Of a DNA stretch of 64,000 bases, positions 1-64,000 are shown in pieces. The first letter of the stretch is position 1. The number at the start of each line of letters is the position of its first letter. The position numbers were made by a program, and so were the translations under genes. Source of the DNA: Polyangiaceae bacterium. GTDB lineage: Bacteria; Myxococcota_A; Polyangia; Polyangiales; Polyangiaceae. Where the stretch lies: contig JANXOF010000095.1 of assembly GCA_025353725.1 (NCBI GenBank), positions 62,001 to 126,000 on the forward strand, in the 5' to 3' direction. The notes below the pieces were generated by a model. The model saw only the letters and a program-made list of their open reading frames with translations. It was not told the origin of the DNA and did not search any database.

Positions 1-161
1 ATGGGGCGGCGGCGCATGAGCACCTCACCTCCCTGGTAGAAACCCACGCCCCAACCGAGCGGAACACCTGTCGAGCGAACGCTCAAGGCCTCCGACTCCG
101 ACGCGAGAACTCGAGCGGCGAGGTCTGCGCGATTCCCGATCAGGCCGAATAGACGTGCCAT
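1..161 (-). CDS. Class II glutamine amidotransferase-like protein, partial (N-terminal 53 residues)
   Basis: The gene enters from its ATG at 161 and runs off the left edge, so only about 53 residues are visible. The N-terminus reads MARLFGLIGNRADLA and is followed by GVPLGWGVGFYQGGEVL. This matches the start of class II (Ntn-type) glutamine amidotransferases of the YafJ/EgtC type, which normally begin MCRLFG and carry a GWG-IG-Y motif near residue 35-40. The catalytic nucleophile of that family is Cys2; here codon 2 is GCA (Ala), so glutaminase activity by the usual mechanism is not expected from this start. A GAGGAG ribosome-binding site lies at about 170-175, directly after the stop of the preceding small gene, 15 bp upstream, which suggests cotranscription. 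The family call rests on the first 53 residues only. Confidence 0.6.
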   Translation of the reverse strand, partial: MARLFGLIGNRADLAARVLASESEALSVRSTGVPLGWGVGFYQGGEVLMRRRP

Positions 162-176
162 GCGGTGGTCATCTCC

Positions 177-446
177 TCAGGACGGGACTCGTGACTCGTG
201 CGGTTCAGTGAGTAGCGGTTCGAGGCGTGACGTGTGCGAGCTTGGTAAATTCTCAGCGGCGAAGTCGACAACGAGAGGAAGGAGTGCAAGCGTTTTCGTT
301 GTGTGAGCGCGGGCGCGCCGGTCCACCCACTGTCCCCATGCGCGCGCTCCGAACGGGGCAAACGCAGCAAGAACAAGCGCAAACGCCCAGGTCGGAATCT
401 CAAACACGGCGAGCGCTCCCTGCATCCCGCCAGTGAAGCGTGGCAC
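177..446 (-). CDS. Small membrane protein of unknown function
   Basis: This 89-residue product has one hydrophobic segment (residues about 12-31, FEIPTWAFALVLAAFAPFGA), then an Arg-rich stretch and a polar C-terminus, consistent with a single-pass inner-membrane protein. No family was recognised. The GTG at 446 is the longest start; the ATG at 425 (residue 8) is an equally reasonable start because the hydrophobic segment follows soon after it. The gene lies 110 bp after the SPOR-domain gene and 15 bp before the amidotransferase-like gene on the same strand. The downstream gene's GAGGAG site overlaps its stop region, which supports the gene being real. Function unknown. Confidence 0.5.
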   Translation of the reverse strand: MPRFTGGMQGALAVFEIPTWAFALVLAAFAPFGARAWGQWVDRRARAHTTKTLALLPLVVDFAAENLPSSHTSRLEPLLTEPHESRVPS

Positions 447-556
447 ATCGCAGGCGCCAATGCACGCGCGGCGGCGTCCATCCGTTCGTCACGGCCGAGA
501 GGCGCATGCGACGCCCGCGCTGAATCCCACGTTTCGCTCCGCGCTCTGTCACCTTG

Positions 557-1390
557 TCACTTTGCCGGCTGTACGATGAAAGGCACGACGTGTTCCCGGC
601 CTTCGAACCCCACGCGGTAGGACGCCGCCGCGTGTTGGCTCGAAAACGGGCCGACGCGCACCCTAAACCAGGTTCCGCGACCGGGCACCTTCGCCTCCGT
701 GACGTAGGCTTTGTGCCCCCGCGCACGTAGCTGACCCGAAAACGTGTCGGCCTCGGACTGCGTGCGAAAAGAGCTTACTTGAAGCTGATACCCGCCCTCA
801 TGACCTGCCGTCGATGCTTGGCCGGCAGCGCTCGCATTCTCAACCGCATCGCTCGCCGCGCGGGTAAGCGCGTCGCGTGGCCGCGTGACGATCGGCGAGG
901 CGCCGAGCATATTTTGCGCAGGTAGCGCGACCACGGCGAGCCTTTCGCCCGACGTCGGAACCGCCGATACCCCCGCGGTTCGGACGTTGAGTGCGACAGC
1001 CGAAGGTGGGCCGTCCGCAAGGGGGACGTTGCCTTGACCCGATGTCGTTCCAGCGGCCGCGACCTTTCCCCTCTCACCTTTCACTGCGGCAAGGGCGGTG
1101 GTTGGTGCGCTCTCGTCGCTCAGCAGCCCGGGGAATGTCACATCGCGCGGCGTGAGGTCCGTGGCTTTCGGTGCGGCACCCGTCGCCGACTTCGCTTGTG
1201 CGGCCACGAGTTCGCCGAGCGGGTCGGCTTTCACAGCCGTCGACGACTGGCGCCCACCAAGTGCGAGACCCGCGAAGACGACGCAGGCGCCGCCGAGGGC
1301 AACGAGGAGGAGCGTGACGCCACGAGGTGTGCGATCACCATCGTGTTCTTGAATTTGCTCGAGGTTCCTGAGGCTGCCTTGGTCCATCAT
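557..1390 (-). CDS. SPOR-domain membrane protein
   Basis: From the ATG at 1390 the product is 277 residues: a short cytoplasmic N-terminus, one membrane helix at about 25-46 (VTLLLVALGGACVVFAGLAL), a long Ala/Thr/Val-rich linker, and a C-terminal SPOR domain at about 199-277. The SPOR domain shows YQLQVSSFRTQSEA, then FRVRVGPF near the end, as expected for the fold. SPOR domains bind denuded peptidoglycan glycans, usually at division septa, so a periplasmic cell-wall role is likely. The start was chosen because AAGGAG lies at 1401-1406, 10 nt before ATG; an in-frame ATG follows at once. The longer frame to 1444 lacks such a site. The gene follows the nucleotidyltransferase by 93 bp. Confidence 0.85.
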   Translation of the reverse strand: MMDQGSLRNLEQIQEHDGDRTPRGVTLLLVALGGACVVFAGLALGGRQSSTAVKADPLGELVAAQAKSATGAAPKATDLTPRDVTFPGLLSDESAPTTALAAVKGERGKVAAAGTTSGQGNVPLADGPPSAVALNVRTAGVSAVPTSGERLAVVALPAQNMLGASPIVTRPRDALTRAASDAVENASAAGQASTAGHEGGYQLQVSSFRTQSEADTFSGQLRARGHKAYVTEAKVPGRGTWFRVRVGPFSSQHAAASYRVGFEGREHVVPFIVQPAK

Positions 1391-1483
1391 TGTTTGGGCT
1401 CTCCTTGGCGTCCCACGGGGCTGGACTCGGTTTCGTATCGCCACCGGTCCCCGAAGGCCAACTTTGCAGGGGTCGCGGTGGAA

Positions 1484-2365
1484 TCAGTCGACCTGCACGC
1501 GTGAGTGCGGAGTCGCAACGCCTTGGCATAACCGTTGACCCACGCGGGTATTCGGCCACACAACGCTGTTTATCGTCGGCGCTTCGACGCGTGCGCCCGC
1601 GCCAATCACAGACCCGTCGATGGCGGCGTTGACCGTCGCGGTCGGGTGCGCCCACGACTTTAGAGAGCGCGCCGCGAGCCACTCCGCGTTCGCTTCGAGG
1701 TAACAGGCGACGGACCCGATATCGGTAAACGGCGACGGCGTGAAGTAGGCTGAGATGGAGTCGCCTCGTTTAAGACAAGGCATATAAGTATCCCTAATTA
1801 GACACCCGCGGTCGGGCAAGCGAGAACGGATTTCGTCGCCCACCACGTGAACACCTAAAAAGTCGCCGCCTCGTGTCTCCACGCCGACGCTCGAGGTCCG
1901 TAGCCGGACAACTCTACCCTCGTTGTCGATTCCCACATTACCCTCGAAGGCTGGACGCGCGCGCACCGCGAGCGTCACACCGCCGCGCGTCGCATGGATC
2001 GCCAACAAGTCGCGTGGGTCTAGCGGACTCAAAATATCACCGTTCCAGACGAGAACATCTCCCGGTCCGAGCAAGTCGCGGGCATGCGAGAGGCCTCCCG
2101 CCGTGCCCAAAAGCTCGCGCTCGTGCGAGACGATCACATCCGAAGACGCCGCCCAAGCGTCTAGGTCGCTGGGCCGGTGGTGCACGTTGATGACGACGCG
2201 GCTCGCGGCGCCGCCTAGGCGGAGACGCGCTACAACGTGAGCGACGGCAGGTTGGTCGCCTACCGGCACCATGGGCTTCGCGAGTTCGTCGGTGAGCGGG
2301 CGGAGGCGCGTGCCCAACCCCGCGCAAAGCACCATCGCCGCCGTCGTCCGTTCGCTCGCCGCCAT
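1484..2365 (-). CDS. NDP-sugar nucleotidyltransferase (sugar-phosphate nucleotidylyltransferase family)
   Basis: The 293-residue protein opens with the nucleotidyltransferase signature AGLGTRLRPLT followed by KPMVPVGDQP (residues about 15-40), the nucleotide-binding loop and the conserved lysine region. VWNGDILSPLD near residue 110 is the metal-binding Asp motif. The C-terminal 50 residues carry hexapeptide-like turns (TATVNAAIDGSVIGAGARVEAP), hinting at a short left-handed beta-helix. The family joins a sugar-1-phosphate to an NTP; the substrate cannot be fixed from sequence. Close relatives include MurNAc-1-phosphate uridylyltransferases (MurU) and mannose-1-phosphate guanylyltransferases. 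Its neighbour is a SPOR protein, which would fit cell-wall sugar recycling, but that is inference. ATG start at 2365. Confidence 0.85.
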   Translation of the reverse strand: MAASERTTAAMVLCAGLGTRLRPLTDELAKPMVPVGDQPAVAHVVARLRLGGAASRVVINVHHRPSDLDAWAASSDVIVSHERELLGTAGGLSHARDLLGPGDVLVWNGDILSPLDPRDLLAIHATRGGVTLAVRARPAFEGNVGIDNEGRVVRLRTSSVGVETRGGDFLGVHVVGDEIRSRLPDRGCLIRDTYMPCLKRGDSISAYFTPSPFTDIGSVACYLEANAEWLAARSLKSWAHPTATVNAAIDGSVIGAGARVEAPTINSVVWPNTRVGQRLCQGVATPHSRVQVD

Positions 2366-2370
2366 CGTTC

Positions 2371-2434
2371 AGCGTGCTACCACATGGGCGGGCGCGAACT
2401 TTATCGTTAGGCGCCCGGAACACGCTGCTTTTTT
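2371..2434 (+). terminator. Hairpin followed by T6, leader of the 2469 gene (attenuator or terminator-like)
   Basis: On the + strand AGCGTG (2371-2376) pairs with CACGCT (2421-2426), and inside it GGGCGC (2390-2395) pairs with GCGCCC (2411-2416). Six T follow at 2429-2434. This has the form of an intrinsic terminator. There is no + strand gene upstream, so it would lie in the leader of the lipoprotein gene starting at 2469 or end an unannotated short transcript. On the minus strand it sits just upstream of the nucleotidyltransferase start. Confidence 0.35.
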
Positions 2435-2468
2435 GGGCCGTTGCACATAACCATAGTAAGTCAGCGCC

Positions 2469-2990
2469 ATGGTCGCTATGGTTTCTGGCCGGCTGTTTCT
2501 TCGAGCGGGCGCCAGCGGTGCCGGTGGTTCGGATTCGAGCGCTGCGAAGTTTTCGCGACCTCAACGCCTTTCGCGGAAGCTCGCGCGGCGGGCCGTCTTG
2601 GTCTCGCTCGCCGCCCTCGCCGGTATCGCTTGCGTGACAGCCTGCGCAAATGAGCAAACGGGCATTGAGGCGTGCCGTGCGATCGAGGGCGCGCGCTGCG
2701 AAAACGCGCGGAGCTGTGGGATCGACCTCACGAGTCCTGTCCATCGCGGTACCTCGCCCTCGGACGACGTCGGAGGATGCAAACGGTACTACCAAGACGC
2801 GTGCCTTCATGGGTTCGCGGCTCCGAAGGATCCAGGCGGCGTCGCGGTACAGGTGTGCGTCGACGCCATCAACCAAGCGACGGACTGCGAGATCGTGAAG
2901 GCCCCTGAGAAGAGCCCCGCATGCTCGTTTCTCGTACCCCCTGCTGTTCCCGTCGCAACGGCGGTGGCGGACGCGAGCGTCGCAGACTGA
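2469..2990 (+). CDS. Cys-rich putative lipoprotein, unknown function
   Basis: This 173-residue product has a basic N-terminal region (RLSRKLARR, about 33-41), a hydrophobic segment (AVLVSLAALAGIACVTAC) ending in a lipobox-like VTAC with Cys59, and a Cys-containing mature part with about eight cysteines. It ends in an Ala/Val-rich tail. The n-region before the hydrophobic stretch is unusually long, so the true start may lie later, but no ATG or GTG is close to it; a TTG sits at codon 44. Small Cys-rich lipoproteins of this shape are common in Myxococcota genomes and mostly uncharacterised. It diverges from the nucleotidyltransferase and converges on the metallophosphoesterase. No function is proposed. 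Confidence 0.6.
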   Translation: MVAMVSGRLFLRAGASGAGGSDSSAAKFSRPQRLSRKLARRAVLVSLAALAGIACVTACANEQTGIEACRAIEGARCENARSCGIDLTSPVHRGTSPSDDVGGCKRYYQDACLHGFAAPKDPGGVAVQVCVDAINQATDCEIVKAPEKSPACSFLVPPAVPVATAVADASVAD

Positions 2991-3022
2991 TTCGACCAAT
3001 CGCCTCCTTCGGCGAACGCTAC

Positions 3023-3051
3023 AGCTCTGCCGGACGGAGCTCTGCCGGACG
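3023..3051. repeat. 14-bp direct repeat, two copies
   Basis: AGCTCTGCCGGACG occurs at 3023-3036 and again at 3038-3051, separated by one base. It lies between the convergent ends of the lipoprotein gene and the metallophosphoesterase gene, so it is noncoding. It is too short to assign a role. Confidence 0.6.
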
Positions 3052-3118
3052 AACGCGACGTGCGAGACATCCCTCCGTGGACCGTCAACCTCGCTAACGC
3101 GGCGGCTCCGGGGCGGAG

Positions 3119-4360
3119 TTATGCGTCGTCCTCTCCGTCGTCCATGACCCCCGTTATGTCGACCGTCGAGTCGGCTCTTGCGCCCGCCAAACTTTCCGGC
3201 GGATCCTCATCTTGGTCCATGCCTTCCACGGGAACGCGAACGCGCGACGCACGCATGTGTTCGTCCAGGTCAACCCTCCAAAACGACGGGTCATCTCCAC
3301 TGCGACACCCCAGCGTGAGGGAGGGCGACGCGAGAATCGTAAAGTTTGACCCCGCCGGCTGCCGCTGCTCGCTAACGTGGCGATGGCCGTGAAGGACGGC
3401 CGTGACGCCAAGGCTGTCGAACAGGGCAGCGGCACGCGGAGCATCGTCAAGGCACATGCCTATCTCGCTCGGCGCGCGTCGCCCTACGCCGTGCGGAAGC
3501 GGCACGACGTGATGGTGAAGCATGACCAGGCGGTGACGCGCAGCCTTGAACTCGGGCCGCTCGCCAAGGGCGCGGAGCCACTCCAGTTGCGCGGTTCCAA
3601 TCGCACCGTTCTGCCTAAAAAACCGTCGCTGCGGACGCGCGCACGAATTCAACCCGACCAAGACCGCGTCGGCTTCGGGCAGAGGCCGGTACCAGCCGCC
3701 CGACGCGTGAAGCTCGAGTCCGAGGCGCGACGCGAATGCCGTCCACGCCGCACGCTTGGTTTCGGCCGTCGGCTTTGGGCGACCACTACCGCGCAAGGGG
3801 AAAAGATAGAGGTCGTGATTCCCGGGGATCACAAAGAGGCGCCCCTTGTCGCGAAAGCGCGCGAACGCCGCCTCCACGAGCTCCCACCCTACGCCGTCAT
3901 CCGTCACGTCGCCGGTGATGGCGACCGCGTCGACCGCGCTATCTTCAATGACTTGAAGCGCACGCAAAAGTCTCACGTTCGAGTTCCGCGGCGTTCCCTC
4001 GTAGAGAACGCGTAAAGCACCCGGTGCGGGGATGTGTTGGGCGAGCGTGGTCGCTCGCCGCGCTTCGAGATGACACGCCTTCGCGGCGGCGCGCTCCACG
4101 GGGTCGATGACCCCTCCCCCGTCTTTCATCGACGGAATCGGGTGCGCAAACCCAGCGGGATCGAGTAGCGCAATTTTCCCGGGACGCTTTCCTCGCTCGT
4201 GAAGAACGCGCCAACCGCTCTCCGCCCAAACCATCTCGACCTTCGTAGCGTCGACCGAAACGGGGACCGCGCTGCGTTTTACGACACGCAAGCGATCGTG
4301 GAAGGTGTCGCCAAACTCCGAGACGTGGAAGTCGGATACATGAGCAAGGACGAACGCCAC
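3119..4360 (-). CDS. Calcineurin-like metallophosphoesterase with a large N-terminal insertion
   Basis: The 413-residue protein has all five metallophosphoesterase blocks: D-x-H at 10-12 (SDFH), GD at 150-151 (ITGDVTDDG), GNHD at 180-183, HHH at 282-284, and HGHRH at 324-328. These bind the dinuclear metal centre and define a phosphodiesterase/phosphatase of the calcineurin superfamily. Normally the first two blocks are about 30-40 residues apart; here nearly 140 residues separate them, so a sizeable domain is inserted inside the catalytic fold. The C-terminus (about 365-413) is acidic and probably disordered. There is no signal peptide, so it is likely cytoplasmic. It starts 6 bp after the NTF2-like lipoprotein gene and is likely the last gene of the ketosynthase operon. 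The substrate is unknown. Confidence 0.85.
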   Translation of the reverse strand: MAFVLAHVSDFHVSEFGDTFHDRLRVVKRSAVPVSVDATKVEMVWAESGWRVLHERGKRPGKIALLDPAGFAHPIPSMKDGGGVIDPVERAAAKACHLEARRATTLAQHIPAPGALRVLYEGTPRNSNVRLLRALQVIEDSAVDAVAITGDVTDDGVGWELVEAAFARFRDKGRLFVIPGNHDLYLFPLRGSGRPKPTAETKRAAWTAFASRLGLELHASGGWYRPLPEADAVLVGLNSCARPQRRFFRQNGAIGTAQLEWLRALGERPEFKAARHRLVMLHHHVVPLPHGVGRRAPSEIGMCLDDAPRAAALFDSLGVTAVLHGHRHVSEQRQPAGSNFTILASPSLTLGCRSGDDPSFWRVDLDEHMRASRVRVPVEGMDQDEDPPESLAGARADSTVDITGVMDDGEDDA

Positions 4361-4366
4361 GAAAAC

Positions 4367-4861
4367 TTACATGCCGGCGAGAATCTTAAACGACTCGCCC
4401 TCGGGCACCACCTCCAACCGGTTGTCGGCGACGGCGTGCTTCCACTCCTCGCCCTTGAGTCCCGGGATGCGGTAACTCGCGGAGTACGTGTACTCGATGA
4501 AAACTTTCTTATTTTCGGCGAACGTCACGTTCCGGTAACGAATCTCGTACCGGATCGTCTGCGTTTTTACGAACGTCGACGTCAGGTAGTCTTTGAGGCC
4601 ATCGAAGTCGATGTCGTCCTCGGGGTTCGTGTTGCCCCCGTCCTCGTAGTACTTCGGACTCGCGAGCTTAAGCAGGATGCCCACGTCCTTTTCTTCGACG
4701 GCGTGGCGGTACTGCTCGCAAAACGCGATGACCTTCTTGTTGTCGCTAGAGTCCTCGACGTCCGTGTTGGGGATGAACGTCTTGGAGCATCCCCCCGTGC
4801 TTCCCGCCGCGATGGCGATCGAGAGGGCGAGTGTGAAGGAAACGGGAACGGACTTACGCAT
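4367..4861 (-). CDS. Putative lipoprotein with NTF2/SnoaL-like fold
   Basis: From the ATG at 4861 the product is 164 residues with a lipoprotein signal: MRKSV, a hydrophobic stretch, then STGGC with Cys25. The mature part begins with an acidic linker, then CEQYRHAVEEKDVGILLKLASPKYYEDG, the usual opening helices of the NTF2/SnoaL-like superfamily. A strand-rich half ends in FKILAG. These folds often serve as binding or assembly domains without catalysis, so no function is inferred. GGAG six bases before the ATG at 4861 decides the start; another ATG lies one codon upstream and a TTG at 4876. It lies 64 bp downstream of the second ketosynthase gene and 6 bp before the phosphoesterase gene. Confidence 0.65.
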   Translation of the reverse strand: MRKSVPVSFTLALSIAIAAGSTGGCSKTFIPNTDVEDSSDNKKVIAFCEQYRHAVEEKDVGILLKLASPKYYEDGGNTNPEDDIDFDGLKDYLTSTFVKTQTIRYEIRYRNVTFAENKKVFIEYTYSASYRIPGLKGEEWKHAVADNRLEVVPEGESFKILAGM

Positions 4862-4924
4862 CATGGGCTCCAACAAGGAAGACCTTACGAGGATTCCTGG
4901 GTCAGCGACGACAGAACGACCGGA

Positions 4925-6850
4925 TTAGAGCCAGAAGAAGCGCGCTTTGGCAAATCCCCCCCATGGGCTTTTCACTTCTAGCGTCTCCGGCCGGCCCGAA
5001 GCGAGAGGGAGGAGCACGCGATGAGCTTCGACCGCGTAAGGCAAATCAAGCGTTCCACCAGGGGGAAGCTGCGCGGGGAGGCCCGTCGACCAGGCTTCGA
5101 GACGTGCGGCAAGAGGGGACGCGGCGACGAGCAACGCGACGGCTCCAGGCGCCGTTCCCGGTGCCATCTTCCGCGAGGTTGCTCCTCCTTCGTCGACGGC
5201 AACGACGACGATCCGTTCGGCGACTCCGCCTCGAACGAGGTCTGCCGCCATCGCCAAGGCGTCGAGGCCTCCTAGCGGACCGCCTCCGACGGCGAAGGCG
5301 GGGCCCGTCAGACCGAACGCTACGGCGCACTCACCCGCGACAGCATTCGGAGTTGTATACGGAAACCGTCGGGGCTCGGCGCGCGTTGCGCCCAACGCAC
5401 CGATGCGTGCAAGATACACCTCATTCATGTCCACCGTGGCAAGGCCATGACCGACGATGATTCCGGCCCCCTTAAGCGCGAAGTCCGGCGTTTGAAGCAA
5501 CGAAGCGCGAAGACGCTCCACGGCGGCCAGTGCGAGGCGCACGAGACCGCCGCCGCGAGCAATCTTGTCTTCTGCGTATCCCGTCACGGACGCAAGAAAC
5601 CTGGAGTCTGGAGGTTCAGTGACCGCTGCGGCGGAAGAGATGTAGACGGCACGGCAGCGGTCGCGAATCGGGCGGGCTCGCGACGGGGAGGGCTCGTCCC
5701 GCGTGAGGAGCAAAGCGGCATTCGCGCCACCGAACGCCGCCGAAAGCTTGAGCGCTGTCGCGGCCGAGCAGGCCTCGGCTTGCTCTAAAAGATGGACGCC
5801 CACCTCAAGCGCACCGGCCCCGGCCGAGGCGGGTGCAACGCCGCGTTTCATCGCCTGAAGAGCGGCGAGGGCTTCGAGCGCTCCTCCGGAGCCGAGCGTG
5901 TGCCCCGTCTGACTTTTTAACGCATGAAGGGGCACATGCGCGAGCCGAGAACCGAGCACGGCCGACAACGCCCGCATTTCTGACGCATCGTTGAAAAGCG
6001 TGCCCGTGCCATGCGCACTCACCAAGTCCACCACGGGCCTCCCGGCCTCGTTTATGGCTCCAGCCGCCGCGCGCGCAAGGCCGCGACCTTCGCGACACGG
6101 GGCCGTGAGATGAACCGCATCGCACGAGGCCGCGAAACCCTGGACGTAGCCGTGGACGGGCTGCGCACTTCGATCCGCATCGCCACCGCGGATGAGCGCC
6201 AAGACCGCCGCTCCCTCGCCAAGCGCCAAGCCGTCTCGGCCCACGCGAAACGGGCTTGGTGCGCCATAGGTGCATACGGCACGCAAAGCCTCGAAGCCAG
6301 AAGCCACGAACACGCTGACCGCGTCGAACCCTCCGCAAAGGGCAACGTCACAAGCCCCAGCGAGCAGCCACTCGCGTGCGACTCCGATGGCGAGCGTCGA
6401 CGATGCGCACGCGCCGAGCAGCAGCGCCATCGGCTGAAAATCGCACGGCCGAGACGTCGCCAGCACGGGCCCGAGGTACGTCGCATCCGTAGAACAAAAG
6501 CGCGAACCGCCGGTACGGAACGCGCGCTCGAACGAGCGCATACCTCCGCTCGAGGTTCCGATAGCAAGTCCGACACGGAGTTTGCGCCAGTCGGGTAGCG
6601 AAGCATCAAGCTGGGTTGCGCACATGAGCAGCGCTCGCTCGAGAAGCAACGTTGCGCGGTCGGCGTCTCGTTCAACCGCGTCGATCTCGCGCACACGACC
6701 GCAGAACGGTCGCGTCAGGGATGCCGCCGCGAGTTCGGCGTCTCGGGTCACAGCTAAGCGCGCGGGCTCGCCCACGTCGCCCAATCCAAGCGCATCACGC
6801 CCCTCACCGAGCGCCGAAAGCGCACCGAACGCGACCACGGCGCAGCTCAT
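4925..6850 (-). CDS. Double ketosynthase: active beta-ketoacyl synthase fused to an inactive ketosynthase-like half
   Basis: The 641-residue protein has two condensing-enzyme halves. The first (about 1-385) is a FabB/F-like ketosynthase with the catalytic triad: Cys148 in GACASS, His280 in SAHGTGT, Lys312 and His317 in LKSQTGHTLGSGGA, plus the C-terminal FGGANA motif. The second (about 400-641) has ketosynthase features such as TPNAVAGECAVAFGLTGPAFAV, but the Cys position reads VGGGPLGG and the His motifs are missing, as in chain-length-factor-like subunits. The fusion therefore resembles a covalent KS-CLF pair. Its ATG overlaps the stop of the upstream lipoprotein gene (ATGA), indicating translational coupling. 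It is a shorter relative of the 767-residue protein two genes upstream. The reaction expected is decarboxylative condensation on an ACP-bound acyl chain; the product is unknown. Confidence 0.85.
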   Translation of the reverse strand: MSCAVVAFGALSALGEGRDALGLGDVGEPARLAVTRDAELAAASLTRPFCGRVREIDAVERDADRATLLLERALLMCATQLDASLPDWRKLRVGLAIGTSSGGMRSFERAFRTGGSRFCSTDATYLGPVLATSRPCDFQPMALLLGACASSTLAIGVAREWLLAGACDVALCGGFDAVSVFVASGFEALRAVCTYGAPSPFRVGRDGLALGEGAAVLALIRGGDADRSAQPVHGYVQGFAASCDAVHLTAPCREGRGLARAAAGAINEAGRPVVDLVSAHGTGTLFNDASEMRALSAVLGSRLAHVPLHALKSQTGHTLGSGGALEALAALQAMKRGVAPASAGAGALEVGVHLLEQAEACSAATALKLSAAFGGANAALLLTRDEPSPSRARPIRDRCRAVYISSAAAVTEPPDSRFLASVTGYAEDKIARGGGLVRLALAAVERLRASLLQTPDFALKGAGIIVGHGLATVDMNEVYLARIGALGATRAEPRRFPYTTPNAVAGECAVAFGLTGPAFAVGGGPLGGLDALAMAADLVRGGVAERIVVVAVDEGGATSRKMAPGTAPGAVALLVAASPLAARLEAWSTGLPAQLPPGGTLDLPYAVEAHRVLLPLASGRPETLEVKSPWGGFAKARFFWL

Positions 6851-7629
6851 AGCGACGTCGCACTCTCGCCGTCAGGATCTTCGAAAGCTTCCGGATAAGG
6901 TTCCTTTGGCAACACTTCTTCGACGAACAGGTCGACTTGAAGGCCGGAGCGGCCCTCGACATAGCGGCCGTGCTCACCCGCTTGCGGCACGAGACCGCGC
7001 GATACCCACTCGACAGCTTCGACAGACTCGCCCTCGCGGCGCAACGCGAGGAATCGATGCCCATCGGTGCGCAGCGTCACGGTGCTGCCTCCATCGCGGA
7101 GGACCCAAGAGCTTTCGAGAGGAGACGAACGGCCGAGGAGCAGGCGCCCGTCGAGCGGCGACAGAAACCACCACCTCAACATGCCTATGGGCAACCCCTT
7201 CCACGCGGCTTGGTCGATTCCGCCCCTTCGTTCAAGTTTGAGTGCAGGGAGCACGAAACGAAAGCGACTTTTCGTTACCCACATGTCAAGCGCTGTCGTA
7301 CCCCCCGGACCGAGCAGGATCATGCGCACGGCGTTCCCAGGGCTGACTGCCACGGCACCGCGCGCCTGGAGGGCTTGGCCTGAACGCGGATCGCGTAGCG
7401 TCAGCCGGATGCGTTCTACGTACGAACGCGCAGGCTGTACGCTACGAAGATGCGCGAGGCGCGCGCGAGCCTGCGTCCACTCTGCTTGTGAGAGCCTGGG
7501 CTTCGAAGCGTCGCGCATCAGTTCAGGCACGAGCGGCGTCGAGGTGCCTCTCGAAACGGCTTGCCCGCATCCGGGCAGGAACGGCAAAAGCGTGAGCGTT
7601 CGCCGCGCCCACCTAAAACAGTACGTCAA
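6847..7629 (-). CDS. Putative LolA/LolB-like lipoprotein between two ketosynthase genes
   Basis: The chosen start is TTG at 7629, overlapping the upstream stop as TTGA, giving 260 residues. It creates a lipoprotein signal peptide: basic FRWARR, hydrophobic TLTLLPFLP, then GC with Cys21. Longer in-frame extensions are antisense-like and lie wholly in the upstream gene. The mature part has an alternating strand pattern (ARGAVAVSPGNAVRMILLGPGGTTALDMWVTKSRFRF) resembling LolA/LolB-fold lipoprotein carriers and DUF3261-type lipoproteins found in aryl-polyene clusters; this is fold-level similarity by eye. Its place between two ketosynthase genes suggests it binds or moves the lipid made by the pathway towards the outer membrane. 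Its stop overlaps the next ATG (ATGA). Confidence 0.65.
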   Translation of the reverse strand: MTYCFRWARRTLTLLPFLPGCGQAVSRGTSTPLVPELMRDASKPRLSQAEWTQARARLAHLRSVQPARSYVERIRLTLRDPRSGQALQARGAVAVSPGNAVRMILLGPGGTTALDMWVTKSRFRFVLPALKLERRGGIDQAAWKGLPIGMLRWWFLSPLDGRLLLGRSSPLESSWVLRDGGSTVTLRTDGHRFLALRREGESVEAVEWVSRGLVPQAGEHGRYVEGRSGLQVDLFVEEVLPKEPYPEAFEDPDGESATSL

Positions 7630-9929
7630 GGCTGCCTCGCAACCCCGACGCGGGAGGCCGCGGTAGGGCGATAGCGGCCGATCGTGATCGCGTAGCCCGA
7701 GCCGCGCGAAGAACCGAGGCACAAAACGGAGTTCAACGACGCGTCCGCCGCGAGCGTCCCCACGGCCATGGCGATGGCAAGGCCACCCGCCGCTTCGTGC
7801 GAGCCGACGCTTTCCGCGCACGGGATGCGTCGACAGGAAGCCCATCCACCGCGCTCGAGGATGGCCTCGAGCTCTGGATTTCCGGAGGCGAGGATCACGG
7901 CGGCGCGCGTCCCTTCGGTAGAGGACGGCGGCGCGATCTCACTCGGCGGCGCGTCGTCATTCCACCAAGCGATCACTTGCTCGACGCGGGCCAAGATGGG
8001 TAGCTTTCTCTGTAGGGCGACGTCCTCGGCCGCGAGCGCGACCGCCCCCGCTCCCTCCCGCCGCGTGGGTCGCTTGCCGGCCTCCGAATCCGCCCGGGCC
8101 GAACCGAAAATCACGCCGAGTACGTGGTCTACGAGGATGCTCTTTTCTTCGACGGCCACCGACGCAACGCGATCGCATACGCCAGTCGCGATCATTTCCC
8201 ACGCCTGCGTGAACGCGCACTCACCCGACACGGCGAGATCGGCGACCACGAGAGTCGGCCCCGTTAAGCCGAGATAAATCGAGACATGACCTGCAGGCGA
8301 ACTCGGGACAAGGTTCGGAAAATCCGAAGGGCTCACGAACCGAGCGCCCTTTTCACGGAGGCGCCGCATGTAAGCCGCCGTCGCGTCGACGGCTCCGTAC
8401 GCGTTGCCAAACACGACCCCGGCGTCACTCGCGCCCGATCCTAGCGCGTGGCTGCAGACGAGAGCCGCAAGGCGCGAGACACGGTCGAGCCGGCGCGCAC
8501 GTCTCGCGTCAAGAGAGGCGTCCACGTCAAGCGCTATCGACTCAGCTTGACAGGCGTGGGTCGATAACTCGGCGATAGCAGCCCCAGAAAAGGTCCCCGC
8601 AGGCGTTATCGCGGCTGCGCCCGTGATGACCACCGGACGACCGCGAGGGCGCCAGGGACGGACCTGCATGGCTCCTCCCGTCACGGAGGCCCGTCCAAAA
8701 ACCAGAACGGCATCCATACCGCCAAAGCCGAAGGAACTCGAAACGGCCACGTTGACGACGCGCGCTTCCGCCTCGCGCACGTGCCGAAGCGGACACTCGG
8801 TATCCGGGTCTTCAAGACCACCGGTCGGCGGAACGATTCCGTTGGCGACCGCCATCGCCGTGATCGCAGCTTCGATGGCCCCGCTCGCCGCCAGCGTATG
8901 ACCGAACTGCCCTTTCTGACTCGATACGGGGATGTGGGCGACCGACGCGCCGAAGACGTGCGCAAGGGCGCGCGCCTCCATGAGGTCATTCAGGGGCGTG
9001 CCCGTGCCGTGGGCGTTAACGTAGTCGACCGACGCCGGCATAACGCCCGCGCGAACGAGCGCCGCATGCATCGCGCGCGCCGGAGCACGTCCACTCGGCT
9101 CCGGATTTGTGATGTGGTGAGCCTCCGCGGCGGTCGACCAACCCAGGAGCGTGCATATTGCACTTTTGCCGCGCGCACGTGCGCCCGAAGCACGCTCGAG
9201 AACGACGAAGCCCGCGCCTTCGCCCAAAGTGAGGCCACGCCGGCCGCGATCGAACGGTTTCGCGCCTGTCGGGTCAAGCGCTCCGAGCGCGTTAAACCCG
9301 CTTAGCGTGATACGGCAAAGCGCATCCGCGGCGCCGCAAAGGACAGCATCCACGACGCCGAGTTCAAGCCAGGTCGCGCCGACGAGGATGGCGTTCGCGC
9401 CGCTCGAACATGCGCTTGACAGCGACCGAACGCGGGAAAACGGCCCGAGTTCGCGCGCGAGGCGCGTCGTGGGCGCGCTGAGTGGATGACTCAACATGCG
9501 ACGCCATTCGACGTCCCCCACGGCAAGGTCGACCTCTCCGCTCGGACGAAAACCACACCCCAGGAGCAGCTCGGTTTCGAGCATTCCGGCCGTCGTCCCA
9601 CCGACCACGAGCCCGATGCGAGCGGGACCTCCGTCACCCGAAGCCTGCGGAGGCCCGAACGACCTAGGGAACGCGAGGCCCGCCGACGTGAGCGCCTCGC
9701 GTGCGGCGTGCACGGCGAGCTCACTCGTGCGCGACACGTCGCCTTCCTTGTCATCCGCGCGCATCCCGGGCACCTCCGCCACGAGGCGCACGCGGTAATC
9801 GTCGGCGGAGAAAAGCGAAAGCTCCGAAAACGCGCGATCACCGCGCACGACGCGCTCCCACGTTTCAGCGACGCTCTTGCCAAGCGCCGTGACCAGTCCG
9901 AGTCCCGTGACAACGATCACCGGTGTCAC
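7626..9929 (-). CDS. Double ketosynthase: FabF-like synthase fused to an inactive ketosynthase-like half
   Basis: The 767-residue protein starts at GTG 9929, overlapping the ACP stop as GTGA. Residues 1-412 form a complete KAS II-type domain: VTGLGLVTALG at the N-terminus, Cys174 in SSACSSG, His307 in NAHGTGT, Lys339 and His344 in SQKGQFGHTLAASGA, and SSSFGFGG near 398-404. Residues about 431-767 restart with VVITGAAAITPAG and keep LVPSSPAGHVSIYLGLTGPTLVV, but the nucleophile position reads ADLAVSG with no Cys. This half looks like a chain-length-factor-like, noncatalytic ketosynthase. The arrangement equals that of the 641-residue protein downstream, so the operon encodes two such fusions. 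Expected role: condensation with the ACP encoded just upstream. Confidence 0.87.
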   Translation of the reverse strand: MTPVIVVTGLGLVTALGKSVAETWERVVRGDRAFSELSLFSADDYRVRLVAEVPGMRADDKEGDVSRTSELAVHAAREALTSAGLAFPRSFGPPQASGDGGPARIGLVVGGTTAGMLETELLLGCGFRPSGEVDLAVGDVEWRRMLSHPLSAPTTRLARELGPFSRVRSLSSACSSGANAILVGATWLELGVVDAVLCGAADALCRITLSGFNALGALDPTGAKPFDRGRRGLTLGEGAGFVVLERASGARARGKSAICTLLGWSTAAEAHHITNPEPSGRAPARAMHAALVRAGVMPASVDYVNAHGTGTPLNDLMEARALAHVFGASVAHIPVSSQKGQFGHTLAASGAIEAAITAMAVANGIVPPTGGLEDPDTECPLRHVREAEARVVNVAVSSSFGFGGMDAVLVFGRASVTGGAMQVRPWRPRGRPVVITGAAAITPAGTFSGAAIAELSTHACQAESIALDVDASLDARRARRLDRVSRLAALVCSHALGSGASDAGVVFGNAYGAVDATAAYMRRLREKGARFVSPSDFPNLVPSSPAGHVSIYLGLTGPTLVVADLAVSGECAFTQAWEMIATGVCDRVASVAVEEKSILVDHVLGVIFGSARADSEAGKRPTRREGAGAVALAAEDVALQRKLPILARVEQVIAWWNDDAPPSEIAPPSSTEGTRAAVILASGNPELEAILERGGWASCRRIPCAESVGSHEAAGGLAIAMAVGTLAADASLNSVLCLGSSRGSGYAITIGRYRPTAASRVGVARQP

Positions 9930-10225
9930 TCCGTGCGAGAGCCTACCGCGTTCGCCTTGCGCTCCTGAACGATGAAGGCCGCGAGTGAACTTACGGAGAG
10001 GAAGATCGGCCGCGCGTCGTCGCCCTCGGGAACGCGGACGCCGAACGCCTCTTCGACGACCATCGCAATCTGCAAAGCGTCGAGCGAATCGAGACCAAGA
10101 CCCCCCGTTTGGGTTTCACCGAAAAGGTGCGCGTCGTCCGCGATAGCGGCCGGGTCTCGCCCCGAAAGGTTCAATTCGGCGACGAGGAGGACCTTGATCT
10201 CGTATTTGAGGTCATCGGCGGACAT
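9926..10225 (-). CDS. Acyl carrier protein
   Basis: The 99-residue product starts at ATG 10225. It has the phosphopantetheine attachment motif GLDSLDALQIAMVVEEAFGV, with the serine in the D-S-L triplet (about residue 46), and an acidic helical profile typical of ACPs. An extended loop (HLFGETQTGGLGLDSLD) before the serine is longer than in FabH-type housekeeping ACPs and resembles ACPs of dedicated polyketide or lipid operons. It is the first gene of the ketosynthase operon and its stop overlaps the GTG of the next gene. The longer frame upstream of 10225 would run through the intergenic region and has no supporting features. Phosphopantetheinylation would be done by a transferase encoded elsewhere. 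Confidence 0.88.
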   Translation of the reverse strand: MSADDLKYEIKVLLVAELNLSGRDPAAIADDAHLFGETQTGGLGLDSLDALQIAMVVEEAFGVRVPEGDDARPIFLSVSSLAAFIVQERKANAVGSRTE

Positions 10226-10241
10226 GGTGGAGAGGTTACCC

Positions 10242-10337
10242 TGATGCAGTCTTGATGCAGTAGAGCATCGAAAGAAAGCCCCACCGCTGCTACAAGTCGT
10301 AGGAAAGGCTGGGCTAAGCCCTACGAAGATAGGAAAG
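10242..10337. promoter_or_regulatory. Two pairs of direct repeats in the divergent ACP / enoyl-CoA hydratase promoter region
   Basis: The 121-bp region between the divergent starts at 10225 and 10347 holds TGATGCAGT at 10242-10250 and 10253-10261. A second pair is CTACAAGTCGTAGGAAAG (10290-10307) and CTACGAAGATAGGAAAG (10321-10337). Paired repeats in a divergent promoter are typical of regulator binding sites. No clear -35/-10 pair was found, and no regulator gene is adjacent. Confidence 0.35.
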
Positions 10338-10346
10338 ACAAGGCAG

Positions 10347-11141
10347 ATGGGAACTCTGGTCAACTACAGGACCGAAAAAGGCGTGGCGGTCCTTACGCTG
10401 AACGATCCGCCAGTGAATGCCTACAGCCACGAAATGCTGAAGGAGCTCGACGGCTACATCCTCGAGGCCCGCTTCGACAACGACGTGCACGTTCTTGTTC
10501 TCACGGGTCGCGGCGAAAAATTTTTCTGCGCGGGCGCGAACATCAACATGCTGCGCGAGGCGGACAGCACATTCAAATACTACTTCTGCCTTCACGCCAA
10601 CGAAACGATTTCACGACTCGAGCAAACGCCCAAGCTTGTTATCGCAGCCCTCAATGGCCACGCCGTCGGCGGCGGACTCGAAGTCGCTCTCGCGTGCGAT
10701 TTGCGGATTGCCCGCACAGGGGAATGCCAAATAGGCCTTCCTGAGATCGCGCTCGGCGTTTTACCGGGAACGGGCGGGACGCAGCGGCTTACCCGCCTGC
10801 TTGGAAAGTCACGCGCGATGGAGATGATGATCGAGGGCGCAAAGTTGAACGTCGAGCGCGCGGCCGAACTCGGGCTCGTCAACAAGGCATGGGCGGCCGA
10901 GTCGTCGGACGATTTTTTGCGCAAGGTCGTCGACTATGCGCGCGGCTTTTGCCCTCCAAACAGCGCGTCGATGGCGGTCGGAGCCATCAAACGTGCCGTG
11001 CAGAGCGGTGCGGAAATGAGCCTCGAGCAGGGACTCGCGTTCGAGCGCGAGCTCCAAGCCGAGCTCTTCGCGTCCGCCGACGCCAAAGAGGGGCTAGACG
11101 CTTACCTTGGAAAACGAAAACCGCAATTCAAGGGCGCCTGA
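10347..11141 (+). CDS. Enoyl-CoA hydratase/isomerase family protein
   Basis: The 264-residue protein is a standard-length crotonase. It has the oxyanion-hole segments FFCAGANI (59-66) and NGHAVGGGLEVALACD (103-118), with the two catalytic glutamates at Glu112 and Glu133 (LPEIALGVLPGTGGTQRL), both present as in active hydratases. The C-terminal helix region ends at KRKPQFKGA. Enzymes of this type hydrate trans-2-enoyl-CoA in beta-oxidation, but related crotonases also act as isomerases or in secondary metabolism, so the substrate is open. The ATG at 10347 is preceded by AAGG. The gene diverges from the ACP-ketosynthase operon across 121 bp, so joint regulation is possible but not shown. Confidence 0.9.
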   Translation: MGTLVNYRTEKGVAVLTLNDPPVNAYSHEMLKELDGYILEARFDNDVHVLVLTGRGEKFFCAGANINMLREADSTFKYYFCLHANETISRLEQTPKLVIAALNGHAVGGGLEVALACDLRIARTGECQIGLPEIALGVLPGTGGTQRLTRLLGKSRAMEMMIEGAKLNVERAAELGLVNKAWAAESSDDFLRKVVDYARGFCPPNSASMAVGAIKRAVQSGAEMSLEQGLAFERELQAELFASADAKEGLDAYLGKRKPQFKGA

Positions 11142-11165
11142 GGCCGCGCGGACCTTTCAGCTGTG

Positions 11166-11192
11166 CGCTCGCGCCCTTAGCCCGCGCGAGCG
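11166..11192. terminator. Hairpin between convergent genes (candidate bidirectional terminator)
   Basis: CGCTCGCG (11166-11173) and CGCGAGCG (11185-11192) form an 8-bp perfect stem around the convergent ends of the enoyl-CoA hydratase and DUF1704 genes, overlapping the last codons of the latter. No T-run follows, so intrinsic termination is uncertain. Confidence 0.35.
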
Positions 11193-12709
11193 AAGAGCTT
11201 GGCGTAGTAGTCGCTAATCGCATCTCCACCGAGGCGCGTAAAAAACGTTGAGTAGGCCATCCAGATGGCCAGGCCGTTGAGGTCGCGGAACATAGGAGGG
11301 AGGTAGTGAGGTGGCTTTACGACGCCATCGTTCACGCGGCGCGCGAGAATAGGCACGTCTTCGTGGGCCACTTTGCCGACGAAGAGAAACGGAATTAAGT
11401 CGACGCGTCGGTGCTGAATCGCGCTTCGTATGAAGGCGTAGTTGAGAACGATACCTTTGCAGTAGCAAGCATCCTTCGTGAAAGGCGCTCCCCCGCCGAC
11501 CACGCCGCCACGAAAGATGCGGCGCGTGTTGTTGAAACACTCCTCCTCGTCGTAGCCCTCGGTGCGAAACCACTCGAAAACGTCCAGAAAGCTAGCGCCG
11601 TCTTCTGCTTTGTCGACCGCAAGAACCCGGTCGTTTAACCGACGCGCCCGACGCGGGTACGTGCGAAAGGTGAAGATTTCGCAAAGCGCGGCAAGGCCCT
11701 CCTGAACCGTCGTCGTGCGGGGCGGGCCCTTACTCAGCCACTTGGCGACGGTTTGCGCTTCGCCGTTGAGCGACGTCGCGACGTGCACCCAGCCCTCATG
11801 GACCTCGAGAATGTCGATGTCGCGTGTCGAAAACTTCGCGCCAGACCGAACCTTAACGTAATCGCTGCCGGCAGCGGCATCGCTGAGGAGAGTGTCATCC
11901 ACCTCAACGCGGACGGCGCTGTCCCCAAAGTAGGCTTCAAAGCGGCGGTTAAGCTCGGCGGCGGCATCGACGGCGTCGATGTTTCGCTCATAGGTCATTC
12001 CTAAAAGCGTCTCGTCGATGTTCGTGAGGATCTCGTAAAGCAAGTGGCCGAGATCACGCAACGACGTCTTGCCGTCGGGAAACTTGTCCTTGCAGGATCC
12101 GTAAAGCTTGCGTGAATAGGCGTAAAAAACTGGCGTACCGCGCGAGCCGAGCATCCGCACGACGTCGCGGTACTCGAGCGCCGTGCTCGTAAGAATCGCG
12201 CCGATGGCATCCGATTCGCCCAATTCGCGGTCGATGTCGCGCGCGATCTCCTCAAACTCGGCCGCCTTCGACGCCGGGTCAAACCCAAGGTCTTGCTTTT
12301 CGTAGTAGCCGGCGTCGACCTTCGGAAGCTCTCGAAAGCGATGCTTACGGAAGTCCTCCTCGATAGCGCCGTCCCACCGAATCGCCTGCAGCACGCGAAT
12401 GGGTCGCTGCGCGTCGACGATACGCGTCGCAATTTGCGCCACGATTTCCTTGTAGCTTCGCCAAGGACCCGCCGCAGGTAGCGGAGGAATGGAGGGATGC
12501 GCGGAAGGAACCGGCTCGCCTTGGCTTTTTTCGAGCTTCTCCGGAGAGGTCACGCTTGCCCGCGCGGGCTTCGATTCGGGTGCTGGCGGGAACACGCTTC
12601 GAGCACTCGCCCTGTCCGCCTTCGCTTCCTTTTCCTTGGTCGGCTTCGCGTCGTCGGACTCTTTGACCTTTCGGCGTTCCGCGTCCTCGGGGGGAGCTCG
12701 TTCGACCAT
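11177..12709 (-). CDS. DUF1704 / MATCAP-like putative metallopeptidase (QEGLA-motif protein)
   Basis: From ATG 12709 the product is 510 residues. An N-terminal 80 residues are Lys/Glu/Pro-rich and likely disordered. The conserved part has HEGWVH (304-309), an H-E-x3-H zinc motif, and TTTVQEGLA (332-340), the signature of proteins annotated as flavohemoglobin expression-modulating QEGLA-motif proteins (DUF1704). This bacterial family is related to eukaryotic tyrosine-tail carboxypeptidases (MATCAP); a metallopeptidase role is therefore likely but the substrate is unknown. The frame stays open to an ATG at 12841, whose codon overlaps the divergent MOSC gene's ATG at 12840-12842; both cannot easily be right, so the internal ATG is preferred. 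No clear ribosome-binding site decides it. Confidence 0.8.
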   Translation of the reverse strand: MVERAPPEDAERRKVKESDDAKPTKEKEAKADRASARSVFPPAPESKPARASVTSPEKLEKSQGEPVPSAHPSIPPLPAAGPWRSYKEIVAQIATRIVDAQRPIRVLQAIRWDGAIEEDFRKHRFRELPKVDAGYYEKQDLGFDPASKAAEFEEIARDIDRELGESDAIGAILTSTALEYRDVVRMLGSRGTPVFYAYSRKLYGSCKDKFPDGKTSLRDLGHLLYEILTNIDETLLGMTYERNIDAVDAAAELNRRFEAYFGDSAVRVEVDDTLLSDAAAGSDYVKVRSGAKFSTRDIDILEVHEGWVHVATSLNGEAQTVAKWLSKGPPRTTTVQEGLAALCEIFTFRTYPRRARRLNDRVLAVDKAEDGASFLDVFEWFRTEGYDEEECFNNTRRIFRGGVVGGGAPFTKDACYCKGIVLNYAFIRSAIQHRRVDLIPFLFVGKVAHEDVPILARRVNDGVVKPPHYLPPMFRDLNGLAIWMAYSTFFTRLGGDAISDYYAKLFARAG

Positions 12710-12839
12710 GTGGCGCTCATTTTCTGCTTTGCGCGCCTCAATATCCAGCAATTTGCAAACAGAGTGACGGACTCGAGCGCTAAAGTGTCGCAATGGGTCG
12801 GTTTTTGATCTCAGTGGTGGTCGTTTTGGGGCACGCGTC

Positions 12840-13640
12840 ATGAACGTCGTCGAACTGCACGTCTATCCACTAAAGAGTGCAGGGGGAATTTCGCTCCAAC
12901 GCACAGACGTGCTTCGAGGAGGCTTTCGTCACGACCGTCGCTTCATGCTGGTCGACGCGAACGGCTCGTTTATCTCGCAACGTTCGCAGCCGAGGCTCGC
13001 GCTCGTCACGACGGCGATGGAGGGCTCGTCGCTTATTCTAACGACCCCGCGGGGCGCTTCGGCCACGGTTCCTCTCGCTCCTGAGGGCCCTCGCCGCACC
13101 GTCCGTATCTGGAACGACATAGTCGAGGCTATCGAGGTGTCAGGCGACGCCGCTCGCATGTTTTCGGACTACACGGGAGCCCCCTGCTCGCTCGTCTTTA
13201 TGCCCGAAGAGGTCGTGCGTCCGCTCGAAGCGCCGTACGGCAAGCCGGGCGAACGCGTCGGCTTCGCGGACGGCTTTCCCGTGCTCCTCGCAACGCGCCC
13301 CTCACTCGACGAACTCAATGGCCGACTCGCGGAACCGATTCGGATGAATCGCTTTCGTGCAAACCTCGTCGTCGAGGGCGGCACACCTTTCGAGGAGGAC
13401 TTGTATGCGCGCGTTCACATCGGTTCGATTGGATTTCGCATGCCCAAACGATGCGCGCGCTGCGAGATTACGACGGTCGAACAGGAGACGGGACGCATCG
13501 GCAAAGAGCCGCTGCGCACGCTCGCCAAGTACCGAGTCACGGACAAACACGTGTACTTCGCACAGAACATCGTCCCAGACCGTGAAGGCTCGATTGCCCT
13601 TGGCGATGCAGTGACCTACCTCGAACCGCTTCGCCGCTAA
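12840..13640 (+). CDS. MOSC-domain protein (YcbX/mARC-like)
   Basis: The 266-residue protein begins with the MOSC N-terminal beta-barrel domain (ELHVYPLKSAGGISLQ, then RHDRRFMLVDANGSFISQR) and continues with a MOSC domain. It contains the conserved Cys in MPKRCARCEITTVEQETG, the residue expected to coordinate molybdenum cofactor. The end FAQNIVPDREGSIALGDAVT is typical. Relatives reduce N-hydroxylated compounds using a molybdenum cofactor and partner reductases; no ferredoxin domain is fused here, unlike E. coli YcbX. Start at ATG 12840 gives the expected N-terminus. It is convergent with the MoxR gene and divergent from the DUF1704 gene. Confidence 0.88.
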   Translation: MNVVELHVYPLKSAGGISLQRTDVLRGGFRHDRRFMLVDANGSFISQRSQPRLALVTTAMEGSSLILTTPRGASATVPLAPEGPRRTVRIWNDIVEAIEVSGDAARMFSDYTGAPCSLVFMPEEVVRPLEAPYGKPGERVGFADGFPVLLATRPSLDELNGRLAEPIRMNRFRANLVVEGGTPFEEDLYARVHIGSIGFRMPKRCARCEITTVEQETGRIGKEPLRTLAKYRVTDKHVYFAQNIVPDREGSIALGDAVTYLEPLRR

Positions 13641-13667
13641 GCCCGCGCGCCGTCAGCCTACGCGGGC
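13641..13667. terminator. Hairpin between convergent MOSC and MoxR genes
   Basis: GCCCGCG (13641-13647) and CGCGGGC (13661-13667) form a 7-bp stem right after the MOSC stop codon, overlapping the 3' end of the MoxR gene. There is no T-run on either side, so it is only a candidate bidirectional terminator. Confidence 0.35.
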
Positions 13668-14714
13668 GAGTACGGCTTTGAGGACGTCCGTGTCTCGAAC
13701 GCCTTCGGCTTCAGCGCGGTAACTCATGACAAGGCGGTGGCGCAGGACAGGTACGACAAGCGCCTTCACATCGTCAATGTCGGCCGCCGCTTCGCCGCGG
13801 AGGGCCGCGCGCGCCTTCGCGGCGAGCACGAGCGCTTGCGACCCACGCGGACCCGCGCCGAAACGAACGAACTCTTCGACCTCTTTGACGCCTACCCCGC
13901 CGGCCGCTTGCGGCCGCGTCGCACGTCCGAGCGCCACCGCGAGCGCTATGGCCGCATCGGTCACCGGAATGCGCGGAACGAGCGCCTGAAGGGCGCGCAC
14001 ATCTTCCGCCAACACAACGCGGGGGACGCGGCCGACGTCGGCGCTCGTCGTCCGGCGAGCGATTTCCCGTTCTTCCGTTTCCGACGGGTAGCCAACGTGA
14101 ATTTCTAAGAGAAAACGGTCGAGTTGGGCCTCCGGGAGAGGATACGTGCCCTCCTGCTCGATCGGGTTACGCGTCGCAAAGACTTGAAACGGGTTGGGCA
14201 GATCGTACGTCACCGTTCCGACCGTGACGCGACGCTCCTGCATCGCCTGGAGGAGCGCCGCTTGGGTCTTCGGCGGCGTTCGGTTGATTTCGTCCGCAAG
14301 AATCAAGTTGTGAAAAATGGGTCCTGGCAAAAACCGGACACGTCGATGCCCCCCCCCCGCCTTGTCTTCGTCTTCCTGGAGCACATCGGTACCCGTAATG
14401 TCAGCGGGCAGGAGATCGGGCGTAAACTGAACGCGCCCAAAAGCGAGCTCTAGCGCTTCGGCAAGCGACGCTACGAGAAGCGTCTTGGCGAGCCCCGGCA
14501 CGCCCACAAGCAACGTGTGGCCACGCGCCATCAGCGCGATGAGCATAAGGTCGACGACCTCTTCTTGGCCGACCACCCGTGCGCCTATCGCCTTGTGAAG
14601 CTCTTTACTAGCGCTCGAAGCTCGCTCCAAAAGCTCCGCGTCACCCACCCCAGCCAACTCGTGCACCAGGTCGCCCGACGGTTCGCGGTTCGTCACTCCC
14701 CCATTTGTTCGCAC
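13653..14714 (-). CDS. MoxR-family AAA+ ATPase with a G10 tract
   Basis: The 353-residue protein is a full-length MoxR ATPase: Walker A GVPGLAKT (about 75-82), Walker B LILADEINR, sensor 1 FATRNPIEQEGTYPLPEAQLDRF, and the C-terminal lid (VKEVEEFVRFGAGPRGSQAL). MoxR proteins are chaperone-like and usually act with DUF58 and VWA proteins encoded next door; here the gene ends convergently against the MOSC gene and no such partner follows. A run of ten G on the coding strand (plus-strand C10 at 14349-14358) encodes part of KAGGGHRR; slippage there would disrupt the ATPase just before the Walker B. The start is GTG 14714; a second GTG at codon 7 is possible. Confidence 0.88.
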   Translation of the reverse strand: MRTNGGVTNREPSGDLVHELAGVGDAELLERASSASKELHKAIGARVVGQEEVVDLMLIALMARGHTLLVGVPGLAKTLLVASLAEALELAFGRVQFTPDLLPADITGTDVLQEDEDKAGGGHRRVRFLPGPIFHNLILADEINRTPPKTQAALLQAMQERRVTVGTVTYDLPNPFQVFATRNPIEQEGTYPLPEAQLDRFLLEIHVGYPSETEEREIARRTTSADVGRVPRVVLAEDVRALQALVPRIPVTDAAIALAVALGRATRPQAAGGVGVKEVEEFVRFGAGPRGSQALVLAAKARAALRGEAAADIDDVKALVVPVLRHRLVMSYRAEAEGVRDTDVLKAVLARVG

Positions 14715-14780
14715 ACCGAAGAGGGGCGTGTCAAAGCAGCCTTTGCACGGATGCCCGACTCGACGTAGAAGCGCAGGCGA

Positions 14781-14999
14781 ATGAGCCAGCCGACGGAGAC
14801 CGTGATGCGGCCCGAGCCGGGGCTAGCCCGAGGAAGGTGGGAGGCGCCGGCGTGGGGCCTCTGGGTTGCTCTCGCCGTCCTTCTTGCCAGCAGCGTAGTC
14901 TACGCGTCTCGAAACGCTTTTCGAGGGGTGGGTCGGCGCTCCGGGCGGCTCAACGAGCCGAAGCGCGGCGCGGCTAAGGTTCACAAGGGCAAGGGATGA
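14781..14999 (+). CDS. Small single-pass membrane protein
   Basis: The 72-residue product has one hydrophobic helix (APAWGLWVALAVLLASSVVYA, about 23-43) and a basic C-terminus rich in Arg and Lys. Its TGA overlaps the ATG of the next gene as ATGA (14996-14999), indicating translational coupling with the flippase/synthase-like membrane protein. No family was recognised. An alternative ATG lies at codon 9. It diverges from the MoxR gene. Confidence 0.5.
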   Translation: MSQPTETVMRPEPGLARGRWEAPAWGLWVALAVLLASSVVYASRNAFRGVGRRSGRLNEPKRGAAKVHKGKG

Positions 15000-15979
15000 A
15001 AACCACGATTCGGAAAGTCCTTTTCGCGATGCTCCTGGGCGTGGGCGTCTATTTCGGACTCGCTCTTTACAGCGGACTCGACAAGCTGCGCGATTCACTC
15101 GCGGTGTTCCGACCTGAGTCGTTCCTCATCGCCTGCGGGCTTGCGTTTGGCAACTACGTTCTGCGATTCTTTAAGTGGGAGTATTACCTCGCGCGGCTCG
15201 AAATCCGCGGCGTCCCTAAGCTCGATAGCTTCCTCACGTTCCTTTCTGGATTTGTGCTTACCGTAACTCCCGGCAAAGTCGGAGAAGTCTTCAAGTCGCT
15301 CGTACTCTTCGAAACGCAAGGCGTACCCATGACCAAAACAGCCCCCATCGTCGTCGCCGAGCGCGCTACCGACGTGATTGGGATTGTCGCGCTGATCGTC
15401 TTCGGCTCGCTCGGCTTCGAGGGCGGGCTCGTTTGGGCAGGCATCGGCTCCGCGCTCGTTCTCGCGCTGCTCGTGATCGTCGGGAACAAAAAGCTGTCGA
15501 TGTCGCTCATAGAGCTCGTGGCGCGCATTCCAGGTCGGGTTGGCACGATCGCCCCGAAGCTAGAGGCCGCGTACGGCAGCCTCGCGACCATGCTTAGGCC
15601 TCGCAATCTCATCGTGCCGAGCATGCTCTCGGCGGCGGCCTGGACACTCGAATGCCTTGCCCTCTGGGTTCTCCTGCGGGGTTTCGGTCAAACCACGAGT
15701 CTCCCGCTCGCTACGTTCTTTTACGCGACGAGCACGCTCATCGGCGCCATTATCCCGGTGCCGGGTGGCCTGGGCGTCACGGAGAGTGCACTCATGGGCC
15801 AGATGACGACGCTCGGAGGCGTGGAGAAGGGCATCGCGACGGCCGCCATGATTTTGGTGCGCTTTGCAACCTTATGGTTTGCCGTAGTCGTCGGCTTTCT
15901 CGCGCTGACATGGATGAAACGCCGCCATCCGGGCCTCCTCGCCGAGAGCCCAAAAGCACCCGAAAGCTCGGAGGCGTAA
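14996..15979 (+). CDS. Lysylphosphatidylglycerol synthase transmembrane-domain (UPF0104/YbhN-like) protein
   Basis: The 327-residue integral membrane protein has about seven or eight hydrophobic helices and the family motifs FLSGFVLTVTPGKVGEVFKS (about 80-99), ERATDVIGI, and IPVPGGLGVTESALMG near residue 255-270. This matches the membrane part of MprF and stand-alone YbhN-type proteins. MprF's membrane domain flips aminoacyl-phospholipids; the stand-alone proteins have uncertain substrates, possibly lipid translocation. The catalytic aminoacyl transferase domain of MprF is absent. The gene is coupled to the small membrane protein by an ATGA overlap and ends convergently with the histidine kinase gene. 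Confidence 0.85.
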   Translation: MKTTIRKVLFAMLLGVGVYFGLALYSGLDKLRDSLAVFRPESFLIACGLAFGNYVLRFFKWEYYLARLEIRGVPKLDSFLTFLSGFVLTVTPGKVGEVFKSLVLFETQGVPMTKTAPIVVAERATDVIGIVALIVFGSLGFEGGLVWAGIGSALVLALLVIVGNKKLSMSLIELVARIPGRVGTIAPKLEAAYGSLATMLRPRNLIVPSMLSAAAWTLECLALWVLLRGFGQTTSLPLATFFYATSTLIGAIIPVPGGLGVTESALMGQMTTLGGVEKGIATAAMILVRFATLWFAVVVGFLALTWMKRRHPGLLAESPKAPESSEA

Positions 15980-16031
15980 AGCGGTTGCGCGTCGACTGAC
16001 TTGTCGATGATCACCCTCCGAGCTGTAGCGC

Positions 16032-17141
16032 TCACGCAGGCAGGGTCCGGGCGGCAGCGCATGGCGTGCTTTGCGAAGCTTCCGCGTCGGCGTTCAGAGG
16101 GATTTCGAAAAACATTGTGGTTCCCTCACCGGGAGAGCTCGCAAGGACGCCAATGTCGCCGCCGTGCGCACGAATGATTCCCTTCGCGATGGCGAGCCCC
16201 AGTCCTGCTCCGCGTCGATCGTGGCGGTCGGATTTCCAGTAGCGATTGAAGACGCTTTCTAGCTCTTCCGTTGCTATCCCCTTCCCGTGGTCTCGAATTT
16301 CGACACGCAACGCGTTGGCTGTTTGGCGCGCGTGGACAGCAATCACCCCACCGTCCGACGAAAACTTAATCGCATTGCCTATGAGATTCGAGAAGACTTG
16401 AAGGATACGGTCCGTATCACACAAAAGCTCGATGGGAGGCGGATCGACAACCTCGATTTTGATACCCTTCTTGCGTGCTGAGGGCTCGAAGCGCTCCGAG
16501 ATTTCCCCCATAATCTCCACCAAGGCGACGGGCCGCTTCTCGACGACTAAAGCGCCCGCATCGATACTTGCGAAATCGAGTAAGTCGCCGATGAGCCGAT
16601 TCATGGTTTTGCCTTGTCGTCGAACGCGCTCGATCAGTAGTCGCTGGCCGTGGTCGTCTACTTTGTGTCCCGAAGCGACCAGGAGCTCGAGTTGAAGCAG
16701 CAGTGTCGACAGCGGTGTGCGCAGATCATGCGAAACAATGGCAAGGATATCTTCACGCTGTCGAATGGCAAGTACGGCTTTGGCGTGGGCCGTGCGCGCG
16801 GCCCCGTAGGCTTCGCAAACGAAGCCCGCAAGCCACACCACGGGCACGGCCAACGCAACGTAGAGAAACAACCGAACGGCACTCGAAACGGAAATCGCAG
16901 CGAAGCTGTAAAGCGGTGGCAGAAACGCAAACTTCAATCCGGCAGCCCCGAGGGCGACCGAAAACAGACCCGGCCCACGCCCGCGAACCAGGGCGATGGC
17001 CATCGCCGCTGCGAGAAGCGGAGGCAGCACGGTCCCGGCAAGCCACGGCTCGAGAACTTTCGTGAGACCCAACGTCGCCGCAGTGACGAGCGCCGACCCC
17101 AGGTAACTAACGAGCAAAGGTGTCGCGCCTGCGGCTCGCAT
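16032..17141 (-). CDS. Sensor histidine kinase (orphan)
   Basis: The 369-residue protein has four hydrophobic helices in its first 110 residues in the style of KdpD-type DUF4118 membrane modules. A HisKA domain follows with the phospho-acceptor His138 in SHDLRTPLS, then a HATPase_c domain: N-box with Asn256 in NLIGNAIKFS, G1 DHGKGI, and G2 GAGLGLAIAKGI. All catalytic motifs are intact, so it should be active. No PAS or large periplasmic domain is present, so sensing may occur within the membrane helices. No response regulator lies next to it; the partner must be encoded elsewhere. ATG start at 17141. Confidence 0.9.
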   Translation of the reverse strand: MRAAGATPLLVSYLGSALVTAATLGLTKVLEPWLAGTVLPPLLAAAMAIALVRGRGPGLFSVALGAAGLKFAFLPPLYSFAAISVSSAVRLFLYVALAVPVVWLAGFVCEAYGAARTAHAKAVLAIRQREDILAIVSHDLRTPLSTLLLQLELLVASGHKVDDHGQRLLIERVRRQGKTMNRLIGDLLDFASIDAGALVVEKRPVALVEIMGEISERFEPSARKKGIKIEVVDPPPIELLCDTDRILQVFSNLIGNAIKFSSDGGVIAVHARQTANALRVEIRDHGKGIATEELESVFNRYWKSDRHDRRGAGLGLAIAKGIIRAHGGDIGVLASSPGEGTTMFFEIPLNADAEASQSTPCAAARTLPA

Positions 17142-17443
17142 CCGTGCATGGTAAGACAGTGGAGCAGGTTTTCAAGACCGACGCCCCCGCTAGCTCCGCC
17201 TTAGACTAAGCTTTCATTCACGCGTCGCGCTTCAGACGCTGGCGGCGGCCCCGGTCGACCCGTTTCTTCCGACGCGTTCGAGCTGAGGGAAGCCCAGACC
17301 GTCCGGGTCCCACCGTGACCGGTGCGTCACAACGCAGGAGTAAAAAAGCGAAACGTCCCGCCCTGCCGAAACCAATCTTCTACGCGTGCGTACCCCTCGG
17401 CGCGCCCCGACTGACCGGAGCTCGTCGAAGACTGAGGACCCCC
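17142..17443. other. Intergenic region between divergent histidine kinase and P460-like genes
   Basis: This 302-bp stretch holds no convincing gene. GTGAC-CGGTGC-GTCAC forms a small inverted repeat at about 17314-17329, followed by an A-run (about 17342-17347). It presumably contains promoters for both divergent genes, but no clear -35/-10 pair was found. Confidence 0.4.
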
Positions 17444-18058
17444 ATGAAAACTAACCTTCTTTCTATCTTGGAAACCTCGATGCTCTCGGGCGCGATCGCA
17501 CTCGTTGGGTGCAGCCTCGGTTGTTCCTCGTCGACCGCTGCAGAGGCGGGGTGTCCAGGCCAGAGCGCCGGGTGTCCCGCGACAGCGTCGGGCAGCACGG
17601 TTCAGGAGGCCGAAACGGTGGGGACGGCGCAGCTACCACCCACTGGGGCAGAGGCGTCGTACGACGCTTGGCTGGAGAAGGGCGAGTACAAGGCTTGGAA
17701 GTGTGAGCCCTCGCCCCACGATGCGCGCTCGCCCTCGCCCCACGGCAAAAACCGGATTTGTTCAAATGCCGCACTCGCCGCGCACGGAGCCGGAGAGTTT
17801 CCGATCGGTTCGGCGGGGGTCAAAGAGCTCTACGACGCAGCGGGTACGAAAATTGTTGGCTACGCGACCTACCGCAAGGTGGGCACCGGCAAGGGAGAGG
17901 CGTGGTCCTGGTTCGAGAAAACCGTGACCGATGGGTTAATTGCGAAAGGTCCAGGGACGGCGGGTACACCAAAGTCGATATGCGTAGGCTGCCACGCCGG
18001 GACAGGGAGTGACGCCGCACATTCGGGGCATGACTTCGTTTATACTCAGGTGAATTGA
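17444..18058 (+). CDS. Cytochrome P460-like c-type heme lipoprotein
   Basis: From ATG 17444 (GAGGA about six bases upstream) the product is 204 residues with a lipoprotein signal (ALVGC, Cys23; a second candidate SLGC, Cys27). The mature part shows the P460-family pattern YDAWLEKGEYKAWKCE, SPSPHGKNRICSN and a single heme-binding CVGCH at residues 180-184, followed by SGHDFVY. Cytochrome P460 proteins carry a c-type heme crosslinked to a lysine and oxidise hydroxylamine; many distant homologues are uncharacterised, so a redox role in the cell envelope is likely but substrate is not known. The longer frame to 17315 adds a basic N-terminus that would bury the signal peptide, so it was rejected. 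Confidence 0.8.
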   Translation: MKTNLLSILETSMLSGAIALVGCSLGCSSSTAAEAGCPGQSAGCPATASGSTVQEAETVGTAQLPPTGAEASYDAWLEKGEYKAWKCEPSPHDARSPSPHGKNRICSNAALAAHGAGEFPIGSAGVKELYDAAGTKIVGYATYRKVGTGKGEAWSWFEKTVTDGLIAKGPGTAGTPKSICVGCHAGTGSDAAHSGHDFVYTQVN

Positions 18059-18091
18059 AGAACGACGCGAAGGCGTAGACGGCGACCTTAG

Positions 18092-18547
18092 CTACTCTAG
18101 CGGAAGAACAAAGTGTGCGGCGCCATCCTCAAGGAATCCGCACTTACCGTAAAACCCGCGGACGTAGCTTTCTCGTTTTCTGTCTGTAAGAAGTGAGAGT
18201 CGGCAGGCTCCGCGCGCTCGCGAGACCCGTATGGCTTCTGTGCAGAGTGCACGCCCAATACCCATGCCGCGTGCCGAATCTTTCACGACGAGTTCATCGA
18301 GCGTCGCTATCGGGCGCGCGAAGCGAAGTTGCGGACGAAACGAGAGCATCACTAGGCCAAGCACCTCGTCGCGTGCAACGGCTAACACGAACGCGGCGGC
18401 CGAACTGCCCACGAGCGAAGCGAGACGGGACGCTATCTCCGCCGGTGAGCTCGCGTAGCCGAGCATCTCGATGAGTCGGACGATGGCGGCCGCATCCGCC
18501 GGCGCTGCCGAACGAAGGATGAGCCCCGTCGAAGCGGTTGGGTTCAC
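18092..18547 (-). CDS. GNAT-family N-acetyltransferase
   Basis: The 151-residue protein is a compact GNAT fold. The acetyl-CoA pyrophosphate loop is visible as LVVKDSARGMGIGRALCTEAI (R-G-M-G-I-G-R at about 94-100), followed by CRLSLLTDRKRESYVRGFYGKCGF, the usual motif B with the Y-x-x-x-GF end. It begins with LRSAAPADAAAIVRLIEMLGY. The substrate is unknown; such small stand-alone proteins acetylate amines ranging from polyamines to antibiotics. GTG start at 18547, 21 bp after the pseudouridine synthase stop, so it is probably the last gene of that operon. Confidence 0.88.
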   Translation of the reverse strand: MNPTASTGLILRSAAPADAAAIVRLIEMLGYASSPAEIASRLASLVGSSAAAFVLAVARDEVLGLVMLSFRPQLRFARPIATLDELVVKDSARGMGIGRALCTEAIRVSRARGACRLSLLTDRKRESYVRGFYGKCGFLEDGAAHFVLPLE

Positions 18548-18568
18548 TCGGTTAACTTTGGCTGCGCG

Positions 18569-19657
18569 TCAGGGAATGGCGCGCAGCGCCGTGAGGACGA
18601 CTTCGAAGGCAGCCGGGGGGTCCACCTCGAAGCACACTCGCTCGCCGGTCACGGGATGAACGAACCCCAAAAGGCGCGCGTGCAAAGCCGGGCGACCCAA
18701 CGCCTCTGCGGCCTCCAGAAGGACAGGGTGCTTTGACACCCTTCCGTAAAGCGGGTCGCCGAGAATGGGCGTGTTCCCGTCCGCCAGGTGCACGCGGATC
18801 TGGTGCGTGCGACCCGTTTCGAGGCGGCAGCCCACGTAGGTAACCAAACCATGCGCGAAACTTTCGAGCGGCCGTACGTGGGTCACTGCGCGCTTGCCGA
18901 GCTTTACTTTCGTCGAGAACTTGAATCGGTCCTTCGGGTGACGACCGTGGAGCGTGTCGAACGTCTGCTTTTTGACGTCGCCAAGGCAGATGGCAACGTA
19001 CTCACGGTCGATAGAGTGTGCGGCAAACTGCGCTTTCAGGTGTTCGCGTGCGCGAGGGTGACGTGCGACAACCATGAGCCCACTCGTTCCCTTGTCGAGA
19101 CGGTGGACGATTCCGGGCCGGCTGCGGTCGAGGTCGGCATGCTCGACCGGGGTCATCGAGGTCTCCGCCGGCGCTCCCGGAAGCAGAGCGAGGAGCGCCC
19201 CCGGAGGCGGCGCGAGCGAGGCCGTTCGAACGGAGACGCTCGGCCTCTCGTCAATGTCCTCCTCGCCGTCGGGAGGGTCGAACACGCCTCGGGCCAGGAG
19301 CCCGTTCACGAGCGTACCGGTACGGTTGCCGCGCGCAGGATGAACGACGAGGCCGGCAGGCTTATTCAACACGATGACGGCGTCATCGATGTAAATCACA
19401 TCGAACTCGATCCCGTCTTCCGCGAGCGCCTCCGTCGGCGGCGGTGGCTGGGGCTGGACTTCGATTTTTGCGCCCTCGCGGAGCTTTTCCGCAGCCTTCT
19501 TGACTAAACCGTCAACGGTGACGTTACCGTTCTCGATCCATCTCTTGAGCTCGGACCGCGATGGGCCGGCCTCCATCGCCGAGAGAGTCGACGCCAGGAA
19601 TCGATCAAGCCGCGCACCGGCACCTTCTCTCGGAACAATCAGCCGAATGGTACGCAC
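18569..19657 (-). CDS. RluA/RluD-family pseudouridine synthase with an insertion
   Basis: The 362-residue protein has an N-terminal S4 RNA-binding domain (about 15-70) and a pseudouridine synthase domain. The catalytic Asp188 lies in HRLDKGTSG (185-193); other family blocks are VLNKPAGLVVHPARGN, ETGRTHQIRVH and DPLYG. This set defines the RluA/C/D family, which isomerises uridines in 23S rRNA or tRNA; the shape is closest to RluD but the target position is not certain. Residues about 124-178 form an acidic then Ala/Pro-rich insertion absent from typical RluD. The gene follows the DUF507-like gene by 14 bp. Confidence 0.9.
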   Translation of the reverse strand: MRTIRLIVPREGAGARLDRFLASTLSAMEAGPSRSELKRWIENGNVTVDGLVKKAAEKLREGAKIEVQPQPPPPTEALAEDGIEFDVIYIDDAVIVLNKPAGLVVHPARGNRTGTLVNGLLARGVFDPPDGEEDIDERPSVSVRTASLAPPPGALLALLPGAPAETSMTPVEHADLDRSRPGIVHRLDKGTSGLMVVARHPRAREHLKAQFAAHSIDREYVAICLGDVKKQTFDTLHGRHPKDRFKFSTKVKLGKRAVTHVRPLESFAHGLVTYVGCRLETGRTHQIRVHLADGNTPILGDPLYGRVSKHPVLLEAAEALGRPALHARLLGFVHPVTGERVCFEVDPPAAFEVVLTALRAIP

Positions 19658-19671
19658 CGTGGGCGATGCGC

Positions 19672-19935
19672 CTACCAGATCTTCGACTTGATGTGGCCCT
19701 TGGCCTTCACCAGAATGTCAACGAGTGCTCGGTCGTAGAAATTCTTCGGGTAAAGCTCGGCGGCCACGCGACGTTTGAACAGCGCACGCCCTTCCTCGAT
19801 CTCCTCCGCGAGGGTTTCGAACAAGTTATCGTTCGTGATCCCGTTGACGATTTTCTCCTCGTTGTAGAGCGAGAGATCGCTTGCAATCGCTCGCGCCAGG
19901 CGGCGAGCGGCTTCCTCTGTTTCGATCAGCGGCAT
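19672..19935 (-). CDS. DUF507-like small protein
   Basis: The 87-residue product is highly charged and helical: EEAARRLARAIASDLSLYNEEKI, then FETLAEEIEEGRALFKRRV and a C-terminal KNFYDRALVDILVKAKGHIKSKIW. This agrees in length and pattern with DUF507 proteins of delta-proteobacteria; function unknown. The ATG at 19935 is chosen because GAGGAG lies 8 nt upstream; the TTG two codons earlier is worse. A good sigma-70-type promoter lies just upstream. It is the first gene of the DUF507-pseudouridine synthase-GNAT operon. Confidence 0.75.
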   Translation of the reverse strand: MPLIETEEAARRLARAIASDLSLYNEEKIVNGITNDNLFETLAEEIEEGRALFKRRVAAELYPKNFYDRALVDILVKAKGHIKSKIW

Positions 19936-19962
19936 CGTCAAATCTCCTCAGTAACGGTCGGT

Positions 19963-19992
19963 AGTATCGCGAACCGGCAACGCCAATGTCAA
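19963..19992 (-). promoter_or_regulatory. Sigma-70-type promoter for the DUF507/pseudouridine synthase operon
   Basis: On the minus strand TTGACA (19992-19987) and GATACT (19968-19963) are separated by 18 bp. The -35 is a perfect consensus and the -10 is a fair match. The predicted transcript would start near 19956, giving a leader of about 20 nt that contains the GAGGAG site before the ATG at 19935. Confidence 0.55.
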
Positions 19993-20057
19993 AGGGATGC
20001 TCACGGGTCGACACTCGCAGTATACGTAGGCAAACGAGCGCTCCGGTGAATGCACGC

Positions 20058-21959
20058 ATGTTTCCCGCAAATTCAAGTTCAGCCTTTCCCTCGTTCTCAA
20101 CCTTCCCCGCAGCCCTCGAGGACGCCGCGAAGGCCGACCCAACCCTCGGCTTTCGGTTCATTTCGGAAGACGGAGTGCCTGGGTTTGCGTCGTCGGGCGC
20201 ACCGCAGCGGCAAACAAGCGAGGCGTCGTTTTCCTACACCGCACTCGAAAGGGCGAGCGCACGCTACGGCGGCGCCCTTCAGGCACTTGGGCTAGCGAAA
20301 GGCGACCGAGTCGCGCTCATTTTGCCCGCGGCTGAGGACTTCGTTCTCTGTTTTCTCGGTGCCATGCGCGCGGGAATCGTCCCCGTTCCCATCTATCCAC
20401 CGCTCGGACTCGGGCAGCTTCAAGGCTACCTCGACAACACGCGCCACATTGTCGCGAAGTCCGGCGCACGCGCCCTCGTCACGAGCGGACAGATTAAACG
20501 CATGCTCGGTACGGTCCAGGCGGCGTGTCCCGCGCTTGAGCAGGTGGTCGCCGTCGAGGCGATTCGTGAGTCCCTTGAGCCCCTTGTCCCGGTCAAGCTC
20601 ACCGGTGATGACCTCGCGTTTCTCCAGTTCACGAGCGGGTCAACCTCGCGTCCGAAGGGGGTCGCCCTTTCGCATGCGAACCTGATGGCGAACGTGAAAT
20701 GCATCACGCACGACGGCCTCCGCATGACGGGAGAAGACGTCGGCGTGTCGTGGTTGCCGCTCTATCACGATATGGGGCTCATTGGCTTCGTCCTGGCGCC
20801 CATTCTCTACCGAACGCCTATCGTGTTCTTACCACCGCTGCTCTTTCTCAAGCGGCCCGTAAGCTGGCTCCAGGCCATGACACGCCATAAAGGCACGATA
20901 TCGTTCGGGCCGAACTTTGCTTATGCGCTATGCGTAAAGCGAATTCGCGAGCGCGAATTGGCCAATATCGATCTTTCGAGCTGGCGCGTCGCCGGCTGCG
21001 GTGCAGAGCCCATTCGGCCTGAAACGCTCGAATCGTTTGCCGCGACCTTCGCGAAGGTCGGATTTTCCGCGAAGGCTCTCCTCCCGTCTTACGGGATGGC
21101 CGAATCGTCCCTCGCGATCTCGTTTACAGAGCGCAACGAGGGCATGAAGACGCTTAGCGTCGACGGCGAGACTCTTTGGACCGAAAACGTCGCAAAGTGC
21201 GTTCCGGAAGGCCATCCCGGCGCGGTGCGTCTCGTTTCATGCGGCTCGAGTTTCATAGATCATGAGATCGCAGTGTTCGCCGAAGACGACACCCTGAGTA
21301 GCGCCCAGCTCGCGGAAGACACGGTCGGAGAACTACGACTTCGCGGCCCAAGCGTCATGACCGGTTACTGGGAAGACGAGGCTCGCACGCGCGACGCCTT
21401 CGCCGGAGGCTGGCTAAAAACCGGGGACCTCGGTGTGATCCACGACGGGCACGTCTTTATCTGCGGGAGGTCGAAAGAGGTCATTATCGTCAACGGCCGA
21501 AACTATTATCCCCAAGATATCGAGTGGGAGGCAAGTCATGTCGAAGGAGTGCGAAAGGGCAACGTCATCGCTTTCGGTGCGCGCGACCACACCGAGCGTG
21601 ATCGCGAGCGCGTGGTCGTCGCATTCGAGGTGCAAGAGGCACAGCCTGACCTAAGCGCCAAGGAGCTCGCTCTCCTGAAGCAGCCCGTGGCTTTGCTCAT
21701 ACGCAAAGCGGTTCTCGACGGTATGAACCTGTCGATTGACGACGTGGTCCCGCTCGCTCCTGGCGTCCTTCCGAAGACGTCGAGCGGCAAACTCCAGCGT
21801 GCGAAGACGCGTGAACTTTATGAGTCAGGGTCGCTTCTCGAGCGTAAGAGTGCGCGCGAGGAGGACCGCTTTGACATCTTGAAAGCGGCTGCGAAAAGCC
21901 AGCTCTCCTACTTTAAGCTTGCCGTCCTTAGTACGACGCGCGGGCCAAAGAAGGAATAG
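20058..21959 (+). CDS. Fatty-acyl-AMP ligase (FAAL-type AMP-binding protein)
   Basis: From ATG 20058 the protein has 633 residues. It is an adenylate-forming enzyme: P-loop FTSGSTSRPKGV (191-202), LPLYHDMGLIG, SYGMAESSLAISF, TGDLGV and the C-terminal catalytic-lysine region KTSSGKLQR. Traits typical of FAALs rather than acyl-CoA ligases include GPNFAYALCVKRIRERE and NGRNYYPQDIEW. FAALs activate fatty acids as acyl-adenylates and load them on carrier proteins instead of CoA. The thioesterase gene follows after 6 bp. No carrier protein is next to it; the only ACP in the window is 10 kb away in the ketosynthase operon. The frame stays open to 19986, but family length and the good divergent promoter favour the later start. 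Confidence 0.85.
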   Translation: MFPANSSSAFPSFSTFPAALEDAAKADPTLGFRFISEDGVPGFASSGAPQRQTSEASFSYTALERASARYGGALQALGLAKGDRVALILPAAEDFVLCFLGAMRAGIVPVPIYPPLGLGQLQGYLDNTRHIVAKSGARALVTSGQIKRMLGTVQAACPALEQVVAVEAIRESLEPLVPVKLTGDDLAFLQFTSGSTSRPKGVALSHANLMANVKCITHDGLRMTGEDVGVSWLPLYHDMGLIGFVLAPILYRTPIVFLPPLLFLKRPVSWLQAMTRHKGTISFGPNFAYALCVKRIRERELANIDLSSWRVAGCGAEPIRPETLESFAATFAKVGFSAKALLPSYGMAESSLAISFTERNEGMKTLSVDGETLWTENVAKCVPEGHPGAVRLVSCGSSFIDHEIAVFAEDDTLSSAQLAEDTVGELRLRGPSVMTGYWEDEARTRDAFAGGWLKTGDLGVIHDGHVFICGRSKEVIIVNGRNYYPQDIEWEASHVEGVRKGNVIAFGARDHTERDRERVVVAFEVQEAQPDLSAKELALLKQPVALLIRKAVLDGMNLSIDDVVPLAPGVLPKTSSGKLQRAKTRELYESGSLLERKSAREEDRFDILKAAAKSQLSYFKLAVLSTTRGPKKE

Positions 21960-21965
21960 CGAGCG

Positions 21966-22409
21966 GTGATTACCCATCTTCGAGCGGTGCACTTCGAGGA
22001 AGTTGACGTAGCCGGAGTGGTATTTTTCGCCCGGTTTTTCGGCTACGCACACGACGCGATGGAGCGTTTCTTCGATGATCTTGAGGGCGGCTACGTGGCG
22101 CTCGTCAACAAGCGTTCGATTGGCTTCCCTGCTGTCCACGCCAGTGCAGACTACAAGAGTCCGATTCGCTACGGCGACGTCGTGCGCATCACGGGAGACG
22201 TAACGAGGCTTGGCACCACCGCCGCTCATTTTTCCTTCGTCATGACGCGCGTCCGGGACGCGGTGCACGTCGCCACGATGATGCACGTTCATGTGTGCAC
22301 CGACATCAGGGCTATGGCGAAGCTCGCCTTCCCGCCCGACGTCCGTGCAGCCTTAGAACGTCACCTCGTCCCGAGCCCTCCCGCCTCTGCCCCCCTTGCG
22401 GACGCTTAG
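21966..22409 (+). CDS. 4-hydroxybenzoyl-CoA thioesterase-like (hotdog fold) acyl thioesterase
   Basis: The 147-residue protein begins with ITHLRAVHFEEVDVAGVVFFARFFGYAHDAMERF, the hotdog-fold signature with the catalytic Asp in the E-V-D-V-A-G-V-V segment of 4HBT-type thioesterases. A beta-sheet follows with YKSPIRYGDVVRI. These enzymes hydrolyse acyl-CoA or acyl-ACP. It starts at GTG 21966, 6 bp after the acyl-AMP ligase gene, so the pair is surely cotranscribed and probably acts on the same acyl chain, one loading and one releasing or editing. It ends convergently with lgt. Confidence 0.85.
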   Translation: MITHLRAVHFEEVDVAGVVFFARFFGYAHDAMERFFDDLEGGYVALVNKRSIGFPAVHASADYKSPIRYGDVVRITGDVTRLGTTAAHFSFVMTRVRDAVHVATMMHVHVCTDIRAMAKLAFPPDVRAALERHLVPSPPASAPLADA

Positions 22410-22419
22410 GTGACGATCG

Positions 22420-23388
22420 CTAAGTGACGGGCACGTCCGTTGGGGGCGACAAGGCTGCCACACCGGCGGGTGCCGCCACGAGGTCCAGCGGGTCGATGCC
22501 GCTGGACTGGAGCGCGCGAACTTTACGCACCATCACTAGGCCAAGGACAAACAGCGCCACGCAAAGCCACTGCGCAGGGGTAAGCGCGCCGTAGCGCGGG
22601 TCGGCCTGTTCGAGATCGCGCACGCGAAGAAAATCCATCGCGAAGCGTACCGGCGCATAAGCGAGTGCGCAGACCGCCACGTACGTTCCCGTCGGGAGCT
22701 TTCGACTCCACGTGAGAGCGAGGAAGGCCGCAAGAACGACTGTAAACATCATCTCCAGAAGCCCCAGGTCAAACTGAGGATACGTCCCATTGACAAGTTC
22801 GATGCCCGTCGCTTTTTGGAGCGAATAGAGCGTATTTCGATCGGGAAAGGCGACGGCCAGAAGGGTGCCTGGGTCCGCCTTCATGCCCGGATGATCGTGC
22901 ACGACCGAGCACCCACTCCGCCCGAAGATCCAAGCCACGGGAAAGACGCTCAAGATCAAGTCGGCAAACGGCAAGATCGGCATAGCGACCTGACGTTTTC
23001 GGTACTTCGGAATCGTAAAACCTAAGACCGGAATGCGTAGCCATGTCACAGACTCAAAATACTTCCACAACACAGCGCCGATGATGGCTCCAGTGAACCC
23101 CCCGAACGAGCTTAGGCCTTCATAGAGCAGAAAGAGCGACCAAGGACGCTTAACGAGCTCGTGCGGGTGATAGAAAATTTGGTCCAACATGTGACCACCA
23201 AGGAAGCCCGCGACGAGCATCCACGTGATGAACGAGTTGAGCTTGTCGAGGTCCAGACCGCGCTGCCGCGCTCGCCGCGTCGCCAAGTAGGTCCCCAAAA
23301 CCACGCCCGTCGCCACAAGCAAACCGAACGGATGGAGCGTCATCGGACCGATTTTTAGGTCCGGCACATGGATATACGGGATCATCAA
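22420..23388 (-). CDS. lgt: Prolipoprotein diacylglyceryl transferase
   Basis: The 322-residue membrane protein transfers diacylglyceryl from phosphatidylglycerol to the lipobox Cys of prolipoproteins. It has about seven hydrophobic segments and the family blocks LHPFGLLVATGVVLG, YEGLSSFGGFTGAIIG (89-104) and GRSGCSVVHDHPG (156-168) with Arg157 in the position of the essential Arg of the Lgt signature. The signature continues C-S-V-V-H-D-H-P, the form usual for this lineage instead of the E. coli G-N-F-I-N. It lies 43 bp after two lipoprotein genes of the mazG-rlmN operon and may be read with them. Two consecutive ATGs occur; no ribosome-binding site separates them. Confidence 0.92.
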   Translation of the reverse strand: MMIPYIHVPDLKIGPMTLHPFGLLVATGVVLGTYLATRRARQRGLDLDKLNSFITWMLVAGFLGGHMLDQIFYHPHELVKRPWSLFLLYEGLSSFGGFTGAIIGAVLWKYFESVTWLRIPVLGFTIPKYRKRQVAMPILPFADLILSVFPVAWIFGRSGCSVVHDHPGMKADPGTLLAVAFPDRNTLYSLQKATGIELVNGTYPQFDLGLLEMMFTVVLAAFLALTWSRKLPTGTYVAVCALAYAPVRFAMDFLRVRDLEQADPRYGALTPAQWLCVALFVLGLVMVRKVRALQSSGIDPLDLVAAPAGVAALSPPTDVPVT

Positions 23389-23431
23389 GGAGGAGGAGTC
23401 CTAGCAGGTCGTGCCGCGTCGCGCCCAACGA

Positions 23432-24403
23432 TCAGGGAGCGGAATGCCTTGCGGAGCCGCGAATGAGAATCGAATCTTTCGCGCCGGCCGCGTTGCCCGG
23501 CACGACCCACACCTCCCAGCCCCCGCACGCTCGGTGATAAAGTTCTCGCTCTTGCCGAAGATCAGGACAGGAAGCCGCGGGGAACCGATGCTCGAGCGCG
23601 CCACCCAGGTGTTGCATCGCAAAAATTTGCGCCTCGGTGCGGTCCTCGGGTGCCGATGGGTCAAGCTTCGTGATCTGTCCTGCCTCCGCCCATCTTACGA
23701 AGAGATCTGAACCGGCGATGGTGCCGGTGCTGACGACCCGATCGCGCTCCGTAAGCGTTACCTCGAGCGTGAGAAGCCTCGATTCGTGCGTCGGACGGGT
23801 GGGGAGTAAAAAAAAGAAGTCCGTTTCAATGCGCGCCGGCACACATCCCCAGGTCAGCGCGGCACGTCCGCTCATGAGTCCGGTCAGCGCCGGGGAAGCT
23901 TCAACGCGCGGAACGCCGTATGTGGCGTCATCGAGCAGGACGCCCGTGGCGCGTAAAACGGCCTCGCCAATGGCACGTCGCTGCACGGCCGCAGTCTCGA
24001 GCTTGGCGTTGTCAATCTGGGAGCGCCGGGCGATGTCGGCGAGCTCTGCGTCCCGCATCGTGGACGCAAGGGTCGTAAGAAGAGCAAGCGCGGCCGTCGC
24101 ATGCGGCCCCGCCGGAAGGTCGACCAGATAGGAGCGCGCCGCGTCCCGGGAGCCTTGCGCGCGCTCGAAAAACTTTGGCTCTTCGTCATCGAACGCGGCG
24201 CGCACTTCCTCCGCAAATGCGCCCGTCGGATGCCGTGCGAGGTAGCGCATCGCTCGCGCAAGTCGTGTTCCCTGCGCGCCGGCAACGCGAAACGCGCGGT
24301 AATCGTCAAGGTCCGCCGGAGTCGCCACCATGGGTTTCAACGAGGCACACCCCGCAATCTGGACGGCAATGCACACGACAGCGCAAAGCGCCTGTCCCCT
24401 CAC
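23432..24403 (-). CDS. Putative lipoprotein, unknown function
   Basis: The start is GTG 24403, overlapping the stop of the upstream gene as GTGA; it yields 323 residues with a textbook lipoprotein signal ending in IAGC (Cys19). An extended reading upstream would overlap the whole previous gene and is not credible. The mature part is mostly helical at first (YRAFRVAGAQGTRLARAMRYLARHPTGAFAEEVRAAFDDEEPKFF), then strand-rich. No family was recognised. Three successive genes here share stop/start overlaps, so their products are likely made in fixed ratio and may form one envelope complex. Confidence 0.7.
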   Translation of the reverse strand: MRGQALCAVVCIAVQIAGCASLKPMVATPADLDDYRAFRVAGAQGTRLARAMRYLARHPTGAFAEEVRAAFDDEEPKFFERAQGSRDAARSYLVDLPAGPHATAALALLTTLASTMRDAELADIARRSQIDNAKLETAAVQRRAIGEAVLRATGVLLDDATYGVPRVEASPALTGLMSGRAALTWGCVPARIETDFFFLLPTRPTHESRLLTLEVTLTERDRVVSTGTIAGSDLFVRWAEAGQITKLDPSAPEDRTEAQIFAMQHLGGALEHRFPAASCPDLRQERELYHRACGGWEVWVVPGNAAGAKDSILIRGSARHSAP

Positions 24404-24891
24404 GAGCCGCCGTCCGTCGCGCCCAACTTCGGCGGGCCCCCTACTCGTGAAGCTGGCGAAGCGGGCGTCGCACCGCTTCCAAAAGAAGACTCGACCCCCG
24501 GCACTGCCGTAACAAGGCAGAACGCGCACTCGGGCGGCGTCGCCGGCGCTTTGTCGTCGACGTAGGTCGCGAAAACGGGGCAAGAAACAGCCTCCCGCGC
24601 CCGCAAGCAAACTTCTCCGTCGTGGGAAAGTGGCTTGCACGTAGCCGGCAACGACAACTCAGGAAGCACCTTTGGGTCGCACGCGCGTCCGCAACGCTCG
24701 GAAACAGAACCACATTCTTCGCACCGTGCGCAGTCCTGACGCTTGCGCGCATTCGCGTGGCGGTCGTAGTCAAGCTCGCTCGCAGCACGCCCACATCCGC
24801 CTGTGTCGCCTACTGTCGGAGCCATCAGAAGCAAGGCAAGAACGGAGGTTACAAACGTACGTGTCCGGGTCGCATTCCGGGAGATCGTCAC
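24400..24891 (-). CDS. Cys-rich putative lipoprotein, unknown function
   Basis: Starting at GTG 24891 (GTGA overlap with the upstream stop) the product is 163 residues. A signal sequence ends in TGGC with Cys33, and the mature part has paired cysteines: CARCEECGSVSERCGRAC, CKPLSHDGEVC, C-P-V-F and C-A-F-C. This spacing suggests disulfide-bonded or metal-binding structure in the periplasm. The C-terminal 40 residues are low-complexity. No family was recognised. Its position between an outer membrane protein gene and another lipoprotein gene suggests an envelope role. Confidence 0.65.
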   Translation of the reverse strand: MTISRNATRTRTFVTSVLALLLMAPTVGDTGGCGRAASELDYDRHANARKRQDCARCEECGSVSERCGRACDPKVLPELSLPATCKPLSHDGEVCLRAREAVSCPVFATYVDDKAPATPPECAFCLVTAVPGVESSFGSGATPASPASRVGGPPKLGATDGGS

Positions 24892-25598
24892 GGCAGCACC
24901 TCGAGAGCAAGGATAACTCCGAGTTGCCCGCTCATAACGGGATACGTCACGGTGCTTTTTTCGCGTGTTCCCGCACCGTAGAACACGTCTCCGACGACTT
25001 CCGCGGCGAGGCCTATTCCGCCTAAGAAAAACCATGCGCCACCGACGGAAGCTTCGAGGCCCCACGTGAGGTCGGGGGTCGCAACGATCGGGACGCCAGC
25101 CCGTCCGTAACACGCAAACGACTGCCACCGACGCCACACCAGATACGAAGGTGTGGTCACGACCTGGCCGACGCCGCGCACGGCAAAAGTCGTCCGGATC
25201 GCGAAGCCGTGTTGAAGACCTAAGGGGTTCCCGAACGTCGAGGCCAATCCGATATCGATGTAGGGAGCCGTGAGCGAAACGCTCTCGGCACTTCGACCTA
25301 GCGGCACACTGAGGCGATACGGATTATTAAACCGCAAGCCAAGACCGCTAAACGTCGTTGCAAAGAGCTGTCTATATCCAGGTTTGCGGAGAAACGGGTC
25401 GAGCTCCCGCCGCGCACCGACTGCCGCGTCCCCATGGGTACTTTCGTTCGAGCCGTCGGACTCGAGAGCGTCGGGCTGGCTTCGGCTCTCGCCGGCGCTG
25501 GCGCGTGACGGCGTCGCGAGGCCGAGACTCACCACAACGAGCCACGCGACGCTCACGCGCGGCCGCCACGTTCCGGCCGGAAGGAAACCGCGGCGCAT
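24888..25598 (-). CDS. Putative outer membrane or secreted protein, unknown function
   Basis: The ATG at 25598 shares its first base with the last base of the rlmN stop (TGATG), so translation is coupled; the product is 236 residues. It has a Sec signal peptide (RVSVAWLVVVSLGLATPSRASA), then a polar linker. The remaining 150 residues alternate short beta-strands with Gly and aromatic residues (FATTFSGLGLRFNNPYRL, SLTAPYIDIGLASTF, LEASVGGAWFFLGGIGLAAEVVG) and end in hydrophobic LALEVLP. The pattern resembles a small outer-membrane beta-barrel, but no family match is claimed. Confidence 0.65.
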   Translation of the reverse strand: MRRGFLPAGTWRPRVSVAWLVVVSLGLATPSRASAGESRSQPDALESDGSNESTHGDAAVGARRELDPFLRKPGYRQLFATTFSGLGLRFNNPYRLSVPLGRSAESVSLTAPYIDIGLASTFGNPLGLQHGFAIRTTFAVRGVGQVVTTPSYLVWRRWQSFACYGRAGVPIVATPDLTWGLEASVGGAWFFLGGIGLAAEVVGDVFYGAGTREKSTVTYPVMSGQLGVILALEVLP

Positions 25599-26833
25599 CA
25601 ACTCCTGTCGACTCTGACTTTGGGCTTCGCTCCGAGCAAGGCGAGCTGACCGCAAGCCGCTCCGACTTCGTCGCCGCGTCGCCGCCGAATGAAGCACGAA
25701 TACCCAACATCGACGAGCACGCGCTGAAACGCGAGCACCCCGCTCAGATCGGGAGGCCCGAGCGTTGAGGCCTCAATCGGATTCATCGGAATGAGATTCA
25801 CCTTGACGGGCAATCCCTTCAAAAGGCGCGTGAGCTTCCGCGCCTCCTCGAGCGCGTCGTTCTTCCCACGGACCAGCGTGTACTCGATCGTAATCCGGCG
25901 GCGCCGCGGCAACGGATAGTCACGCAGCGCCTGCATGAGGACCGCTAAAGGGTATTTCTTGTTAATGGGCATAAGCCGTGAGCGCGTTTCGTCGTCCGCC
26001 GCGTGCAAAGATATCGCGAGGCCAATGTTGCCCCCGAAATCTTTACCGAGCCGGGCAATCTCAGGGACCAGCCCACTCGTTGAGACCGTTACCTTTCGCG
26101 AAGAGAGCCCGATTCCATCTGTATGGGTGAGCAGGCGGAGCGCACGTAGGGTCTGGTCGTAATTATGTAGGGGTTCTCCCATTCCCATAAGCACGACATT
26201 GCGAATGCGCTCGTTCGGGTCGAGACGCGAACGACCGACGAGAATCTGCGCAATGATTTCATCGGCGCGCATATGTCGCTTGAGTCCGGCGACGCCGCTT
26301 GCGCAAAAGACGCAGCCCATCGCGCAGCCCACCTGAGTACTGATGCACTGCGTTACAGGAATATGCTTACGACCTGCGGTCTCCGCGTCTGCACCTTCGT
26401 CTTCCTCGTCGTCCTCGTCGTCGACGGCATCCGCATCCTCAAGCGGCGCGTCGCCGAGTCGCGCAACGCCAAGCGGTGACGGCAGACCTTGGGCGTATCC
26501 CGTGGCACCTCCCGTCACGCGAGGGATGAGCACGGTTTCGACATTCGCGCCGTCTTGCATGCCGACGAGCAACTTTCGAGTTTCGTCCGAAGAGCGCCGC
26601 TCGCTGACAATGGAGAGCACCCCCGTAAGCCCTTCTTGGGTAAGCCGTGCGCGCAGCGAGGCGGGAAGGTCGGTCATTTGTGCCGCGTCCGTGACGCCAC
26701 GAGCGTGAATCCACTTGAAGATCTGCTTACCGTGAAACGTCCGACCGCCTAGGCGCACGGCCTCCTCGGCCCACTCCTCGGGAAAGCGAGCGATCGGCAA
26801 CGTACGCGGGTCGATTTTTGACAGGATAGACAC
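25598..26833 (-). CDS. rlmN: Dual-specificity RNA methyltransferase RlmN
   Basis: The 411-residue radical-SAM enzyme methylates C2 of A2503 in 23S rRNA and A37 in some tRNAs. The cluster-binding C-x3-C-x2-C is CAMGCVFC (Cys170, 174, 177); the upstream Cys163 (TQCIS) and the C-terminal Cys in GDEVGAACGQL correspond to the two catalytic cysteines. Other family blocks are RNVVLMGMGEPLHNYD and LAISLHAADDETRSRLMPINKKYPL. Between VLIPRVTGG and HIPVTQC there is an insertion of about 50 residues with an Asp/Glu-rich run (about 132-150), not usual for RlmN. It starts 9 bp after mazG and is coupled to the downstream gene. Confidence 0.93.
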   Translation of the reverse strand: MSILSKIDPRTLPIARFPEEWAEEAVRLGGRTFHGKQIFKWIHARGVTDAAQMTDLPASLRARLTQEGLTGVLSIVSERRSSDETRKLLVGMQDGANVETVLIPRVTGGATGYAQGLPSPLGVARLGDAPLEDADAVDDEDDEEDEGADAETAGRKHIPVTQCISTQVGCAMGCVFCASGVAGLKRHMRADEIIAQILVGRSRLDPNERIRNVVLMGMGEPLHNYDQTLRALRLLTHTDGIGLSSRKVTVSTSGLVPEIARLGKDFGGNIGLAISLHAADDETRSRLMPINKKYPLAVLMQALRDYPLPRRRRITIEYTLVRGKNDALEEARKLTRLLKGLPVKVNLIPMNPIEASTLGPPDLSGVLAFQRVLVDVGYSCFIRRRRGDEVGAACGQLALLGAKPKVRVDRS

Positions 26834-26842
26834 CGGGTCAGC

Positions 26843-27757
26843 CTAGCGCTTCGCCTTCTCGGCGGCCTTGGCTTCCTCCCAGTAGGTGTCGAGAACCTCG
26901 AGCGCGAGGTTGGCTTCGCCACTCGCGCCCCAGCCCCCGTGCTCGGTTTTTACCCGGCTCTCGACGTGTGCAAAGCGCGCCGTAAACTTATCGATGGTCC
27001 GGCGAAGCGACCCCTCCGCGTCCACCTTCACGTGCCGTGAAAGATTCACGAGAGAAAAAAGAACGTCCCCCATCTCTTCCTCGATCGCCCGGTCATCTCC
27101 GCTTTTTATAGCAGCGTCGAGCTCGTCGAGCTCCTCGGTGACTTTTTCCCGTGAGCCGCGCGCATCAGGCCAATCAAAGCCCACACGCTCGACTTTTTCT
27201 CCGACGCGTTGCGCGCGCGTGAGCGCCGGCAGACTACGTGGAACGCCTCCAAGAACGCCACGCTCGCCCTTCTCCTTCGCTTTTATCTTCTCCCAATTAC
27301 GAAGGACCTCGTCCGCGTCTTTAGCCTCTAGGTCGCCGAAAACATGCGGGTGGCGGTGTACGAGCTTGTCAACAATCCCAGACACCACGTCGTCGATCGC
27401 AAAAGCTCCCTCCGCCCGGCCAAGTTCGGCCTGAAAAACAACCTGGAGTAGAAGATCGCCGAGCTCCTCGCGAATCGCCTTTCGGTCCCCTGAATCGATG
27501 GCATCGATCACCTCGCAGGCCTCTTCCAACGCGTACTTTCTAAGGCTCTCGAACGACTGCTCGCGATCCCAGGGGCACCCATCAGCCGCGAGCAAACGGC
27601 GCATCACGGAGACAAGGCGCGTCAGTGTCGCGCCATCTTGGAGGTCAAGTGCCGCCACGGGTCTCGGCGCATTTTCGTCGAAACGAGGGAGCTTTTCGCT
27701 CACCTCACGACTCTGCAAAAGTGACGAAACGGAGGAAGGATCAGTTGGGCGTGCCAT
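26843..27757 (-). CDS. mazG: Nucleoside triphosphate pyrophosphohydrolase MazG
   Basis: The 304-residue protein carries two MazG domains. The first has CPWDREQSFESLRKYALEEACEVIDAID and EELGDLLLQVVFQAELG (E-E-x2-E and E-x2-D metal-binding motifs); the second has VTEELDELDAAI and EEEMGDVLFSLVNLSRH. GGVPRSLPALTRAQRVGEKVERVGFDW links them, as in E. coli MazG. The enzyme hydrolyses NTPs to NMP and pyrophosphate and helps clear aberrant nucleotides. An N-terminal extension of about 40 residues precedes the first domain. It is the first gene of the mazG-rlmN operon, with only 17 bp to the divergent AI-2E-family gene. Confidence 0.93.
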   Translation of the reverse strand: MARPTDPSSVSSLLQSREVSEKLPRFDENAPRPVAALDLQDGATLTRLVSVMRRLLAADGCPWDREQSFESLRKYALEEACEVIDAIDSGDRKAIREELGDLLLQVVFQAELGRAEGAFAIDDVVSGIVDKLVHRHPHVFGDLEAKDADEVLRNWEKIKAKEKGERGVLGGVPRSLPALTRAQRVGEKVERVGFDWPDARGSREKVTEELDELDAAIKSGDDRAIEEEMGDVLFSLVNLSRHVKVDAEGSLRRTIDKFTARFAHVESRVKTEHGGWGASGEANLALEVLDTYWEEAKAAEKAKR

Positions 27758-27774
27758 TCGAGGCGAGGCTTAGC

Positions 27775-28881
27775 ATGCGTGATACGGTTCGTCGCATGGT
27801 GGGTGAGGCTCGGAAGGAACCGGGGACAAGTTTTCGGCGGAAGATGATCTTCGTCACGCTCGTGCTCGTACTCGGCCTCGCGTACCTCCTACGCGGCGTC
27901 TTGGTACCTCTTTTTCTCGCGTTTCTTCTTGCCTATGCTCTGGATCCCTTCGTCGACAAGCTCGAATCGTTGCGCGTGCCACGCCCGCTCGGCGCGATTG
28001 TCGTGATGCTCGGGATCCTTGGGCTCGTCAGCGTGGTGCTCATCTACTCCGTGCCTATGTTCGTTGACGAAGTGACAGACGCGTCGAGCGCCATTCCGGA
28101 CCAAATTCACAGGCTCCAAGCGCGCATCGAGCCATGGTCGGCGACGAGATTGCACGTAAAGCTTCCCCATTCCGTCGGTGATTTGGAAAAAGCTGTGACG
28201 GATCGCATCCAGTCGGCCGGCGCGTACGACAACGCGCGCTCGTTCCTGTTTGGGACGATAGGATACGTCGGCGTTGCACTCTCCGCATTGATTGTCCCTG
28301 TTTTTGCACTCTACTTACTTATCGACTTCGATCGCATCGTCGTTCGCGTCGAGCAGCTCGTGCCGCGCCGCTGGGCGGTGCCGATAAGCGACGTCGCGCG
28401 GCAAATCCACAAGATCCTGAGCGGCTACGTTCGCGGCCAGCTGACGGCGAACATCGTCCTTGCCGCGCTCTACGCGACCGGACTTCGAACGGTTGATATC
28501 CGTCTCGCGATCCCAATAGGCGTGCTCACGGGAATGCTCGGTTTCGTCCCGTACGTCGGCTTCGGCATTGGGGTCTTCTTGGCATCAGCGATGGCGATCC
28601 TCGACTGGCAAGGTCCCGGAACGCTCGCGGGCGTGATCGCTGTGATGGCTGGCGTCCAGCTTATCGACGCCACGATGATTACCCCTCGCATCGTCGGGCG
28701 GTCGGTGGGGCTCGCTCCGCTCGAAGTGATCCTGACGATGATGGCAGCTGGCTCCCTCTTCGGGTTTTTGGGAGTGCTCCTGGCCGTGCCCCTCGGCGCA
28801 GTCGCAAAAATCCTCGTGCAACGCGCTGTCAAAACCTACCTTGCTTCGGATTTTTATACGACGAAGGCGGTATCACGGTGA
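27775..28881 (+). CDS. AI-2E family transporter (PerM-like membrane protein)
   Basis: From ATG 27775 the protein has 368 residues and about seven or eight membrane helices. Family hallmarks are FLLAYALDPFVDKLE near the N-terminus, VPVFALYLLIDFDRI, GYVRGQLTANIVLAALYA, GMLGFVPYVGFGIGV and the C-terminal ITPRIVGRSVGLAPLEVILTMMAAGSLFGFLGVLLAVPLGA. Members include TqsA-like exporters and Na+/H+ antiporters, so the AI-2 name is only the family label; no substrate is implied. The divergent mazG start lies 17 bp away, so promoters must overlap coding sequence. An in-frame GTG at 27751 is an alternative start. Confidence 0.88.
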   Translation: MRDTVRRMVGEARKEPGTSFRRKMIFVTLVLVLGLAYLLRGVLVPLFLAFLLAYALDPFVDKLESLRVPRPLGAIVVMLGILGLVSVVLIYSVPMFVDEVTDASSAIPDQIHRLQARIEPWSATRLHVKLPHSVGDLEKAVTDRIQSAGAYDNARSFLFGTIGYVGVALSALIVPVFALYLLIDFDRIVVRVEQLVPRRWAVPISDVARQIHKILSGYVRGQLTANIVLAALYATGLRTVDIRLAIPIGVLTGMLGFVPYVGFGIGVFLASAMAILDWQGPGTLAGVIAVMAGVQLIDATMITPRIVGRSVGLAPLEVILTMMAAGSLFGFLGVLLAVPLGAVAKILVQRAVKTYLASDFYTTKAVSR

Positions 28882-28885
28882 GCTT

Positions 28886-28903
28886 GGCTGACGGAATTCA
28901 GCC
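28886..28903. terminator. Hairpin between convergent stops (candidate bidirectional terminator)
   Basis: GGCTGA (28886-28891) and TCAGCC (28898-28903) form a perfect 6-bp stem with a 6-nt loop, exactly between the stop of the AI-2E-family gene (28881) and the stop of the asparaginase gene (28907). No T-run follows. Confidence 0.45.
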
Positions 28904-28906
28904 GAC

Positions 28907-29947
28907 CTACGCATCACGCTCACCCACCACACTCGAGCTGAAGTATGCCCGGAGCACGTCGCCCGCTCCGTACCGAGCGAGGCCAATCATCATCTTGGCG
29001 AGTGCCGCCTCGACGGTCATGTCACCACCCGAAATAGCACCGGCCGCCGCCGCAGCTACGCCGCCCTCGTAGCGCGCGAGATCTACGAAACCGCGCAAGC
29101 ACTGCGACACCACCACAACGGGTACGCCCCGCTCGCGGGCTTCCTCGAGGGCAGGAATCAGCGATCCTGCAAGATTGGGCAACGTCCCCGTCCCGTACCC
29201 CTCGAGCACCAGGCCCCGCACGCCCGAGCGAATCGCGCCGCGCAGCAGGTCGGGGTCTAACCCTGGAAATACGCGGACCGCCAGCACGCGCGGCTCAATC
29301 CGTTCGTCGAAGGCCGACATCTCGCACGCTCCTCGAACCTGCGACGCGATTTCGACGCCAATGCCAAGTTCGACCAGCGGCGGTAGGTTAGGCGAATCGA
29401 ACGCGGTGAATCCCCAGGCGTCTCGCTTCGTCGCTCGTACCCCACGAAGCGCCCGCGAACCCGAAACAATGACGACCTCAGGTACCGGCAGCGTAGCCAC
29501 GAGCGCGGCATCGATGAGATTCTGCCGCGCGTCGGTTCGCACTTCAGTGATGGGCTTCTGCGAACCCGTGAGCACGACTGGCTTCGACAGCGGTCCTAGA
29601 ATGAACGAGAGTGCACTCGCAGTGTAGGCCATCGTGTCGGTGCCGTGGACGATCACAATACCGTCGTAGCGACCGATCTCCTGGTGCACCAAACGGGCCA
29701 TTGTGACCCAATCCGCCGGCTGCATATTGGCAGAATCCATCGGCGACAATGGCCGTGTGTCGAACTGCGCAATACGAGCAAGACTAGGCACTTCCGCTAC
29801 GAGATCACGGGCGTCGAGCTGTCCGTCGAGCCGAAGAGTAAGCCCTGCTTGAACTCCAATCGAGTCGAGGTTGGAGTCCAGCACCGAATCCGCGCCCGGG
29901 GTCATCAACATGGTTCCCCCGGTGAGGAGAAGAAGAAGTCGCGGCAT
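28907..29947 (-). CDS. Asparaginase (type I, cytoplasmic)
   Basis: The 346-residue protein has both asparaginase signatures: LLLTGGTM at residues 6-13 with the nucleophile Thr12, and IVHGTDTMAYTASALSF near 99-115 holding the Thr-Asp pair. KPVVLTGSQKP and RTDARQNLIDA follow. It lacks a signal peptide, so it is of the cytoplasmic type I form that converts L-asparagine to aspartate and ammonia. Length fits the family (330-350). It lies 76 bp downstream of the polysaccharide export gene on the same strand but a functional link is not evident. Confidence 0.92.
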   Translation of the reverse strand: MPRLLLLLTGGTMLMTPGADSVLDSNLDSIGVQAGLTLRLDGQLDARDLVAEVPSLARIAQFDTRPLSPMDSANMQPADWVTMARLVHQEIGRYDGIVIVHGTDTMAYTASALSFILGPLSKPVVLTGSQKPITEVRTDARQNLIDAALVATLPVPEVVIVSGSRALRGVRATKRDAWGFTAFDSPNLPPLVELGIGVEIASQVRGACEMSAFDERIEPRVLAVRVFPGLDPDLLRGAIRSGVRGLVLEGYGTGTLPNLAGSLIPALEEARERGVPVVVVSQCLRGFVDLARYEGGVAAAAAGAISGGDMTVEAALAKMMIGLARYGAGDVLRAYFSSSVVGERDA

Positions 29948-30023
29948 TTTGACTTAGGCCTTCCGAGCGAAGCAGATCATTGACCTAAGACTTCTGCACG
30001 CGCGCGGGCGCACACCGGTGCGC

Positions 30024-30647
30024 TCAAAAGAGTCGCTGGTCGACCTTGATCGTGTCACCCTGCTGAAGCTTCACGTCCGGCCGTGCGTTGTCCGTGATGG
30101 CATCGACGCTGACGACAGCGTTCGCTGACTTGTCGCCCTCCATGCGCCGAATCACCTGAACGTGATTCGTATCCGCTAGCGGCGTAAACCAGCCCGCTGC
30201 TGAGATTGCCTGCACCAGCGTCATACCATCTTGGTAAACCATCGGCCCCGGCTTCGCGACCTGACCGATGATCTGAATCTTCTTCGAGTTAAACTGTTTG
30301 ACTTTTACCTGAACCTGCGGTTTCGCCAAAAACTTAGCATCGACGAGGTGCTCCCCGATGGCGACCGCAATCTGGCGAGGCTCCAACCCAGCAACACGTA
30401 TAGCCGGAGCATACGGAAAGTCGAGCGAACCATCCGGCTGAACTTCGTAGTCCTTCGGGAGCTTGTCTTCTCCCACGACGACCACCTCCAACACATCACC
30501 GGGGCCAACTTGGCTATTCACAACCGGAGCTGGCAGTGAGTGCGGCGGCGGATAGTGGCGGCCACAGCCGCTAGCGACCAGAGACGCAACCACAAGGACG
30601 ACCGAACGTAAAACTGACCGCCGCCAAGCTATGTCGAATGAAAGCAC
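30024..30647 (-). CDS. Polysaccharide export lipoprotein (short OPX, Wza-like)
   Basis: The 207-residue lipoprotein has a signal ending in VASGC (Cys28). Residues about 45-115 are a Poly_export domain (SQVGPGDVLEVVVVGEDKL, VQPDGSLDFPYAPAIRVAGL), and about 122-175 an SLBB domain (KIQIIGQVAKPGPMVYQDGMTLVQAISAAGWFTPLAD). E. coli Wza has a C-terminal amphipathic helix that spans the outer membrane; this protein ends at residue 207 without it. Such short OPX proteins in myxobacteria work with a separate beta-barrel, and a barrel gene lies 12 bp upstream. The inferred role is the periplasmic conduit for surface polysaccharide. No synthesis or polymerase genes are in the window. Confidence 0.88.
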   Translation of the reverse strand: MLSFDIAWRRSVLRSVVLVVASLVASGCGRHYPPPHSLPAPVVNSQVGPGDVLEVVVVGEDKLPKDYEVQPDGSLDFPYAPAIRVAGLEPRQIAVAIGEHLVDAKFLAKPQVQVKVKQFNSKKIQIIGQVAKPGPMVYQDGMTLVQAISAAGWFTPLADTNHVQVIRRMEGDKSANAVVSVDAITDNARPDVKLQQGDTIKVDQRLF

Positions 30648-30659
30648 CGAAGAATCAGC

Positions 30660-32264
30660 TCAGTAAAACCAACGCGCACCGAGGAAAGCCTGTACGCGCC
30701 GCCAATTCAAATCGAAGAGTCCGGGTGCCGTACCACCCGGCGTCGCGTCACCAGCTTCGATCTGCGTGCTGCTGATCGTCTGGGCGTAGTCGAGCGTCGC
30801 ATTGAGGCCAAACGAATCGCTAAAGCGATATTCACCGAAGAGCGTTCCGCCGACGCGGATGTTCGTGAAATCGCCTGTTGGCTGGCCATTCGTGCCATTC
30901 ACGGCCGTCGGACGACCTCCGATGTTGTAGAACGGCTGGGGGTACCCAATCGCCTCTACAGATGCATCGACTTGAATCAGCATTCGGCCGCTGAAGAAGT
31001 AAACGACCTTCGCGTATCCCTTGTTCGAGTCGTAGTAGTTGCCAAGAAGACTGCTCTGGAAATCACGCAAATAGCCAAGACTCAACGTCGATAGTAGCAG
31101 CGTCGCTTGCCCCGGCTCGTTGGCGCCGGCCCCTGCCTGCGACAAGTAAAACGTGCCCTCCGCTTGGGCGTTGAAATTGTCGTATTGCGAACGCGAATCG
31201 CCGACGTTCGCCACGGCATTGGTGGCCTTGAAGAACGTCGCGCCGTAGCCGGCCGCAACAAGAACGCCGAACCGGTCAGTGAGCAGGCCCGTCAGACCAA
31301 ACCGAGTACGCACCGGCGTTGAGTCATTCAGGTAATTGATCGCTCGTTCCGCATTCGGGTAGCTCACGAAGCGAAGTGAAGACTCTGAGAAAAGCGCTGT
31401 ACGCGGCCTAAATCTCCACCGACTTCGCGCCGTGACTTCGTGGGTAAGGTGGGTGAAAGGCGCCCCGTTGGACCCCTCAAAGAGCGACCCGGTAAACTGG
31501 TATCCAGCGCGGAGATCAAGCGTTCCGCCACCAGGAAGGACCACCACCTCGCCTCCCCCGGAAATGTCGCTCCGGTTGAATGAGAGGTTCGGGTTAGCGA
31601 TGACGGAGGGCTGAATGAGCCGTGAGTAAGTCGCAAAGACGCCGAAACCGAGCGTGCGCCCCTGATTGACGTCGAGACGAACGAATGCGTTGCCGGACAC
31701 GTTCCGTTGGTCGCTGGTCTCCTTCGAGCCAACGAAGAACTCGCGGTACGTTGCCGACAACCCGGCACGAAAGGCGAGCGGAGCGCTCGAGGCAGGCGAC
31801 CCTTCAGTGCGCTGTTGTGTCAGCGTGCCAATCGTTATCGACGGCGTGATCCGGAAGAGAGCAGCCGCCGCCGGCGGAAGCTGGGGTGAGCCATTGAGGA
31901 GGCGTGGGTCTTCCTTTGACGAACGAAGGAACCAGTTCGAGTCGTACCCGACCTCTCCGGCGATACCGGGATGAATTTCGAGGTCGCCAACCCGAATTCC
32001 CGACCCCTCCTGGTACCGCCGGTCCTTCAACCACTCCTGCGCCGAAACCTCGCGCGGTGCGAAGAGAGGGAGCAGAACTCCGACAATTGCGACCAAGACT
32101 GCGCGTGCGCCCGGAGCCCTAGCCCATGAGCGGGTCAGATTCCTTATCGAGGCGCCCCGCAGCTTCGCGGGACACGCTCGAAGCCGGCTCGTACGCGCCG
32201 CCGGACGTGCGGAGCGACGCGACGCGAGGCCTTGCTCTACCGGACTATGACCTGAAGTCAACAT
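30660..32264 (-). CDS. Outer membrane beta-barrel protein, likely partner of the OPX lipoprotein
   Basis: From ATG 32264 the product is 534 residues. A hydrophobic signal (AVLVAIVGVLLPLF) precedes REVSAQ-E, a likely cleavage site, after a long basic n-region; other starts are at 32321 and 32345. The mature chain shows repeated amphipathic strands with Gly and aromatic belts (AFRAGLSATYREFFVGSKE, TLGFGVFATYSRL, GTLDLRAGYQFTGSLFE, RRVQAFLGARWFY) and ends in a C-terminal aromatic Tyr, as outer-membrane barrels do. It resembles the WzpX/EpsX-type barrels that pair with short OPX proteins in Myxococcus; this link rests on architecture and the 12-bp spacing. Confidence 0.78.
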   Translation of the reverse strand: MLTSGHSPVEQGLASRRSARPAARTSRLRACPAKLRGASIRNLTRSWARAPGARAVLVAIVGVLLPLFAPREVSAQEWLKDRRYQEGSGIRVGDLEIHPGIAGEVGYDSNWFLRSSKEDPRLLNGSPQLPPAAAALFRITPSITIGTLTQQRTEGSPASSAPLAFRAGLSATYREFFVGSKETSDQRNVSGNAFVRLDVNQGRTLGFGVFATYSRLIQPSVIANPNLSFNRSDISGGGEVVVLPGGGTLDLRAGYQFTGSLFEGSNGAPFTHLTHEVTARSRWRFRPRTALFSESSLRFVSYPNAERAINYLNDSTPVRTRFGLTGLLTDRFGVLVAAGYGATFFKATNAVANVGDSRSQYDNFNAQAEGTFYLSQAGAGANEPGQATLLLSTLSLGYLRDFQSSLLGNYYDSNKGYAKVVYFFSGRMLIQVDASVEAIGYPQPFYNIGGRPTAVNGTNGQPTGDFTNIRVGGTLFGEYRFSDSFGLNATLDYAQTISSTQIEAGDATPGGTAPGLFDLNWRRVQAFLGARWFY

Positions 32265-32347
32265 CCCGGACCGGCGTAATTTCGATTGCTTTTGAACAGC
32301 GATGTCAGTTCGATTCGTCATTGGTCGTGTCGCGTCTCGCCGCACGG

Positions 32348-32363
32348 CGTCATGTCGATGACG
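32348..32363. other. Short perfect hairpin between the secreted-protein gene and the barrel gene
   Basis: CGTCAT (32348-32353) and ATGACG (32358-32363) pair around a 4-nt loop. It lies in the roughly 230-bp gap between the 210-residue secreted-protein gene and the barrel gene, a gap otherwise free of recognised genes. It could be a processing or partial termination site within the transcript. Confidence 0.3.
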
Positions 32364-32498
32364 AAGCGAGGCATGTTCATAAGAAAGCGGGCATGGGCAC
32401 CGCGAGACGAACTTCCTCGGGAACCGGCAAACGTCGCGAAACCTAGCACTAGCTGGGTACCCGTACCCCGGCTCGGCTGCAAGCCTAGAAACGAATCA

Positions 32499-33131
32499 TT
32501 ACAGACTACAGCTCGCGCATGGCGGCGGTATCACGAAGAGCGTCGGGTCGGTGCTGGGATAGGGAGTTTCATCGGGCGGGATTGAAGGATCGACAGTCAC
32601 CTTCGTACGAGTATCGCCGACGAACGCAGACTCTTCTCCGACACATTGATTGGCTTCCGCAACCAGCTGCTCAACACGCTGGCGGAGAACGGTTAGAATG
32701 GTAAACTCGTGACTTGCAAGTTCGGTGTCGTTCCGCGCTGCGGCAGCCTGGAGCTGAGCGCCGCGGTCCCGACCAGAACGAATCGCGACATCAACTTGCG
32801 AAAGCTTATCGTTCAAGCAAAGTGTCTTTACGACATCGCGCTGCTTGCGAGCCTCCTCGAGCATCTTCCGGACGCCGGCGCCCGCTTGATCCATTCGGGC
32901 GACGTGTTTCGTGGACTCGGCAAGCTCCTCTTTGGGCGTAAGCGACGTTTTGCGCTGAAACCCGACTGAGCCTTGAGCCGTTCCGTCCGAGCTCGAGCTA
33001 ACACCGACGGCTCCGCCCTGGCTACCTTGCCCCGCTCCGGTCTGCGCAACAGCCGGGGCCGCACCACAAACCAGGAAAGTGGCGACAACGAAAAGGTTTG
33101 GCGTGAGCTTGAGTTTGGAGCGTAAGCGCAT
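32499..33131 (-). CDS. Secreted coiled-coil-like protein, unknown function
   Basis: The 210-residue protein has a Sec signal peptide (NLFVVATFLVCGAAPAVAQ). A Gly/Ser/Gln-rich segment (about 31-60) follows, and then a helical stretch of about 100 residues with heptad-like spacing (KEELAESTKHVARMDQAGAGVRKMLEEARKQRDVVKTL). The tail is Pro-rich and ends PPCASCSL. No family was recognised. GGAGG lies 7 nt before the ATG at 33131, and a TTGACA promoter is close by. It is the first gene of the transcript that continues to the barrel and OPX genes, so a role in surface polysaccharide export or assembly is likely by association only. Confidence 0.7.
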   Translation of the reverse strand: MRLRSKLKLTPNLFVVATFLVCGAAPAVAQTGAGQGSQGGAVGVSSSSDGTAQGSVGFQRKTSLTPKEELAESTKHVARMDQAGAGVRKMLEEARKQRDVVKTLCLNDKLSQVDVAIRSGRDRGAQLQAAAARNDTELASHEFTILTVLRQRVEQLVAEANQCVGEESAFVGDTRTKVTVDPSIPPDETPYPSTDPTLFVIPPPCASCSL

Positions 33132-33159
33132 GATGCCTCCAGGCCGCGAGCGAGGTGAG

Positions 33160-33189
33160 ATGCTACGTCGTAGCAGCGTACGGTGTCAA
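33160..33189 (-). promoter_or_regulatory. Sigma-70-type promoter with a palindrome over the -10 region
   Basis: On the minus strand TTGACA (33189-33184) and TAGCAT (33165-33160) are 18 bp apart. TGCTACG (33161-33167) and CGTAGCA (33169-33175) form a perfect inverted repeat with a 1-nt centre covering the -10 and part of the spacer, the position of a repressor operator. The downstream gene starts at 33131 with GGAGG before it, giving a leader of roughly 25 nt. Confidence 0.5.
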
Positions 33190-33282
33190 CGGAGCAAAGA
33201 AGAGCTAAAAACCTAGGCTTATTCGTGTCATGGCTCGAAGAACGTCGTGTGGTGGGTAGGGTCCGCATGGAGCCCAGACCAA

Positions 33283-34725
33283 CTACTTACCCTGCTGAAC
33301 GAAGGTCACGGGCACGGTGAGCGTCGAACCACCTCCGCCGGGAGGGCTGAAGGTAGCGCGCTTGAGCACGCCAGCAATGCAGCTCGCAACCGTCGGTGAA
33401 AGCCCAGTGTTTTGCGCGACGTCCGAACTTACAACCTCGCCATTCGGGCCGACTTTAGCACTGATGATGACTTTTCCGCTCATGCCCGGATCGCTGTTAA
33501 GTCCGGTCTGATAGCAAGTGCGGAAGCGTCCACGAAGGCCCGCGACGACTCGGTCCGCGTCGGAAATCACAACCGTTGCCGAGGAGCCGCCTACCTGAGC
33601 GACGCCTGTGGGGCCGGCCACTTTGGTTTCCTTCCCTGCGCCCTCACCAGACCCGTCGCCTTTGGTACCACCACCTATTCCCGAAAGTCCCCCACCCTTG
33701 CCGCCACCTTGGACGGGACCGCCGCCGCCGCCGATCTTCAAATCACCGCTTCCATGAGCCACCCCGGCGTTGGACGCCGCCGCGCCAGAAAGATCGACGG
33801 GCGGAATATCGCTCCGATTGAGAGCCCCTTGCACGGAGGATCCGCCATTGAGGGCCGCGAGCATTTGCATTTGCATGGCGTCGGCCTGCGACGCGAGAGC
33901 CGCGGCCTTTGTGTCGCTTACCTGGCCTGCGCTCTTCCCAGCGTTCCCAGATTTGGGTCCGCCGCCCGCCTTTGGCGCCGTCGCAGGAGCTGCTTTTGCA
34001 GCGGCCGTCTCCGTCGGAGCCGTATTCGTCTCGGGGGTTTCCACCACGGGCGGCGGGGGTATATTTTTCATCATGTCGACAAGAGCGCCGACGTTGAAGT
34101 CGTCGCCGACGACCGGGTCCATCCAGTCCGAATACATCGCACCGACAAGTCCGAAGTGCAGAAGGAAGCTAAATGCAGCGATGATGGTGAGCGTCCAATC
34201 AATCGTCGAGGCAAGCCCCCCCTTCACGGCAAGCGGAAGCTGGGGCCTCGGCTGGACGGGAGGTGGCGCGACGAACTGAAAGAGGAACGTGGTGTCCCCG
34301 ACGACCACCTTTCCACGGGCCTCTTCGGTAAGTTTTACTTGGTAGGCGCCATTCACTTTCTTCGCTGAGCCACGCAAAGAAAGGAGGTCCGTGATCCCTG
34401 TCGCAAGTGCGACGCGTCCAGTCATACCGTCGAGAAAGTTAATGAAGTAATCGCTCCCGACAAGCTCGAAGAGCTTGAACATCGGCGGAACCGCCTGGGA
34501 CGGGATGACAAACATCGACTTCTCGTTCGAGCCGACCGTCACGGTTACGCGCTGCTTGATGATGCGCTCTTCGATGACGCGACCGCTTTGCACGAGGCCG
34601 ATGCGAAGTACCTTTGGCCCTGCAGCGACGGACATCGCCCGCATCACTGCCGTCATCTGGCCGGGCCGCACCGCGCCCTGCGCACCACCACCGCCCGGCT
34701 GCTGCTGTCCCGGTCCTGAGTTCAT
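33283..34725 (-). CDS. TonB-like energy transducer with AgmX/PglI C-terminal domain
   Basis: From ATG 34725 (GAGGAGCG 8 nt upstream) the protein has 480 residues. Domains in order: a beta-rich cytoplasmic module at about 38-152 (KVLRIGLVQSGRVIEER, FELVGSDYFINFLDGMTG), one membrane helix at 176-197, a Pro/Ala linker, a Gly-rich stretch at 331-366, and a C-terminal TonB/AgmX-like domain at 395-477 with Cys404 and Cys449 (RTCYQTGL, ASCIAGVL). AgmX/GltJ of Myxococcus has this layout. It spans the inner membrane and probably reaches the outer membrane, moving in response to a proton-driven motor. The ExbB-like gene upstream overlaps its ATG. Last gene of the seven-gene locus. Confidence 0.85.
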   Translation of the reverse strand: MNSGPGQQQPGGGGAQGAVRPGQMTAVMRAMSVAAGPKVLRIGLVQSGRVIEERIIKQRVTVTVGSNEKSMFVIPSQAVPPMFKLFELVGSDYFINFLDGMTGRVALATGITDLLSLRGSAKKVNGAYQVKLTEEARGKVVVGDTTFLFQFVAPPPVQPRPQLPLAVKGGLASTIDWTLTIIAAFSFLLHFGLVGAMYSDWMDPVVGDDFNVGALVDMMKNIPPPPVVETPETNTAPTETAAAKAAPATAPKAGGGPKSGNAGKSAGQVSDTKAAALASQADAMQMQMLAALNGGSSVQGALNRSDIPPVDLSGAAASNAGVAHGSGDLKIGGGGGPVQGGGKGGGLSGIGGGTKGDGSGEGAGKETKVAGPTGVAQVGGSSATVVISDADRVVAGLRGRFRTCYQTGLNSDPGMSGKVIISAKVGPNGEVVSSDVAQNTGLSPTVASCIAGVLKRATFSPPGGGGSTLTVPVTFVQQGK

Positions 34726-35480
34726 GAATCGCTCCTCGTTCTCAGTATCGCGGTCGCTGCTGCTTCGTGCGAACGCATCGTCATCCAATCGTCGCCCACG
34801 TTACCCCGCTCCACAGCCAACGCTTCCGTACGACCTGCGGAACCCAACGATGTTCCCGCTGCCAGCATACGGGACGCAACCTCCGTAAGTATAGGGCCAC
34901 GCGAGCTCATTAGCGCCTCTAACGCTTCGACCAGCCGATCACCCGACGCGGCTCTGGCCGTGGCGATTCGCCGGGCCTCGCTCTGGGCGCCGATACAAAA
35001 GGCCGTACCCACAACCCCCATAGCCCCCACGGTAAGCGCGTCACCCACCAAGCCACGGATCACCATTTCTCCTAGCTCGATGGGGACGTCTCCCGTCGCT
35101 GCGAGGGCGCTCCGAAGCAACCATGTCGCAAGGAGAAAGCCACCGCTCGTCGAGATGCTCGCGCAGACGCGGGGCACGCGTATCCAGCGCTGAAGCCGGT
35201 AGTCGAGCTCCGTTAGCTGCTCGTTCACGAGAGCTACGCGGTGCTCTGGGCGAGCGTCGAGGGCTTCAAACAGGTCCCGCTCCCAATCTGCCGAGGGCTC
35301 ACGCGAAACGACGTGTCGCAGCGCCACGACGGACGAATCCACGTGGCTATCCTCGCAACGCGCAAGCCATTCACGGACAACTTCGGGGTGCAGCGGTGTC
35401 GCACGCCCGGCGAACCAGACGCGGACAGCACTCGCGACCGCGCACGCAAATGCAAGGAGGAATGCAAAGAGCGGAACCAC
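34722..35480 (-). CDS. ExbB/TolQ/MotA-like inner membrane protein
   Basis: The 252-residue protein has three hydrophobic helices (about 2-20, 108-126 and 147-165) with a charged segment between the first two and a cytoplasmic tail, the topology of ExbB/TolQ proton-channel subunits. The stretch NEQLTELDYRLQRWIRVPRVCASISTSGGFLL and the third helix region LTVGAMGVVGTAFCIGAQSEARRI resemble the conserved ExbB core (GLLGTVxG). Some conserved positions appear changed, so it may be divergent. Its stop overlaps the start of the TonB-like gene (ATGA). No ExbD/TolR gene is adjacent. Confidence 0.65.
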   Translation of the reverse strand: MVPLFAFLLAFACAVASAVRVWFAGRATPLHPEVVREWLARCEDSHVDSSVVALRHVVSREPSADWERDLFEALDARPEHRVALVNEQLTELDYRLQRWIRVPRVCASISTSGGFLLATWLLRSALAATGDVPIELGEMVIRGLVGDALTVGAMGVVGTAFCIGAQSEARRIATARAASGDRLVEALEALMSSRGPILTEVASRMLAAGTSLGSAGRTEALAVERGNVGDDWMTMRSHEAAATAILRTRSDS

Positions 35481-35498
35481 GAATCTTCGCCTCGACGC

Positions 35499-35744
35499 TC
35501 AGAAGGGATCTTTGCGGGCGGCTTCTTCGATACGGTCCAAAAACGGCTGTCGGAGCTCCGCGAGAGTGAGCTTCGGCTGGATCTTGCTGACATCGACGGA
35601 TGCGACAGGCTTCTGGACGCGCCCGACAATCGTGACCTCATTGATCGTAATCACGCCACCTTTTTGCTGAGCTAGCGCGTCACTGGCAGAAGAAACGCCT
35701 AGCACCGCGAAAGCCAGACTCACGACTAGTTTCCTAAGCGCCAT
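35499..35744 (-). CDS. Small secreted protein of the envelope-complex locus
   Basis: The 81-residue product has a clear Sec signal (MALRKLVVSLAFAVLGVSSASDALA with cleavage after A-L-A) and a mature part of about 55 residues: GGVITINEVTIVGRVQKPVASVDVSKI, then LTLAELRQPFLDRIEEAARKDPF. The IVGRVQKP segment resembles the strand-forming 'energy transducer' or secretin-interacting peptides, but no family is assigned. It lies 18 bp upstream of the ExbB-like gene and 59 bp after the TPR lipoprotein gene, so it is part of the same transcript. Confidence 0.65.
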   Translation of the reverse strand: MALRKLVVSLAFAVLGVSSASDALAQQKGGVITINEVTIVGRVQKPVASVDVSKIQPKLTLAELRQPFLDRIEEAARKDPF

Positions 35745-35803
35745 GATTCCTATTCCTCTCTAGCGAAGCGTGGACTGCAGAACCCAAAGAACTCGCGAAA
35801 ACG

Positions 35804-37129
35804 CTACTTTTTTGCACCAGCATCGGTCCCTTCAGCGGCAGTGCCACTAGGCGCAGCTACGGTGTTCTTAAGCTCGGCTTGCTTCGCTTTCGCGCGCCCG
35901 ATGAGGTCATCGATTTCGTCGTTCACACCCGGTGGCGCCTTGACGCCACGCATCGTGCGGTACGTTTCGAGCTCCTTGATGGCAATCGAGACCTGCTGGT
36001 CTGCGCTTGACCCCGGGAGACTCAGCGCCGTGAGGTACATGAGGCCGAGGTCGTAATGAGCGGCGGCGAGGCTTGAGTCGAGCGACAGCGACTTCTCGAA
36101 CTCTGCTTTAGCCTCAGGATAACGTTGAAGAAGTCGGTAATTGTCTCCGAGATTGAGACGCGCAAGCGCGTTGCTCGGCCCAAACCTCACCGCGTTCTCA
36201 AGAGGCTCGAGAGCGTCCTTGGCATTCCCGGCTTCAAGGCGCATTGAGCCTAAGTTGACAAGCGCCTCCACTAAGTCGGGTCGGCGCTTTGCGGCCTCCT
36301 CGAAGTCCCTCAACGCAACGATGCGCGATCCCGATTCTCTCATGATGAGGCCACGAATCAAATGTGCTTCCGCGTTGTCTTTGTCGCGCGCTGGCGTCGC
36401 ATCACCGAACCCCTCGAGGACCGCTTGGAGCGCGTACTTAGCGAGCTCCAGCTTCCGCGCGCGGAAGTGGTCGCGCGCGAGCGTAACCATTGCGTCTTTA
36501 AAGTTGGGATCCATACGGAGCGCGTCTTGTCCGAGTTGCTGCGCCATCGCATGATCCTTCTGGATCGATTTCACCTCGGCGGAGCATGTGGTGAGACGCG
36601 GAGACTTCGGCTTTTTCGCTCGTTTGTCAGTGAGAAACGTGTCCGCCTCGCCAGCGCTCTTTCCGTTAGCGAGCGACAGGGCGTAGGCGCACATCGAGGC
36701 TTCATGGTCGGGATCGTTCGAAAACGCAGTCCGGTAGGCTTGTTGCGCGTTCGACATGCTGCCAAGGCGCTCCTCTACAACCCCCAACGCATAAGGAGGC
36801 GCAGGTGACTTCGGGGAGAGGGCTGCGGCCGCCTGAAACTGCGCTTTGGCTGTCGCGAGATCGCCCTTGCTCCATGCCTGCCAACCCGACTCGTAGGTGG
36901 TCTTCGCGGCTCCCTGAAGGCCCGACTCTGCGCCATCGCCGCGTACGCCAGCGATCGGTGTCCCGCCGTCCGTATCGGTGTCCGCGGTGGCGGTCCCCGA
37001 GTCCGCCGACGGGAACGCTGGAGGCTTACTGCCCCCGCATGCGGGGGCAAGAAGCGTCGAACCCGCAAGGCAAGCGACGAGCAGCGCAAACCCGCTGGAC
37101 CGCCGAATCATCTTTCCAAAGCTACGCAT
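35804..37129 (-). CDS. TPR-repeat lipoprotein
   Basis: The 441-residue protein has a lipoprotein signal ending in APAC (Cys31), a Thr/Asp/Gly-rich linker, and tetratricopeptide repeats from about 75 to 420. Repeats are visible as GWQAWSKGDLATAKAQFQAAAALSPKSP, ALGVVEERLGSMSNAQQAYRTAFSNDPDH, LVNLGSMRLEAGNAKDALEPLENAVRFGPSN and LNLGDNYRLLQRYPEAKAEFEKSLSLDSSL. TPR lipoproteins such as GltE/AglT act as periplasmic scaffolds in Glt-type complexes; the correspondence is by architecture. The lipobox codons form a perfect 20-bp palindrome at 37030-37049. ATG 37129; 88 bp after the large TPR gene. Confidence 0.82.
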   Translation of the reverse strand: MRSFGKMIRRSSGFALLVACLAGSTLLAPACGGSKPPAFPSADSGTATADTDTDGGTPIAGVRGDGAESGLQGAAKTTYESGWQAWSKGDLATAKAQFQAAAALSPKSPAPPYALGVVEERLGSMSNAQQAYRTAFSNDPDHEASMCAYALSLANGKSAGEADTFLTDKRAKKPKSPRLTTCSAEVKSIQKDHAMAQQLGQDALRMDPNFKDAMVTLARDHFRARKLELAKYALQAVLEGFGDATPARDKDNAEAHLIRGLIMRESGSRIVALRDFEEAAKRRPDLVEALVNLGSMRLEAGNAKDALEPLENAVRFGPSNALARLNLGDNYRLLQRYPEAKAEFEKSLSLDSSLAAAHYDLGLMYLTALSLPGSSADQQVSIAIKELETYRTMRGVKAPPGVNDEIDDLIGRAKAKQAELKNTVAAPSGTAAEGTDAGAKK

Positions 37130-37217
37130 GATCTCTTTCTGTTTCTTGCGGGTGACGGCATCGCGAAGCCCTTCGCGTCAGCGACGACCCGCAGACGACT
37201 TCTTCGGCTCACTCGGT

Positions 37218-40200
37218 TCAAGGAGCGACCGGGAACGCTGACACGCTCGCCGCCGGAGGAGGAAGGGCCGACAGGCCAGGGCGCGTCTGCACGTATTGGC
37301 GCGGCGAGTAACTGAGACGCGTCGGAGCCGCCTTTGGCGCCGTGGGGTCGGGCATGGAGGTCACATACTCAGCCATTTTTGAGTCGCCGCCAGAGATGAC
37401 GTCCGTGTAGTACGCCAAACGACTTACCGCTCTCGAGAGGTGCGGATTACGAAGGTTGTATTTGCGCGCGTATGCTACGGCCGACGCGTATCTCTTGGCC
37501 ATCACCTCGTCGGCGCCGTCGAGCTCCTGCTGCTTCTTTTGACGCCAAAAGTCGGTTTTTCCGTCTTCAATCTTGTCGGCGGTCTCCTCGAGCTCCGGCC
37601 GACCGCTTGCGCGAAGAGTTTTTAGGAAGTCCTTCTCTTGCGCAGTAAACAGGTCCACCTTCACAACGTTGTACAAGCCGCTACGCAGCGTGTCGTAAAT
37701 CGAACCCTGACGCGCAATCGCCGTCGGAATCCATTCGAGGGACTCGTACTTCTTTATGACCTTGTCGAGCTCGACATCCCACTTGTTCGCGTCGGCCGCG
37801 TTCGCTTGGTACTTCCCCTCGCGCTTTAGTTTTGCCTTCCCCGTGGGCCCTAGAACTGGCTTTTTCGTTTTTGGGTCAACCTCCACCTCACCAAAAATGA
37901 CGTTTACGTTCGCGGCGTACTTGTGTCGCGCCGGGTCGTCGTATTCCGCGGTGATTTTCTCGTCAAGTAACGAGAATTCGGCTTCGGCAGCGTAGTCGAC
38001 GTAGGGACTCGACTGCGCTTCGTTCTTGTTTTCCTTCACCGGAGCCTTGGCGCGATAGCTCTCCCAAGCGGAGATCGTGCTCGTCAGCCATGCGCGATAG
38101 CTCGCGTCACCTCCGGACCGCTTCATCTTCGCCACGCTGTGCGCTGCCTCTACAAGGTACTTTGCGGCCCCTGGCGCAGCGCGCTCGGAGCGGAAGTACC
38201 CCATAAGGCTCTGTTCCGCAGCCAGTCGAGTTTGGCGGTTTTGACCCGCATCACCACCGGTCGAGCTCCACTGCTTGTAGTCGAAGCTCGCCACGGTGTA
38301 GTCCGCGCTCGCCTTATCGTCCGCAGTCGGATTCGTTTTTAGGAGGATACGGTATGTCGACAGCATCTTGTCGCGCTGGCCGAGGTTCGCATAGAGAATC
38401 ATCGCGTTTCGCGCATTGTCCCGACGTTTCTGCTCGGGAAACCGATCGGTCGAAGCAATTTTGTCGTAGGTCTCGGCCGCGCGCTGGTAGCTGAAGAATG
38501 AGTAGTACGTCTCACCGAGTGCACTGTAGGCCTCGCCGAGAAAACCAATCCTCTCGGCATACTTCTTCGGGTCGGGGGCCGCCTTTGACTTAGGGTCTCC
38601 CTTCTGCAGGGTCGTGAGCCGCTCGTCAGAGCCATAGTCCGAAATAAAGAGAGTGTAGAGCGCAATAGCTTTATTGTATTCGCCAATCTGTTTGTACGCA
38701 TAGGCGGCATTCATCGCGGCCTCTGGCGCCTCGTCGCGACCCGGCGCAGCCGCAAGAGCAGACTCGTAGAGCTCGCCCGCCTTCAGCCACGTCGGGCGCT
38801 TTTCCGGAGCATCGGGATCTTTGCACTTTTGCCCAAGCTTCGCCTCGCAAGCCTTCTCGAACTGCTCGCGTGCGCGGAGAAAGCCAGCTTCTTGAATGGT
38901 AGGGTTGAAGATAGATCCGGCTTTGCCCGTTTGCTCTGCGGTGACGGCACACGAGTGCGCCTTCTCGGCCTCCGCAAGCTGAATCGACTGCGGTGCATTG
39001 CGCTCGATGTTGCTCATCGTGATGAGTTTCACCCAGGCTTTGAAGCCGAGCTCGTCCTTGCCACAATGGTCTTTCCACATCGGCTCGAAGCGCGCGCGTG
39101 CGAGGTCGAACTGGCCGTAGAGGAAGAGTTGCTCTGCGACGTAGTATTGGTAGTCGTTGCCGCGTTTTTGAATGTCTAGGGTCGACGGAACGATTCTCGC
39201 ATATTCGTCACGGGCATTCATGGACTGCGTTACGACCGCCGGCACCGGTTCCCTCAGTGGCTTGCGGGTGGCCTCGTCGGGGCCATCGAACTTGACCTCG
39301 TCACGTTTCTCCACACCTCCAGCGACGCCTTGTTCGGCGCGTGCATAGGCGAGGTCGCGATCGACGTCGCTCACATCGACGACGAAAAACCCAGCATTCT
39401 CAAGGTATCGGTCATCTTCGTTGGAGTCGCGCACGTCAACCGCCGCGGCGAGAGCCTCGTCGATGTCCTTTCGGCTTGGCTCGGGGTAGGTTTTCCCGGC
39501 CACCTTGTGGAGTACGACCGAAATGCGAACGTATTGCCGTTTCGCATCCGCCAGCCAATATCGACTCTCGTAGGCGTCAGGCGCGTTCTCATCTTGCTTT
39601 AGGTAGCCAAACCAACCGATACCAGCGAGCTTATACTCTGTGGCTGATCGTGACAGGAGCTCAAGCTGGCGCCCTGCGTCGTTCGTCTCGCTTGCCGCCA
39701 CGAGGCCAGCCTTACCGTTGTTCGTATGCTGAGCAGCCGCTTGCCGGAGCCCACCGCGTACGAGTCGCTCGGCGTTTTGGATAGCCGCAGGGTTGTCCTT
39801 GTTCGCGTCAACCCACGGAGTGTTTCCAATGTAGCTCGCGAGCTTCGTTCGTGCTTCCAGCGCTTTTTGGGCGGTCGCGTCGTGTTCGGGCGTTCCAGGT
39901 CGCTTGGTGATGTTCAGCTGGTCGTACGTCTCGGCGATCGCGTTCTGCGTCTCGGGCGCAGTGGGGTCCATTGGCCACTTCGCACTCATCGTCTCGTAGA
40001 CCTCGATCGCGTTCACGAACTGGTTAAGCGAGCGGAACTCGAGGGCGAGAGCCTTGTAGATCTCAATAGTCCAAAGCTTATCCTGGGGAATGACCTTTGG
40101 GTCCTTCACGCGATCAATCGCGACGTGGAGCTTCCGTTCCGCTACGTCCGGTCGGGGCTCGGTGTCGAGAATGTCGGGCCGCATAATATACGGCTCCCAC

Positions 40201-41564
40201 TCCTCGGGCCCCTTGTAGTCGAGATTCGTCAGCGAGCCCGCGACGTAGGTGTACGCCTCGTTTCGAAAGTCAGCGCCGGAGTCGCCCGTAATCTTTTGCT
40301 GCTCATCCGTATAATTCAAGAGAGCAATAAAGCTCTGGGTTGCGACCTCGTACCGCTGCTGCTTGAAGAGCGTCCAGGCGTACTTGTAGAGCGAAACACC
40401 GAAAAGCGGTGGCTTTCGGTATTTCATCGCAAGCGTGTAAGCACTTGCAGCTCTATTGTAGCCCCAGACAGTTCCTGGATCTTCTTTGGTCACTCCACTT
40501 GCGAAGTCGAGTTGGTCGAACTCCCAGTTGCCTAGCTGCCACCAAATTTCGGCAACGTACTTCGGGTCCTGGCCTGCTCGCACGGAAGGTTGCGGAAGGT
40601 AGACACATTCGTTCCGCGAACTCGAGGACATCGAATAAAACGGATCGACGTACACGGTTTCCGGATTGCCCTTTTTTACGGCTTTTGGATCGCGATACTT
40701 ATTCCGCCAGCCCGTCCAAAACGCTTCCGTGTTGTCCTGCGGCATGGGCCGGATGGTGTCCCGGTCGGGATCCTTCGGATCGGGCGGCGTTGGGTAGCCA
40801 TAGTGGTTGGCGCATACGAGTGAGCGCCAAACGTGCATCGCCTCTGGGACGCGTCCCGAATCATTGAGCGCATGTCCCAGGAAGTAGTAAATCCCGGCGA
40901 TTTCTCTATATTTGGGATACTCGCGGATGACTCTTTTGTAGAGCGCAATGGCAGGCTTTATGCCGACTTCAACCGGCTCGGTGGCCTCTTCGGAGCGCGC
41001 GCGCTCCTCGTAAAGCGCAGCAAGGCGATACATCGCATCAGGTGTCGCTTCGGGCTGTGAGCGGCCACCGCTGTAAGTCGCAATAAACTCTTCTAGCCTT
41101 TTGATTGCGGTCTCTCGAGCGGTCTTGAGTTCGGCTTTTTCTATGGCGATCTCGCGGTCGAGACCCGATAAGACCTCCTTCTTTTTGCCTTCGTAGTGTA
41201 GGCGAATCACGGTCGTCACAGTGTCCCGGTAGTCTTTCGCCCCTTTCTCATAAGCGTCGACTTCCTCTTTGAGCGCAGTGAGGGCCACCACTTGCCCTGC
41301 AGACGGGGCCGACGGAGCCGGATTCATCTTTGTCCTAGGCGCCAGCGCCATCGTCGAAGTTGCGTCCGCCCCGGCGTCGTTCGCTGTTGCCGACGTTACG
41401 CTCGCGGGGCCCGAAGCAGAGGCTGACGACGCAAGCGACCCGCCGTCGTCCCCAAAAGTCGTCGACTTCGCAGGTTGCCCGAAAGCCACCAGCGGCGTGC
41501 TGGCTAGCGCAAGTGCAGAGGCTACGAGTGCCGCGGAGTAGGCCTTCGTCATCGTCGTTCTCAT
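37218..41564 (-). CDS. Very large periplasmic TPR protein
   Basis: From ATG 41564 the product is 1448 residues with a signal peptide (AYSAALVASALALASTPLVAFG). Tetratricopeptide-like helical repeats fill most of its length, for example KPAIALYKRVIREYPKYREIAGIYYFLGHAL, AWTLFKQQRYEVATQSFIALLNYTDE, and AYAYKQIGEYNKAIALYTLFISDYG near 1050. Charged helical segments link them, and the tail is Pro-rich. The start is favoured because the signal begins there and the upstream gene ends 7 bp before it; the longer frame to 41822 lies inside that gene. Giant TPR proteins such as AgmU/GltD scaffold the myxobacterial gliding complex; here the same architecture sits beside an AgmX-type transducer. Confidence 0.83.
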   Translation of the reverse strand: MRTTMTKAYSAALVASALALASTPLVAFGQPAKSTTFGDDGGSLASSASASGPASVTSATANDAGADATSTMALAPRTKMNPAPSAPSAGQVVALTALKEEVDAYEKGAKDYRDTVTTVIRLHYEGKKKEVLSGLDREIAIEKAELKTARETAIKRLEEFIATYSGGRSQPEATPDAMYRLAALYEERARSEEATEPVEVGIKPAIALYKRVIREYPKYREIAGIYYFLGHALNDSGRVPEAMHVWRSLVCANHYGYPTPPDPKDPDRDTIRPMPQDNTEAFWTGWRNKYRDPKAVKKGNPETVYVDPFYSMSSSSRNECVYLPQPSVRAGQDPKYVAEIWWQLGNWEFDQLDFASGVTKEDPGTVWGYNRAASAYTLAMKYRKPPLFGVSLYKYAWTLFKQQRYEVATQSFIALLNYTDEQQKITGDSGADFRNEAYTYVAGSLTNLDYKGPEEWEPYIMRPDILDTEPRPDVAERKLHVAIDRVKDPKVIPQDKLWTIEIYKALALEFRSLNQFVNAIEVYETMSAKWPMDPTAPETQNAIAETYDQLNITKRPGTPEHDATAQKALEARTKLASYIGNTPWVDANKDNPAAIQNAERLVRGGLRQAAAQHTNNGKAGLVAASETNDAGRQLELLSRSATEYKLAGIGWFGYLKQDENAPDAYESRYWLADAKRQYVRISVVLHKVAGKTYPEPSRKDIDEALAAAVDVRDSNEDDRYLENAGFFVVDVSDVDRDLAYARAEQGVAGGVEKRDEVKFDGPDEATRKPLREPVPAVVTQSMNARDEYARIVPSTLDIQKRGNDYQYYVAEQLFLYGQFDLARARFEPMWKDHCGKDELGFKAWVKLITMSNIERNAPQSIQLAEAEKAHSCAVTAEQTGKAGSIFNPTIQEAGFLRAREQFEKACEAKLGQKCKDPDAPEKRPTWLKAGELYESALAAAPGRDEAPEAAMNAAYAYKQIGEYNKAIALYTLFISDYGSDERLTTLQKGDPKSKAAPDPKKYAERIGFLGEAYSALGETYYSFFSYQRAAETYDKIASTDRFPEQKRRDNARNAMILYANLGQRDKMLSTYRILLKTNPTADDKASADYTVASFDYKQWSSTGGDAGQNRQTRLAAEQSLMGYFRSERAAPGAAKYLVEAAHSVAKMKRSGGDASYRAWLTSTISAWESYRAKAPVKENKNEAQSSPYVDYAAEAEFSLLDEKITAEYDDPARHKYAANVNVIFGEVEVDPKTKKPVLGPTGKAKLKREGKYQANAADANKWDVELDKVIKKYESLEWIPTAIARQGSIYDTLRSGLYNVVKVDLFTAQEKDFLKTLRASGRPELEETADKIEDGKTDFWRQKKQQELDGADEVMAKRYASAVAYARKYNLRNPHLSRAVSRLAYYTDVISGGDSKMAEYVTSMPDPTAPKAAPTRLSYSPRQYVQTRPGLSALPPPAASVSAFPVAP

Positions 41565-41571
41565 GGTGAAT

Positions 41572-44028
41572 TCACTTACCCGAGGGCTTTTGGTCGCCCG
41601 CGTCGTCAAGGACTTCGCGAAGCTCTTCGTCAAGTAGCTGCTCTTCGCGAGCGCGTTCTGTTTGGAGGTTATGAACCCGATCGAGCTCTTCTTCGCGGAC
41701 CTCCCAAGCCTGTTCCGTAATGCCGACGTCGGCTCGAAGGACCATTCCGCGAAGCTTATCGCGGACGAAGCCGAAGTTTCGCTTCGCGACCTGACCAACG
41801 AGATCATGAGCTTCAACGTCATAGGCGCCGAGGGTCATATTGAAACCATCGACCTTTACGCGCTCCGCTGCCACTTTGCCTTGCACTTCGCCCACGCGAG
41901 ACGCCACCTGCCGCTCGAATTCGGCGAACTGCTGCACCAATCTGTCCTCGACAGCTCTTGCCTGCTCGAGGGCGGGTCGAACCTTCGCAGCGTAGCGTTC
42001 GGCATCGCTCCCGGCTTGCCCCTTCGCAGCGAGCTGAACTTCGCGCTCGAGTGCGTCTCGAAACTGCACGCGCGCGACGGCGTCGCTTTGGTAGCGCGCA
42101 TCGCCGATGCCGATTTGAGCGCGGCCGACTTCTATTTGTCGTCGAAGGTCGACAATCTCGGCCTGACGCTGCTTGAGCACGCGTTCGTTGTCGTCGAGCC
42201 CCGCATTGAACTGAACGACGTCTACGGGTGAACGGGTCACGCCCCGTTGAAGGTCCTCTTTCAGCATACGTCGAAGGCCGTTGGTCGTCGCGTTGAGGTA
42301 ATCAACCTCGACGCTACGACGGGAGAGCTCCTGTGAAACATCGTTCCACTGACGCATCCCGGCGTAGTCCCGCGTCGCAAATTCTCCGCTCGAAATCGGC
42401 AGGCGGTCGACGGTTCCTTGCGCTTGGCGCCGCTGATCACGCACGGGCGCGATTTCGCCCTGCAACTCGCGTGGCTCGTCATCGTCGAGCCCTTTGGCGA
42501 GGGCAAAGCGGACCTTAGAAAGCCGATTAAGGAGCGACAACGCCCGCTCTTCGCCGGCCTGAATCTCTGGAAATGCCCGAACGCGGTTCGAGGCATTCAA
42601 AATCGTATTAAGTTTTTCGATGAGCTGGTAACTCTGACGCAGAAGCGCTTTGCACTGATTCACGTCATTGATAACAGCGAAGGCCATGGGGCCATCCTCA
42701 CCCTCCCGCGCCCACCGAACGACGAGCGGAGGTATCTGTTCGTTTTGGTCGAGCAGGTCAAGCTGCTGTTGCGAGAGCTTGTCGTAATAGACGGAGGGCT
42801 CCTGCGTGGCGTCGATGAACGTCTCGAGCTTCACGCGCATCGGGTCGTACTCGGCCCGAACGCCCAAGTAGAGCTGAAGAGCCTTATCGAAGGCTCCCGC
42901 ACGGAGTAGCAAGTCCGCGCGTAGCAACGTGCCGTCCCCCACGAGTGGAGAGCTCGGGTCGGCCACTTGAAGGACCTCGAGCGCACGCTCTGCGCGCTGT
43001 ACGTCGCCAAGTCGGACGTAGACCCACGCGAGCTCGTAGAGCATGGTCCCGAACTCAGGCGACTCTCGCCCCACCTTTGCGTAAGCTTCGGCGGCCTGAG
43101 CGTAGTTCTCCATCTCGTAGTGGAGTCGACCGATGGCCATCCAGGCGAGATCGATCACGAGCTTGTGCTCGTCCGTATCTGGCGGGAGCTCGGTGACGAC
43201 ACGGAACTGCTCTATCGCCGGCTTGTAGTTGGTCGGCGTGATCCGCTCTTCGCTCGCGCCGGAAGCCGCTGCGGGCAGTCCGCCCGAGAAGGGGCGCGAG
43301 GATGACGAAGGCAAGTTGCCAGGACGCGCCTGCTTGATGGCGACCATTCCTTGGAAGTAGCGAGCTTGATGGGTATACGCCGTTACGCCGGTCCCCGAAG
43401 CGCCACGGGCGGTGGGTCCTGAAATAGACTGGAGAGCGCTTAGTGAGCTGCTCAAGTCCCCCTTGAAATAGAAACCTTTTCCCTTTGCGTAGAGCAGCGC
43501 GGCGTCCACTTGGGAGGGCGGCACTTGATTAATCTTCGCAAAAACATCATCCAATGCCTTGAGATCATTGACGCGTAGCGAAACGTCAACAAGGCGAGCG
43601 AGCGCCTTCCCGAAGTATGGGTTGAACCGCGACTCCGTATACCGGTCTACGAGGGTTCGGTAGTCACGGCGTGCCGCGAGATATTCCTTCTGCGCGTAAA
43701 GGGTCTCGCCGCGCAGCCAAAGCGCGTCGGGAAATGAGGGAGTATCGACGAATTCCTCAAGAATTTCGCTAAAGACAACGACCGCTCGAGCGTAATCCTT
43801 CGTGCGATAAAGAAGCTCGCCGTTCGTCAACCGCTGCTCAGCGGTGAAACGCTGTCCCTTCGCTTTCTCAATCGCAGCCTGCACACCCGAACTCTCTCGG
43901 TCGACGCTCGTTACCTCGGACTGAGCGCGTAGCGCGTCAGCGTCGGCGTCGGCCGCGTTCGCGTGGGGCGATAAGCTCGCCACCGCGAATGCCGCCCCCA
44001 CGGACATAAGGTTGCGCAAACGAGCCAA
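41572..44028 (-). CDS. Periplasmic TPR and coiled-coil protein
   Basis: The 818-residue protein has a signal peptide with a likely cleavage after SPHANA. It then has TPR repeats from about 60 to 420 (LYRTKDYARAVVVFSEILEEF, LYAQKEYLAARRDYRTLVDRYTESRF, AIGRLHYEMENYAQAAEAYAKVGRESPEF). A long alpha-helical, heptad-rich C-terminal half (about 480-810) contains segments such as RVLKQRQAEIVDLRRQIEVGRAQIG and REEELDRVHNLQTERAREEQLLDEELREVLDD. It looks like a rod-shaped scaffold. ATG 44028 is 2 bp after the stop of the preceding gene, and its own stop is 7 bp before the next gene. No enzymatic motif was seen. Confidence 0.82.
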   Translation of the reverse strand: MARLRNLMSVGAAFAVASLSPHANAADADADALRAQSEVTSVDRESSGVQAAIEKAKGQRFTAEQRLTNGELLYRTKDYARAVVVFSEILEEFVDTPSFPDALWLRGETLYAQKEYLAARRDYRTLVDRYTESRFNPYFGKALARLVDVSLRVNDLKALDDVFAKINQVPPSQVDAALLYAKGKGFYFKGDLSSSLSALQSISGPTARGASGTGVTAYTHQARYFQGMVAIKQARPGNLPSSSSRPFSGGLPAAASGASEERITPTNYKPAIEQFRVVTELPPDTDEHKLVIDLAWMAIGRLHYEMENYAQAAEAYAKVGRESPEFGTMLYELAWVYVRLGDVQRAERALEVLQVADPSSPLVGDGTLLRADLLLRAGAFDKALQLYLGVRAEYDPMRVKLETFIDATQEPSVYYDKLSQQQLDLLDQNEQIPPLVVRWAREGEDGPMAFAVINDVNQCKALLRQSYQLIEKLNTILNASNRVRAFPEIQAGEERALSLLNRLSKVRFALAKGLDDDEPRELQGEIAPVRDQRRQAQGTVDRLPISSGEFATRDYAGMRQWNDVSQELSRRSVEVDYLNATTNGLRRMLKEDLQRGVTRSPVDVVQFNAGLDDNERVLKQRQAEIVDLRRQIEVGRAQIGIGDARYQSDAVARVQFRDALEREVQLAAKGQAGSDAERYAAKVRPALEQARAVEDRLVQQFAEFERQVASRVGEVQGKVAAERVKVDGFNMTLGAYDVEAHDLVGQVAKRNFGFVRDKLRGMVLRADVGITEQAWEVREEELDRVHNLQTERAREEQLLDEELREVLDDAGDQKPSGK

Positions 44029-44030
44029 GG

Positions 44031-44930
44031 CTACTTCCCCCCCCCCAGCTGAACGCTTCCAGCGCCGGAAGCGCCGGTCGGTGCCGCGGCCGTCGTTGCT
44101 CTTGGCCCTACCGTTCCAGGCGCGCTGGCCGACGGAGCGCCAAGGGCTCCGACCTTCTCTGCCCAGTCGACGTTCGGACGTTGCTCAAGCGGCGTCGTCA
44201 CGCCCCCCTTCTCCAGGGCCGTCGAGACAAGGAGGAGCGTTTTGCCCTCGACCGAAGTGAACGAGTGCGCGCTTTTTACGTCGAACTTGTACCCCCGAAG
44301 GTAGGTAAAAACGCCGTAACCGTTGCCCTGGAAGTTCAACGCCACCTGCACGGTATGGTCGCCGGGGGGGATCGAGCCGCTGAAGATCGGGATCTCTTTT
44401 TGGTCCGCAAGCGCGCCCGTGTCGTCCGCGCGGTTGTACTGAATGGCGCCGTCAACGATGAAAAGAGCGCGCGTAAGACGAAAGGCGCTCGACATTTCGT
44501 TTTTGAACAAGACCTCTGCGCGGGAGCCGGATGCGCCTCCGCTCAGGATCGTGTCGCTCAAAAGTGCGAGCCGTGTGTGACTTCGACGGATCTGGTCCTT
44601 GAGCTCGTCGACCCGGGCCTCCAGGTCTCTCAAACGCACACCATAAGTGGCGCCGTCCATCGCCCCCTTCTCGGGAATGGGAACCGCGGGACCGCCTGAC
44701 GCGGGTGCCGAAGCCGCGGCGCCAACCGCGCCCGTTCCAGCGTCCGCACCGACGGCATTCAAGAGTGCCCCCTTTTCGTTCGCCACCGGCGGGGCTTTGG
44801 GTGGAACGCCAGCATCGCTAGAGGCTGCGGGCGTTGCCGCTCCCGCGCTAAGCGCGGCAACGAACGTCAAGCCTGCCGCGATGGAGGCAAAACCGAAACG
44901 CGAAGCTAGACCCATCCACTGACGTCGCAT
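44031..44930 (-). CDS. Secreted coiled-coil protein, first gene of the envelope-complex locus, with a G10 tract before its stop
   Basis: From ATG 44930 (GGGAG 9 nt upstream) the product is 299 residues: a signal peptide (FGFASIAAGLTFVAALSAGA), an Ala/Pro/Gly-rich linker, a short coiled coil (VRLRDLEARVDELKDQIRRSHTRLALLSD), then a beta-rich domain (LTRALFIVDGAIQYN, IPPGDHTVQVALNFQGNGYGVFTYLRGYKFDVKSA) and a low-complexity Ala/Gly tail. A run of ten G on the coding strand (plus-strand C10, 44037-44046) precedes the TAG. One-base slippage would fuse a different tail and run into the next gene. Homologues are known as uncharacterised genes in Glt-like clusters by my recollection; treat as inference. 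Confidence 0.75.
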   Translation of the reverse strand: MRRQWMGLASRFGFASIAAGLTFVAALSAGAATPAASSDAGVPPKAPPVANEKGALLNAVGADAGTGAVGAAASAPASGGPAVPIPEKGAMDGATYGVRLRDLEARVDELKDQIRRSHTRLALLSDTILSGGASGSRAEVLFKNEMSSAFRLTRALFIVDGAIQYNRADDTGALADQKEIPIFSGSIPPGDHTVQVALNFQGNGYGVFTYLRGYKFDVKSAHSFTSVEGKTLLLVSTALEKGGVTTPLEQRPNVDWAEKVGALGAPSASAPGTVGPRATTAAAPTGASGAGSVQLGGGK

Positions 44931-44971
44931 TGCGTGTGCTCCCTTTTCGAACGACAGATGCGTTCGCGCAC

Positions 44972-45036
44972 TTCGTGACTGAGATTCGTGACTGAAATTC
45001 GTGACGGAGATTCGTGACGGAGATTCGTGACCCGAG
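44972..45036. repeat. 13-bp tandem repeat, five units
   Basis: Units of TTCGTGACTGAGA follow one another from 44972: the second differs by one base (A for G at position 12), the third and fourth read TTCGTGACGGAGA, and the fifth is degenerate (TTCGTGACCCGAG). Five 13-bp units fill 44972-45036, ending 42 bp from the ATG of the envelope-complex locus. It may be an array of regulator sites or a variable spacer. Confidence 0.75.
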
Positions 45037-45382
45037 TAGCGATCGATGGCGCGACGGCGAGTCGCGAAGCTAGAGGCGAAGAGTATTACTCGCAACCGAC
45101 ATCGGACGGGTTCCGAAACGCGACGAGTGTAGGCGCCGAGCGATGCCCGATGCAACCAATGGCTGAGGCATACGTCGAGAGCCTCGCTGCCGAATCCACA
45201 ATGCAGGCTACCGGGAGCGAGCGATGGGGCGCGGACACCTCAAGCGGACTCGTTTTTCGTCGCCCGGGGTGGGCGCACAGAGTAGAGTGTGGGAGCTGCT
45301 CTAGCAGGGGATAGAACTTTTCGGTTCCTCATTCGTAAGGCCGTGCGGCAACGGTCAAACGCTAACGTCTGGCCGATTAGCC

Positions 45383-45418
45383 GTCGATGTCGATGTCGAT
45401 GTCGATGTCGATGTCGAG
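45383..45418. repeat. Hexanucleotide repeat (GTCGAT)5 plus one variant unit
   Basis: GTCGAT is repeated five times at 45383-45412, followed by GTCGAG at 45413-45418. It lies about 95 bp before the ATG of the anti-sigma-like gene, in noncoding sequence. Copy-number change by slippage would alter spacing of upstream elements. Confidence 0.8.
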
Positions 45419-45511
45419 GCAGGCAACCCGAGTAGGGCACGTTCGGCATGCATACCTCGCGCTTCAGCCAACAGGCGAGCCGAGCTTCGAATAGAACGAC
45501 GGTGGGCATCG

Positions 45512-46747
45512 ATGAATTGCAGCAAATACGATCCCTTCCTCATCGACGAGCTCTACCATGCTAGCGAAGGTGCGAGCAGTTCCGAGGTAAGCGCTCACAT
45601 TCGGCAGTGCACTCGCTGTTCGCAGATTCTTGAAGCGATGCGTTCCGCGCTCGCGCTTGCGAGAGTCTCGATCGCAGACGTACCTCAAGGGTTAGAGGAT
45701 CGGATTCTGGTTTCTGTCGGCACTGAGGGCTTTCAAGGCTCGTCTTTATCCAGGACTTCACGAGCTCTCTCGTGGGCCGGGCGCTGGTCCATGCGCCCTC
45801 AAACCGCCATGGCCGCCGTGTTTTTACTTATGATTGGTACAAGTGCGTTTGCGCTCCGCGCGCGTTACCCGTCGGAACGACCCGGCGAGGTTTCCGTCAT
45901 TGAACAGGGAATGCCTGCAGGGCAAAACGCCCCAGCAGAGGTGCAGGAGTCTCTGGATAGCCATGCGGCGGCCGCCGCCCACGGACCTAACGCGCCCCTA
46001 GCCACTTCGAGGGTGGCGAGTAGCCCCGCAAGTGTGCTCCACGCCGCCGGCGCGATGGCGCCCTTGGGAGACACAGATTCGAGGGCCGAACGGACGAGCA
46101 AAGCGTCGGAAGAGCCGCTCGTAGCCGCGGGTAGCTCGGCTCTTGCTGAGGAGGCACAGAGCCGCACGCAAGGCCAAGAACGAGGGCCGATCGCGGCGGC
46201 GGAGCGCACCTTGGAAACGCGGAGTCCGCCGAGCCCGCAAGAGGAATTCGCCTTTGGCATGGCCGCGTATCGCGCGCGAAACTACGCAGACGCGCTTCGT
46301 AGGTTCGACAACGCAGCTCGTTCCGGGGATCCCAGGGCAGCTCTCTGGGCCGCGACAGCAGCGAGAGACGGCAGCGGTGGTTGCAGTGTGGCGGCACCAC
46401 GGTTCGACGCAGTCGCGGATCAGTTCGACGGCACGTGGATCGGCAACGAGGCTACGCTCGAAGGTGCGCGCTGCAGAATCACCACCGGGCAGCTCGGTGC
46501 GGCACGCGAGAAGCTCACGAAACTTTCGAATGCAACCTCGCACGCCACGCAAGCTCAGCAAGCGCTACGCGAGCTCGATCATGTCAGTGCACGGCGTGAA
46601 ACGGGCCATAGTTTGGGTTCTGCGGGTGGAGCCGTTCCCACTCGCCCTGCTTCCGCCGCGCCCGCGCGATCGCAGCGGTTCGAGCGGGGAACTGGAGCTT
46701 CCGGAACCGGCATCGTTGATTCGCCCTCGAAGGCAAATGGACTTTGA
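45512..46747 (+). CDS. Membrane protein with anti-sigma-type zinc finger and periplasmic TPR
   Basis: The 411-residue protein begins with a zf-HC2-like anti-sigma domain: Cys3, then H-I-R-Q-C-T-R-C at about 29-36 (H-x3-C-x2-C). A membrane helix at about 98-115 (MAAVFLLMIGTSAFALRA) follows, then a long low-complexity linker, and a TPR-like segment at about 245-345 (EEFAFGMAAYRARNYADALRRFDNAARSGDP). The layout is that of an anti-sigma factor or receptor-type protein with a periplasmic sensing part. No sigma factor gene is adjacent on either side, so the partner is unknown. The ATG at 45512 was taken as it begins the zinc-binding motif. Confidence 0.72.
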   Translation: MNCSKYDPFLIDELYHASEGASSSEVSAHIRQCTRCSQILEAMRSALALARVSIADVPQGLEDRILVSVGTEGFQGSSLSRTSRALSWAGRWSMRPQTAMAAVFLLMIGTSAFALRARYPSERPGEVSVIEQGMPAGQNAPAEVQESLDSHAAAAAHGPNAPLATSRVASSPASVLHAAGAMAPLGDTDSRAERTSKASEEPLVAAGSSALAEEAQSRTQGQERGPIAAAERTLETRSPPSPQEEFAFGMAAYRARNYADALRRFDNAARSGDPRAALWAATAARDGSGGCSVAAPRFDAVADQFDGTWIGNEATLEGARCRITTGQLGAAREKLTKLSNATSHATQAQQALRELDHVSARRETGHSLGSAGGAVPTRPASAAPARSQRFERGTGASGTGIVDSPSKANGL

Positions 46748-46825
46748 TCCGAGCGCGCCCACCACAGCGTCGAGCGACCACACGCCACCCGCTGCGGCAA
46801 CGACGGCAAGGGTGACGGAGCGGGG

Positions 46826-47617
46826 ATGACCCCTGTTCGCCAACTCGAGTTCGAGGGAGGAGCAGCTTTCGGGCTGCGCGACGCCGCGGTAGCGCTTGCG
46901 GCCTGGCGCTTGCACTGCATGGCGGGCGCGATTCACGAACTTGATAGGACAGCCGTACAGGCCACTGAGGCGCCTCGCTCCCTCGTTTTCGAGCTACTTG
47001 CTCGACGTTCGCCCGAACGTGATTTGTACAACGCGTGTGCCTCGCTCGGTCGCCTTCTTGCGGAAGCGGGGGCCTCGCCTTCGCTCGCGACGGCAACGCT
47101 GGATGGCGCGGAGCATGCCCTCGCAGCAGTCGATGTCACCTACGAGGTGACCCACCTGGGTCCGGCTCGGGCGTGTCTCGCAGAAGGCTATGTCGCGGCG
47201 ATTTCTGAAAGCGAAAAACTCATCGCGCGACTTGCGTGGGAGTATCCAAAGTGCGCCGTACGCGTCAACGAGAAAACGGTGGCTATCGTAAGGGGGTTGC
47301 CCGCGAGCGAAGATGAAGACCTCGCCGACTGGGCAGCGCGCGTGTCAGTCGGAGCGTCTCGTGAGGGCTTTACAACCGCTATCTTTGAAGGCCCGGACGC
47401 GACGAGAACCCACCTCGAAGACGCTTTTTCGCTGCTAGGTATTGCGCTGGCGCCAACAGCGAAAACGAGGACGAGCGTTGCGCCGCGAGCCGCACGGTGG
47501 AGTGTTGGACGGGATGGCCGACCCGGTCCGGTAGTCCAGTTTCGATTGAAGTTTCGACGCTTTGGACCGTTGACCTCGTTCGTCCGAGCCATCCAGAGGG
47601 CTTTTCGTCAGTCGTAG
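46826..47617 (+). CDS. Hypothetical protein
   Basis: The 263-residue protein is mainly helical in its first half (LRDAAVALAAWRLHCMAGAIHELD, LLAEAGASPSLATATLDGAEHALAAVD) and mixed in the second (WEYPKCAVRVNEKTVAIVRGLP). The C-terminus is basic (RFGPLTSFVRAIQRAFRQS). There is no signal peptide or membrane helix. No family was recognised. GGAG lies five bases before the ATG at 46826. It follows the anti-sigma-like gene by 78 bp on the same strand, so cotranscription is possible. Its last 10 bp overlap the end of the convergent PilZ gene. Confidence 0.6.
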   Translation: MTPVRQLEFEGGAAFGLRDAAVALAAWRLHCMAGAIHELDRTAVQATEAPRSLVFELLARRSPERDLYNACASLGRLLAEAGASPSLATATLDGAEHALAAVDVTYEVTHLGPARACLAEGYVAAISESEKLIARLAWEYPKCAVRVNEKTVAIVRGLPASEDEDLADWAARVSVGASREGFTTAIFEGPDATRTHLEDAFSLLGIALAPTAKTRTSVAPRAARWSVGRDGRPGPVVQFRLKFRRFGPLTSFVRAIQRAFRQS

Positions 47618-48024
47618 CTTGGAAGCTCGCGAAGATACGCAATTGTACGAATCACGTCGACAATACGTTCACGCTCGTCAGGCTTCAGGCCGACGAACCG
47701 AATGCCCATTCCGGGATTCGGGTTGTCGCCATTGTCACGAACACAATTCACCCAAGCCACGCACCCCTCGAGCTGGAATGATTCGGCGCCTGGCGGCGCG
47801 AACGTGAGGCGCATCTTGGTATTAAGCTTGAGCGGAGCCGTGGTGCGAACGAAAATCCCCATTTCACTGATGTTCGTGATCGCGGCGTAAAGGAACGTTT
47901 CGCTAGCGATGCAGTCCACGGCCCATTCGACTTCGTAACGATCAAACACGCGTCGGTCTGAGGCATCTTCCTCGAGTGCTAAGAGACCTGCTGCGGGTTC
48001 CGCGCGTTCGTCGTTTCCCATCAT
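47608..48024 (-). CDS. PilZ-domain protein
   Basis: The 138-residue protein is nearly all PilZ domain. The c-di-GMP-binding features are the RR and following R in DRRVFDRYEVEWAV and the N-x-S-x2-G motif in ITNISEMGIFVRT; MRLTFAPPG and FQLEGCVAWVN fill the barrel, and GMGIRFVGLKPDERERI ends it. Single-domain PilZ proteins of this kind are abundant in myxobacteria. GGAGG 10 nt upstream of the ATG at 48024 supports the start; a second ATG follows immediately. Cytoplasmic; partner unknown. Confidence 0.88.
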   Translation of the reverse strand: MMGNDERAEPAAGLLALEEDASDRRVFDRYEVEWAVDCIASETFLYAAITNISEMGIFVRTTAPLKLNTKMRLTFAPPGAESFQLEGCVAWVNCVRDNGDNPNPGMGIRFVGLKPDERERIVDVIRTIAYLRELPSYD

Positions 48025-48084
48025 GCGTGCACCTCCGGGTCCATGTTTCTCGCTAGAATTTCGAGTAGCTCGGCATTCGGACGA

Positions 48085-48102
48085 GCGCTAGAAAATTAGC
48101 GC
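48085..48102. other. Perfect hairpin downstream of the GT39-like gene / upstream of pilZ
   Basis: GCGCTA (48085-48090) and TAGCGC (48097-48102) flank a GAAAAT loop. The element is in the 138-bp gap between the glycosyltransferase gene end and the PilZ gene start on the minus strand. It may end the upstream transcript or be an operator for the PilZ gene. Confidence 0.35.
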
Positions 48103-48162
48103 GACCTACGCGACCACACATCGCACTCTCGAATGCGCGAACGAGCTCTCGGACGGGCCTCG

Positions 48163-51084
48163 TTACTGAACGCGAATGGCGCCGCCATTGACGCGGTTCT
48201 CGCCGTCTGTCGGGCCACTTTTTACTTTAAGGCGGCTTTCGCCGACAAAGAGCCCGAAGAAGAGAGTGTACGACCCCGGGCTGAAGTTCGGCTCCAACTT
48301 GAACTCGTGGTCGTCCATCACGACGTCGTCAGCGAGCCATAGCGACATCGGGTACTTCCCCTCGCACACCTTGTGATCGCCGTTGTGGCGACGTTGAAAG
48401 CCGTCGATGTGAATGAACATTTCCCATTCACTTTGCACGCTACTAAGCACCTTGAAGTACGTGCGCATATGATACGGCTTGCCAGCTGCGACGTGGTCGA
48501 CGAGCGCGCCGCTCGAGTCTGTAAGGTCATATCCGAGCACCTGGAGCTTGTCTTCAAGGTTGGCGTCGAGCGCGTGCTGAGGTTTCGGTCGTTCACGCTC
48601 GCTCATGACGATTTTTCGGAGCGGGTTGTCATCGTGCTCCCTGTTGCGAAGGGACGACGCAACGAGGATGATTTGACTGGAGCGCGCGTCGAGGACGGGG
48701 AGGTTGTTCCCAATGTGGGCTCGCTCACGGTAGAGATGGTTGAGATGAGGGAGCTCCTCGGCGCGAACCGCCAGGAAGCGACGCGAGGCGGGTTCGCTCG
48801 CCATAAGCCATTCGTAGGCGGAGTTCGCATCCTTTTGAAGGAGCGGCTGGCCGCCTGCGTAGTAAGCCGCCGTCCGACCGCCCACTCCGTAAAGCGCGAG
48901 CGGCTCGCCACCTCCGTGGAGACGCTGATAGCTCTCGAATACTTCTTTTGGTGAGAGTTGATTAGCAAGGGCTGGATAGTAAGAAAAACAAAGTAACCCG
49001 CCGAGGACTGCCGAAAAGACGACGAGGAACGCCGCGCGACTACCGCGAAGGAGGTCGCCTGCGAATCCGAGGAGCAGGAAGACCGCGACCCCCGACGGTA
49101 GCGCAAGCGCAGAGGCCACGACCGTTTTGATGCCCTGCATTTTGAGCAAGCCAAAGACCACTCCGGGCACTTGGAGGAACAGAAGCGGCGCAAGGATGAA
49201 GAGAGCCGTAAGGCCGATTCCCTCGTCGAGCTTTGAGGGGGTCACGTCGAGTTTTCCCAAAACGAGCCTGGGAACGGACTGCTGAAGGCGCGCGGCCTTG
49301 AGAAACAGGCCGAGCTGTTCGAACGGTTCGAACCCGCGCGTCGCCGAAGCCGTTGTCAGGCGACGAGAGTGACCGAATGCCCATAGCCATACGTCGCACC
49401 AGAAAAAGATACCGAAGATGAGGGCGAGAGGAACAAAGGCGGTCGCCCACCAAGCGTTGAGAACCGCGTCTCGCATCTGCGAGGAGAGCACGGGGAGCCA
49501 TCGCGCGTGCTGACGCGAGCCTACCCAGACGGCGAGGCCCGCGAGCGACGCGCCGGCGACGGTCGCGAAGTAGGCGAGAGCAAGCATGCCGTCCCAGGCG
49601 TCACGGAGAGCAAGCAGAACACGGAGGTAGTTCGCAGGAGCGAAAGGGATCCGCGCAGAGTCCCGCTCGGCCATCGTCAGGAAGGCGATGCCGGCAAAGC
49701 CTACCAACACCACAGTCCAAAGCGCGAGCGAATGCGGTTTAAAGCTCTCTGGAAACGGAGCCCCTAACACGGCGAAAGCGTGGAACGCCTTCTCGGGAAG
49801 ATTGTGCATTTCGTGGTGAAAAATGCCCAAAAAGACGGCCGTTCCGACTCCGACAGCGACCGACGGATGGGCGCCTCTCTCGTAGTCGCGCAGGGCAATT
49901 CCGCAGGCCGCGGCAATCACCGCCGGGGCAGCAAATGCCGTCAAGTCCGTGCGTGCAGCCATCCAGCCATGAGCGACGAACGCGAGACCCGTAGCAACGA
50001 CAATGGCCAGACGAGTTTCACTCTCGCGCGTGAAGGAAGACGGAGACGTCACGCGTGGGGCGATAAAAAGACGCCCGAAGGCGAACGGCGCGAACGCACT
50101 CCAGGGAGCAAGCGCGGAGCCAATGTGCCCAAGCGTAAAATCGAACGTTGGGTATTTCGGAGAGGTCTTTAATGCAGCGCCAATCCAAGGGCTGAGGTCC
50201 GCCGCGCGAGGGCCTGAGAAGGCATCCAGTCCGCGGTATGTGAAGTAGAGCCCAGTCGCCGCAGCGCTCAAGCCCACACCTCGCGCCAAGACATCGTGCT
50301 TCGATGAGGAATTCGAGACGGCGAGCCCAAAGGAGAGCGCGACGGCGAGTGACGGCAGACCGACCCCAATAACGGCTCCGCGTGTGAAAAACCCCGCCGC
50401 AAGGCCAACGAGCGCCACGACAAGCCAAAGCCCGCGCGCGACGACGTTTGCCTCGCCGCGCGCGCCGCGACCGAAGAGCGCGACGAGCAACCCGCCAAAC
50501 GACATCGAAAAAGCGCTCATCATCACGATGTCGCCAAGCATCGTCCGCGCCTGGACAAAGAAGAGCGGCATCGTCGTGAGCGCGACGGCGGAAAAAACAC
50601 CAGCGCGCCGGTCAATGAGGCGCGCGACCCAGCCGTAGGTCGCTAGCACTCCGAGCACTCCCCAAGCCGCCAGTGGGAGGCGCCCGGCCCATTCGTGGAG
50701 CCCAAAGGTTTTGAAACCAAGAGCTATCGAGGTGAACGGAAGCTGAGGTCGCCCGAGGTCGTTGAGGTGCGGGAGTGAGTTGTCCGCGGCTTCGAGGGCG
50801 AGGTCCGTGGCTCCGTGAAGGTTCAGCGCTACGCGGCGGGCGAGATCGGCAACGTTGAGCTCATACGGGTCCCAAAGGCCCGCGCGTGTCAGTGGCGGCA
50901 ACGCGAAAAAAAAGAGTGCTGGTAAGCCCAGTACGATGGCCAACGGCCACCAAGAGCCCCCTGGCGTTTCGTCGGACGCCTCTATCAGACGTCCCTGCTT
51001 GTCGAGTGTGTCGGGCGCCTCGAGCGTATTCGGCGTGTCGAGACCTACGTCGGGAAACTCACGCGTGTCGTAATCGGCCATCAT
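48163..51084 (-). CDS. GT39/ArnT-like membrane glycosyltransferase
   Basis: From ATG 51084 the product is 973 residues. An acidic N-terminal tail precedes a membrane helix with the early acidic motif GLWDPYELNVADLARRVALNLHG (the D-x-E site of GT-C glycosyltransferases). Then come GRPQLPFTSIALGFKTFGLHEWAGRLP and more than ten hydrophobic segments. This is the shape of the GT39/ArnT/PMT family that uses polyprenyl-phosphate sugars. A soluble C-terminal domain of about 250 residues follows (GRTAAYYAGGQPLLQKDANSAYEWL and a beta-rich end). Sugar and acceptor are unknown. No dedicated donor gene is nearby. It diverges from era. Confidence 0.78.
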   Translation of the reverse strand: MMADYDTREFPDVGLDTPNTLEAPDTLDKQGRLIEASDETPGGSWWPLAIVLGLPALFFFALPPLTRAGLWDPYELNVADLARRVALNLHGATDLALEAADNSLPHLNDLGRPQLPFTSIALGFKTFGLHEWAGRLPLAAWGVLGVLATYGWVARLIDRRAGVFSAVALTTMPLFFVQARTMLGDIVMMSAFSMSFGGLLVALFGRGARGEANVVARGLWLVVALVGLAAGFFTRGAVIGVGLPSLAVALSFGLAVSNSSSKHDVLARGVGLSAAATGLYFTYRGLDAFSGPRAADLSPWIGAALKTSPKYPTFDFTLGHIGSALAPWSAFAPFAFGRLFIAPRVTSPSSFTRESETRLAIVVATGLAFVAHGWMAARTDLTAFAAPAVIAAACGIALRDYERGAHPSVAVGVGTAVFLGIFHHEMHNLPEKAFHAFAVLGAPFPESFKPHSLALWTVVLVGFAGIAFLTMAERDSARIPFAPANYLRVLLALRDAWDGMLALAYFATVAGASLAGLAVWVGSRQHARWLPVLSSQMRDAVLNAWWATAFVPLALIFGIFFWCDVWLWAFGHSRRLTTASATRGFEPFEQLGLFLKAARLQQSVPRLVLGKLDVTPSKLDEGIGLTALFILAPLLFLQVPGVVFGLLKMQGIKTVVASALALPSGVAVFLLLGFAGDLLRGSRAAFLVVFSAVLGGLLCFSYYPALANQLSPKEVFESYQRLHGGGEPLALYGVGGRTAAYYAGGQPLLQKDANSAYEWLMASEPASRRFLAVRAEELPHLNHLYRERAHIGNNLPVLDARSSQIILVASSLRNREHDDNPLRKIVMSERERPKPQHALDANLEDKLQVLGYDLTDSSGALVDHVAAGKPYHMRTYFKVLSSVQSEWEMFIHIDGFQRRHNGDHKVCEGKYPMSLWLADDVVMDDHEFKLEPNFSPGSYTLFFGLFVGESRLKVKSGPTDGENRVNGGAIRVQ

Positions 51085-51197
51085 GTTCGGTTCCGTGAGA
51101 GGAGCTCGGCCGCCCTGGCAGGCTGCAGATCTATTACGTTTGCACGCGGATCTCCGCAAGGACATAGGGCCGAGTGTGGTATCAGAGCCCCGCTACG

Positions 51198-52421
51198 ATG
51201 CCCCCCACGCCGAAGACGAAGGTCAAGCCGCCTAAAGCGGAAGCTGCGACGAACGCCACGAACGCCACGAACGCCACAAAATTCGCGAAGGCCGAACCTC
51301 GAGGCGGTAAAGGCGACGCTGGATCGGTGAAGGAACAGCGTGCGCGCTCGGACGAACCAAAGCCAGCGAGTCCTGCGAAGGCGGAACGCAACCAAAACCA
51401 GAACGCGAGCGCTCCGGTAAGCCGCGCGGGTACGATTGCTCTCGTCGGGCGACCGAACGTCGGAAAAAGCACCCTGCTTAACGCGCTCATCGGCGAGCGA
51501 ATCGCTATCACCAGTCACCATGCCCAAACGACGCGCGACCGCATCGCGGGGATCTTAACGCGTGACGGGACTCAGTTCGTGTTCCTCGATACGCCTGGCT
51601 TTCACAAGGCAAACCATAAGCTCGGCGAGCGGATGAACGAGGTCGCGCGCGCCGCGGCGCAAGGCAGCGACGTCGCGATTTTCATGACAGAACCGTCGAC
51701 TCGGCAAACTCCCGACGGGCTCGCCGTGAACGCTACCGTGCGAGAGGACGATCGGTCGATCCTCGCGGCGATCCCCTCAGGCACACCGGTCGTGCTGGTG
51801 ATCAACAAAGTTGATAAAATTAGTCCGAAGCACCTGCTCTTTCCGTTTTTGGAGGCTTACGCGAAGGAACGAGACTTTGCTGCCGTGGTCCCGGTAAGCG
51901 CACTGAAGGGAGTTGGCTTTGATGCCATTCTCGCGGAGGTGGGGAAGCTGCTTCCGCAAGGCGACGCGCTTTACGAAGAGGAAGAGCTGAGCGACAAGCC
52001 GGTTCGCTTCTTCGTTGGTGAATTCGTGCGCGAACAAGTCCTTCGGCTGACGCGCCAGGAAGTCCCACACGGCGTGGCGGTTACCGTCGAATCGTTCGAC
52101 GAGAGCGCAAAGTTGGTTCGGATCGCCGTCACCGTTCACGTCGCGAAGGACTCCCACAAAGGGATCATCATCGGTGACGGCGGCAAGATGCTAGGAACCG
52201 TCGGCCGCGCCGCTCGGCTCCGTGCCGAGGAGCTGCTCGGCCGGAAAGTTCACCTCGAGACCTTTGTGCGCACGACGCCAGGTTGGTTCGACGATGCCGC
52301 TCGACTCGTCGACATGGGGTACGCCAATGACGACGCGCCAGCCCAACGAAAGCGCGCGGGGAAGCCGCGAATGACACCTGGAAAACAGGGCTCAAAAAAG
52401 CCCAAAAAGGGACCCGGATGA
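51198..52421 (+). CDS. era: GTPase Era
   Basis: From ATG 51198 the product is 407 residues. The GTPase domain has G1 GRPNVGKS (84-91), G2 TT in HHAQTTRDRIAG, G3 DTPGF, G4 NKVD and G5 SALKG; a type 2 KH domain follows (about 300-365: VHVAKDSHKGIIIGDGGKMLGTVGRAARL). Era binds 16S rRNA and helps assemble the 30S subunit. The N-terminus is extended by about 75 residues that are Ala/Lys/Asn-rich, with a 9-bp triplicated DNA unit (51251-51277) encoding N-A-T repeats; a basic tail ends the protein. ATGA overlap with der downstream. Confidence 0.92.
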   Translation: MPPTPKTKVKPPKAEAATNATNATNATKFAKAEPRGGKGDAGSVKEQRARSDEPKPASPAKAERNQNQNASAPVSRAGTIALVGRPNVGKSTLLNALIGERIAITSHHAQTTRDRIAGILTRDGTQFVFLDTPGFHKANHKLGERMNEVARAAAQGSDVAIFMTEPSTRQTPDGLAVNATVREDDRSILAAIPSGTPVVLVINKVDKISPKHLLFPFLEAYAKERDFAAVVPVSALKGVGFDAILAEVGKLLPQGDALYEEEELSDKPVRFFVGEFVREQVLRLTRQEVPHGVAVTVESFDESAKLVRIAVTVHVAKDSHKGIIIGDGGKMLGTVGRAARLRAEELLGRKVHLETFVRTTPGWFDDAARLVDMGYANDDAPAQRKRAGKPRMTPGKQGSKKPKKGPG

Positions 52422-54067
52422 CGAAGCATCAAGCACCTCCGCAGGTTTCTCGTGTCCTGCCCGCGGGTCAACACGGACTGCCGCTCGTAGCGATCGTCGG
52501 TCGACCGAACGTAGGAAAATCGACGCTGTTCAATCGACTGGCGCGACGTCGACTCGCGATTGTTTACGACGAGCCCGGCGTGACCCGGGACCGAAACTAC
52601 GCCGATACGTCCGCATTCGGGCGCGACTACACGCTTGTCGATACGGGTGGGTTCGATCCGGACAGCAAAGATCCGATGAAGACCGGCATCACCCGCCATG
52701 TGAAGTCAGCGATCGAAGAAGCGGACGTCATCGTGTTCGTGAGCGACGCGACCGTGCCACTTACGTCCGCGGACCGAGTGGCCGTCAAGCTGCTTCGAAA
52801 GGCTGACAAGCCCGTTTTGTTCGCCGCAAATAAGTCCGATTCACCAAGGCACGACGCCGACGCGTTTGAGGTCTACCGCCTCGGTGTCGAAATGGTTTAC
52901 CCGGTGAGCAGCTTACACGGCCGCGGCATTGGTGAGCTCGAGGCTGCCATCGTCGCCGCCATGCCCGCCAACAAAGACGCTTCCGTCGTCGATGAATTCC
53001 TCCCGCGCATCTCGATTGTTGGGAAGCCAAACGCTGGCAAATCCAGCCTGATGAACAAGATCCTCGGCGAGGATCGTATGATCGTCGATGACCGTCCCGG
53101 AACCACGCGCGACGCCATCGATGCTCTCGTCGGTCGGGGGGACAAACGCTATATTTTCGTCGATACCGCTGGGCTTCGTCGCAAAGGTAAAGTGACCAAG
53201 GGCTCGGACGAGGTCGAGTTCGCGAGCGTGCACTCTGCCGTGAAAGCCGTCGAGCGTTCAAGCATCGTGGTCCTGCTTGTCGACGCCAAAGAAGGAATAG
53301 CCGAGCAAGACGCGAAGATCCTCGGGCTTGCCGCCGACCGCGGCCGAGCGATGATCATCGCCCTTAACAAGTCCGATCTGATGTCAAAGGGTGAGCTCGA
53401 AAAGGCCGAGGAGGACGCTCGCGACAAGATCTCGTTCGCCCCTTACGCGCCTTTGGTGCACACGAGCGCCAAAACAGGTCGCGGACTTGGCGAGCTTTTC
53501 GACACCATCGACAAGGTGAGCGAATCATTCCACCGACGTATTGGCACGGGAGAGTTGAATCGCTTTTTCGAGCAGGTCCTGCAGACCCGGCCACCTCCGA
53601 CGATGGGCGGTAGCGCTCCGCGGCTCTACTACATTACCCAGGCAGAGACGGCGCCGCCGATGTTCGTGATTCTTGCGAGCTCGCCTGACTCCGTTCACTT
53701 TTCTTACCAACGGTTCGTTGCGAATCAGCTTCGCGATCACTTCGATTTCGCGGGTGTTCCGTTGCGCGTCGTTTACCGAGAGCGTCGCCGCGGGGGACGT
53801 GGTCGGAAGGAGGCGGAACTTATCGAGGCGATGCCCGCGCCCGCGCCCAAGACGGGGCGTCGACCTGCTCCGGGAGACACCCTCGTACCTCGAAAGCCGA
53901 AACGGGTCCCTGTCCCAGTCGTCGAGGAATCCGAGGCCGCAGATGTGTCGGTGAAAGCAAAGAAATTGGCCCCGAAGAAGCGGTCGCGAGCGGCGCCGAA
54001 AGCGGCGGAGCGAACGGCTGCGGCACGCGCCGAGCGGCGTAAGTTCGGCAAGCCGAGGCGAAGCTAG
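52418..54067 (+). CDS. der: GTPase Der (EngA)
   Basis: The 549-residue protein has two GTPase domains in tandem: G1 GRPNVGKS (28-35), with DTGGFD and NKSD in the first, and G1 GKPNAGKS (202-209), DTAGLRR and NKSDLMSKG in the second. A KH-like C-terminal domain follows (LNRFFEQVLQTRPPP, RLYYITQAETAPPMFVILASSPDSVHFSYQRFVANQLRDHF). Der assembles the 50S subunit. A Lys/Arg/Ala-rich tail of about 90 residues is added at the C-terminus (about 460-549), unlike E. coli Der. It overlaps era as ATGA, so the two ribosome-assembly GTPases are coupled. Confidence 0.93.
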   Translation: MTKHQAPPQVSRVLPAGQHGLPLVAIVGRPNVGKSTLFNRLARRRLAIVYDEPGVTRDRNYADTSAFGRDYTLVDTGGFDPDSKDPMKTGITRHVKSAIEEADVIVFVSDATVPLTSADRVAVKLLRKADKPVLFAANKSDSPRHDADAFEVYRLGVEMVYPVSSLHGRGIGELEAAIVAAMPANKDASVVDEFLPRISIVGKPNAGKSSLMNKILGEDRMIVDDRPGTTRDAIDALVGRGDKRYIFVDTAGLRRKGKVTKGSDEVEFASVHSAVKAVERSSIVVLLVDAKEGIAEQDAKILGLAADRGRAMIIALNKSDLMSKGELEKAEEDARDKISFAPYAPLVHTSAKTGRGLGELFDTIDKVSESFHRRIGTGELNRFFEQVLQTRPPPTMGGSAPRLYYITQAETAPPMFVILASSPDSVHFSYQRFVANQLRDHFDFAGVPLRVVYRERRRGGRGRKEAELIEAMPAPAPKTGRRPAPGDTLVPRKPKRVPVPVVEESEAADVSVKAKKLAPKKRSRAAPKAAERTAAARAERRKFGKPRRS

Positions 54068-54083
54068 TCGCCAAAAGGTTTAC

Positions 54084-54413
54084 GTGAATCTCGTCCCACC
54101 TTCGCTTGTTCGACATCTGCTCTTGCTTGCGCTCGCCAACGTTGCCGTTGGCGGATGCAGCAGGAGTAACCTACGAGGGAAGGTGTCGAAATCAGCGGAC
54201 GGCCGAACCCACTTGGCTATTGACAACGACCAGGGCGGAGGCTGCCCCGTAGAGGTTGATTACAAGCTGTGGCACGCGCCGCTTGGCGTCGCGAGCGAGG
54301 TCACCCCTGGTCGACATGTGATCCGTCTGAGGTGTGAAGGGCGCGCCGACTCGGGGTTGCAAGTCGTCTTATCGCAAGGCGACACGCTTCATTTCGATTA
54401 CCGGGGTCCGTAG
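54084..54413 (+). CDS. Small putative lipoprotein
   Basis: The 109-residue product has a signal (LVRHLLLLALANVAVGGC, Cys25) and a short mature part (AIDNDQGGGCPVEVDYKLWHAPLGVASEVTPGRHVIRLRC) with a strand-rich pattern and two cysteines. GTG start at 54084, 17 bp after der. No family was recognised. Possibly read from the era-der transcript; a role with those genes is unlikely. Confidence 0.6.
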   Translation: MNLVPPSLVRHLLLLALANVAVGGCSRSNLRGKVSKSADGRTHLAIDNDQGGGCPVEVDYKLWHAPLGVASEVTPGRHVIRLRCEGRADSGLQVVLSQGDTLHFDYRGP

Positions 54414-54423
54414 GCGGTTAGCT

Positions 54424-54437
54424 GCGCCTTGAGGCGC
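54424..54437. terminator. Hairpin between convergent small lipoprotein and ArsA-like genes
   Basis: GCGCC (54424-54428), loop TTGA, and GGCGC (54433-54437) form a compact 5-bp hairpin in the 36-bp gap between convergent stops. No T-run follows. Confidence 0.35.
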
Positions 54438-54449
54438 TCGACCCGTGCA

Positions 54450-55613
54450 TTAGATGCCGCCGGACATCAAAGCAGCCCCGAGTTCGCCAAGCCGAATCAA
54501 GTCGTGGACATCGGTTTCAAGTTCCGCAATGCGAACAATAGGGGTGGTGCCGGCCGACGCGCTGAGGGCGCGAACGTGGTACGCATCGAGCGCCGCAAGC
54601 TTGACGGCGTCTTCGTAGGCGCGCACGAGCCGAGTCGGCGCGTCGTCTTCGAGCGTGACACCGCGCGACGCGATCCCTCTGGCGGCTTCAGCCTCGCTGA
54701 CGGCCGCACCGACGCATGGCGGAGCCACGTGAAAACGGTTAACCACAAATGCCCCGCGCGGCATGTGGGCTTCCGCAAGACGCTCTTTGAAATAGAGCAC
54801 TTCGCGAAGGCTCGGGGGTGAAGCGCTTGTCACAAGAACGAACGCGACATCGTCGCCGCGAAGCGCCTCCTCAACGCGCGCCGCTCGCTCCTTGAAGCCT
54901 CCAAAAAGCTCATTGAGCTCGCCGATAAACTCCGCCATCGCTTCGAGAAACCCACCGCCCGTGATGCGCCCGATGGTCCGCAGGATGAGCGCCGCGCTCC
55001 TCGCCACCAGGTTTAGCGAGAACGAGCCTCCGCTCTCGAAAGCCTGTACGAACCACTTCATCGTGCTTGAGTCGAGGGCGTCGATGAGCCGCTGGGGAGC
55101 ATCGAGAAAATCAAGCGCGTTAGCGGTTGGAGGTGTGTCCAAAACAATAAGGTCGTAGCGAGCGTCATCCTTCACGGCTACGAGCTTTTCCATCGCCATG
55201 TACTCCTGAGTACCCGCGAGCGACGTCGATACGTACTTATAGAGCTTGTTCGACAGAAGCCTGGCGGCCTTCTCCGGTGTCGACGAGTATCTGACGACGA
55301 GTTCGTCGAACGTGCGCTTTGTGTCGAGCATCATCGCCGTAAGACTGCCGCCTGCCTTGACCTCGATGCCCGCGGACGCAAAGAGAGCCAGGTCGACTTG
55401 CACGGCTTCGGTGCGCATCGACGTGATGCCAAGGCTCTCTGCGAGGCGTTTCGCAGGGTCGATAGTGAGGCAGAGGACACGCTTGCCGCGCCGTGCTGCC
55501 GCGACGCCGATCGCCGCCGCCGTGGTCGTCTTTCCGACGCCGCCAGCGCCGACCGTGATCAGCACGCGCCGCGAGTCGACGAGCTCTGAAAGCGTCTGAA
55601 CCAATACCGCCAT
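54450..55613 (-). CDS. ArsA-family anion-transporting-type ATPase
   Basis: The 387-residue protein is a P-loop ATPase of the ArsA/GET3 type: deviant Walker A GAGGVGKTTTAAAIG (about 23-37), switch region LCLTIDPAKRLAESLG, and YDLIVLDTPPTANALDFLDAP. It is a single ATPase unit; ArsA of arsenic resistance has two halves, and no second unit or ars gene is nearby. Related single-unit proteins in this phylum usually occur in pairs and have unknown function, so arsenic export is not inferred. The Cys residues of the arsenite site are not apparent. It follows dnaB by 62 bp. Confidence 0.85.
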   Translation of the reverse strand: MAVLVQTLSELVDSRRVLITVGAGGVGKTTTAAAIGVAAARRGKRVLCLTIDPAKRLAESLGITSMRTEAVQVDLALFASAGIEVKAGGSLTAMMLDTKRTFDELVVRYSSTPEKAARLLSNKLYKYVSTSLAGTQEYMAMEKLVAVKDDARYDLIVLDTPPTANALDFLDAPQRLIDALDSSTMKWFVQAFESGGSFSLNLVARSAALILRTIGRITGGGFLEAMAEFIGELNELFGGFKERAARVEEALRGDDVAFVLVTSASPPSLREVLYFKERLAEAHMPRGAFVVNRFHVAPPCVGAAVSEAEAARGIASRGVTLEDDAPTRLVRAYEDAVKLAALDAYHVRALSASAGTTPIVRIAELETDVHDLIRLGELGAALMSGGI

Positions 55614-55675
55614 TTATTCTCGCTGCCTGTAGCACATGAAATGCGCTCCAGGTCCTCCCCCGCACACGACGAGAA

Positions 55676-57151
55676 CTACTCTGGCGCGTCCTCGTACTCG
55701 CCTTCTGCAAGGTTGTCGAAACGGGTCCATTGCTTGTCGAAGCGCACCTTGGCGGTGCCGGTGGGCCCGTTCCGCTGCTTGGCGATAATGAGTTCGGCAA
55801 TGTTAGGCTCCGCCGAATCTTCACGGTTGTAGTAGTCGTCGCGGTAGATAAATACGATATTGTCTGCGTCTTGCTCGATCGCGCCGGACTCGCGAAGGTC
55901 GCTGATGAGGGGCCTCTTCGACTTCTCGCTTCGTGTCTCGACCGCGCGGTTGAGCTGAGACAGCGCGATGACCGGGACCTCGAGTTCTTTGGCGAGCCCC
56001 TTGAGCCCGCGGGAGATCTCACTGATCTCTTGCTCGCGAGATGCCACGCCGTCGCGCCCCTTCATGAGCTGGAGATAATCAATAATCACGGCACCGATTT
56101 TGCGAACTTTTCGACCTTCCTCGTCGCGTGTGTCGTACTCGGCTTGAAGCCTTCGCACCTTAGCCCGAAGCTCGATAATCGAAAGCCCGGGCGAATCGTC
56201 AATCCAAATCGGAAGGTTACCAAGAAAGCTCGCTGCTTGGGTCAGCTTGCTCCAGTCCTGAGGACTTAGGTAGCCCGTCCTCATTTTGCTGACGTCAACG
56301 CGTGCTTCGGAGCAAACCATACGATTTGCGAGCTGTTCACGCGGCATTTCGAGCGAAAACACGACGACGCCGACGCCACCGTCTTCCCACCGTTGGTTCG
56401 GGTCGCCATCGACCTCCCGACCCTTCGGTGCGGCTACGTTCGCGGCCATATTCAGTACCAAGCTTGTTTTCCCCATACCGGGACGAGCCGCAATGATCGA
56501 GAGGTCTCCTTCGTGGAGACCCGCGGTCATCCGGTCGTAGCGGTCAAAGCCGGTCGGCACGCCCGTAATGCGATCTCCGCGAGCGACGGCGTCGTTCAAG
56601 CGCTTGAACGACTTTTTCATCACGTCGAGGAGCTTTTCGACGCTCTGCTTCGCGCTCGTGCGCGCGATGTTGTAGATCGCCTGCTCTGCACCGTCGATGA
56701 ACGCTTGAGGCTCGCCGTAGTCGACGTAGCCTTGGGCTGATACCCGCTGACACGCCAGAATGACTTGGCGGATACGGAATTTCTCGTGAATCGTGCGCCC
56801 GTACGCGCCGACGTTCGCGACCACCGGAGCGGCGTCTAGAATCTCGGTGAGGTAGCCCGCACCGCCCACTTGGGCAAGGCGTTGTCGATCCTTCAGCCAA
56901 CTTTGCACCTGGAGAACGTCGACGGGGTGCCCGGCTTGTTTGAGCTCAAAGCATGCCTCGAAAATCCTCCGGTGCGCCTCAGAGTAAAAGTACTCGGGCT
57001 TCAGATCGGTGATCTTGTCCATCGCAGACGGGTCGAGCATGCAGGCGGAGAGCACGGCGGCCTCGGCTTCGAGATCGTGCGGCGGCACCCGCCCCTCGAT
57101 GACCGGGGGGTTCTCGATCGCTTGCGCACGGACTCCCCACTTCTTCTCCAC
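55676..57151 (-). CDS. dnaB: Replicative DNA helicase DnaB
   Basis: The 491-residue protein has the N-terminal helical DnaB domain (about 20-125: VPPHDLEAEAAVLSACMLDPSAMD) and a RecA-like helicase domain with Walker A ARPGMGKTS (222-230), SLEMPREQLANRM, Walker B IIDYLQLMKG, and QLNRAVETRSEKSKRPLISDLRESGAIEQDAD near the end. It unwinds DNA at the replication fork. No intein or insertion is present. GTG start at 57151. It is preceded by rplI on the same strand, as in many bacteria, with a 122-bp gap containing a strong hairpin. Confidence 0.95.
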   Translation of the reverse strand: MEKKWGVRAQAIENPPVIEGRVPPHDLEAEAAVLSACMLDPSAMDKITDLKPEYFYSEAHRRIFEACFELKQAGHPVDVLQVQSWLKDRQRLAQVGGAGYLTEILDAAPVVANVGAYGRTIHEKFRIRQVILACQRVSAQGYVDYGEPQAFIDGAEQAIYNIARTSAKQSVEKLLDVMKKSFKRLNDAVARGDRITGVPTGFDRYDRMTAGLHEGDLSIIAARPGMGKTSLVLNMAANVAAPKGREVDGDPNQRWEDGGVGVVVFSLEMPREQLANRMVCSEARVDVSKMRTGYLSPQDWSKLTQAASFLGNLPIWIDDSPGLSIIELRAKVRRLQAEYDTRDEEGRKVRKIGAVIIDYLQLMKGRDGVASREQEISEISRGLKGLAKELEVPVIALSQLNRAVETRSEKSKRPLISDLRESGAIEQDADNIVFIYRDDYYNREDSAEPNIAELIIAKQRNGPTGTAKVRFDKQWTRFDNLAEGEYEDAPE

Positions 57152-57178
57152 AGGCTCAACCTCCGACCACGAAAGACG

Positions 57179-57231
57179 AACGCCTCGACCATGCCCGCTT
57201 GCAGTAGCAAGAGGGCAACGGACGAGGCGTT
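57179..57231 (-). promoter_or_regulatory. Long nested hairpin between rplI and dnaB
   Basis: AACGCCTCG (57179-57187) pairs with CGAGGCGTT (57223-57231). Inside it GCCC (57193-57196) pairs with GGGC (57213-57216), and CTTGC (57198-57202) with GCAAG (57207-57211), around an AGTA loop. The two inner stems stack with one G.A mismatch. The element lies 28 bp from the dnaB start. It could reduce or control readthrough from the ribosomal protein genes into dnaB. There is no T-run. Confidence 0.5.
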
Positions 57232-57273
57232 ATGGCCGAGCAGCGCTACGCCGGCCAACCAAGCAAGTGCAGA

Positions 57274-57729
57274 TTACTTTTTTACGACCTCGACCTTGAG
57301 GGTCGCCGTCACATCGGTCATCAAGCGAACTGGAATCTCGAACAAGCCGAGCGCCTTGAGAGGCTCGGCAAGATGCATCTTCTTGCGATCAATCGTGACG
57401 CCGGCAGCTTTGGCGGCGTTCTCGATTTCTTTGGAGGTCACCGAGCCGAAGAGCTTGTTGTCCTCACCGACCGTCCGCGCGAGCGTGAGCTTGAGCGCGT
57501 TGATCTTCTCCGCGAAAGCGTGAGCCTCTTTCTTAGTTTTCTCCGCCTTGACTACCGCAATCGCTTTTTCGTGCGTGATGCGGTTGACGGCGGCCGTGGT
57601 CGCTGGCACGGCCAGACCGCGCGGAATGAGATAGTTGCGCGCAAAGCCTGGACGGACTTTGACGAGCTCGCCGGACTCGCCGACTTTGTCGATGCTCGAT
57701 TGAAGCACCACTTGAAGTGTTGTTGCCAT
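57274..57729 (-). CDS. rplI: 50S ribosomal protein L9
   Basis: The 151-residue protein has the canonical L9 N-terminal domain: MATTLQVVLQSSIDKVGESGELVKVRPGFARNYLIPRGLA with the GY-like R-N-Y-L-I-P-R-G-L-A signature. A long connecting helix follows (KAIAVVKAEKTKKEAHAFAEKINAL) and then the C-terminal domain (LFGSVTSKEIENA, KKMHLAEPLKALGLFEIPVRLMTDVTATLKVEVVKK). It binds 23S rRNA domain V. It follows rpsR by 11 bp. Confidence 0.96.
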   Translation of the reverse strand: MATTLQVVLQSSIDKVGESGELVKVRPGFARNYLIPRGLAVPATTAAVNRITHEKAIAVVKAEKTKKEAHAFAEKINALKLTLARTVGEDNKLFGSVTSKEIENAAKAAGVTIDRKKMHLAEPLKALGLFEIPVRLMTDVTATLKVEVVKK

Positions 57730-57740
57730 GATCGCCTCCG

Positions 57741-58028
57741 TCAGGACGTGACGGTGAAAGGAAGGAGCGCGATGTTGCGCGAGCGCTTCACCGCGAGGGT
57801 AACTTTACGCTGGTGGAGAGCGCAGTTGCCGCTGATGCGGCGCGGTACGACCTTGCCGCGCTCGGACACGAAGTACTTGAGTGCTTGGGGGTCTTTGTAG
57901 TCGATAATTACGGCCTTATCCGCGCAGAACTTGCATACGCGCTTTTTGCCGCCGCGGCGTCGACCCGGTGCATCCGCGTTGAGGTCCGGCGTTCGGCCGA
58001 AGTCCTTATCGTCATCCATCATCGCCAT
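57741..58028 (-). CDS. rpsR: 30S ribosomal protein S18
   Basis: The 95-residue protein has the S18 core: [64 protein letters not shown]. An acidic N-terminal extension of about 25 residues ([20 protein letters not shown]) is present. Two cysteines (CKFC) and Cys75 with the nearby His are kept. It pairs with S6 on the 16S rRNA. An ATG two codons after the first is an alternative start. Spacing to rpsF is 49 bp. Confidence 0.95.
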
Positions 58029-58077
58029 GATTCAATTCTCCTGAAGAAGTTTTTGGTGTCGGGAAGCAAGCGGGCCG

Positions 58078-58659
58078 TCAGGCCTCGTCTTTGGCTTCCT
58101 TCGCGGATGAAGCAGCCGCGGTGTCGTCCGAATCGGACGTCGAAGCGCCTCGGTCGCTGACGTCGTCACCGAAGTCGTCGTCACCGCCACGGTCGTGGCC
58201 ATGGCGCATGCTGCGTGGGGCATCGGGGCCGAGGTCGATCAGGCCGAGCTGTTTCTCGCGAGACTCGACGGCATCCTCCTCGGGCGGGAGCTCGAGGCGT
58301 TGGAACTTGACTTCCTCCGGGTCGATCGTGACTGAGGCGACATCCACCTCGCTCTGAGTCTGGATCGTCTGAAACTTCAGGACCGAATCCTGCAGCTTTA
58401 GGTTCCGCTCGAGCTCTTGAACAAGACCACCGCGGCCGATGTACTTCACGTACATGTAGACGCCACGCTTCTGCTTCGCGACGGGATAAGCCAGCTTCCG
58501 TCGACCCCAAGCCTCGACCTTGACCAGTTTTCCCTGATCTCGGCCAACGACCTCGACGACGCGCGCTTGGACTTTCTCGGCCGTGTCGGCATCGACGTCC
58601 GACCGCAGCACGTAGATGGTCTCGTACTCTTTAAACTTTAAAACTTGGACTTCGGGCAT
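58078..58659 (-). CDS. rpsF: 30S ribosomal protein S6 with acidic C-terminal extension
   Basis: From ATG 58659 (AAGGAG 7 nt upstream) the protein has 193 residues. The S6 ferredoxin-like domain covers about 8-105: FKEYETIYVLRSDVDADTAEKVQARVVEVV, KVEAWGRRKLAYPVAKQKRGVYMYVKYIG, and LERNLKLQDSVLKFQTIQ. The rest, 85 residues, is rich in Asp, Ser, Glu and Gly and ends SAKEAKDEA; S6 in most bacteria is 95-135 residues. The extra frame upstream of 58659 adds a basic segment read through the leader and is rejected. Confidence 0.93.
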   Translation of the reverse strand: MPEVQVLKFKEYETIYVLRSDVDADTAEKVQARVVEVVGRDQGKLVKVEAWGRRKLAYPVAKQKRGVYMYVKYIGRGGLVQELERNLKLQDSVLKFQTIQTQSEVDVASVTIDPEEVKFQRLELPPEEDAVESREKQLGLIDLGPDAPRSMRHGHDRGGDDDFGDDVSDRGASTSDSDDTAAASSAKEAKDEA

Positions 58660-58884
58660 TTCAATCTCCTTACGGATCACCCGAGCTGCAACGAACACCC
58701 GACGCAAAAGAGCGTTTGAGGAACGGAGCAAGTGACGGGGAGCCCGTGGAGATAGAAAGCTCCACGAGCAAGGACCTCTGCCAGTGATGACAGCGGCAGT
58801 GGACTTAGCACGCGGTCTCCTTCGCGGGGAGCGAAATGGCATGCCAACGTTCACGCTTTTGAGCGTGCGCCCCGTCGCCGCGCG
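58660..58884 (-). promoter_or_regulatory. Structured leader region of the rpsF operon
   Basis: The 225-bp gap between pth and rpsF holds several hairpins: CGTGGAG/CTCCACG (58745-58751 and 58760-58766), CTGCC/GGCAG (58778-58782 and 58795-58799), TTCGC/GCGAA (58821-58825 and 58831-58835) and CACGCT/AGCGTG (58852-58857 and 58862-58867), the last close to the pth stop. In the transcript the second hairpin contains CCG beside the stem, as in known S6:S18 binding leaders. Autoregulation by S6-S18 is plausible but not shown. Confidence 0.4.
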
Positions 58885-59457
58885 CTAAGCGGTCGTGCGT
58901 AGCGCGCTCGCGTCACCGATGATGAGCGCGATCACGTGTGCCATCGCTCCATCGATGACGCCGCGCATCTCCGCTTCCTCGCTCGGGTCAAAGTTTTGGA
59001 GCACGAAGTCGGCGACGTCGCCTTTGAAGTCCGGTGGTGGGCGCCCAATCCCGACGCGTACCCGGGCAAACGAAGGTGTTCCCAGCGTAGAGATAAGACT
59101 ACGAACACCGTTGTGGCCGGCGTGACCGCCGCCGACCTTCGCGCGGACGTCACGCCACGGGATGTCGAGCTCGTCGTGAACGACGATTATCCTAGTCGCA
59201 TCGACCTTGAGGAAACCCGCGGCAGCCTGAACGCAGCCGCCGCTAAGGTTCATGAACGTCGATGGCTTGAGGAGCGCGACAGGATGCTCGCCGTTGGCCG
59301 AAGTGAAACTTCCGCGTGCAAGCAGACCATTGAACTTCTCTTTGAAGTCCGGAAAGGTGTGCGTGCAAGAAAAAGCATTCGCAACACGAAAGCCAACGTT
59401 GTGACGGTTGGCTTCGTATTTTTTTCCGGGATTTCCCAGTCCGACGACCAAATGCAC
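58885..59457 (-). CDS. pth: Peptidyl-tRNA hydrolase
   Basis: The 190-residue protein has the Pth signatures: HLVVGLGNPGKKYEANRHNVGFRVAN (catalytic His19 in R-H-N-V-G), KPSTFMNLSGGCVQAAAGF, and VVHDELDIPWRDVRAKVGGGHAGHNGVRSLIS (Asp95 and the GHNG motif). It recycles peptidyl-tRNA released from ribosomes. GTG start at 59457 with no clear ribosome-binding site. It follows rplY by 36 bp, the usual order in this lineage. Confidence 0.95.
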   Translation of the reverse strand: MHLVVGLGNPGKKYEANRHNVGFRVANAFSCTHTFPDFKEKFNGLLARGSFTSANGEHPVALLKPSTFMNLSGGCVQAAAGFLKVDATRIIVVHDELDIPWRDVRAKVGGGHAGHNGVRSLISTLGTPSFARVRVGIGRPPPDFKGDVADFVLQNFDPSEEAEMRGVIDGAMAHVIALIIGDASALRTTA

Positions 59458-59493
59458 GTTGGCGGGTTCGCGGGTAGAGGGTGCTGCGACGGA

Positions 59494-60201
59494 CTACTTC
59501 TTCTTCTTGTCGTCTTTCGCGGGAGCCGCGGCTTTGCCAGCCGCTGCCGCTGCCGGTGCAGCGGCTTTGCCGGCCGCGGCCGGTGCCACGCCAGCGACGG
59601 CACCTGCTGCTGCGGCTTCTTCCTCACCGCGATCCTTCTCGGGCGCGACGATCGCAATGACGGTCTGCTCGGCAGAGAGCCGAACTTCGACGCCCTCGGG
59701 GAGAGCGAGAACCGACGCATGGAGCGACTCGTGAATGTCCAGGCCGGAGATGTCGACCTCGATCTTGAGCGGAATGCGGTCCGGGAGAGCGCGGACGGGA
59801 ATGGTTCGGTAGACCTGACGCACGATCCCACCGTTGGCGAGTCCAACGGGCTTGCCAATCGCCACGAGCGGGACGTCAACATCGACCGGGCGGTCAAGCT
59901 TGACTTCGACAAAGTCGACGTGCTCAAGCGTGCGAAGCACGGGGTGGAGCGTGTACGACTTGATGAGGACGAGAAGCTCCGGCGCCTCGGCGACCTGCAC
60001 CTTGAGAACGGTGTTTTGGCCGCGCTCACTCTTCAGAACGGAGATGATCTCTTTAGGGGTCACCGACAGAGACAGCGACTGCGCCATGTCTTTGCCGTAG
60101 GCGACCGCGGGGATCTGACCTGCGAGGCGGAGGCGGCGCGCGGCGCCCTTTCCGCGGGTGGTGCGGGCAGTAGCGGCGACACTTTGGATGGCGGCAGACA
60201 T
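59494..60201 (-). CDS. rplY: 50S ribosomal protein L25 (general stress protein Ctc type)
   Basis: The 235-residue protein has the L25 5S-rRNA-binding domain (about 5-95: TRGKGAARRLRLAGQIPAVAYGKDM, LSLSVTPKEIISVLKSERGQNTVL) and the Ctc C-terminal beta domain (DVDVPLVAIGKPVGLANGGIVRQVYRTIPVRALPDRIPLKIEVDISGLDIHES). A tail of about 45 residues rich in Ala, Lys and Pro ends in DDKKKK. AGGAG lies 9-10 nt before the ATG at 60201. It stands between the inserted lipoprotein gene and pth. Confidence 0.94.
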   Translation of the reverse strand: MSAAIQSVAATARTTRGKGAARRLRLAGQIPAVAYGKDMAQSLSLSVTPKEIISVLKSERGQNTVLKVQVAEAPELLVLIKSYTLHPVLRTLEHVDFVEVKLDRPVDVDVPLVAIGKPVGLANGGIVRQVYRTIPVRALPDRIPLKIEVDISGLDIHESLHASVLALPEGVEVRLSAEQTVIAIVAPEKDRGEEEAAAAGAVAGVAPAAAGKAAAPAAAAAGKAAAPAKDDKKKK

Positions 60202-60538
60202 GGGCGAGGCTCCTGGGCGAGAACGCAGGCCGGCGACTCCGGCAGGCGGCGTGAGGACTTAGCAGAGGGCCACGCGCTCTACCAAGCGATTTGACGCCGA
60301 CGTGAACTAGGAGCGACGACGTACCTTACCGCCGCGCAGGTTTGCTCGCTCGACGAAGGAGCAGCCGGTGGCGAGCCGTCTGCTGGATCGACCAAAGTTT
60401 GCGCGGAAATGCAGTCGCGTCGTTTGCATCGCACTCGCCAAGCGCCACCGCTTGTTTGGCGGTATTACAGGGCAGTACCTCGTTCAAAGAGCGACCGAAT
60501 TTGCGTGCCTCAGCGCCGAATCGGCGTGGCCGTAACGC
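60202..60538. other. Intergenic region upstream of rplY
   Basis: 337 bp between the rplY start and the end of the Cys-rich lipoprotein gene. A GCCGG/CCGGC hairpin (60229-60233 and 60239-60243, 5-nt loop) lies in the rplY leader. A segment near 60260-60290 resembles part of a tRNA D-arm on the minus strand, but there is no T-arm. No gene or clear promoter was found. Likely holds the rplY promoter. Confidence 0.4.
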
Positions 60539-61159
60539 CTAGGTGCAGGGCTTACAAACTTTTGCGCACTCCTCTTTCGATGAACAGGCCTTGAGGTCGG
60601 AAGCGCACTTGCCAGTCACGACCGGTTTTCCGTCGACGGTGGTTGTGGAAAGCGAGTACCCACAGGCTGCGACCGGGGGCGTGTTAGGGGTCGGGTTGAC
60701 AACAGGCGTCGGCTTCTGGACCGGAGGCGGGGTACTCGCACCAGGTCCTGGATTCGCTGCGCCGGAGGCGGCAGTGCAGGCAGCTACGTCGGCGTTATAC
60801 GTTGCACTATCCCAGTCGAGCTTCCCAATGCACTGTCTGACTGCAGCCGAGTCGGCACCACTTGCAGAGCTTCCCTCTGTGACGCTGCAGGACGACGAAG
60901 CGGTGTCGGTTGCGCTGCACGAATTCGGTTTGCCAGCCGTGGTGCTGTCGCAGACAGTACCGTCACCGCGCTTGCTCGTTGAAACACCATCAGCGCATGT
61001 GTTTGTGAAGCAGACCTTGGCCTCGTCACACTGGGTCACCGTCGAGCTGGACGACACTGATTTCTGGTCCGAGTTTGAGGTTCCTTCTGTTTGATTCGCT
61101 GCACAACCGAACATCGCGACCGCACCGCCGAGAATCACCGAGAAGAGAACCTTATTCAT
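60539..61159 (-). CDS. Cys-rich putative lipoprotein inserted in the prs-rplY block
   Basis: The 206-residue product has a lipoprotein signal ending in MFGC (Cys19) and a Ser/Thr-rich start. Cysteine motifs follow (C-D-E-A-K-V-C-F-T-N-T-C, C-S-A-T, C-S-V-T), then a Pro-rich linker (PPPVQKPTPVVNPTPNTPPVAA) and a second Cys cluster at the C-terminus (CASDLKACSSKEECAKVCKPC). No family was recognised; the two Cys-rich parts separated by a Pro linker suggest a surface protein. GGAGG lies 8 nt before ATG 61159, and a sigma-54-type promoter lies upstream. In related genomes prs and rplY are usually neighbours, so this gene looks like an insertion. Confidence 0.7.
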   Translation of the reverse strand: MNKVLFSVILGGAVAMFGCAANQTEGTSNSDQKSVSSSSTVTQCDEAKVCFTNTCADGVSTSKRGDGTVCDSTTAGKPNSCSATDTASSSCSVTEGSSASGADSAAVRQCIGKLDWDSATYNADVAACTAASGAANPGPGASTPPPVQKPTPVVNPTPNTPPVAACGYSLSTTTVDGKPVVTGKCASDLKACSSKEECAKVCKPCT

Positions 61160-61530
61160 GACTTGCCTCCAGGAAGCGCCCTGTTTCGTGCGGGCGCACT
61201 CACCTACTCAGCAAGCCCCCTGCCAACGACGCGGCACTCTCCTGAAACTGGAAAACATGACTTTCAGCGGTACTTTAATTCGTATCTGGATGAACAAGGC
61301 TTCGACGGAGGCGGTGCGCGCGATCCAGGACCCGCGCCGAAGTCGTGAGTTCAATGTAGGCTTTCTGGTTATCGAGAGCGATACATCTCCCGTTAAACAC
61401 AGAGTGACGTACAAGAATCGACGTGTCCAATTCGAGTATCTACGCCGGGGTCGATATCCATGTAGGACTCCTCGCGACCCGAACGTTCATTACACGAGGC
61501 TATAAGCCACTGTGTTGAAGCAACTCGGTC
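61160..61530. other. AT-richer intergenic region between prs and the Cys-rich lipoprotein gene
   Basis: 371 bp with lower GC than the surroundings, especially 61240-61480. It holds the candidate sigma-54 promoter at 61210-61225 and the RBS of the lipoprotein gene. An 82-codon frame from the ATG at 61257 on the + strand is not supported by homology or ribosome-binding site. Otherwise nothing recognised. Confidence 0.4.
61210..61225 (-). promoter_or_regulatory. Candidate sigma-54 promoter for the Cys-rich lipoprotein gene
   Basis: On the minus strand the 16-mer TGGCAGGGGGCTTGCT has GG at 61224-61223 and GC at 61212-61211, separated by the required 10 bp, with the flanking T-GGCA and TTGCT bases of the -24/-12 consensus. 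Transcription would start near 61199, leaving about 40 nt to the ATG at 61159. Enhancer sites were not identified. Confidence 0.55.
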
Positions 61531-62493
61531 CTACGCGAAGAGCGAGCTGACCGAATCAGAGCTGTGAATACGCTTGATTGCTTCGCCAAGCAGGCGCGCC
61601 ATGCTGACTTGCTTGATCTTCGGGCAGAGCCGCGCCGCCGGAGAAAGTGGGATGGTGTCCGACACGATGACTTCGTCGAGGGGAGACTCTTCGATTCGCT
61701 GAATCGCCGGGCCGGAGAGCACGCCGTGCGTCGCGCATGCGACGACGCGCGTAGCGCCGAATTCCATGAGCGCTCGGGCCGCGCCCGTGAGCGTCCCCGC
61801 CGTGTCAATCATGTCGTCGACGATGATGCACTGCTTGCCCTTCACGTCGCCGATGAGGTTCATGACCTCCGAAACGTTCGCGCGCTCCCGACGCTTGTCG
61901 ATAATCGCAAGACTCGCATTAAGGCGCTTGGAGTATGCGCGCGCGCGCTCGACACCGCCGGCGTCAGGCGAGACGACACAAGCCGTCGAGTCAAAGTTTT
62001 TCTTGAGGTAGTCCTCGAGCATGATCGGCATGCCGTAGAGGTGGTCGAACGGGATGTTGAAAAATCCCTGAATCTGCCCTGCGTGAAGGTCGATGGAGAC
62101 CACACGGTCGATCCCCGACGATTCGATAAGGTCGGCGACAAGCTTCGACGTAATCGGCGTGCGTGGCGCGACCTTCCGGTCCTGACGCGCGTACCCGTAG
62201 TACGGCATCACGGCCGTGATCGTTCCCGCGGAGGCGCGGCGCAACGTGTCCGCAATAATCAGGAGCTCCATCACGTGGTCGTTGACGGGACTACACGTCG
62301 GCTGAATGACGAAAGCGTCGACTCCGCGCACGTTCTCGTTAATTTCGACGAAGGTTTCGCCGTCGCTGAATCGCTGAACCTTGATTTTTCCCAGCGGCGT
62401 TTCAAGGTAAGCAGCAATGTCGCGCGCCAACTCCGGGTTGGCGTTGCCGGAAAAGAGGCAGACCTTCTTAAACAAGCGAGCGCCGCCTCTCAC
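61531..62493 (-). CDS. prs: Ribose-phosphate pyrophosphokinase
   Basis: The 320-residue enzyme makes PRPP from ribose-5-phosphate and ATP. It has the class I features [35 protein letters not shown], the metal/ATP loop [39 protein letters not shown] and the PRPP-binding [13 protein letters not shown]. The start is GTG 62493; a TTG six codons later has a better-spaced purine-rich site and is an alternative. A TTGACA motif at 62562-62557 lies upstream. It heads the prs-rplY-pth-rpsF-rpsR-rplI-dnaB block. Confidence 0.95.
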
Positions 62494-62828
62494 TCGGCAT
62501 CAGCCGACGAAAACGAGGAAATGTACCGCGTGAGACTTAGCTTCCGTCACCAAGACTGTCAATCAACTGTCCGTTTGAGCGGAGTTGACCCGAGCTTTAA
62601 GTCCACGCTCGGTCGCGTCGGCGAACGTTGATGAAGGGAGAGGACGGGGCCCAGGTCGAAAGGATCTCGACGCGTTGCGGCCGAGAAGGCGGCGGGCTAG
62701 GAGCGCCTGACTTAGCCGTGAATACACGCCCGCGTCGAACGCCCCCAAAAGTCCCTCAGGCCCTTCCCGTCCAACGAAACGCGCGGAGTCAGGGAAGGCC
62801 AGACGCTTCGCATCTCGCGAACACTCAC
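62494..62828. other. Divergent intergenic region between prs and the rRNA methyltransferase
   Basis: 335 bp with no gene found. On the minus strand TTGACA (62562-62557) is followed after 17 bp by TAAGTC (62539-62534), a weak -10, and could serve prs. An imperfect hairpin, GGCC-C-TTCCC (62759-62768) with GGGAAGGCC (62792-62800), ends 28 bp before the ATG at 62829. No tRNA was found, though tRNA-Gln often lies near prs. Confidence 0.45.
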
Positions 62829-64000
62829 ATGTCCTCGCAAACGCCCTCGCAAGGGAACAGGTCGGGGTTACCTAAAGTCGCCGTCAATCGTCACGGCGTC
62901 GAGGCCGTCCGTCGAGGCCACCCGTGGATCTTTAAAGATGCGGTCAACGTTCGGCCTGCGCCGCCTCGCGAAGCCTCCGTGGTACAGCTCGTTTCGGAGG
63001 GCGACGAGCCCGTCGGCTGCGGCGTTTTCGACCCCGATTCGCCCATCGCCGTGCGTGTGTGGGTCGTCGGCGCAGACGCGCGGCTTGACGCAAACGCGTT
63101 CACTGAAAGGCTCACACGTGCGCTTGCGATGCGTCGAGAGCTCTTCGGCGACGGTGCGACCACGGCATATCGACTGCTCAACGGCGAAGGGGATCGAACG
63201 CCTGGATTCGTCCTCGACCGCTACGACGACGTCGCGGTCCTGCGCGTCGACGGCGAGGCCGCGCGGGCGCTTTCCGCGGTGCTCACGCGTGACCTTGAAC
63301 GCCTCCTGCGCGACGCGGGAATCACCACGCTCATCGAGCGAACGTCCCAGCGGACGGGAAAAAGCGAGACCAAGAGCGTCGATGTACGATTCGGTCCCCC
63401 ACGGGCGTCCGTTAGGGTGAGCGAGCACGGCGTGCCCTTCGTGGTCGACCTCATCCGCGGGCAAAAGACCGGCGCGTTCCTCGACCAGCGAGAAAACCGC
63501 CGTCGCGTCGGCGAGCTCGTCGCGCGTCGGAGGCAGGCAGGGCTCGGAGTTCGAGTCCTCAACTTGTTTTCCTACACCGGAGGTTTTTCGCAACGTGCGG
63601 CGCTCGCCGGCGGCACTGTTACGAGCGTCGACGTCGCGACGAACGCCCACGGCACGGCACAGGAGAGCTTCAAGCTCGCCGGGGTAGACCTGACCGCCCA
63701 CGCGTTCGTGACCGCCGACGCCTTTGCGTGGCTCGCGGAGCAAAAGAAGAAGGGCAACCGCTGGGACGTCGTCATTAGTGACCCTCCAAGCTTTGCTCCG
63801 AGCGAACGCGCCAAGCCAAACGCCATTAGCGCCTACCGCGGGCTGCATCGCGCTTGTGCGGATGTTCTCGCGCCCGCAGGAATGTTTGTCGCGGCCTCAT
63901 GCTCAAGCCACGTTTCGGCCGAAGACTTCCTCACCACGCTCGATGACTCCGCACTTGGGCGAAGTGACCTGAGGCTCCTTGATTTGTTCGGCCCCCCTGC
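62829..64000 (+). CDS. Class I SAM-dependent rRNA methyltransferase (RlmI/RlmK-like), partial at the right edge
   Basis: The gene starts at ATG 62829 and runs off the window; 390 residues are visible. An N-terminal PUA-like domain (VNRHGVEAVRRGHPWIFKDAV) is followed by a Rossmann methyltransferase domain. It has the family signature GQKTGAFLDQR (211-221), the SAM-binding LNLFSYTGGFS (244-254), and the catalytic-region DPPSF (318-322), then AASCSSHVS. This set is that of RlmI/RlmK-type 23S rRNA cytosine-C5 or guanine methyltransferases; the conserved Cys in the S-C-S-S motif is present as expected for m5C enzymes. The exact target base is not known. Large frames on the opposite strand are shadows. 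Confidence 0.87.
   Translation, partial: MSSQTPSQGNRSGLPKVAVNRHGVEAVRRGHPWIFKDAVNVRPAPPREASVVQLVSEGDEPVGCGVFDPDSPIAVRVWVVGADARLDANAFTERLTRALAMRRELFGDGATTAYRLLNGEGDRTPGFVLDRYDDVAVLRVDGEAARALSAVLTRDLERLLRDAGITTLIERTSQRTGKSETKSVDVRFGPPRASVRVSEHGVPFVVDLIRGQKTGAFLDQRENRRRVGELVARRRQAGLGVRVLNLFSYTGGFSQRAALAGGTVTSVDVATNAHGTAQESFKLAGVDLTAHAFVTADAFAWLAEQKKKGNRWDVVISDPPSFAPSERAKPNAISAYRGLHRACADVLAPAGMFVAASCSSHVSAEDFLTTLDDSALGRSDLRLLDLFGPP

Follow-up and report, generated by a model that had tools for sequence, protein, structure and literature searches.

A translationally coupled operon encoding an acyl carrier protein, two ketosynthase-chain-length factor fusions, and a LolB-like lipoprotein in Polyangiaceae: a candidate acyl or polyketide assembly unit

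Gene content and protein families of the operon

The window, that is, the whole stretch of 64,000 nucleotides of the Polyangiaceae genome that was analyzed, contains four coupled genes, all on the minus strand. They encode, in this order, an acyl carrier protein (ACP; ATG start at 10225, stop ending at 9926, 99 amino acids), KS-CLF1 (9929 to 7626, GTG start, 767 amino acids), a lipoprotein (7629 to 6847, TTG start, 260 amino acids), and KS-CLF2 (6850 to 4925, ATG start, 641 amino acids). An open reading frame check of the window confirmed both these coordinates and the translational coupling claimed in the preliminary description, with overlaps of GTGA between the ACP and KS-CLF1 genes, TTGA between the KS-CLF1 and lipoprotein genes, and ATGA between the lipoprotein and KS-CLF2 genes. 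For comparison, we used 44 nonredundant loci containing the ACP and KS-CLF1, from which 15 duplicate loci had been dropped beforehand. Four-base overlaps were found at 29 of 36 scored KS-CLF1/lipoprotein junctions, at 34 of 36 scored lipoprotein/KS-CLF2 junctions, and between the ACP and KS-CLF1 genes in 15 of 44 related loci; each of the two 36-junction counts retains in its denominator one row that is split or misassigned (L060 and L035). Since four-base overlaps recur across related loci, those in the window are not due to chance. In addition, each of the 24 comparisons made for three genes in 8 pairs gave a dN lower than dS.

The two long proteins had been described initially as double ketosynthases, a designation that has to be replaced. 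KS-CLF1 consists of an intact ketosynthase (KS; approximately residues 1 to 415) followed by a truncated chain-length factor (CLF; approximately residues 420 to 767), and KS-CLF2 has the same layout, with an intact ketosynthase of its own and a shorter chain-length factor; Pfam ketosynthase domains were found in both. The active-site residues Cys/His/Lys/His are kept in all 43 rows of KS-CLF1 and in all 38 genuine rows of KS-CLF2 that remained after the exclusion of L035, L051, L054, L079, and L098, where KS-CLF1 had matched itself. The CLF half of KS-CLF1 lacks the Cys and both His residues; in that of KS-CLF2, the Cys position is occupied by Pro and the His motifs are missing. Because the C-terminal halves lack these residues, each protein is predicted to combine one catalytic ketosynthase, with a single active site, and one dead CLF half. 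Two working ketosynthases per protein were ruled out on the same grounds.

The KS domains matched the FabF and PRK09185 families best, with scores that in no case reached the curated cutoff. In the KS tree, KS1 and KS2 form groups of their own, apart from ApeO, which clusters with L062_a and L064_a (100/100), and from ApeR, which clusters with L062_b and L064_b (100/100); the KS1 group has a support of only 85/78. A BLAST search with Escherichia coli ApeC (E value of 1e-4) matched only locus L064 and no CLF half of the operon, and the match of PF13723 to KS-CLF1 is borderline at a cutoff of 25, with 24.7 bits in hmmscan and 27 bits when the genome was searched. The term ApeC-like is therefore based on size, layout, and alignment. 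All 19 rows of the CLF1 halves have an Arg-Arg pair at the alignment position of the ARR in E. coli ApeC; this pair may correspond to Arg30/Arg31, reported as conserved surface residues of Acinetobacter baumannii ApeC (PMC8358021). For the AlphaFold2 model of KS-CLF1 (pLDDT of 87, pTM of 0.92), the best Foldseek match was the PfaC KS-CLF didomain 6riw (E value of 2.7e-45); the VIA list of structural matches covers the KS half alone.

The ACP matched PF00550 with 26.4 bits and NF006617/PRK09184 with 60.5 bits, below the cutoff of 70 of the latter, and inspection by eye revealed the carrier-serine motif GLGLDSLDALQ. E. coli ApeE matched the ACP with 59 bits in the window and with 55 to 79 bits across the operon loci containing it, and there was no match of E. 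coli ApeF to the ACP at an E value of 1e-4. By its sequence, the protein is classified as an ApeE-like ACP.

The lipoprotein has the lipobox LPGC; among 35 relatives, at least 90% share its Cys. Its AlphaFold2 model (pLDDT of 88.1) had LolA and LolB as top matches in Foldseek and VIA, including Porphyromonas gingivalis LolB (9tpm; Z score of 15.1, rmsd of 3.6, 195 aligned residues, query TM-score of 0.55); TM-scores by query length were modest in the LolA/LolB rows (0.36 to 0.55). The model thus predicts a LolA/LolB-type fold. There was no Pfam LolA/LolB match, no match to the DUF3261 profile at E values of up to 1 among the 35 members, and no match of the E. coli ApeN query in any locus, including the aryl polyene control clusters.

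Two genes flank the operon. A divergent gene of the enoyl-CoA hydratase/isomerase family (10347 to 11141, plus strand; PF00378, 194 bits) lies within 1.5 kb of the ACP gene in 28 of the 44 nonredundant loci and is a frequent neighbor, the membership of which in the operon is uncertain. The gene downstream of the operon (4367 to 4876, minus strand) encodes a small lipoprotein-like protein, NTF2-like by eye only, and has the same orientation as the operon in 31 of 44 loci. It was rejected as an operon member and regarded as an old neighbor, since 56 of 58 relatives have it, whether or not they carry the operon.

Conservation of the gene set in related genomes

The preliminary description had named a lack of co-occurrence in related genomes as a finding that would refute it, and the gene set withstood this test. 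Contig ends cut 6 of the 44 nonredundant loci, and 32 of the 38 nontruncated loci carry all four genes. The set is thus a conserved feature of bacteria of the Polyangium/Sorangium group, and loci with the complete set include those of the cultured genera Sorangium, Polyangium, and Minicystis, represented by Sorangium cellulosum So ce26, So0157-2, and So ceGT47, Polyangium fumosum DSM 14668, and Minicystis rosea DSM 24000. Among 58 related genomes, 22 contain both KS-CLF1 and KS-CLF2, 5 contain one alone, and 31 contain neither (Fisher P of 9.5e-11, with genomes counted without correction for kinship).

The lipoprotein is found, in single copy, in 22 of the 58 genomes. KS-CLF1 is present in 20 of these and KS-CLF2 in the remaining two (G012 and G055), so that the lipoprotein occurs only where one of the fusion proteins does; in G049, where the set is split across two contigs (L046 and L060), its gene still adjoins that of KS-CLF2. 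This distribution, together with the four-base coupling on either side of the lipoprotein gene in most loci, argues against the idea that the lipoprotein is merely cotranscribed and that the KS-CLF proteins serve ordinary fatty acid synthesis or the formation of a cytosolic metabolite. Several data are nevertheless in its favor. (i) A lipoprotein match is absent from 5 of the 25 genomes with KS-CLF1 (G001, G016, G023, G031, and G032), loci L053, L056, and L102 have kept both KS-CLF genes and lack the lipoprotein gene, and in L098 neither the lipoprotein nor the KS-CLF2 gene was found within 9 kb downstream; the presence of KS-CLF genes without the lipoprotein indicates that the enzymes can do without it. 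(ii) In 7 of 8 pairs, the lipoprotein has a higher dN/dS than KS-CLF1. (iii) A LolA/LolB-type fold does not tell the cargo. Taken together, we consider mere cotranscription improbable.

Search for aryl polyene genes around the operon and elsewhere in the genome

No ApeQ-type ketoreductase was found near the operon in 43 of the 44 nonredundant loci, the exception being a weak 52-bit match in L088, and E. coli queries for an aryl polyene-type starter ligase, thioesterase, transferase, and MMPL exporter returned nothing near the operon in the 44 loci. In the control clusters, the ApeQ, ApeM, ApeL, ApeK, and ApeJ queries matched in both L062 and L064, ApeH and ApeG in L064, and ApeB in L062. The E. 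coli dehydratases ApeI and ApeP and the acyltransferase ApeD had no match anywhere, controls included; since ApeI and ApeP matched no control cluster, the absence of dehydratases is the weaker result. Ketoreductase and dehydratase queries taken from relatives added only the same weak L088 match in the operon loci; the dehydratases of the L063/L059 type matched each other and nothing in these loci. The ApeP family PF22817 had no match in the source genome, and none in any control genome. The earlier statement that the operon has no ketoreductase or ligase of its own was thus upheld for its neighborhood, apart from the weak ketoreductase-like match in one locus. The aryl polyene model needs an exporter, a transferase, a starter ligase, and a thioesterase, none of which was found nearby, and this counts against the explanation favored below. 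Further points against it are the separate grouping of KS1 and KS2, the result of the ApeC search, the genomes and loci that have KS-CLF genes but lack the lipoprotein, and the modest TM-scores of the lipoprotein.

The near absence of ketoreductase matches around the operon, together with an ACP and KS-CLF proteins that equal the gene content of a minimal type II polyketide synthase (PKS), is in favor of an unreduced or barely reduced poly-beta-keto product, such as a pyrone or a beta-keto head group. However, FabF and PRK09185, the best families of the KS domains (below cutoffs), and the ApeE-like ACP point to reducing systems, and the enoyl-CoA hydratase-family gene adjoins the operon in 28 of 44 loci. 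We therefore regard a poly-beta-keto product as unlikely.

The likeness to aryl polyene clusters noted in the preliminary description was upheld for the core of these systems: an ApeE-like ACP, a KS with a half-size CLF, and a LolB-like lipoprotein agree with it. These features, along with 10 MMPL exporter matches elsewhere in the source genome, would fit an aryl polyene cluster with its remaining genes dispersed over the genome. Against this explanation speak, in addition to the position of KS1 and KS2 in the tree, the genome-wide searches. The ApeJ-type transferase of L062 had partial matches of at most 113 bits in 11 operon genomes, compared to 250 bits in the other aryl polyene genome, and the aryl polyene KS-CLF query reached at most 177 bits among the best matches listed in the 11 operon genomes, compared to 423 bits in the other aryl polyene genome. 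Furthermore, the four stretches around 7 of the 10 MMPL matches contain no Ape-like neighbors by eye. A dispersed aryl polyene cluster appears improbable.

Proposed function and comparison with known systems

We propose, with moderate confidence, that the operon is a lineage-specific acyl or polyketide assembly unit of Polyangiaceae-type bacteria, built in the manner of the condensing core of aryl polyene systems, and that it supplies the outer membrane with a lipid. In its favor are the presence of all four genes in most loci, the joint occurrence of both KS-CLF proteins and of the lipoprotein with them, the match of the ACP to ApeE, the Arg-Arg pair of the CLF1 halves, the LolB-type fold, and the dN values below dS. 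The growing chain would be held on the ACP and extended with malonyl units by both KS-CLF enzymes, which may act one after the other or make chains of different lengths. Beta-keto processing would be carried out by enzymes encoded elsewhere, most simply the housekeeping FabG, FabZ, and FabI, and a transferase encoded elsewhere would put the chain onto a lipid, which the LolB-like lipoprotein may take up at the outer membrane; ApeN has been proposed to play such a part in aryl polyene systems. A lipid pathway is suggested by the LolB-like lipoprotein and the parallel with aryl polyene clusters; the product would most likely be an acyl chain that is modified and forms part of an outer-membrane lipid. 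More tentatively, the operon could be a minimal unit of synthase and carrier for an outer-membrane lipid that has not been described in Polyangiaceae such as Sorangium; this lipid would be made by twin fused KS-CLF proteins with a private ACP, delivered by their own LolB-like carrier, and formed with no dedicated reducing enzymes. A search of the open-access literature by title or abstract start retrieved no publication describing the operon.

Sorangium reportedly has no lipopolysaccharide and possesses unusual outer-membrane lipids. A conserved operon in which the assembly of a chain is possibly coupled to a lipid carrier of the outer membrane would provide a genetic handle on this lipid chemistry. 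In addition, the free-standing fused KS-CLF proteins are simpler than the related ApeO-ApeC and PfaC machines and occur in culturable strains. Loci of this kind may be annotated as aryl polyene by genome-mining tools; two arylpolyene clusters have been reported for M. rosea (PMC8436480), and aryl polyenes are reported as frequent antiSMASH calls in activated-sludge Myxococcota, including some Polyangiales (PMC11821767).

A comparison with characterized systems reveals the following. (i) The operon shares with the aryl polyene cluster of E. coli CFT073 (L108) an ApeE-type ACP, a KS paired with a half-size CLF, a LolB-like protein encoded beside a KS (in E. coli ApeN, DUF3261; in aryl polyene clusters, ApeN is encoded beside ApeO [PMC8253772]), and the presence of two condensing systems (ApeO-ApeC and ApeR in E. 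coli). In contrast to that cluster, KS and CLF are fused, there are two KS-CLF pairs and no ApeR-type KS, the KS domains group apart, the CLF halves are missed by E. coli ApeC in BLAST, the lipoprotein has no DUF3261 match in Pfam, and ApeQ (bar one weak match), ApeH, ApeK, ApeJ, ApeM, and ApeB are unmatched nearby. (ii) KS-CLF1 and the PfaC didomain of polyunsaturated fatty acid synthases are both single-chain KS-CLF proteins with a whole-chain query TM-score of 0.75, but they are only 16% identical (rmsd of 6.6 over 920 columns), and KS-CLF1 is free-standing, with a separate ACP and a truncated CLF half. (iii) Minimal type II PKSs (actinorhodin, ishigamide, and AntDE) likewise comprise a KS, a CLF, and a discrete ACP, whereas the operon has a fused KS-CLF in two versions and a LolB-like lipoprotein. 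(iv) The lipoprotein resembles the LolB/LolA carriers in its predicted fold and, as in LolB, has a lipobox, but it differs from them in its approximately 11% identity and its confinement to 22 of 58 relatives, where it is encoded beside KS-CLF genes.

Gene organization and conservation of the operon

Four genes on the minus strand span positions 10225 to 4925 of the window (C90:62001-126000; assembly of 6.6 Mb in 98 contigs). They encode an acyl carrier protein (ACP; 99 aa, ATG at 10225), the ketosynthase (KS) protein KS-CLF1 (767 aa, GTG at 9929), a lipoprotein (260 aa, TTG at 7629), and a second KS protein, KS-CLF2 (641 aa, ATG at 6850). Successive genes share the stop/start overlaps GTGA, TTGA, and ATGA. 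With gene starts assigned as the start codon closest to the preceding stop, four-base overlaps recur in related loci at the KS-CLF1/lipoprotein (29/36) and lipoprotein/KS-CLF2 (34/36) junctions, bearing out the coupling reported in the preliminary description.

The relatives analyzed were mostly metagenome bins. KS-CLF1 orthologues (full or partial, 287 bits or more, rows judged by us) were found in 25 of 58 relatives, clear orthologues of CLF2, the C-terminal half of KS-CLF2, in 24 (over 119 bits), and the lipoprotein in 22. KS-CLF1 and CLF2 occurred together in 22 relatives, one alone in 5, and neither in 31 (Fisher P of 9.5e-11, uncorrected for kinship). KS-CLF1 accompanied the lipoprotein in 20 of its 22 genomes and CLF2 did so in the remaining two, and the lipoprotein was unmatched in 5 of the 25 KS-CLF1 genomes. 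After 15 duplicates were dropped, the ACP gene adjoined KS-CLF1 in 44 loci, in 6 of which the contig ends within about 1 kb of KS-CLF1. All four genes were present in 32 of the 38 loci not cut in this way, which confirms the conserved co-occurrence that the preliminary description had named as a check. The lipoprotein alone was absent in three loci (L053, L056, and L102), and three lacked an adjacent KS-CLF2 (L046, L052, and L098); in genome G049 the set is split (L046 and L060), lipoprotein and KS-CLF2 being paired on a second contig. For all three genes compared, dN was below dS in 8 of 8 pairs.

A CLF1 profile scan of named genomes, based on one peptide pattern that relatives can escape, returned at least 37 loci. 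Of these, 31 bear titles of myxobacterial groups (Sorangium cellulosum So0157-2, So ce26, So ceGT47, and So0008-312, Polyangium, Minicystis rosea, Byssovorax, Labilithrix, Polyangiaceae, and Myxococcales), and the other 6 of the 37 are titled merely delta proteobacterium or Deltaproteobacteria. The lipoprotein was matched in 18 of 377 genomes sampled across the phylum; the 16 strong matches all fall in families f1 or f8, and the other 2 are weak (E values of 5e-5 and 9e-5).

Properties of the encoded proteins

Pfam ketosynthase domains cover the N-terminal portion of both KS-CLF1 and KS-CLF2; PF13723 (Ketoacyl-synt_2) was borderline on the second half of KS-CLF1 (24.7 bits by hmmscan, 27 bits when the genome was searched; cut-off, 25). 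All four catalytic residues (Cys, His, Lys, and His) were present in 43/43 KS-CLF1 and 38/38 genuine KS-CLF2 proteins. In a single alignment, the Cys column of the C-terminal halves contained Ala in CLF1 and Pro in CLF2, and both His motifs were absent from these halves, as they were from Escherichia coli ApeC. The AlphaFold2 model of KS-CLF1 was confident (pLDDT 87.0, pTM 0.92; 32 sequences), and Foldseek ranked the PfaC KS-CLF didomain first among its matches (6riw; E value of 2.7e-45, TMq 0.75, rmsd 6.6, 16% identity), ahead of single FabF chains. A VIA comparison of the KS half alone retrieved FabF (Z of about 61, 397 aligned, rmsd 1.9). Since the KS sites are intact, the C-terminal halves lack Cys and His, and the KS-CLF1 model matches the PfaC didomain, both proteins are best read as single-chain pairs of a KS and a chain-length factor (CLF), KS-CLF1 from sequence and model and KS-CLF2 from sequence. 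Their initial designation as double ketosynthases thus holds for one half of each protein, whereas the other is a probable CLF.

An Arg-Arg pair, present in 19/19 CLF1 rows, aligns with the ARR motif in ApeC from E. coli. It probably corresponds to Arg30/Arg31, conserved surface residues that PMC8358021 reports for A. baumannii ApeC, a half-size protein with a single thiolase fold. However, a BLAST search with E. coli ApeC at an E value of 1e-4 left the operon CLF halves unmatched, its sole match being the aryl polyene (APE) cluster of L064, which counts against a close tie.

The ACP scored 60.5 bits against PRK09184, below the model cut-off of 70, and 59 bits against E. coli ApeE; ApeF was unmatched at 1e-4. 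According to PMC8253772, ApeE is the ACP preferred for starter loading, ApeN and ApeL resemble LolB and LolA, respectively, and ApeM is the likely exporter.

The lipoprotein starts with a short signal and the lipobox LPGC; 90% or more of 35 relatives retain the lipobox Cys. The Pfam profiles LolA, LolB, and DUF3261 matched none of these 35 at E values up to 1. The structures closest to its AlphaFold2 model (pLDDT 88.1, pTM 0.81) were LolA/LolB: Foldseek retrieved Porphyromonas gingivalis LolA (E value of 7.2e-7, TMq 0.40) and, with the top TMq of 0.55, P. gingivalis LolB, and VIA retrieved P. gingivalis LolB 9tpm (Z of 15.1, rmsd 3.6, 195 aligned), its top rows being LolA/LolB-type chains plus one DUF1329 chain. 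By its model the lipoprotein is LolB-like, a shared fold that leaves the cargo undefined.

Tailoring genes and neighboring loci

Seventeen E. coli CFT073 APE proteins were searched against the stretches around the loci. In operon loci they matched only ACP and KS, apart from one 52-bit ketoreductase match (L088). The control APE clusters L062 and L064 were both matched by ApeQ, ApeM, ApeL, ApeK, and ApeJ, L064 alone by ApeH, ApeG, ApeC, and the ACP queries, and L062 alone by ApeB. ApeP, ApeI, ApeD, and ApeN had no matches in any locus, controls included, so their silence in operon loci carries no weight. Dehydratase queries from L063 and L059 matched each other and no further locus; ketoreductase queries from L063 and L064 matched four clusters and, weakly, L088 (77 and 64 bits). 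Queries from the L062 cluster had no close counterpart among the matches listed for 11 operon genomes. The proposed lack of reductive enzymes therefore stands for a ketoreductase near the operon, the weak L088 match excepted, but less so for dehydratases, for which the E. coli queries had no control match. Because general FabG/FabZ genes are surely encoded in such a genome, the missing part is a dedicated local reducing gene.

In 28 of 44 loci, an enoyl-CoA hydratase-family gene is found divergent from the ACP gene at a distance of no more than 1.5 kb, and so may or may not belong to the operon. A small downstream gene was rejected as a member, being an old neighbor in 56 of 58 relatives. A MATCAP/QEGLA-family metallopeptidase-like gene (window positions 11177-12841; 430 bits) is near the operon in many loci. 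At 19986-22409, a fatty acyl-AMP ligase-like gene is followed by a small thioesterase-like gene (by eye), a pair with no tie to the operon in relatives.

Several other loci were noted. (i) A second KS system, at L065:543-8415 (C76 of the same genome) and L069:2520-7392, combines a pair of KS-family genes with a fatty acyl-AMP ligase-like gene and two ACPs (Pfam for L065 only); in L065 its neighbor is a gene of the class I/II aminotransferase family that by eye resembles an alpha-oxoamine synthase. (ii) A third KS type in the same family is found at L063:5308-11031, L059:10733-14514, and L068:9163-11543, with a further long KS protein and ACP in L063 and L068, and a ketoreductase and FabA-like gene in L063 and L059 (Pfam for L063 only in both cases). 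(iii) L119:3132-11914, on C90, carries inositol-phosphate synthase-like and CDP-alcohol phosphotransferase-like genes (by eye) upstream of an MMPL gene and is a possible inositol-lipid locus. (iv) The APE clusters L062:3894-17471 and L064:3691-19900, which belong to two relatives, encode ApeO-type KS proteins of 705 and 668 aa that are extended at the C terminus, apparently by fusion of ApeO to ApeC; they also contain ammonia-lyase and FAD-dependent genes (by eye).

Proposed mechanism and relation to aryl polyene systems

Sequences and models together demonstrate coupled genes, intact KS sites, predicted CLF partners, a LolB-like lipoprotein, and long conservation. In the mechanism we propose, (i) a chain would grow on the ACP through both KS-CLF enzymes, which may act in series or for differing chain lengths, (ii) beta-keto processing would be supplied in trans, (iii) the chain would be handed to a lipid, and (iv) the lipoprotein would take up that lipid at the outer membrane.

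Among 50 KS domains placed in a tree, ApeO grouped with the KS of L062 and L064 (100/100), and the second KS of these two clusters grouped with ApeR (100/100). The KS halves of KS-CLF1 (18 rows, 85/78) and KS-CLF2 (16 rows, 100/100) fell outside both groups. The possibility that the operon is itself an APE cluster was rejected, since its KS domains do not group with ApeO or ApeR and searches near the operon found no APE-type ligase, transferase, or exporter gene and, the weak L088 match excepted, no ketoreductase gene. Judged by gene content, the operon probably operates in the manner of an APE condensing core.
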